A stretch of DNA of 10,160 nucleotides from Bacteroidales bacterium (GTDB lineage Bacteria; Bacteroidota; Bacteroidia; Bacteroidales; UBA12481): contig JAQWAJ010000033.1 of NCBI GenBank assembly GCA_028707745.1, positions 1 to 10,160 of the forward strand, written 5' to 3'. Below, piece by piece: positions 1 through 10,160 of this stretch. The translations under genes were made by a program, and so were the position numbers. Each line of letters begins with the position of its first letter. The stretch's first letter is position 1. The notes beneath the pieces were generated by a model. That model was not told the DNA's origin, ran no database searches, and was given only the letters and a program-made list of their open reading frames with translations.

Positions 1-759
1 ATCATTAAACAGATCGTTGTTTGGATTCAGAGACTTACTGTCGGCCAGGTGATTGTCGATATTTACGGTACCAACGAAGGCGCTTTCAGCCGGTGCTGAT
101 GAGAGTATTTCACCGAAAACACCTACTATCTGGCTCCGTCCGGTGAACACAAAATCATCGTCTCCTCTGGTTTCCTGCCCGATCCGGTTGGCTGTTACCG
201 CAAATACCCGATTTTCCAAACATCTGGTAATCATTGAATTCTGACAGTATGGCATCACCAGGTTCGAGGCGTGTGCAATGATCTGAGCTCCCCTGAGTGC
301 AAGGGTACGCGCTGTTTCGGGGAACATCCAGTCGAAACAGATCATCATTCCGATTTTCATCCCGTTCACCTCATAAACTTTGAGGGGCTTGTTGCCCTCA
401 CTGAACCAGAACTTTTCCCGGTTGAACAGATGAATTTTCCGATAAACACCGATCACCGAGTTTTTGAAAACCATCATAGATGAATTGTAAACCCGGTCAT
501 GATCCAGTTCGATAAATCCGCCCACAATCACAGCGCCTGTCAATTCAGATAAACCCTTTAGAAAACCGGCCGTCGTTCCATCAGCAGTTTCAGCCAGCTG
601 GTGAGCCTCCTCCTGAGAAGTGAAGGTATAGCCGGTTGCGAACAGTTCCGGTAAAACCAGCAGATCGGCTTTGATTCCTTTTGCGAGATTCAGGATTTGA
701 GCGAAATTCTCCTCCTTTTGCCCGAAATGCGGGGCGTTTTGAATGTATCCTATGATCAT
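1..759 (-). CDS. Nitrilase-superfamily carbon-nitrogen hydrolase (C-terminus off the left edge)
   Basis: Predicted cytoplasmic amidase/nitrilase-type hydrolase that cleaves a non-peptide C-N bond through a Glu-Lys-Cys centre. 253 residues are visible and no stop is reached before the window edge; family members usually have about 260-290 residues, so little is missing. The catalytic residues are visible in order: Glu38 in LLVLPELF, Lys108 in VYRKIHLF, a second family Glu at 115 in NREKFWF, and nucleophile Cys141 in MMICFDWMFPE. The C-terminal half keeps the usual NLVMPYCQ and ENRVFAVTANRIG segments. The start ATG (759-757) overlaps the TGA of the upstream isomerase-like gene as ATGA, which implies translational coupling and possibly a shared pathway. 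The substrate cannot be read from the sequence. The CFDWMFPE nucleophile region fits general 'predicted amidohydrolase' members and gives no reason to name N-carbamoylputrescine amidase or omega-amidase. Family assignment is firm; the specific function is open. Confidence 0.9.
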   Translation of the reverse strand, partial: MIIGYIQNAPHFGQKEENFAQILNLAKGIKADLLVLPELFATGYTFTSQEEAHQLAETADGTTAGFLKGLSELTGAVIVGGFIELDHDRVYNSSMMVFKNSVIGVYRKIHLFNREKFWFSEGNKPLKVYEVNGMKIGMMICFDWMFPETARTLALRGAQIIAHASNLVMPYCQNSMITRCLENRVFAVTANRIGQETRGDDDFVFTGRSQIVGVFGEILSSAPAESAFVGTVNIDNHLADSKSLNPNNDLFND

Positions 760-2174
760 GCCTCGTACAGCATATCAAACCCATACAGCAATGACAATGT
801 CTCAACCTCCCGCTTGAAGTCGCCAAAGAAGGTCACCCGGTGCCAGCCCCACTGATCCCATTCATTCAGGAGTTTATAAATATCCCCCTTGACCTCAACG
901 GCCAGTTTGCTGCGGCAGGCCATATCTTCATCCACGTTTTCAACAGTAACCCCCTGGTGGAAAATAGTCTGTTTTTTATTGTGATCGAACTCGATTGTTG
1001 TGGTCATGGCACCTATCGGCATTAAGGAACGAACAGCAACACCTTTACGATCTTCGGAGTGACTCCGGATTTGGAACGGATTGTAGGGGCCATCCGGGCC
1101 GTAAACTTTTGTTGGGGCCACACAATGGGCATAGATGATCTGATTTTTCGAGGTGTCGATAACCGGATCGGAGATGAATCCCGGCCGGTTAGTCTGATAA
1201 TTCATGATCAGTTTGGTGATCGTGGAGCGCTGATCGGCTTCGCAGGCACCCACAAATCCCTGATCGTCAAGTTCCATAAACCCGATGCACGGATAGGCAC
1301 ATACCATTTTTTCACTATAGATTCCACCCAAACAATTGACAGTAATTGCTTGTGCATGATGATCCTCCATGACACCGGCCATGGCAAGGTACATGGCGGC
1401 AGATTTCCGGATCTCTTCCAGTTTAGGCTCAATCACCCTTCCTGACCTTTTGATCCACTCATCGGCTTTTGCTTCAGCCTCTTTCTTCGATACGGCTTTA
1501 TACCGGTCGTTGATCTCCGCAAACTCGATCCCTTTAACCTGAATGCCATAAGTCTCCTGTAATTTCACATCAGGGTTGCCTCCAACCACCAGCATGGTCG
1601 AATTGGCGATCATTTTCATGGTCACCAGATAACTCAAGGCCTTCACCACATCATTAAAATCCGATGAGGATACCGGGATAACCGGGAGTTTCTTACGGTG
1701 TGCCCAGGAATAGGCCGTCAGAAATTCGCCTGATCCGGCATAGAGATGATCTACCATGATCATAGGCTTACCGCTCTGGGCAAGAGTTTCCGATAGATTA
1801 CCCCATAAGCAGCCGACCAGAAAATAGAGATATCCGTCAACTGCCGGATCTTCATCAACAATCCGCTTTGCCTCTTCGGCGCTCCCGATCATGGTCGACA
1901 TGAATCTGAAATCCACATCCGGGCAGCTGGACAGCAGTTTCTGTTTGTATTCAGAGACCTTCGAATCGAAATCATATCCGATATTCGGCCAGATAGGCCC
2001 TGCAGGATCGGGGTAGGCGAAAATCGTTTTTACAACCGGCTTTACTTTCGGACGGGATAATACCGGCGGCATGTAGTAATTCATCGATGATCCGACCAGC
2101 GGATACAAGGTTAATCCGGCTGTGCATACTGCACAATTACTGAGGAAGTTGCGGCGGGAGAGGTTTGATTTCAT
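756..2174 (-). CDS. Tat-signal protein with L-fucose/L-arabinose isomerase-like fold
   Basis: 472-residue protein that begins with a twin-arginine signal (SRRNFL, residues 6-11) and a hydrophobic stretch to about residue 28, so it is probably exported folded. The body resembles proteins related to L-fucose isomerase. The C-terminal half has an ACEAD motif (Glu312), an SDP Asp (336) about 24 residues later, and AHC (His350), arranged like the Glu-Asp-His metal site of that superfamily. The N-terminal half alternates beta and alpha elements (PVIPVSSSDFND, MLVVGGNPDVK). Full ketose-aldose isomerase activity is not proven: export is unusual for isomerases, so it may be a sugar-binding or repurposed relative. 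The start at 2174 gives the intact Tat motif. It lies downstream of ribD on the same strand, with only an octanucleotide tandem array between them, and overlaps the nitrilase start by four bases. The fold call is reasonable; the substrate is unknown. Confidence 0.72.
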   Translation of the reverse strand: MKSNLSRRNFLSNCAVCTAGLTLYPLVGSSMNYYMPPVLSRPKVKPVVKTIFAYPDPAGPIWPNIGYDFDSKVSEYKQKLLSSCPDVDFRFMSTMIGSAEEAKRIVDEDPAVDGYLYFLVGCLWGNLSETLAQSGKPMIMVDHLYAGSGEFLTAYSWAHRKKLPVIPVSSSDFNDVVKALSYLVTMKMIANSTMLVVGGNPDVKLQETYGIQVKGIEFAEINDRYKAVSKKEAEAKADEWIKRSGRVIEPKLEEIRKSAAMYLAMAGVMEDHHAQAITVNCLGGIYSEKMVCAYPCIGFMELDDQGFVGACEADQRSTITKLIMNYQTNRPGFISDPVIDTSKNQIIYAHCVAPTKVYGPDGPYNPFQIRSHSEDRKGVAVRSLMPIGAMTTTIEFDHNKKQTIFHQGVTVENVDEDMACRSKLAVEVKGDIYKLLNEWDQWGWHRVTFFGDFKREVETLSLLYGFDMLYEA

Positions 2175-2175
2175 A

Positions 2176-2255
2176 GGTTGATGTGTTGATGTGCTGATGT
2201 GCTGATGTGTTGATGTGCTGATGTGTTGATGTGCTGATTGATTGATGTGCTGATG
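2176..2255. repeat. 8-bp tandem repeat, 10 units, abutting a start codon
   Basis: Ten consecutive 8-bp units in exact register, consensus TG(T/C)TGATG on the plus strand. Five of the inner units are identical to one of the two forms without a break; the first (ggttgatg), eighth (tgctgatt) and ninth (gattgatg) differ slightly. The array fills nearly the whole gap between the ribD stop and the isomerase-like gene, ending two bases before its ATG, so it forms the entire immediate leader of that gene. Units of this kind change copy number by slipped-strand mispairing. Here a change would alter leader length but not the reading frame. Confidence 0.9.
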
Positions 2256-2261
2256 GTTGGG

Positions 2262-3329
2262 TTAGTGATAAAACTGAAGCAAGCGGGAGTTGCCAATGGT
2301 TTCTGATTGGGTGGGCTGGAACGGGAAGTGGGGAGCCTTAACGCCGATGCCAAACCAGCCCGGACCAATGAATACCCTGGCTTCATCCCAAAGATCTTCA
2401 CGGATCAGCGTTTCGAACAGGGTGGGCCCGCCTTCTATCAATATCGATTGGATCTTTCGTTTATACAGATCGGCCATCACCTGTGGCCATACCGGTTCAT
2501 CAGGGGATATCCGGATAAATTCGACGTTGGGCCTGTTTTCTTCATCCGCGCAGGTATATATGACGGATGGTGTTACCCCGTCGAATATATGCAGGGGCGA
2601 CCTGCGGTCGCCCTCTTCCTTATCCTGCCTCAAAACCCCCTTCCGGTCGATGGTAATTCTCAATGGATTCTTCCCCGTCCAGCATCGCACATTGAGCTGT
2701 GGGTTATCGAGCAGGATCGTTCTTGAACCGGTAAGGATTGCGGGTTCTTCGGCTCTCCATTTATGGACCAGCATCCGGCAGGTTTCGCCGGTAATCCACG
2801 CAGGATTCTGATTGTCAGGTTTTTCTCGCAGTGTGTCGACAAATCCGTCGGTTGTCTGTGCCCATTTGAAGATCAGGTATGGACGATGCTGCTCATGATA
2901 GGTGTTGAAACGGCGGTTGAGCTGCCGTGATGCTTCATTGAGCACCCCGGTAATCACTTCAACCCCGTTTTCGCGCAACTTGTCGATACCCCCGCTGGCA
3001 GTTGAATTCGGATCGGTTTGACCGATCACGACCCGTTTGATCCCGGTCCTGAGAATCAGGTCGGTACACGGAGGTGTTTTACCCTGATGGTTGCACGGTT
3101 CCAGGTTGACATACAACGTTGAATCAGGCAAAAGTGACTGATCCTTAACCTGATTGATAGCTTCAACCTCCGCATGGGATTTTCCGTATGCCGTGTGGAA
3201 CCCCTCGCCGATAACCTGCTCATTATGAACTACAACTGCACCAACCATGGGGTTAGGGGCAACCAATCCCAATCCGTTGCCGGCAAGGTCAATGCAGCGT
3301 TGAATATATAAATCGTGGATATTCGTCAT
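2262..3329 (-). CDS. ribD: RibD: bifunctional pyrimidine deaminase / uracil reductase (riboflavin synthesis)
   Basis: Catalyses the second and third steps of riboflavin synthesis from GTP: deamination of diaminohydroxyphosphoribosylaminopyrimidine, then NADPH-dependent reduction of the ribosyl side chain. It is cytoplasmic. With the start at 3329 it has 355 residues; E. coli RibD has about 367. The N-terminal deaminase domain shows APNPMVGAVVV (24-34), the zinc motif His52-Ala-Glu54 and EPCNHQGKTPPC with Cys79 and Cys88. The reductase domain starts near residue 150 (PYLIFKWAQTTDG) and ends with the IEGGPTLFETLI segment (298-309). I chose the ATG at 3329 over a GTG 16 codons upstream because the extra residues lie inside the intergenic palindrome and fall outside the family. 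Residues about 234-246 (RQDKEEGDRRSPL) look like an insertion of about 10 residues encoded by a palindromic element. No other rib gene is in the window; it heads the run ribD, isomerase-like, nitrilase. Confidence 0.95.
   Translation of the reverse strand: MTNIHDLYIQRCIDLAGNGLGLVAPNPMVGAVVVHNEQVIGEGFHTAYGKSHAEVEAINQVKDQSLLPDSTLYVNLEPCNHQGKTPPCTDLILRTGIKRVVIGQTDPNSTASGGIDKLRENGVEVITGVLNEASRQLNRRFNTYHEQHRPYLIFKWAQTTDGFVDTLREKPDNQNPAWITGETCRMLVHKWRAEEPAILTGSRTILLDNPQLNVRCWTGKNPLRITIDRKGVLRQDKEEGDRRSPLHIFDGVTPSVIYTCADEENRPNVEFIRISPDEPVWPQVMADLYKRKIQSILIEGGPTLFETLIREDLWDEARVFIGPGWFGIGVKAPHFPFQPTQSETIGNSRLLQFYH
2595..2613. repeat. Palindromic element embedded in ribD
   Basis: Perfect inverted repeat with 8-bp arms GGGCGACC and GGTCGCCC around a TGC loop, inside the ribD reading frame. 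It is translated as roughly EGDRRSP (residues 239-245) between two reductase-domain strands (LRITID before, PSVIYT after), where other RibD proteins have a shorter loop. The arm sequence is unlike the elements in prmC, so this is a second family. Confidence 0.75.
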
Positions 3330-3334
3330 ACAAA

Positions 3335-3342
3335 CAAAGATA
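3335..3342 (-). promoter_or_regulatory. Candidate Bacteroidota -7 box for ribD
   Basis: TATCTTTG on the minus strand matches the Bacteroidota -7 consensus TAnnTTTG exactly. It lies five bases before the chosen ribD ATG, so a transcript from here would be nearly leaderless. No clear TTTG -33 element is found 19-21 bases upstream; that position falls in a T-rich stretch next to the 30-nt palindrome. Single-motif support only. Confidence 0.3.
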
Positions 3343-3363
3343 ATAAAAACGGAGACGGGAAAA

Positions 3364-3393
3364 ACGTTACGCGTCACGCGTGACGCGTAACGT
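3364..3393. repeat. Perfect 30-nt palindrome between divergent ribD and prmC
   Basis: All 15 base pairs match around the centre between 3378 and 3379, with no loop. It is built from four heptamer units (acgttac, gcgtcac, gcgtgac, gcgtaac) and followed by a partial fifth. GTNAC and GC are each self-complementary, so an array of GCGTNAC units is inherently palindromic when the variable bases are symmetric, as here (T, C, G, A). It lies about 22 bp upstream of the ribD -7 box and about 64 bp upstream of the prmC -7 box. It may be an operator, a cruciform-forming repeat, or simply a repeat-family member. Confidence 0.9.
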
Positions 3394-3456
3394 AACGGGA
3401 AACGCTTAGTTAATGCGAGCCGCCTTTCTTTTACATCAAGAGTCGCCGGAAATCGT

Positions 3457-3464
3457 TATTTTTG
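3457..3464 (+). promoter_or_regulatory. Candidate Bacteroidota -7 box for prmC-recX-osmC
   Basis: TATTTTTG matches TAnnTTTG and would place transcription start near 3471, giving a leader of about 55 nt before the prmC ATG. No convincing -33 TTTG is present at the usual 19-21 bp spacing. The position fits the head of the plus-strand operon. Confidence 0.35.
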
Positions 3465-3525
3465 TCTGGATTTCCCAACGAAAGCAGGGACCCTGTCCCA
3501 AACCACGTTAGCTGACCAGAGCACC

Positions 3526-4443
3526 ATGAAGTACTCCGCCTTCAATATCTTTCTGAAAAATAAGCTGAACGGCCTATATTCTGACCGGGAAACTGAATCT
3601 GTCAGTAGATTGATACTAGAGCATCTGACCGGGCTGAGCTGGATTCAGGTTCGCTTGAACTGGGAGCTGGATTTCACTCAGGATCAGGAGAAAAGGGCAG
3701 TTGAAATTGTTCAGCGGCTGCAGGATCATGAGCCCATTCAATATGTTTTAGGAGAAACTGAGTTTTACGGTCTTACATTCAAGGTGCGGCCAGGTGTGCT
3801 GATTCCCAGGGGGGAGACAGAAGAACTGGTGGAGTGGGTTATCGAGGCTTCCCGCTTTCGCGGGAATGACAGAGAAGATAAAGTGAGGATGAAAGGGTTG
3901 CGAGTGTTGGATATCGGGTGCGGCAGCGGAGCAATAGCCATCGCACTGGCTAAAAATATGCCTGATGCAGCGGTTTTTGCCGCAGATATATCGGAAGAAG
4001 CATTACAGGTAGCCCGGGAAAATGCAGCTCTTAATAACCAGCACATTACCCTGATCAACTTTGACATCCTCCTCCATCCTAGCACCTGTCATCCCCGCGA
4101 AGGCGGGGATCTCGTCCCAAACAACGAGGGCTACAACTTCGATCTCATCGTTTCCAATCCTCCCTACATTCCGTTCGGCGATAAGATGTCGATGGATCTG
4201 CATGTTGTTGATTATGAGCCAGAAATAGCTCTGTTTGTTCCGGATAACGATCCCTTGCTGTTTTATCGGGCGATTGCCGGATTTGCTGCAGAACACCTGA
4301 ACCCTGGCGGAGAAGTTTTCGTGGAGATTCATGAGCGCCTGGGTGACGAAACGGCAGATGTATTCCGGAAAAGGTTTTCAAATGTCGAACTGCGTAAGGA
4401 TATTCACGGCAAGGACCGTATGATTCGTGCTCATCATGGATAA
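3526..4443 (+). CDS. prmC: PrmC: release factor glutamine methyltransferase, with two inserted loops
   Basis: SAM-dependent N5-glutamine methyltransferase (HemK/PrmC) that modifies the GGQ motif of peptide-chain release factors RF1/RF2. It is 305 residues long; E. coli PrmC has 277. Visible signatures are QYVLGETEFYG (72-82) and LIPRGETEELV (92-102) of the N-terminal helical domain and linker, SAM-binding DIGCGSGAIAIALA (129-142), and the substrate-glutamine motif NPPY (211-214). About 28 extra residues fall in two places, around 108-124 (contains ASRFRGND) and around 185-202 (contains CHPREGGDL). Both are encoded by palindromic DNA elements and lie in loops between Rossmann-fold elements, so the core motifs are intact and the enzyme is probably functional. 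It is the first gene of a plus-strand operon and overlaps recX by 8 bp. The ATG at 3526 has no Shine-Dalgarno sequence, as is normal for Bacteroidota. Confidence 0.95.
   Translation: MKYSAFNIFLKNKLNGLYSDRETESVSRLILEHLTGLSWIQVRLNWELDFTQDQEKRAVEIVQRLQDHEPIQYVLGETEFYGLTFKVRPGVLIPRGETEELVEWVIEASRFRGNDREDKVRMKGLRVLDIGCGSGAIAIALAKNMPDAAVFAADISEEALQVARENAALNNQHITLINFDILLHPSTCHPREGGDLVPNNEGYNFDLIVSNPPYIPFGDKMSMDLHVVDYEPEIALFVPDNDPLLFYRAIAGFAAEHLNPGGEVFVEIHERLGDETADVFRKRFSNVELRKDIHGKDRMIRAHHG
3849..3870 (-). repeat. Palindromic element in prmC, copy 1 (inverted)
   Basis: Arms TTCCCGC (3849-3855) and GCGGGAA (3860-3866) pair perfectly around TTTC, followed by TGAC. Read on the minus strand it is GTCATTCCCGCGAAAGCGGG, the same consensus as copy 2 but in the opposite orientation. 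It is translated in frame as ASRFRGND (108-115), just before the SAM-binding strand. Confidence 0.85.
4088..4128 (+). repeat. Palindromic element in prmC, copy 2
   Basis: The core starts GTCATCCCCGCGAAGGCGGG, with 8-bp arms ATCCCCGC (4091-4098) and GCGGGGAT (4103-4110) around GAAG. A second, weaker hairpin follows (CTCGT 4111-4115 with ACGAG 4124-4128), so the mobile unit may be about 41 bp. It is translated as CHPREGGDL and onwards (188-201), just before the YNFDLIVSNPPY strand. It differs from copy 1 mainly by paired C/T and G/A changes that keep the stem. Confidence 0.85.
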
Positions 4444-4891
4444 GAATCAGGCACTCAACAGGGCGATGGCCCTCTGCTCCCGGCAGGAGTATTGCGAAGC
4501 TAATATCCGCGCAAAGCTGGAATTCTGGGGAATTGCTCCGGAAGATATCGATCCTGTTATAGAACAGTTGATCCGCGAAAAGTTCATCGATGTCCTTCGT
4601 TATGCAACGGCTTATGTCAGGGATAAAGTCCGCATCAATCACTGGGGCAGAATCAAAATCCGGTATATGCTATCGATTGAAAAACTAAAACATTCCATTG
4701 TCGATCAGGCAATTGAGGAGATCGACGAGGAACTTTATACGGATGTGCTTAAGGATATCCTGACAAAAAAGGCGCTCTCCCTGAAGAATGAGGCTGATCC
4801 TTATTCAAAAAGGCAGAAATTGGTGAAATATGCCCAGAGTCGTGGATTTGAAATAGAATTGATCATTATTCAGATAAAGGACATAAATTAA
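4436..4891 (+). CDS. recX: RecX family regulatory protein
   Basis: Small helical protein that binds RecA filaments and modulates recombinase activity in the cytoplasm. It has 151 residues from the ATG at 4436, a usual RecX length. The sequence shows the repeated three-helix pattern of the family: ALNRAMALCSRQEYCEANIRAKLEFWG, then IDPVIEQLIREKFIDVLRYATAYVRDKVRINHWG in consecutive segments, then the second-repeat stretch KIRYMLSIEKLKHSIVDQAI. An in-frame GTG nine bases upstream (4427) is possible, but the ATG is preferred. The gene overlaps the prmC stop by 8 bp and is followed after 7 bp by the OsmC gene, so the three are probably co-transcribed. recA is not in the window. Confidence 0.88.
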   Translation: MDKNQALNRAMALCSRQEYCEANIRAKLEFWGIAPEDIDPVIEQLIREKFIDVLRYATAYVRDKVRINHWGRIKIRYMLSIEKLKHSIVDQAIEEIDEELYTDVLKDILTKKALSLKNEADPYSKRQKLVKYAQSRGFEIELIIIQIKDIN

Positions 4892-4898
4892 ATTTCAA

Positions 4899-5330
4899 AT
4901 GGACAAATCAAAAAACCTCCTGGTGACGCTGGACCTGATGAATGAAAAGGTCCGTTTTAATGGTTTAACAGAAGGGCAATCGCCCGTATCGATCGATTAT
5001 GTACCACCGCTGGGTGATAATCAGGGATACACCTCTCTGGAACTCTTGCTCCTTAGCCTGGGTTCCTGTGTGGGATCTGCATTACTGATGTTTCTCCGGA
5101 AGATGGGGAAAACAATTGACGGGCTTGCCATTCGTATGGAAGCCGATCGCCGGGCAGAACACCCTACGATTTTAACTTCTATCCATTTGAAGTGCTTTTT
5201 TACCTCTCCAGATTTGCAGGAAGCGGATCTAAACAAGGTGGTACCCATGGCCGAAGAAAAATACTGCCCGGTTTACGCGATGCTGAAAGGGAATACCCAA
5301 ATAACCATCAGCTGTTTCATTAACCGGTAA
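4899..5330 (+). CDS. OsmC/Ohr family protein
   Basis: 143-residue member of the OsmC/Ohr thiol peroxidase family, cytoplasmic proteins that typically reduce organic hydroperoxides with a two-cysteine centre. Both expected cysteines are present: Cys57 in LLLLSLGSCVGSALL, at the start of the central helix, and Cys123 in EEKYCPVYAML. Two further cysteines (99, 139) are not family-diagnostic. The central helix and the 'EKYCPVY' segment are the clearest signatures. It could belong to the OsmC-like (YhfA-type) branch rather than Ohr; the sequence alone does not decide the substrate. It is the last gene of the prmC-recX-osmC operon and converges on the lipoprotein gene that ends at 5397. Confidence 0.88.
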   Translation: MDKSKNLLVTLDLMNEKVRFNGLTEGQSPVSIDYVPPLGDNQGYTSLELLLLSLGSCVGSALLMFLRKMGKTIDGLAIRMEADRRAEHPTILTSIHLKCFFTSPDLQEADLNKVVPMAEEKYCPVYAMLKGNTQITISCFINR

Positions 5331-5335
5331 TAAAT

Positions 5336-5391
5336 ACGTGACGCGTTACTAGTCACGCGTAACTCGTAACTCGTCACGTGTCCCGCGTTAC
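5336..5391. repeat. Heptanucleotide tandem array between convergent genes
   Basis: Eight consecutive 7-bp units in register: acgtgac, gcgttac, tagtcac, gcgtaac, tcgtaac, tcgtcac, gtgtccc, gcgttac; consensus KCGTNAC. It fills the gap between the osmC stop and the stop of the minus-strand lipoprotein. Several units can pair with one another (for example cgtaac with gttacg), so the array could form hairpins and might act in both directions at the transcript ends. There is no T-tract typical of an intrinsic terminator. Confidence 0.85.
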
Positions 5392-5396
5392 GACTT

Positions 5397-6548
5397 CTAG
5401 TACTTGTAAGCATACATCGGTTCAGCCGCATTCACCGCCGCAACATAGATTGTTCGGGTTGATTCATCGACACAGAAGTATCCCCAGTGATCGAGATTGT
5501 ACTTCTTCACCGGGTTGCCGTTCCAGTCATATTGCTCGATGTAGATATGGTCGGTCTCTTTCTGAAACTCCTCTTGCACTTGTATAGGGGTGCGGCCGCT
5601 GTATGCGCAGTACACATACTCAGGCTGAGCTGACATTCCCCAGAAATGGGTGACACTCGTCGGGGCTAAAACCGCTGTGGCATCAGGTGATTCGGTATCG
5701 TTATTTGCCGTTGTCTCGAACTGAAGGGTACGGGTTTTCCCGGTAAGCAGGTCGAAGAAGCGGATCTGATGAAAGTATTTGTACGCGTAAGCCAGTCGGT
5801 TTTTGCTCCGGTTACCGCCGAAATCTCCGATAAGTGCTGTCCAGCCCAGATTCTTTTTGAATCCATCCTCTACATCGTATATCTGTTTCAGGGAGTCTTG
5901 CTGACCCGGAACATACTGATAGATTGCTTTCCCGGTGGTTGCATTGGAAACATAACAGAACTCACGGCTTCGGGTTTCAACAAACTGCTTGTTGCCGAAC
6001 ATCTGTTTCGCATTCTTCTCCAGATTAAATCCGGTTTCCTTCATAACGAAGCTCGTATCGATCTGATATACCTTTTCCTGCTGCAAGTCGTACACATAAC
6101 ACAACAATCCGGGTTCGGCCGATTCAAAAATCGCAGGATACAGAAGCTCTCCAGGCCCACCTCCCTTAGTGCCAACTTCTCTGATCACTTTCAGGTCCGG
6201 TAGCGATAAAAACTTGATGAGCCCGGTTGTTCCGCTGGTTTTCATGATCATCATATTGTTCCGGATGAGCATGTCCAGCTCACTAGGCTTGAACAGGGCA
6301 TCGGTAGCCACCGGAGTGCCTTTTAATTCGACTATCTCTCCGAAAGCTTTATCGGAAGTGCTGAAAACGCCCGGCTCCAGCGACAGAAATTGCTTCGTCT
6401 GTTCCTTTGGAACGCTCAACGTATCTGTAGTGGCCGTGTTCTTACCGGTGCTCCTGTTACCGCACGATGTGGTAAAGGGCAGGAGGGCAAGAAGGCAGAA
6501 GGGCAGGAAGTAATGGAAAATGGCAGAAGGCATTAGTCGGAGTTTCAT
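5397..6548 (-). CDS. BF3164-like beta-propeller lipoprotein
   Basis: 383-residue predicted lipoprotein: positively charged MKLRLM start, hydrophobic core to about residue 26, and a lipobox-like FTTSC with Cys29. The mature part resembles the BF3164/TolB-like six-bladed propeller lipoproteins of Bacteroidota. It has an opening VELKGTP strand, then IREVGTKGGGPGELLYPAIFE (the G-G-GPGE-P pattern typical of these proteins), then YVYDLQQEKVYQID and further WD/NHL-like strands up to a YVAAVNAAEPMYAYKY end. These proteins sit in the outer envelope; their role is generally unknown and no catalytic residues are visible. It follows the GH127 gene on the same strand after 59 bp, which suggests co-expression. 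The signal-peptide core is encoded by an 8-bp tandem repeat. Confidence 0.78.
   Translation of the reverse strand: MKLRLMPSAIFHYFLPFCLLALLPFTTSCGNRSTGKNTATTDTLSVPKEQTKQFLSLEPGVFSTSDKAFGEIVELKGTPVATDALFKPSELDMLIRNNMMIMKTSGTTGLIKFLSLPDLKVIREVGTKGGGPGELLYPAIFESAEPGLLCYVYDLQQEKVYQIDTSFVMKETGFNLEKNAKQMFGNKQFVETRSREFCYVSNATTGKAIYQYVPGQQDSLKQIYDVEDGFKKNLGWTALIGDFGGNRSKNRLAYAYKYFHQIRFFDLLTGKTRTLQFETTANNDTESPDATAVLAPTSVTHFWGMSAQPEYVYCAYSGRTPIQVQEEFQKETDHIYIEQYDWNGNPVKKYNLDHWGYFCVDESTRTIYVAAVNAAEPMYAYKY
6474..6505. repeat. 8-bp tandem repeat (4 units) inside signal-peptide codons
   Basis: Four imperfect 8-bp units, plus strand aaagggca, ggagggca, agaaggca, gaagggca; on the coding strand roughly TGCCYTYY. 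They encode the LPFCLLALLPF hydrophobic core. A further near-copy of the pattern (tggcagaaggca) lies at 6521-6532. Because 8 is not a multiple of 3, gain or loss of one unit would shift the reading frame. Confidence 0.65.
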
Positions 6549-6571
6549 GGGATATTTATAGGTTATTATAT

Positions 6572-6611
6572 ACGTAACGCGTTATGATCCTCATCACTCG
6601 TCACTCGTCAC
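6572..6611. repeat. Heptanucleotide repeats between GH127 and lipoprotein genes
   Basis: Two units of the KCGTNAC type (acgtaac, gcgttat; 6572-6585), a 5-bp break, then three units (tcatcac, tcgtcac, tcgtcac; 6591-6611). The last units run across the GH127 stop codon, so the repeat supplies the final codon context. The first pair contains the 10-nt palindrome taacgcgtta. Same family as the arrays at 3364 and 5336. Confidence 0.75.
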
Positions 6612-8617
6612 TTCTTCACCACCGGAAAGCTCGAAATCCTCAGTCTTGCTGCACCCATCGGCACCAGCAGAACCGGCTCTGCCTGCTGATCGGTAACAAC
6701 CGGACTCACCGGCAGTTCTCCAACCAGGAAATGCTCGTCCATCGTCCAGGCGGGTATCTTTTTACCGGTGGCCCGGATCTCGATAGGGGCGTTTGCCAGC
6801 GTGAATGGCATCTCCGAAGAAGGATACTCTTTTTTGGTCACTATAAATGATTTTGCCAGATCAGACTCATCGATCTGCAATCCATAATTCCAGGGGCTTG
6901 CCGGATACACCACCCAGGTGGGCCACTGGTCGGTACCACCGTCACGGACCCAGTTCTCTTCGATTTTCAGCGAAAATGTCAATGGACCGTAATCCACCGA
7001 TACACTGTTTTTGTTGGCGGTCCACGTCCGCAAACCGACCTCCATCGGTAGGGTCAGACTGACCACATCGCCCTTTTTCCATGTTTTCTCAATTTTAATC
7101 AGCTCAGATACATTTTCCAGTGGGAATTTCTTTCCGTTAATCATTACCTCCGGTTTTTTACACCAGCCCGGAATACGCAGATAGAGTGGAAATATGACTG
7201 ATTCTGCAGGATTGACGGTCAATTCGATTTTTCCCTCAAACGGGTATTTTGTTTTTTCGCTGATCGTTACACTGGTACCGTTACCGACTTTTGCAGTAAC
7301 CTCATTTTCAGCATATAATGCTGCTGCTAATCCATTGTCAGCAGTGGCCAGCCAGAGATGTTCGGTAAAATAGGGCCAGCCCTGACCCTGATTATGCTGG
7401 CAGCACCGGTTTCTGTGAGGCGTATAGAGGAACATCGGCCCACCGTTTTCAATAACCGGGCTCTTGGATACGGTATCCGATTGAACAAGGTTCGGGGAGG
7501 TCAGGTACCGCAATGCGGTCATTTCTGCATTCAGCGCTGCAGGATAGGAATTAAAGGCCACATCTTCGCATATATCGGCCCATGAAGGGTCGCCGGTGAT
7601 GGTATAGAGAACTTCAGTAGAGAGCATCATCTCAACCATGCCGCAGGTTTCAACCGCCTGTCGCGGATCGGAGTGGCCCGGACGGCAGTTTTCGTCACCG
7701 GCGAACATTCCCCCTGGAACCTGTCCGTACAATTCTCTGATCTCCTGATAGTTTCTTTCCGAAGCCTTCAGGTGTTTTGAGTCATGACTCTGTAAATAAT
7801 AGGTGGTGGGTTCACCGAAACTCTGGGCCATGTTCACATTGTGCAGATTGGCAATGCTGTCGGTCCAGTTAACCGATTTCCGGTGAATTTTCTGAGCCAG
7901 ATCCAGTAATGCAGCATCCCCGGTGCGATTGTACAGCCAGTAAACACTATAAAGCAGATTCCCGCCGCGGTTTGTTTGCCAGTAGCCGGCAAGGAACTTC
8001 TCCTCCGGAATGGTCTTCAGATAATTGAAATATCGCGTCATCAGGGTGATTACACGCTCATCGTTTGACCAGGTATAATAATCCTGCAGCACATAGAGCA
8101 TAGGCATATTGGGCCAGAGATCATCGCGGCCCGTTTGATCAGCATAAGCCCCGGTACGACCTTTATCGGGACCAAACCACCCGTCGGCTTTCTGACTTTT
8201 AAACACGGCTTCTATCCAGATCTGCGCTTCCTCGATCATCTCTTTTCGCCCCAACGTCCAGGCAAGATTGCTGTAGCCTTTCAACCAGTAAGGCACCTCT
8301 TCCCAGCCATGATCGCCCGATCCGTCGGCACTCAGCCAGGAGTTGTTCTCCTTGATCAGGTATTTGCTGATTTCCCCCAGATGCCCGAAATATCCATCCG
8401 CCTGCAGTTCGAGCTGTTTCAGCAGCCATCCTTTCGGCTTCACCGATCCAACCGGAAGTTGAATAAACGGTGAATTCAGCAATGGAGCCTTGTTTCCCGT
8501 GTAATTACTATTGTTCTTTGCAATATCGGGAAGAGCTGCCGGGGTAACCCGCGGGGCCTGACTGCACCCGGTGAAAGCCATTGCCAGGATGGCTACTAAG
8601 ACAAATGGTTTTTTCAT
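6608..8617 (-). CDS. GH127-family (DUF1680) beta-L-arabinofuranosidase-like lipoprotein
   Basis: 669-residue secreted glycosidase. The N-terminus is a lipoprotein signal (AMAFTGC, Cys18), so it is probably anchored in the envelope. It then carries an (alpha/alpha)-barrel of the DUF1680/GH127 group: SPFIQLPVGSVKPKGWL (49-65), GDHGWEEVPYWLKG (101-114), TNRGGNLLYSVYWLYNRTGD and onwards (216-234). Known GH127 enzymes use a Cys nucleophile held by zinc through a Glu-x-Cys and a Cys-Cys pair. The counterparts here are Glu323-Thr-Cys325 and Cys405-Cys406 (NRCCQHN), with Glu309 in GDENC as a candidate acid/base. A beta-sandwich follows from about residue 430 (IFPLYLRIPGWCKKPEVMINGK). The expected reaction is release of beta-L-arabinofuranose from plant arabinans or hydroxyproline-rich glycoproteins, but the DUF1680 group also includes GH146-type and uncharacterised enzymes, so the exact linkage is inferred. 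It is followed by the BF3164-like gene. Confidence 0.85.
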   Translation of the reverse strand: MKKPFVLVAILAMAFTGCSQAPRVTPAALPDIAKNNSNYTGNKAPLLNSPFIQLPVGSVKPKGWLLKQLELQADGYFGHLGEISKYLIKENNSWLSADGSGDHGWEEVPYWLKGYSNLAWTLGRKEMIEEAQIWIEAVFKSQKADGWFGPDKGRTGAYADQTGRDDLWPNMPMLYVLQDYYTWSNDERVITLMTRYFNYLKTIPEEKFLAGYWQTNRGGNLLYSVYWLYNRTGDAALLDLAQKIHRKSVNWTDSIANLHNVNMAQSFGEPTTYYLQSHDSKHLKASERNYQEIRELYGQVPGGMFAGDENCRPGHSDPRQAVETCGMVEMMLSTEVLYTITGDPSWADICEDVAFNSYPAALNAEMTALRYLTSPNLVQSDTVSKSPVIENGGPMFLYTPHRNRCCQHNQGQGWPYFTEHLWLATADNGLAAALYAENEVTAKVGNGTSVTISEKTKYPFEGKIELTVNPAESVIFPLYLRIPGWCKKPEVMINGKKFPLENVSELIKIEKTWKKGDVVSLTLPMEVGLRTWTANKNSVSVDYGPLTFSLKIEENWVRDGGTDQWPTWVVYPASPWNYGLQIDESDLAKSFIVTKKEYPSSEMPFTLANAPIEIRATGKKIPAWTMDEHFLVGELPVSPVVTDQQAEPVLLVPMGAARLRISSFPVVKK

Positions 8618-8643
8618 AACTACAGAATTGAATTTGATTTGGA

Positions 8644-8675
8644 TAAAAATAGGTTATTGCCGGCAGTCTTACAAA
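8644..8675 (-). promoter_or_regulatory. Candidate Bacteroidota promoter for the GH127 gene
   Basis: On the minus strand, TTTG (8675-8672) is followed after exactly 20 bp by TATTTTTA (8651-8644), seven of eight matches to a -33 TTTG / -7 TAnnTTTG promoter with 19-21 bp spacing. Transcription would start about 20 nt before the GH127 ATG. The final consensus G is an A. It lies in the 101-bp gap downstream of the broken peptidase gene. Confidence 0.45.
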
Positions 8676-8718
8676 AACAAAAGCTCCACTTGCCTGAAAA
8701 GAAATCTGTTATTCATGA

Positions 8719-9710
8719 CTACGTTCTCGACATAACGATAAACTTAACACTGCCAGCCCTTTCACGAACCATTACTTTGGGAGCCTTTAAAGTAAATACG
8801 GGTGTAGTAATCGTGACGTTGTGATAGATTTTGTTTTTGTCTTTCGATTGAAAATCAATTGAATAGGGTTTGTTGGATTTCTTTGGATCCGTATCGATCA
8901 CTTTGATATAATAGAGTTGATTGATTTCCACCGGAACTGGTTTCAGGTCCAGCGAAACCCCGTCGAAGCTGATTGCACCGATCCCATCCGGATACATCTC
9001 AATCAGTCCCAGCTTGTAATTGGTTTTGGTTTTGTCAACATTCCCGGCGACATAATGGCTGATGGGCTTGAAGCTGATTACATAGGTTTGCCCCTCGCGG
9101 GCTTGAAACATCCGGTAGGTGTCATCCCTTCTGTTTATGATTTTTGAATGCTTCTCCCTCAGACTGCCGATCTGGTAAATATCATCGAACCGCCTGATTG
9201 ATTGGAGGCTGTCTGATTCGTTGAGGTTTATGTTTTTACGTAAAACAAGATCCAGCCAGGACCCTGATTCTATCTCTTTCTGCCATCCCTCGAAATATTG
9301 TTGAAGAAGAAGAGCCTCGAAACAACCATAGTCATAGTTTTTCTCATAGATTTCGAGGGTTTTAGGAGTGTTTCCGACCAGCCGCCTGAAGTATTTATCC
9401 AGCAGCGGACCGGTGTTTTTAAATTGAGTGTATTCGGGATCTTGCTCCGGGGTCAGGTTGCTTTTGAATCCTGTTGATAGGCCTTTGCCAGCGACAACCC
9501 TTCGATCTCTGAATACAAGGCAAAATTCAGGCCCGGATTCAGATCGAGATTGCCATAGCTTTCCGGCATGATTTTCTCCTGATAACAATGCATCAGCTCG
9601 TGAATAAATATCAGGATATGATTTTCCGTCGAACCTGGGATGAGTGTATCTCCGGCATTCGTGATATTGAGATCGACGATGGCGACGGGCAATATTCTGG
9701 ATGCGTGCAT
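8719..9710 (-). pseudogene. HExxH zinc-metallopeptidase-like gene, broken by a frameshift
   Basis: Two reading frames join to make one sensible protein. The first (9710-9453) has ILPVAIVDLNITNAGDTLIPG, the zinc motif His-Glu-Leu-Met-His (9602-9588, HELMHCYQ) and LYSEIEGLSLAKAY, whose Glu is a plausible third zinc ligand of a gluzincin. The second (open back to 9588, used from about 9461) continues SNLTPEQDPEYTQF, a helical part, then a beta-rich C-terminus ending at the TAG at 8719. The frames meet at an A4 run (coding strand; 9465-9462). One extra A would restore a continuous product of about 330 residues reading QQDSKSNLTPEQD. The disruption is either a real mutation or a homopolymer sequencing error. 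The start is uncertain: 9710 is the first good ATG, but the domain appears to lack an N-terminus and signal peptide, which may lie in the next gene. Peptidase activity is inferred from the motif only. Confidence 0.6.
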
Positions 9711-9729
9711 GTTGGATTTGTTTTGAGGT

Positions 9730-10158
9730 TTATTGGGCTTTTTTGGCTCCGGCAGGTAAATCAAAAATATTCTCCGGAGCTTCGGCTTGTTCCAGCTTTT
9801 CAATGATAACCACATTTTTTATAGGAGTGGCGATAGGGTTGTCAATCAGCTCGATGATCTTCACCGGGATAACCTGTTTGTTCTTTGACAGCAAATCTGC
9901 CATGGGTTTTCGTGTCGATTGATAGCTCATACTGTTTATGGCAATTTCACGAAACTGCTCTGCCATGTTCCGGTCATCCGGCTTCGTCAGCCAAAACTCA
10001 AGCGAAACCTGATCGAAATCCGCATCGCCATCGGCTGAATAATGATCCGATTTAAATAACCCGGTGGTGTTACCTTTATATTTTAAACTCGTAACCCAAT
10101 CATAAACAGGATTATAACGATTAACCCCGACATACCGGAAATCGATATCTTTTGTGGC
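9730..10158 (-). CDS. Unrecognised protein, partial (N-terminus off the right edge)
   Basis: 142 residues are visible, open to the window edge and ending at TAA (9732-9730). The visible part has aromatic-rich strands (DFRYVGVNRYNPVYDWVTSLKYKG), SLEFWLTKPDD, a short helix MAEQFREIAINSM, and a tail KNVVIIEKLEQ followed by IFDLPAGAKKAQ. The end loosely recalls the 'LFxxPxGYKK' finish of DUF4412/outer-membrane sorting-type proteins, which would make it a complete C-terminus. Alternatively, removing one A from an A6 run (9744-9739) joins it in frame to the HExxH gene downstream through PNKPQNKSN, giving one larger two-domain protein. I do not recognise the family and the two readings cannot be separated here. 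Confidence 0.55.
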   Translation of the reverse strand, partial: ATKDIDFRYVGVNRYNPVYDWVTSLKYKGNTTGLFKSDHYSADGDADFDQVSLEFWLTKPDDRNMAEQFREIAINSMSYQSTRKPMADLLSKNKQVIPVKIIELIDNPIATPIKNVVIIEKLEQAEAPENIFDLPAGAKKAQ

Positions 10159-10160
10159 GG

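Follow-up and report, generated by a model that had tools for sequence, protein, structure and literature searches.

Two loops of PrmC and one loop of AspRS probably serve, in a genus assigned to the Bacteroidales by the names of its nearest homologues, as recurrent acceptor sites for the short repeats of the host genome. The repeats found at these loops are REP palindromes, arrays of the heptamer GCTCAAG and, in AspRS, arrays of the GTCACGC type. Judged by their sequence, the two copies in the prmC gene described here are CGTC-type REP palindromes seated in two permissive loops.

Genomic setting and the two palindromes of prmC

The window (the whole stretch of DNA analysed, 10,160 nucleotides) is contig C197 of a MAG, designated G000, which measures 2.35 Mb in 440 contigs and is 67% complete. 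Based on ORFs and Pfam domains, the gene order around the site is ribD, prmC, recX and a gene for an OsmC-like protein. The prmC product (Table 1) scored 241.6 bits against TIGR03534, above the cut-off of 199.1, and both of its hypervariable loops coincide with or adjoin gaps when aligned to the PrmC of E. coli and T. maritima. An Rfam search of the window gave zero matches, and the prmC DNA had no match in a plasmid collection.

Table 1. Features of the prmC region, in positions of the window
Feature	Position	Strand	Description
Degenerate REP-like copy	3473..3507	+	Directly upstream of the prmC start; 77% identity over 35 nt to 4092-4126, overlapping copy 2
prmC, release factor N5-glutamine methyltransferase	3526..4443	+	ORF, 305 aa; PrmC_N and methyltransferase Pfam domains; TIGR03534
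Hypervariable loop 1	3832..3909	+	GETEELV to the SAM-binding DIGCGSG motif
REP copy 1, in loop 1	3849..3870	-	7-bp stem, 4-nt hairpin loop, TGTC tag; coding strand with the preceding base gives ASRFRGND
Hypervariable loop 2	4072..4137	+	FDIL to FDLIVSNPPY
REP copy 2, in loop 2	4084..4131	+	8-bp stem, 4-nt hairpin loop, TGTC tag, tail like that of other genomic copies; peptide TCHPREGGDLVPNNEG

The original prediction of an inverted pair of palindromes kept in frame within prmC was confirmed. Searching the window with the 20-mer pattern GTCATYCCCGCGAARGCGGG, at up to 3 mismatches, returned two matches, at 3851-3870 on the reverse strand (GTCATTCCCGCGAAAGCGGG) and at 4088-4107 on the forward strand (GTCATCCCCGCGAAGGCGGG), against a mean of 0.01 in 200 shuffles, none of which held two; the copies are read as ASRFRGND and CHPREGGDL. 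Copy 2 has 8 stem pairs and the hairpin loop GAAG, and copy 1 has 7 of 8 pairs and the hairpin loop GAAA. Their folds reach -11.8 kcal/mol at 3845-3876 (copy 1; z -1.96) and -21.4 kcal/mol at 4084-4135 (copy 2; z -2.98). The stem differences, described as compensatory, are so at one pair (T-A versus C-G), whereas the A/G difference sits in the hairpin loop. Likewise, the 20 bp given for the element hold for the palindrome, but the elements are in fact longer: copy 2 continues beyond it as other genomic copies do (GATCTCGTCCC...). The prediction had also hung on further copies in the source genome, and these were found, with 43 matches in the MAG at up to 3 mismatches and 0 for the reversed control. 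Tolerance of the palindrome in frame, as in the Rickettsia palindromic elements (RPE), was borne out in several genes, and five of the six frames are free of stops in each window copy.

The surplus over E. coli PrmC, whose length of 277 residues agrees with 1t43, had been assigned to the palindromes. About 8 and 16 residues are indeed REP-derived, which is not the whole surplus. Similar loop lengths in a relative without palindromic DNA, named beforehand as evidence to the contrary, did turn up in part: in G002, of the same genus and with no REP in its loops, 32 residues separate RGETE from DIGCG and 78 separate DIGCG from SNPPY, compared with 34 and 81 in G000. With loops nearly as long in G002, the PrmC surplus is only partly palindrome. 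What stands of the earlier interpretation is a genome-repeated, in-frame palindrome; it has to be amended in that the loops vary by nature and accept other repeats too.

Several further repeats occur in the window. Arrays of the GTCACGC/GTTACGC type flank prmC-recX-osmC on both sides, at 3366-3394 and 5335-5391; the stretches 3366-3394 and 5335-5363 form 29-nt inverted repeats that are 83% complementary, and a comparable array lies within AspRS of G004 and G005. An octanucleotide tandem array, CTGATGTG, adjoins ribD (window 2170-2250). The RibD proteins of the genus (L240-L246) contain a stretch of varying length (RKGVLRQDKEEGDRRSPLHIFDG in the window), and that of G005 has a repeat tail. RibD was dropped as a neighbouring control gene, as it too has a variable stretch, with no clear REP in it.

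REP and heptamer families across genomes

A T precedes GTC in both window copies and in all 33 aligned genomic copies, which share an 8-bp stem, a 4-nt loop and a consensus tail of the type GaCCtCGTC. In addition to the 43 REP copies of G000, there are 161 in G003, 53 in G004, 48 in G006 and 223 in G007, and the GCTCAAG heptamer occurs 281 times in G003 and 181 times in G006. From these copy numbers across G000, G003, G004 and G006, both REP and heptamer are dispersed repeat families. Within the phylum, 51 of 395 sampled genomes, the own genome counted, matched the 20-mer pattern exactly. One pair of REPs with facing tags occurs in G000, on C85, and G007 has many closely spaced opposed pairs. 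In a pure GCTCAAG array, the three forward frames are all open and the three reverse frames all closed, so that reverse heptamer arrays in PrmC need unit variants.

RAYT was considered as the driver of the REPs and rejected, since over 15 genomes the presence of Y1_Tnp does not track REP number: G007 has 223 REP copies and one Y1_Tnp gene, G009 has 10 and none, and G013 has none and six. The two Y1_Tnp genes of G000 lie on C369 and C261, contigs that hold 0 of the 43 REP copies.

Loop contents of PrmC in relatives

A PrmC search in 60 relatives gave a match at E <=0.001 in 57, some of them weak. Within the genus, PrmC was clear in G002, G003, G004 and G006, and no convincing PrmC was found in three of the seven relatives (weak matches in G001 and G005, none in G007). 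These three lack a convincing prmC despite a completeness of 92-99%; in the stretches read next to ribD in G001 and G005, prmC was not found and other genes are present. Loops 1 and 2 both contain REPs in G000 and in G004 and both contain heptamers in G006; G003 combines a heptamer array (GCTCAAG) in loop 1 with two REPs in loop 2, and G002 has neither family.

Among metagenome PrmC homologues, the REP and heptamer families recur at both of these sites, combined in several ways. The homologues were compared as protein sequences; most of the DNA analysed comes from draft MAGs. For the homologues, 8000 candidates were scored, and P0001-P0051 were used, among 120 listed of 6533 proteins. By hand labels, 20 of 46 clade PrmCs carry repeats in both loops, and 19 have neither family at either loop.

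The orientation of the repeats is nearly partitioned by loop. Among 47 of the 51 rows that could be parsed (all but P0047-P0050), forward REPs are absent from loop 1 and number 14 at loop 2; the reverse REPs number 10 and 3, two of these three occurring beside a forward copy. The heptamers comprise 15 forward at loop 1 and 0 at loop 2, and 0 and 10 reverse. The rows are mutually related, and the peptide signatures behind these counts were picked after the loops had been seen and miss some hand-labelled cases. A third insertion site in PrmC lies ahead of LDIL, where a peptide of the form ETHNYASLRT recurs in P0009, P0014, P0017 and P0018; P0009 has a similar peptide in loop 1 as well.

Repeats within other genes

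In G000, 10 of the 43 REP copies were placed within six recognisable genes, namely prmC, transglutaminase-like, xseA and cobW (two copies each), fcl-like and aspS (one each); the other 33 are sorted only in part into genic and intergenic, ORFs having been read without a gene caller. The xseA copies lie at the C-terminal end, and those of the cobW-like gene lie between its two domains. The fcl-like protein has an Epimerase domain and falls below the cut-off of the GDP-fucose synthase model. The aspS copy, at 3 mismatches, is perhaps only partly REP. For G000, 14 REP-bearing ORFs were written out and 10 sent to Pfam, and N-terminal copies in PFL-like and periplasmic-binding ORFs were left out of the count of 10.

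Sampling of 313 kb of G003 and 280 kb of G007 gave 46 and 73 REP copies, with 12 and 14 ORFs of at least 150 aa, respectively, containing an internal copy. Pfam was run on 10 of the 12 in G003 (prmC and one other omitted) and, in G007, on 8 of the 14 REP-bearing and both heptamer-bearing ORFs. In these two genomes, REPs were located between or inside the Pfam domains of FeoA-FeoB, a GltD-like protein, GH92, aspartate-semialdehyde dehydrogenase (Asd) and a PglD-like transferase, and heptamer arrays between or inside those of GH92, GltX and GH123. ORFs with no family or with a one-sided domain only were set aside (2 in G000, 3 in G003 and 5 in G007, of thirty). In the N-terminal cases (topoisomerase, HlyD-like, Omp28, galactokinase and periplasmic-binding), the repeat may lie upstream of the true start.

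A loop of AspRS, compared in nine genes over the segment that PDLRF(G)MKI and EY(I)G enclose, behaves in a similar way to the PrmC loops. In G000 it contains a stretch resembling REP, in G002 a longer one without repeats, and in G004 and G005 arrays of the GTGACAC/GTCACGC type running in both directions (G005 has two aspS copies, and the loop content is that of one). The loop is without extension in G003, G007, G008, G010 and G024.

Probable acceptor loops and the inverted arrangement

If these loops are recurrent acceptor sites, repeats might be copied into genes by a transposase acting in trans or through template switching in replication. Insertions elsewhere in the gene would be purged, and those in loops would survive, the repeats being stop-free in most frames and the loops tolerant of added residues. 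Orientation would be filtered by the peptide that each loop tolerates, and arrays could afterwards expand or contract through slippage or recombination. Acceptance at the loops, together with purging elsewhere, would account for the sites, the frames and the orientation per site. The term hotspot, as used here, covers survival in loops as well as true insertional preference.

The inverted arrangement might instead arise from, or be preserved by, pairing of one loop with the other, either through a template switch in replication that copies a repeat from one loop into its partner in inverted form or because a long mRNA hairpin is favoured. This is conceivable and, in our opinion, rather doubtful. 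Where the same family occupies both loops, the copies are inverted, and among the 22 of 31 PrmC genes parsed for duplex formation, the loop 1-loop 2 duplex departs from dinucleotide shuffles in G000 (z -5.9), G006 (z -12.0) and G004 (z -4.3); z is -1.3 in G002. Yet inverted copies of one family give complementarity anyway, and the same site-specific orientation is seen in G003 (z -1.3) and P0014, whose two loops are occupied by unrelated families. Moreover, the loops of G000 have no perfect inverted match of 10 nt in common, and the loop 1 of G004 and that of G003 pair better with the loop 2 of another species than with their own (two of five). Over independent pairs, only five in number, the family association between the loops was 2.4 the same way, 0 opposite and 2.6 without difference.

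Pairing is also favoured by G006, in which a 21-mer occurs exactly three times genome-wide, always in prmC (once in loop 1 and twice in loop 2). It is part of a 25-mer that loop 1 shares with the reverse complement of loop 2, and has eight one-mismatch copies, two of them on the same contig. In this one genome, the shared 21-mer points to copying on a local scale, for which template switching may be responsible. A bolder version would have the PrmC loops swap repeats, one templating the other in inverted form during replication, with the segment between them acting as a self-feeding trap for short genomic repeats, which are kept there as complementary pairs; we hold this to be unlikely, a shade more so than loop pairing at large.

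Loop length and recent change

From NPPY to the C-terminus, PrmC hardly varies in length, with 96-97 residues in all 46 clade proteins (sd 0.15). In the 45 of 46 clade proteins that could be parsed, loop 1 ranges from 18 to 67 aa and the distance from DIGCG to NPPY from 67 to 122 aa; the outgroup gave 14-44 and 66-88 aa in 53 parsed loci of 79, drawn from the best 80 of 593 loci, with L083, apparently in the genus, set apart. From these outgroup ranges, individual outgroup members are also long-looped. Part of the PrmC loop length is ordinary, as G002 and the 19 clade proteins with neither family illustrate.

Changes among very close relatives also support the reading as acceptor loops. Three proteins (P0023, P0024 and P0030) that are identical at 239 of 239 positions outside the loops have a loop 2 of 17, 17 and 39 aa, and within a strain group of six proteins the DIGCG-to-NPPY distance takes the values 72, 83, 94, 105 and 116, in steps of 11 residues. 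It is improbable that a single ancestral insertion, since diverged, explains the loop contents. Such a common origin would fit the 20 clade proteins with both loops decorated, and was favoured by the authors of the R. japonica genome for their own case (PMC3767692). Nevertheless, palindrome and heptamer array are unrelated, and one replaces the other in proteins that are 95% identical: P0006 and P0007 share 227 of 239 residues outside the loops and have a heptamer array in loop 1 of one and a REP in loop 1 of the other. On a loop-masked tree, moreover, the hand-assigned labels change at least 13 times at loop 1 and at least 9 times at loop 2; the tree is resolved only in part, with stars on 15 of its 41 inner branches and a bootstrap that had yet to settle.

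There is equally little to recommend the loop contents as a selected peptide extension useful to the protein, for instance in binding or in regulating release factor modification. The site-specific orientation and composition would agree with such a role, but near-identical proteins differ in loop sequence and length, and the 19 hand-labelled proteins with neither repeat do without it. Misjoining of repeats into the prmC of draft MAGs, which the fragmented and incomplete MAG of the window might invite, is very improbable, given that the PrmC matches of G000, G002, G003, G004 and G006 are free of internal stops, that a decorated PrmC (P0015) lies on a 5.38-Mb contig and that P0012 comes from an assembly of 11 contigs, the longest of 179 kb.

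Comparison with known repeat systems

The REP element itself is of a known kind and had already been recorded in the phylum: in 2013, Di Nocera et al. described CGTC REPs, some of them within genes, and named Bacteroidetes among the hosts (PMC3733652). Neisseria dRS3 and R. conorii RPE-6 both belong to the CGTC-1 family of these REPs, which has an unpaired CGTC (or TGTC/CCTC) tag at one end and a short tail that mostly fits CCA, and which occurs predominantly as head-to-head dimers. The present REPs resemble CGTC-1 in their TGTC/CGTC tag, an 8-bp stem starting with AT, a 4-nt loop and a mostly intergenic, partly intragenic location in Bacteroidetes without a dedicated transposase (PMC3733652). 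They are multicopy, dispersed and mainly between genes, with the 10 of 43 copies placed in genes. The consensus tail of the window's genome exceeds the tail described (PMC3733652). The portion of that paper relied upon here gives a single same-site case, recB of two Xanthomonas. A difference from CGTC-1 is that relatives here hold unrelated heptamer arrays at the same gene positions. REPs mobilised by RAYT (GTAG type) flank a Y1_Tnp gene, and those of G000 do not.

Dispersed arrays with a 7-nt unit are also known as the STRR of cyanobacteria, and the TAACTGA repeats of Beggiatoaceae are reportedly of the same build. The GCTCAAG-type arrays described here also occur in frame within conserved genes.

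A further parallel is found in the Rickettsia palindromic elements, which similarly are, at the level of the gene, palindromes within conserved genes that keep the reading frame. Different RPE groups (RPE-4/6/7) were reported at the same loci of orthologues in the R. japonica genome in 2013, and its authors considered hotspots or the divergence of one insertion, favouring the second (PMC3767692). There, the groups were regarded as diverged copies of one insertion (PMC3767692); here, the repeats are unrelated in kind, belong to another phylum and differ between very close relatives. In the mostly open-access literature searched, no report was found of unrelated repeats alternating at the same gene loops for PrmC or for Bacteroidota. 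The Rickettsia paper left the choice between hotspots and one old insertion open (PMC3767692), and since the repeats that alternate in PrmC are unrelated, they speak for hotspots over a diverged insertion. With near-identical proteins of unequal loop length, the process could be followed over short times. Non-coding repeats that become protein loops in a conserved translation enzyme illustrate a route to new protein sequence, and our comparison suggests that such repeats settle repeatedly in the same places within a gene, where they are tolerated.
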